Source: Candidatus Zixiibacteriota bacterium (GTDB taxonomy: Bacteria; SM23-81). Taken from it: a stretch of 7,225 nt of DNA. The stretch lies in NCBI GenBank assembly GCA_030628225.1, contig DAOVRJ010000122.1:1-7225 (forward strand), in the 5' to 3' direction. Below, piece after piece: positions 1-7,225 of this stretch; the stretch's first letter is position 1; every line of letters begins with the position of its first letter. The notes under the pieces were generated by a model, which searched no databases, was not told the origin of the DNA, and saw only the letters and a program-made list of their open reading frames with translations. The position numbers and the translations under genes were made by a program.

Positions 1-14
1 GAGAACCTCTCTTT

Positions 15-132
15 TGTCATTCCGGCGAAGCTTGTCCCCGCGAAAGCGGGGAGTGGGGAGCCGGAATCTCCGCATTGGCCGTATCCTTCACTTGTTCTGC
101 TTTCGGAGATGCCTGCATACGCAGGCATGACA
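15..132. repeat. MITE-like palindromic intergenic element
   Basis: A non-coding segment bounded by inverted ends: TGTCAT at 15-20 and ATGACA at 127-132. The match extends to about 13 bp with two mismatches. Inside are three nested hairpins. ATTCCGGC (19-26) pairs with GCCGGAAT (60-67). CCCCGC (36-41) pairs with GCGGGG (46-51) around a GAAA loop. ATGCCTGC (109-116) pairs with GCAGGCAT (121-128) around ATAC. The 'GTCATTCC...GGAAT' style is that of the small palindromic repeats scattered in many bacterial intergenic regions. I see no transposase and no clear target-site duplication, so mobility is inferred only from the structure. Confidence 0.6.
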
Positions 133-158
133 GGAAAAGCGGATCCTGGTTAAAGGCA

Positions 159-303
159 GAGACTCGAGATTCGGAAATCGTGATTCGTGATGCATGAGGC
201 ATGGGGTTGGAAGCTGGGTTGGATGCTAGATGCTGGAAGCTAGAAACTGGAAAAGCAATCGTCTTGGTGCATTATCTCCATCCAGAATCCAGTATCTAGT
301 ATC
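159..303. repeat. Degenerate intergenic word repeats (left flank)
   Basis: This non-coding stretch is built from short reiterated words. At 159-188 there is a GAGACTCGAGATTCG word followed by variants of 'ATTCGTGA'. At 206-250 there are variants of 'TGGATGCTAGATGCTGG' and 'GGAAGCTAGAAACTGG'. At 280-303 there are variants of 'ATCCAGAATCCAGTATCTAGTATC'. Words of the first and third kinds recur at 6016-6097 beside the other gene. The reading frame stays open through 230-382 only because these words happen to lack stops. I see no gene here, and positions 304-366 hold no convincing promoter. Confidence 0.6.
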
Positions 304-366
304 TAACACAACACACAAATTCTTTCGAATATCCTGTTTTTTTCTAAATAGAAACTCAACAGGTAC

Positions 367-382
367 AGGAAGGAGTTCCTTC
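367..382 (+). promoter_or_regulatory. Shine-Dalgarno site within a small hairpin
   Basis: AGGAAGGAG at 367-375 lies seven bases before the ATG at 383. It is the only strong ribosome binding site near the beginning of the open frame and decides the start codon. The bases GAAGG (369-373) can pair with CCTTC (378-382) around an AGTT loop, so most of the site sits in a 5-bp stem that ends directly at the start codon. The stem is short, and whether it matters for translation is unknown. Confidence 0.7.
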
Positions 383-3300
383 ATGCAGAGAAAGCTCATC
401 TTGGGCGCCGTGTGGGCCTTGATCTTACTCGTTGCCCAGGGCGCTGGAGCCGACCGGTTAACTTTCACCATGACCGCCGGCCCTTACCAGATCGCCGAGA
501 CCGATGAGGGCTTTCAGCGGATCGAGATGGCCGGCTTCGACCAGCTGCAGGTCCCCGGAAAACCCATGTTGCCCGTCAGACAGTACCACTTCGCCCTGCC
601 CCCTGGAGCTCAGGTGACCGGGGTGAACATCACCGGAGATGGTCGAGCCGTCCAGGAGGGTACCTACCGCATCGAGCCGGCTGCGGGCGTCATTCGCCAA
701 AGCGATGATGAGCAGGCAGTACAGGAGAGCAAGAGGAACTGGCAGACCAGCTACGACGCCGTATACCTCTCCGATGTCCTGTTCCCAGAACAGGCAGGAG
801 AAGATCTGGGCGTTGGCGGGCTGCGCAAATACACTCTTTTGCGAGTCGCCTTCTATCCCTTCGCCTACCGGCCTATATCCGGGCAGATCGCCTTCACGCC
901 CAGGGCCACCGTAGAGGTGAACTACCGGTTGGTTTCCCCGGGGGGCGAGCAGGACAGAAGGGTGCAGAGATCCCTGACCGACCGGGTGAGCGAGGACCGG
1001 GCGGCAGAGCTGCTGGACAACTACGATCAGGCCCGGACCTGGTACACCCCGGCTACGGGAGCCTCGGCGGCCAAGTCCACCTACAATTACGTGATCATCA
1101 CCACGACCAGCCTGGAGAGCGCCGTCTCGGACCTGGTGGACTGGAAGGAGGATATCGGCCACACAGTCAATGTGGTGACCACAAGCTGGATCTCCAGCAG
1201 CTACTCCGGCTGGGATCTGGTGGAGAAGATCCGCAACTTTCTCATCGACAAATACATCGATTGGGGCATCGAGTACGTGCTGTTGGCGGGCAATATCGAC
1301 GTCATTCCCATGCGATATTGCTATCCGGATGGCCATTCCAGCGCCACCCCCACAGACTACTATTACGCCGATCTCACCGGGAACTGGAACTCCGATGGCG
1401 ACGGGTATTACGGCGAGTTTGGTGAGGATGATGTCGATTTCATCGCCGAGGTCTATGTGGGACGCATCCCCTGGAGCAGCTCTACCACCCTCTCGAACAT
1501 CTGCGACAAACTGGTGGCCACGGAGAGCGACACCGGCAGCTGGAAGGACAACGCTCTGCTTTTGGGTGCCTTCACCAACTTCGCCAACGAGGATCACTCG
1601 GGATGGCCCGCCACCGATGGAGCATATTTAGGGGAGACACTGATCTCCGGGGTGCTCACCGGCTGGGGCACCACCACCATGTACGAGAAATCGGGCCTGG
1701 CCACCTCCTCTTTCTCCTGCGATTACCCGCTGACCCGGACCAACGTGACCAGCCAGTGGTCGGCCAACGACTACGGGATCGTGGCCTGGGCGGCTCACGG
1801 AGGGTCGAACGCCGCATATAGAAAATACTGGTACACCGATGACGGCGACGGCGTGCCCGAGGGCGGTGAGATGAGCTGGCCGATCTTTATCAACAACGAC
1901 GACGTCACCTCTTTGGACGATGATCACCCCTCCATCGTCTTCTGTGCCTCGTGCGAGAACGGGCACCCCGAGTACTCTCACCTGGCCCGGGAGCTGATCA
2001 AAAATGGGTCCGCCGGCGCGGTGGCCGCCACCCGGGTATCCTGGGGCATCGTGGGCTGGACAGACCCGGACGATGGCGGGAACGACTCTTTCGCCTACTA
2101 TTTCTACGACTACCTGATCAACCGGGGCCAGAAGACGGGTCCCGCCCTGTACAACTCCAAGTATTACTGCAAGACCCACATGTGGCAGAACTGGCAGAAC
2201 ATGTTCGTCTTCTGTCTTTACGGCGATCCAGGTTTGGACCGGGTGGGCATGGCTCCCACCCCCCAGGTCCTGGCGGTGACTCCCCATCCCAACGTATACG
2301 TGGTCTCCCCGACGAGCGATGTCTCGGCCAGCTTCGACCGCCCCATGAATGTGGCCACCTTGAATGACACCACCTTCCGGGCTTATGGCGATCTGGGCGG
2401 CCGCTATCAGGGATCTGTCGGCTACGACGCCAACACCCGGACGGCGACCCTGAATCCCAGCGGCGATTTTCTGGCCGGAGAGGACATCCGGGTCATGGCC
2501 AGCTCGTACATTTTCTCGCAAGGGGGCACGTCGGTAAGCGGCGGGCACTCGTGGTTCTTCCGCATCAAGGCGCCCGGAGGAAGCGGATCTTTTGGGGAAG
2601 ACAGCACTTTCGGCTCGGGGATGGACCCCGGCGCCATCTGTTCCGGGGATTTCGATGGCGATGGCCATGTGGACTTAGCGGTGGCCAACCTGAGCCTGGA
2701 CAATCTCTCCGTGTGGATCAACGATGGCAGCGGGGCATTCTCCCTGGATGCCACGTACGGGGTAGGAGGCGATCCCAGAGGGATGGCGGCGGGCGATCTG
2801 GACGGCGACGGTTATTTAGATCTGGTGGTGGCCGACTCCAGCGACCATCAGATTTCCGTGCTGATCAATGACGGAGATGGTACCTTCGCCGCTCATCAGA
2901 CCTACGGAACGGGGCAGAGACCGCGGGCCGTTTTTGTCGCCGACCTGGACGGAGATGGCTATCTGGACGTGACCACGGCCAACAGCGGTTCCGGCAACCT
3001 CTCCGTGCTGATCAATGACGGGGACGGCACCTTCGCCGCTCATCAGACCTACGGAACGGACAGTGCCCCGCGCTCCATCTCCGGCGGCGATCTGAACGGG
3101 GATGGCCATGTGGATCTGGTGACGGCCAACTACAGCTCCGGCAACGTCTCGGTGCTGATCAACGACGGGGACGGCACCTTCGCCGCAGACGTGACCTACG
3201 CCGTGGGCGATGGTCCTCACTGCGTCTGCGTTGGTGATCTGGAGGATGACGGCATCGCGGATCTGGCGGTGGTCAACAGGAACTCGGACAACGTGACCAT

Positions 3301-5332
3301 ACTATTAAACGGGGGAAACGGGGATTTCTCCGTGGACGGCAACTACGCCGTGGGCGATGAACCTCTATTCCTCTGGGTAAGCGACCTGGACGATGACGAG
3401 GATGGCGATCTGATGGTGGCCAGCCGGGGCGCAGATCAGGTCTTTGTCCTGCTGAACATGGGCAACGGCAGCCTGGAGAGTGCCACCGGCTACGGTGTGG
3501 GCGATAACCCCGTTGCTTTGTGCGGCGGCGATTATGATGGCGATGGAGATCTGGATCTAGCTACAGCCAACACGGGTTCCAACGATATCTCCGTGCTCTT
3601 TAATATCGACGCCCTCGAGGTGGCGATCACCTCACCGGCCAGACATGAAATGGATGTGCCGGCCGGCACCGAGATCACCGCCCGGTTTAACAGCGCGGTG
3701 GATAGCACCACGTTAAGCGATTCTACCCTCTTTGTCTGTGGCTCTCTGACAGGCCGGCACTGGGGTCAGGTGGAGACCGGCTCAGACGACTCCACTATTG
3801 TTTTTGATCCTTTTATCTCATTCTCCGCCGGTGAAGCAGTAACCACAATTTTAACCACCGGGGTGAAGAGCAGCATCGGCACGCCCATGAACACGGGATA
3901 CCAGTGGTCATTCTTCGTGGCCACGCAGGGCAATGGAGTGTTTGATGAGGACTCGACCTTCTCGGTGGGCGACTCACCCCAGGGCATCGTCGCTGCCGAT
4001 CTGAACGGCGATGGCCACATCGACCTGGCCACGGCTAACTATCTGATCAGCTCCGTGGGTGTGCTATTTAACCAGGGAGATGGCACTTACCAGTTAGACA
4101 GCCTGTACAGCGTAGGCTATGGTCCCGTTTGCGTTTGCGCTCTGGACCTGGAGGGAGATGGAGATCTGGATCTGGCCTCGGCCAACGCCTATGCTGGTAC
4201 CATCTCCATTCTGCTCAACAGCGGCGGCATCTTCTCCACCGACGCCACTTACACGGTCGGGGTGAGCCCCTATTCTATATGCACCGCCGATTTGGATGGC
4301 GATGGCGATGAGGATCTGGCAGTGAGCAACGCGAACGATGACAATGTCTCCATTTTGCTGAACCAGGGCGACGGAAGCTTTGCCGCCCCGGTCACCTACG
4401 CCGTTGGGTGGATCCCTCGAGGAATTTGCGCCGGGGATGTGGATGGCGATGGAGACGCAGATCTGCTGGTGGCCAATTACGAGGCCAACACCCTATCGGT
4501 GCTGACTAACAGGGGCAACGGCATCTTCACAACGCAGCAGGTTTACTCCCTGAGCGGAAGTCCTCGTTCTCTGGGGATTGGCGATCTGAATGGCGATGGC
4601 CATTTGGATGTTGCTCTTGGAGACTACAACGAGAACTTGATCTCGGTGGTCTTCAACCAGGGAGATGGCTCCTTCGGGCCGGACACTGCTTACGTGGTGG
4701 AAGGCGGGCCCACTTGGCTTTTTGTAGGAGACCTGAATGGCGATGGCTACCAGGATCTGGCTGTCTCCAGAGCTCCTGGGAATGACGTGCTGATCATGAA
4801 GAACGACGGCCTGGGCCTTTTCCCGGATCAGCAGGCCTATGAGGTCGGTAACAACCCTCTGGGCGTATGCGCAGGCGATCTGGATGGCGATGGCGCCCTG
4901 GACCTGGCCGTGGCCTGCTACAATGACGATCTGGTATCTGTGCTGTACAACTCCAGCAGTGGCTGGCCCCCAGCGGCTGTCTCGGATCTGACGGCTACCC
5001 TGGCGGGCAACGCCCTGCATCTGAGTTGGCAGGCTGTTACTGCGGACGAGGGCGGCAATCCAATCACCGTGGACCACTACACCGTGTATCGCCATATCGA
5101 TCCGCGTTTTGTCCCGGTCGCCGGAGACTCCATCGGGAGCACCGCCGAGACGTACTATGACGACCCCGCCGCCGCGCTGAAGGACCCGGGCACAAACCAC
5201 TACTACGTGGTCAAGGCCGTCGATTCGCAGGGCAGAAAATCAGCGGATTCCAGCACGGTGGGTGAGTTTGATAAAACGCTTCTGGAAACGGCTAAGGGTA
5301 AGGGGGAGGGCAGCAAGGTGAAAGGGAGATAG
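383..5332 (+). CDS. Secreted C25 (gingipain-like) cysteine protease with two Big_5 + seven-blade FG-GAP modules
   Basis: A 1649-residue exported protease, numbered from the ATG at 383. That start is chosen because a strong ribosome binding site precedes it and a signal peptide begins at once (basic QRK, hydrophobic core, AGA|D cleavage near residue 23). Residues 24-225 resemble the gingipain propeptide (GKPMLPV at 59-65, strand RATVEVNYRL at 174-183). Residues 234-622 form the C25 catalytic domain. It carries the presumed dyad His472 in AAHGG and Cys524 in CASCENG, ends at YGDPGLDRVG, and has two calcium-like loops (D338/D340 and D486-D489). Residues 624-732 and 1077-1183 are Big_5-like Ig domains. 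Each is followed by seven FG-GAP/VCBS blades (736-1074 and 1184-1523) with DxDxDGxxD loops. Residues 1529-1629 look like an FN3 domain. The Lys/Gly-rich tail shows no T9SS C-terminal domain, LPXTG or dockerin, so its anchoring is unclear. Peptide specificity cannot be read from the sequence. The gene is monocistronic, with its own terminator 21 bp downstream. Confidence 0.9.
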   Translation: MQRKLILGAVWALILLVAQGAGADRLTFTMTAGPYQIAETDEGFQRIEMAGFDQLQVPGKPMLPVRQYHFALPPGAQVTGVNITGDGRAVQEGTYRIEPAAGVIRQSDDEQAVQESKRNWQTSYDAVYLSDVLFPEQAGEDLGVGGLRKYTLLRVAFYPFAYRPISGQIAFTPRATVEVNYRLVSPGGEQDRRVQRSLTDRVSEDRAAELLDNYDQARTWYTPATGASAAKSTYNYVIITTTSLESAVSDLVDWKEDIGHTVNVVTTSWISSSYSGWDLVEKIRNFLIDKYIDWGIEYVLLAGNIDVIPMRYCYPDGHSSATPTDYYYADLTGNWNSDGDGYYGEFGEDDVDFIAEVYVGRIPWSSSTTLSNICDKLVATESDTGSWKDNALLLGAFTNFANEDHSGWPATDGAYLGETLISGVLTGWGTTTMYEKSGLATSSFSCDYPLTRTNVTSQWSANDYGIVAWAAHGGSNAAYRKYWYTDDGDGVPEGGEMSWPIFINNDDVTSLDDDHPSIVFCASCENGHPEYSHLARELIKNGSAGAVAATRVSWGIVGWTDPDDGGNDSFAYYFYDYLINRGQKTGPALYNSKYYCKTHMWQNWQNMFVFCLYGDPGLDRVGMAPTPQVLAVTPHPNVYVVSPTSDVSASFDRPMNVATLNDTTFRAYGDLGGRYQGSVGYDANTRTATLNPSGDFLAGEDIRVMASSYIFSQGGTSVSGGHSWFFRIKAPGGSGSFGEDSTFGSGMDPGAICSGDFDGDGHVDLAVANLSLDNLSVWINDGSGAFSLDATYGVGGDPRGMAAGDLDGDGYLDLVVADSSDHQISVLINDGDGTFAAHQTYGTGQRPRAVFVADLDGDGYLDVTTANSGSGNLSVLINDGDGTFAAHQTYGTDSAPRSISGGDLNGDGHVDLVTANYSSGNVSVLINDGDGTFAADVTYAVGDGPHCVCVGDLEDDGIADLAVVNRNSDNVTILLNGGNGDFSVDGNYAVGDEPLFLWVSDLDDDEDGDLMVASRGADQVFVLLNMGNGSLESATGYGVGDNPVALCGGDYDGDGDLDLATANTGSNDISVLFNIDALEVAITSPARHEMDVPAGTEITARFNSAVDSTTLSDSTLFVCGSLTGRHWGQVETGSDDSTIVFDPFISFSAGEAVTTILTTGVKSSIGTPMNTGYQWSFFVATQGNGVFDEDSTFSVGDSPQGIVAADLNGDGHIDLATANYLISSVGVLFNQGDGTYQLDSLYSVGYGPVCVCALDLEGDGDLDLASANAYAGTISILLNSGGIFSTDATYTVGVSPYSICTADLDGDGDEDLAVSNANDDNVSILLNQGDGSFAAPVTYAVGWIPRGICAGDVDGDGDADLLVANYEANTLSVLTNRGNGIFTTQQVYSLSGSPRSLGIGDLNGDGHLDVALGDYNENLISVVFNQGDGSFGPDTAYVVEGGPTWLFVGDLNGDGYQDLAVSRAPGNDVLIMKNDGLGLFPDQQAYEVGNNPLGVCAGDLDGDGALDLAVACYNDDLVSVLYNSSSGWPPAAVSDLTATLAGNALHLSWQAVTADEGGNPITVDHYTVYRHIDPRFVPVAGDSIGSTAETYYDDPAAALKDPGTNHYYVVKAVDSQGRKSADSSTVGEFDKTLLETAKGKGEGSKVKGR
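2588..3604 (+). repeat. First seven-blade FG-GAP/VCBS propeller (coding repeat)
   Basis: Protein residues 736-1074. Calcium loops begin at D756, D805, D854, D903, D952, D1001 and D1050, so every step is exactly 49 residues (147 bp). The blade consensus is D-L-D-G-D-G-x-x-D-L-x-x-A-N, then SVLINDGDGTF, then TYGVGxxP. The region opens with the second half of a blade (GSFGEDSTF) and closes with a first half (ISVLFN), the expected 'velcro' arrangement of a closed seven-bladed beta-propeller as in integrin-alpha-type FG-GAP folds. Blades 5 and 6 have altered loops (DLEDDGIAD and DLDDDEDGD) but keep acidic residues at positions 1, 3, 5 and 9. Confidence 0.85.
2855..3186 (+). repeat. Near-identical 147-bp DNA repeat copies in blades 2-4
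   Basis: The 58-bp segments at 2855-2912 and 3002-3059 differ at only three positions, all synonymous third bases (gga/ggg, gat/gac, ggt/ggc). They encode the same residues, SVLINDGDGTFAAHQTYGT. A third copy at 3152-3186 matches the second across about 35 bp with one change. The offset is exactly 147 bp each time. Other blades share only the protein pattern, so these copies are younger than the rest of the propeller or have been homogenised by gene conversion. Confidence 0.85.
3932..4951 (+). repeat. Second seven-blade FG-GAP/VCBS propeller (coding repeat)
   Basis: Protein residues 1184-1523. Calcium loops begin at D1206, D1255, D1303, D1352, D1401, D1450 and D1499. All steps are 49 residues except one of 48, where blade 9 has the short turn LLNSGGIF in place of LLNQGDGSF. 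As in the first propeller, it opens with a half blade (NGVFDEDSTF) and closes with LVSVLYN. Together with the Big_5-like domain in front, it lies about 450 residues after the equivalent positions of the first module (Big_5 tryptophans at 724 and 1175). The two modules therefore look like an old duplication. Confidence 0.85.
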
Positions 5333-5353
5333 GCGCGGCTGGATAGAGATGAG

Positions 5354-5385
5354 AAAGCCGGCCCCCACATGGGGGTCGGCTTTTT
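5354..5385 (+). terminator. Rho-independent terminator of the protease gene
   Basis: AAAGCCGGCCCCC (5354-5366) pairs with GGGGGTCGGCTTT (5371-5383) around an ACAT loop. The stem is 13 bp with one G·U pair (5361 with 5376) and is followed by a T run ending at 5385. It begins 21 bases after the stop codon. Read on the other strand, the G·U position becomes an A-C mismatch and the T run is interrupted, so it should act mainly on plus-strand transcripts. Confidence 0.93.
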
Positions 5386-5386
5386 A

Positions 5387-5445
5387 GCGGCACCTGCGGT
5401 GTCGCAATTTGAAATGAATCTTTTGGAGGGGGAAGTTTCCCCCTC
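5387..5445. repeat. Two further hairpins after the terminator
   Basis: GCGGCACC (5387-5394) pairs with GGTGTCGC (5398-5405) with one G·U pair and a TGC loop. GAGGGGGAA (5426-5434) pairs perfectly with TTCCCCCTC (5437-5445) across two bases. Neither is followed by a T run, so neither is a typical terminator. They may be extra 3' structure or parts of intergenic repeats; function is not known. Confidence 0.5.
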
Positions 5446-5463
5446 GCTGCGGCCGGCGTGCCC

Positions 5464-5557
5464 TGGGGCCACTGTAAAATACTTCCGCCGGGAACTCTCA
5501 GGAATGGTACGCGACTCAGTTGAAAGGGATACCTGTTACCTTCTGATGTGGCCCCCA
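5464..5557. repeat. 94-bp segment bounded by inverted repeats
   Basis: TGGGGCCAC (5464-5472) is matched in inverted form by GTGGCCCCCA (5548-5557), with one extra C. TGTAAAAT follows the left arm directly (5473-5480) and is also found just outside the right arm (5559-5566). No open frame with a recognisable product lies inside. The arrangement could be the remnant of a small mobile element or insertion-sequence end, but no transposase supports this. Confidence 0.35.
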
Positions 5558-5690
5558 ATGTAAAATGAAAAATGCAGAGTGCAAATTTCAAATTGATTTC
5601 GTACAAACTATGTGTTCATCTTGGATCTTGAGGGTTTGACTCTCATTTTGCATTTTACAGTTTTCACTTTGCACTTTTCAATGCATATTT
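5557..5690. repeat. AT-rich 'TGTAAAATG / TTTGCAC' word repeats in inverted orientation
   Basis: Words at 5557-5595 (TGTAAAATG, AAAAATGC, GTGCAAA) are repeated in reverse complement at 5644-5688 (CATTTTACA at 5651-5659, TTTGCAC at 5668-5674, CTTTTCAATGCAT). The two halves form an imperfect large inverted repeat around a non-repetitive centre (about 5596-5640). Composition is far more AT-rich than the genes on either side. I see no gene and no promoter that could be assigned. Confidence 0.5.
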
Positions 5691-5693
5691 TCA

Positions 5694-5964
5694 GAATGGC
5701 GGGCACCGGCTGGCTATGGCCTGCGGCCATGCCGTCCTCACTCTCCCGTTCGGCCGGCCGCCAGCCTCGCTGTCCTCCGCTACCCCCTCTTCTCGCGGTG
5801 AGACGTCTGGTGCTTGTGAAGAGTATGGCGGAGAGATCACAGTTGTTGCTTTGCCAGCAACGGGAACCGGGAAAAGAGAAAAACAGAGCCGTGGTCTTGA
5901 GCATTACGGTTCCCGGATCCCGAATAACAAGTTTCGACAGACGAACTCCGCGCTCCGAGTTCCG
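5694..5964. other. Non-coding GC-rich spacer with small hairpins
   Basis: No gene is recognised here. ATGGCC (5716-5721) pairs with GGCCAT (5725-5730). GGCTGGC (5708-5714) pairs with GCCAGCC (5760-5766). GTTGCT (5845-5850) pairs with AGCAAC (5856-5861). CGGGAACCG (5861-5869) is matched by CGGTTCCCG (5907-5915). An open frame crosses the region on the plus strand, but it continues through the repeats downstream and then antisense to the mutase gene, so it is not credible. The density of short palindromes resembles an old mosaic of intergenic repeats rather than a structured RNA, although an RNA cannot be excluded by eye. Confidence 0.4.
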
Positions 5965-6009
5965 AACTCTTTCAACTCTCTAAACTCTCCTAACTCTCTC
6001 AACTCTCAA
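5965..6009. repeat. 9-bp minisatellite, five copies of AACTCTYYN
   Basis: Five consecutive 9-mers begin at 5965, 5974, 5983, 5992 and 6001. All start AACTCT and vary only in the last three bases (TTC, CTA, CCT, CTC, CAA). It is preceded by a palindrome, GAGTTC (5957-5962) facing GAACTC (5964-5969), which overlaps the first unit. No protein-coding role is likely. Confidence 0.8.
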
Positions 6010-6015
6010 AACTAT

Positions 6016-6099
6016 AATCCAGTATCCAGGATCGGTTTTTCTTTTAACGAGTCTCGAATTTCGAATCTCGAGTCTCGGTTCTTCATCCAGTATCCAGTT
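6016..6099. repeat. Degenerate intergenic word repeats (right flank)
   Basis: The 13-mer ATCCAGTATCCAG occurs at 6017-6029 and again at 6085-6097, ending two bases before the stop codon of the minus-strand mutase gene. Between them lies a block of GAGTCTCGA / TTCGAATCTCGAG words (6049-6080). CGAATCTCGAGTCTC (6062-6076) is the exact reverse complement of 159-173, and AATCCAGTATC also occurs at 286-296 in direct orientation. No clear terminator for the minus-strand gene is visible here. Confidence 0.65.
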
Positions 6100-7225
6100 T
6101 CAGTCTTCCCCGGGATAGGGCGGCATAAGCTGGTCGAACTCGCCGATCTCGGGGAAGCCCTTCAGGCGGGTGAAGACCTCGTCCATCATCTCGTAGAGGC
6201 GTTTGCGGGAAGAGAAGGATTCTCCTAAAATTACCAGGGTGGGCGTGTTCGAAGAGGCGCGCACCAAAAACCAGCTGTCATCGCCAAACTGCACCCGGAT
6301 CCCATTAATGGTGATCAGCCGGTCCATGGCCACACCGGCCAGCTTGTTGCCCTGCTTGAATTCCTTCTCGTACTGGGCCTGAAGCTTGGCCACCACGTCG
6401 TACTTGACCGTATCGTCCACGTGAGGCTGCATGTTGGGCGACTGGTAGGACTTGGGCAGTTCCGACAGGATCTCCGACAGCGATTTGGTCCCCTCTGAGA
6501 GCATGGCGGCGAAGATGAGCCCCGACAGGGTGGCGTCGTCGTAGCCACGGCCCCAGGGCGGGCTGAAGAACATGTGACCGCTGCGCTCGAAGCCGGCGGT
6601 GGCCCTCTTGTTGCGCACCGCGGCTTTGATGTATGAGTGGCCCGTCTTCTCCCAGATGACCTCTGCCCCCAGGGGTCTGACCAGCTTCTCGAACAGATAG
6701 GTGGACTTGACATCGATGACGAACCTGGGTTCTTCGCCCTTCTCCCGCGCCTGAGGGATGAGATGCCGGGCTAAAAGGAGGCCCACCTTGTCACTGAACA
6801 CCTCCTTGCCCCGATTGTCAACGATGCCCAGGCGGTCCCCGTCGCCATCCACCCCCACGCCCAGGTCGGCGCCTGCTTCCTGCACCGCCTGGCCGATGGA
6901 TTTGAGGAACTTGATGTGCTCCGGGTTGGGGTTGTAGTGGGGGAAGTTCCAGTCCAGCCCGGTATGCACCTCCACCACCTCAAAGCCCACCCGCCGGAAG
7001 GCCTGCGGGGTGACCAGGCCTGCCGTGCCGTTTCCGGTGTCTATGACCACCTTCAGGGGACGCTGTGTCTTGATGCGGTCTGCCAGATCAGCGATGTATC
7101 GCTCCCGAATCCCCTGCACCGTCCGATACTCTCCGGTCCCCTCGCGGAACTTGGTGCCCTCCACGATGGCCCGAAGCTGTTTGACCTCCTTGGGCTGGAA
7201 GGTTTTTGATAGCCCCTGGGCCAGC
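6100..7225 (-). CDS. Phosphomannomutase/phosphoglucomutase family enzyme (5' end beyond window)
   Basis: A cytoplasmic alpha-D-phosphohexomutase of the ManB/AlgC type. It interconverts hexose 1- and 6-phosphates (mannose and/or glucose) and feeds nucleotide-sugar and polysaccharide synthesis. The window shows 374 residues; the frame is open through the right edge, so the GTG at 7164 is an internal valine and not a start. Visible motifs are DTGNGTAG at 7018-7041, the metal-binding DGDGDR at 6832-6849, the sugar-specificity loop FERSGH near 6574-6591, and the phosphate-binding RASSNTPT at 6238-6261. Family members are usually about 450-470 residues, so some 80-95 N-terminal residues are missing, including the expected phosphoserine motif (TASHNP type). 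The ERSGH loop favours PMM/PGM over GlmM-type glucosamine mutases, but mannose versus glucose preference cannot be settled. The gene converges with the protease gene, and no operon partner is visible. Confidence 0.92.
   Translation of the reverse strand, partial: LAQGLSKTFQPKEVKQLRAIVEGTKFREGTGEYRTVQGIRERYIADLADRIKTQRPLKVVIDTGNGTAGLVTPQAFRRVGFEVVEVHTGLDWNFPHYNPNPEHIKFLKSIGQAVQEAGADLGVGVDGDGDRLGIVDNRGKEVFSDKVGLLLARHLIPQAREKGEEPRFVIDVKSTYLFEKLVRPLGAEVIWEKTGHSYIKAAVRNKRATAGFERSGHMFFSPPWGRGYDDATLSGLIFAAMLSEGTKSLSEILSELPKSYQSPNMQPHVDDTVKYDVVAKLQAQYEKEFKQGNKLAGVAMDRLITINGIRVQFGDDSWFLVRASSNTPTLVILGESFSSRKRLYEMMDEVFTRLKGFPEIGEFDQLMPPYPGED

Follow-up and report, generated by a model that had tools for sequence, protein, structure and literature searches.

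A 1649-residue protease of peptidase family C25, carrying two successive modules that each consist of a Big_5 Ig-like domain and a predicted closed seven-bladed FG-GAP propeller, is encoded in the 7,225-nucleotide stretch of DNA analysed here (designated as the window). The window, from a sediment-type bacterium related to Zixibacteria, corresponds to contig C33 in a draft genome of 2.34 Mb in 306 contigs. The protein is likely a Sec-exported, zymogen-type cysteine endopeptidase whose two calcium-stabilised modules tether it to its substrate or to the cell envelope. The features of the gene and its product are summarised in Table 1.

Table 1 Features of the C25 protease gene (P0001) and its flanks. 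Positions are those of the window.
Feature	Position	Strand	Residues	Remarks
Shine-Dalgarno-like sequence AGGAAGGAG	367–375	+		7 nt before ATG 383; read directly from the sequence
Whole gene, P0001	383–5332	+	1649 aa	Secreted C25 protease, two Big_5-propeller modules, C-terminal FnIII
Putative Sec signal peptide	383–451	+	about 1–23	MQRK, hydrophobic stretch, AGA; by reading the sequence
C25 propeptide	428–958	+	16–192	Pfam PF08126, E = 3.3e-9
Peptidase_C25 catalytic domain	1088–2236	+	236–618	Pfam PF01364, E = 3.1e-50
Big_5 Ig-like domain 1	2252–2575	+	624–731	Pfam PF13205, local HMM; beta sandwich in model
FG-GAP propeller 1, seven-bladed	2588–3607	+	736–1075	7 calcium loops, 28 model strands, integrin alphaV match
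Big_5 Ig-like domain 2	3605–3928	+	1075–1182	Pfam PF13205, local HMM; model
FG-GAP propeller 2, seven-bladed	3938–4954	+	1186–1524	7 calcium loops, 28 model strands, integrin alphaIIb match
C-terminal FnIII, lineage-specific end	4976–5329	+	last 118	Homologous to 28 other genome matches; FnIII fold
VGEFD motif	5258–5272	+		19 residues before the stop
Intrinsic-terminator-like hairpin AAAGCCGGCCCCCACATGGGGGTCGGCTTTTT	5354–5387	+		3' of the gene; read directly from the sequence

The residue numbers of the first-pass annotation (W724/W1175, D756/D1206 and the range 624–1523) match the open reading frame starting at position 383. A longer frame from ATG 230 was considered unlikely; ATG 383 has a good ribosome-binding site. 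The hairpin AAAGCCGGCCCCCACATGGGGGTCGGCTTTTT did not appear among the scan results, probably because its stem extends into the T tract. A phosphomannomutase gene lies downstream in convergent orientation, and no tRNA genes or Rfam families were found in the window. The intergenic regions contain a heptamer repeat, ATCCAG(A/T), at positions 280–292, 6017–6029 and 6085–6097. The corresponding pattern ATCCAGWATCCAG had 77 matches genome-wide versus 0 for the reversed control pattern, and stretches near the repeat carry further word-like repeats (TCTCGAATTTCGAATCTCGAGTCTCG and AACTCTCTAAACTCTC).

The catalytic part had been described as a gingipain-type protease, in agreement with the Pfam scores of the propeptide (36.6 bits versus a cut-off of 22) and the Peptidase_C25 domain (171.9 bits versus a curated cut-off of 23) and with the conservation of the His and Cys residues. 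Specifically, His472 and Cys524 showed no variation among ten divergent C25 domains taken from this genome and others, and they likely form an intact catalytic dyad. By its catalytic domain, dyad and propeptide, the protein is a member of family C25, and proteolytic activity would be expected of it. The signal peptide supports export, as proposed for a secreted enzyme. The window genome (G000, 2.3 Mb) has 17 Peptidase_C25 matches, one of which is PorU and several of which have the VGEFD end, and its secretome is rich in C25 proteins. Baltic sediments are rich in C25 genes, and Zixibacteria belong to the lineages there to which exported peptidases were assigned (PMC6365825).

Behind the protease domain, the domain search agreed with the proposed architecture of Big_5 plus seven blades, twice. 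Pfam assigned FG-GAP_3 to 14 stretches of P0001 (E = 1.6e-96) and Big_5 (PF13205) to two (E = 3.2e-20, 73.3 bits versus a cut-off of 23.6). The calcium loops of propeller 1 begin at residues 756, 805, 854, 903, 952, 1001 and 1050 and those of propeller 2 at residues 1206, 1255, 1303, 1352, 1401, 1450 and 1499, with a period of 49 residues (48 once), and these positions confirm the count of exactly 7 + 7 blades. As for the claim that all fourteen are calcium-loop blades, the count holds, but the Dx[DN]xDG motif is canonical in 11 of the 14 loops and degenerate at residues 952, 1001 and 1255. Judged from the motif, the loops likely bind calcium. The first-pass annotation had followed the modules to position 4951; the protein runs beyond this point into the FnIII domain, which was not mentioned there.

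An orthologue was found in genome G001, which is very probably Zixibacteria bacterium SM23_81 (contig LJUY01000043.1); the window bacterium would belong to the same family. The orthologue, from a sister genus, is an open frame of 1679 codons. Its domain order is identical, its modules align without gaps, and it likewise has a convergent phosphomannomutase gene as its neighbour. The identity is 80% in the C25 domain, 73% and 67% in the propellers, 51% and 64% in the Big_5 domains, and 68% in the queried module. More distant relatives carry the module in other numbers. An ORF of 3907 residues in G056 (C27, locus L069), open at the contig end, contains three consecutive Big_5 plus seven-blade modules of approximately 450 residues each and a fourth Big_5-linked block with six scored blades. 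No C25 match was detected in this ORF, and it also matches Laminin_G_3, fn3 and beta-helix. One module each was present in G002, G003, G299 and G275, and the seven-blade count was found in most related modules. In particular, the G275 protein (C54) has the order C25, Big_5, seven blades and a FlgD/T9SS-like end, and the order is similar in a G003 protein (P0004, contig C43, locus L187), in which the C25 score is just below the cut-off and the end is a Por_Secre_tail. Both share with the window protein a C25 or C25-like domain, Big_5 and seven blades in one ORF, and both differ from it in having a single module and a T9SS-type C-terminal tail. The module has therefore been used repeatedly with a C25 protease.

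The first-pass annotation described the module as duplicated. The architecture does repeat, but the two Big_5 domains are approximately 25–27% identical to each other (E = 1e-12) and were not firmly joined in a tree, and the blades of the two propellers show no positional correspondence. The identity between blades of the two propellers was 40.6% at the same position and 41.7% at different positions, and no circular shift was prominent. The most similar blades are blades 2–4 of propeller 1 (60–66% identity), which points to local blade amplification, a process described for propellers (PMC9218822). The most conserved feature of the blades is the calcium loop. A recent origin of the second module as a copy of the first was rejected, since there is no positional blade match and both modules predate the split of the two genera. 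On these comparisons the modules are homologous, old and diverged, and a simple whole-module duplication was not demonstrated; if one occurred, it took place before the two genera separated.

The structure check suggested with the original claim was carried out with AlphaFold2 on residues 614–1649, using five aligned rows. A two-module slice of the G056 protein, which was in the wrong register, was left out of the alignment used for folding. The mean pLDDT was 76, with values mostly 80–92 across the propeller blocks. The pTM was 0.48, and therefore the relative domain placement in the model is not trustworthy; the FnIII domain was poorly modelled in this run. As claimed, the model contains two separate toroids, and an Ig-like beta sandwich lies before each of them. 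The 28 strands of each propeller are arranged as 1 + 6 × 4 + 3 with a “velcro” closure, and the calcium loops are the AB loops, between strands one and two of each blade. A half-blade had been suggested at both ends of each block; the split is 1 + 3 strands rather than half and half. A PDB sequence search with the whole protein gave no match, and the fold comparison was thus made with the model. The top ranks of Foldseek, multi-propeller proteins such as DDB1 and SF3B3, had poor rmsd values and were set aside, and VIA-align was used instead. With this method, 319 residues of each propeller were aligned to an integrin: propeller 1 matched integrin alphaV (Z = 34.0, 2.5 Å) and propeller 2 matched integrin alphaIIb (Z = 36.2, 2.2 Å). 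By their seven repeats, predicted toroidal closure and Dx[DN]xDG motif in the AB loop, the blocks are integrin-type propellers, and the domains ahead of them are Big_5 domains by the PF13205 score and the Ig sandwich in the model.

The repeat run is long and uniform in sequence, as would also be the case for one open VCBS-repeat array. Such an array is very improbable here: a Big_5 domain stands between the blocks, the model closes each block with 1 + 3 strands, each whole block aligns to integrin propellers at 2.2–2.5 Å, and relatives also have seven blades per block. The predicted structure is that of two closed seven-bladed toroids and not of an open array, in line with the original reading of two closed, independent propellers. 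What the propellers do behind the enzyme can be approached from their known counterparts. VCBS-type propellers are typically tied to carbohydrate or protein recognition, often near Ig-like domains (PMC8023676, PMC9218822), and this supports the recognition role favoured here. The protein would be exported by Sec as a zymogen-type cysteine endopeptidase of family C25, and the propeptide may hold the enzyme inactive until cleavage. The propeptide of gingipains is known to keep the enzyme inactive until it is cleaved. Behind the enzyme, the two independent modules of Big_5 Ig domain and closed propeller would form a calcium-stabilised extension, in which the propeller faces most likely bind their ligand twice over, the candidates being a protein aggregate, a glycan or a cell surface. 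Such binding would keep the protease attached to its substrate or to the envelope, in the manner of gingipain adhesin domains and of integrin and lectin propellers. The degeneracy of three of the 14 loops and the pTM were counted against this proposal.

Alternatively, the modules may be passive, calcium-rigidified spacers that carry the protease off the cell surface and have no ligand of their own. Regular blades with the calcium loops as their best-conserved part would suit such a role, as would the reuse of Ig plus propeller units with varied partners and in varied numbers (one in G003, G002 and G275, two here and four blocks in G056). We consider it unlikely, given that most VCBS propellers whose function is known serve in recognition (PMC8023676, PMC9218822) and that a closed propeller would be costly next to plain Ig repeats. 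Even less probable is that the adhesin part is cleaved off the protease and then reassociates with it. C25 enzymes of the gingipain kind (RgpA and Kgp) are processed in this way, and the linkers ahead of each Big_5 domain are candidate sites; against this, single-chain C25 enzymes are common.

The C-terminal domain folds as FnIII; together with the VGEFD end it probably has a role in export or in retention at the surface. Homologous copies occur at loci L010–L034 and L118–L153 besides the one at window 4976–5329. Including this one, 25 of the 29 copies in the genome reach a stop within 13 residues past the match, one copy cut by a contig end being counted out, and most of the copies checked in G001 likewise end close to the stop. 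GEFD is present in 50/59 terminal copies from the two genomes, with a median distance to the stop of 8 residues. The share is biased upward because the G001 copies were chosen by a loose form of the motif. In G001, the VGEFD FnIII caps subtilases, an alpha-amylase, an amidase, an endonuclease I, a PLD-like protein and a C25 protease. At L020, L026 and L028 the FnIII is internal and is followed by 185–194 more residues with mutually similar endings. The source genome has T9SS parts (64 T9SS-tail matches, SprA and PorU). P0001 has no match to the TIGR04183/PF18962 tail, none of the 64 tail matches falls in its gene, and by match coordinates no ORF in the genome carries both the VGEFD FnIII and a T9SS tail. 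The protein is thus not a T9SS cargo of the type A-tail kind; its C terminus is the FnIII domain. In G002 and G003, which belong to the same phylum, all four homologous FnIII copies checked continue into T9SS-type tails. We tentatively raise the possibility, itself rather doubtful, that the VGEFD FnIII serves this lineage as a C-terminal domain for sorting or anchoring, in place of the T9SS type A tail. The domain caps approximately 25–30 proteins here and 30–40 in Zixibacteria SM23_81, among them unrelated enzymes, although classical T9SS tails are also numerous in these genomes and SprA and PorU are present. The pattern may instead be a simple lineage-specific domain expansion. No paper linking Zixibacteria to type IX secretion was found in the open-licence literature.

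The constituent parts of the architecture have precedents. In the excerpts of Chouhan et al. (2011; PMC3192720), bacterial FG-GAP propellers have seven FG-GAP/calcium-loop repeats per domain, and some sequences with 14 signatures were read as tandem seven-bladed propellers; a protease or Big_5 context is not named in these excerpts. Npun_R4253 of Nostoc punctiforme has three propellers in a row, with no C25 domain mentioned in the portion of Rigden et al. (2011; PMC3123361) concerned, compared with two propellers and a C25 domain here. The VCBS core group has a signal sequence, possibly several propellers and mostly Ig-like partners, and the corresponding part of Pereira and Lupas (2021; PMC8023676) mentions no fusion with a C25 protease. 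Tandem propellers and Ig partners have thus already been published, and what appears new is only this C25 protease with two modules. No description of two Big_5-propeller modules on a C25 protease was found in the open-licence literature, and an earlier account elsewhere is possible. Among well-characterised proteins, the gingipains of Porphyromonas resemble P0001 in the propeptide, the C25 domain, the adjoining Ig-like domain and the C-terminal adhesin part. They differ in having Peptidase_C25_C and cleaved adhesin domains, whereas P0001 has Big_5 and FG-GAP propellers and lacks the TIGR04183-type T9SS tail. The likeness to the integrin alpha head lies in the seven-bladed FG-GAP fold and the AB-loop calcium sites (Z 34–36). 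The identity is approximately 16%, the window protein has no transmembrane part or beta subunit, and the Ig partner precedes the propeller here but follows it in integrin alpha.

The unusual C-terminal end may be a more interesting lead than the doubled module. If the FnIII is a sorting signal, the known secretion tails would extend beyond those of the Bacteroidota type. The combination of Big_5 and seven-bladed calcium propeller is a portable module of approximately 450 residues. It can occur more than once in a protein, and sediment bacteria that have received little study have it attached to secreted proteases; this protein is a clean case for asking about the ligands of integrin-like propellers outside animals.
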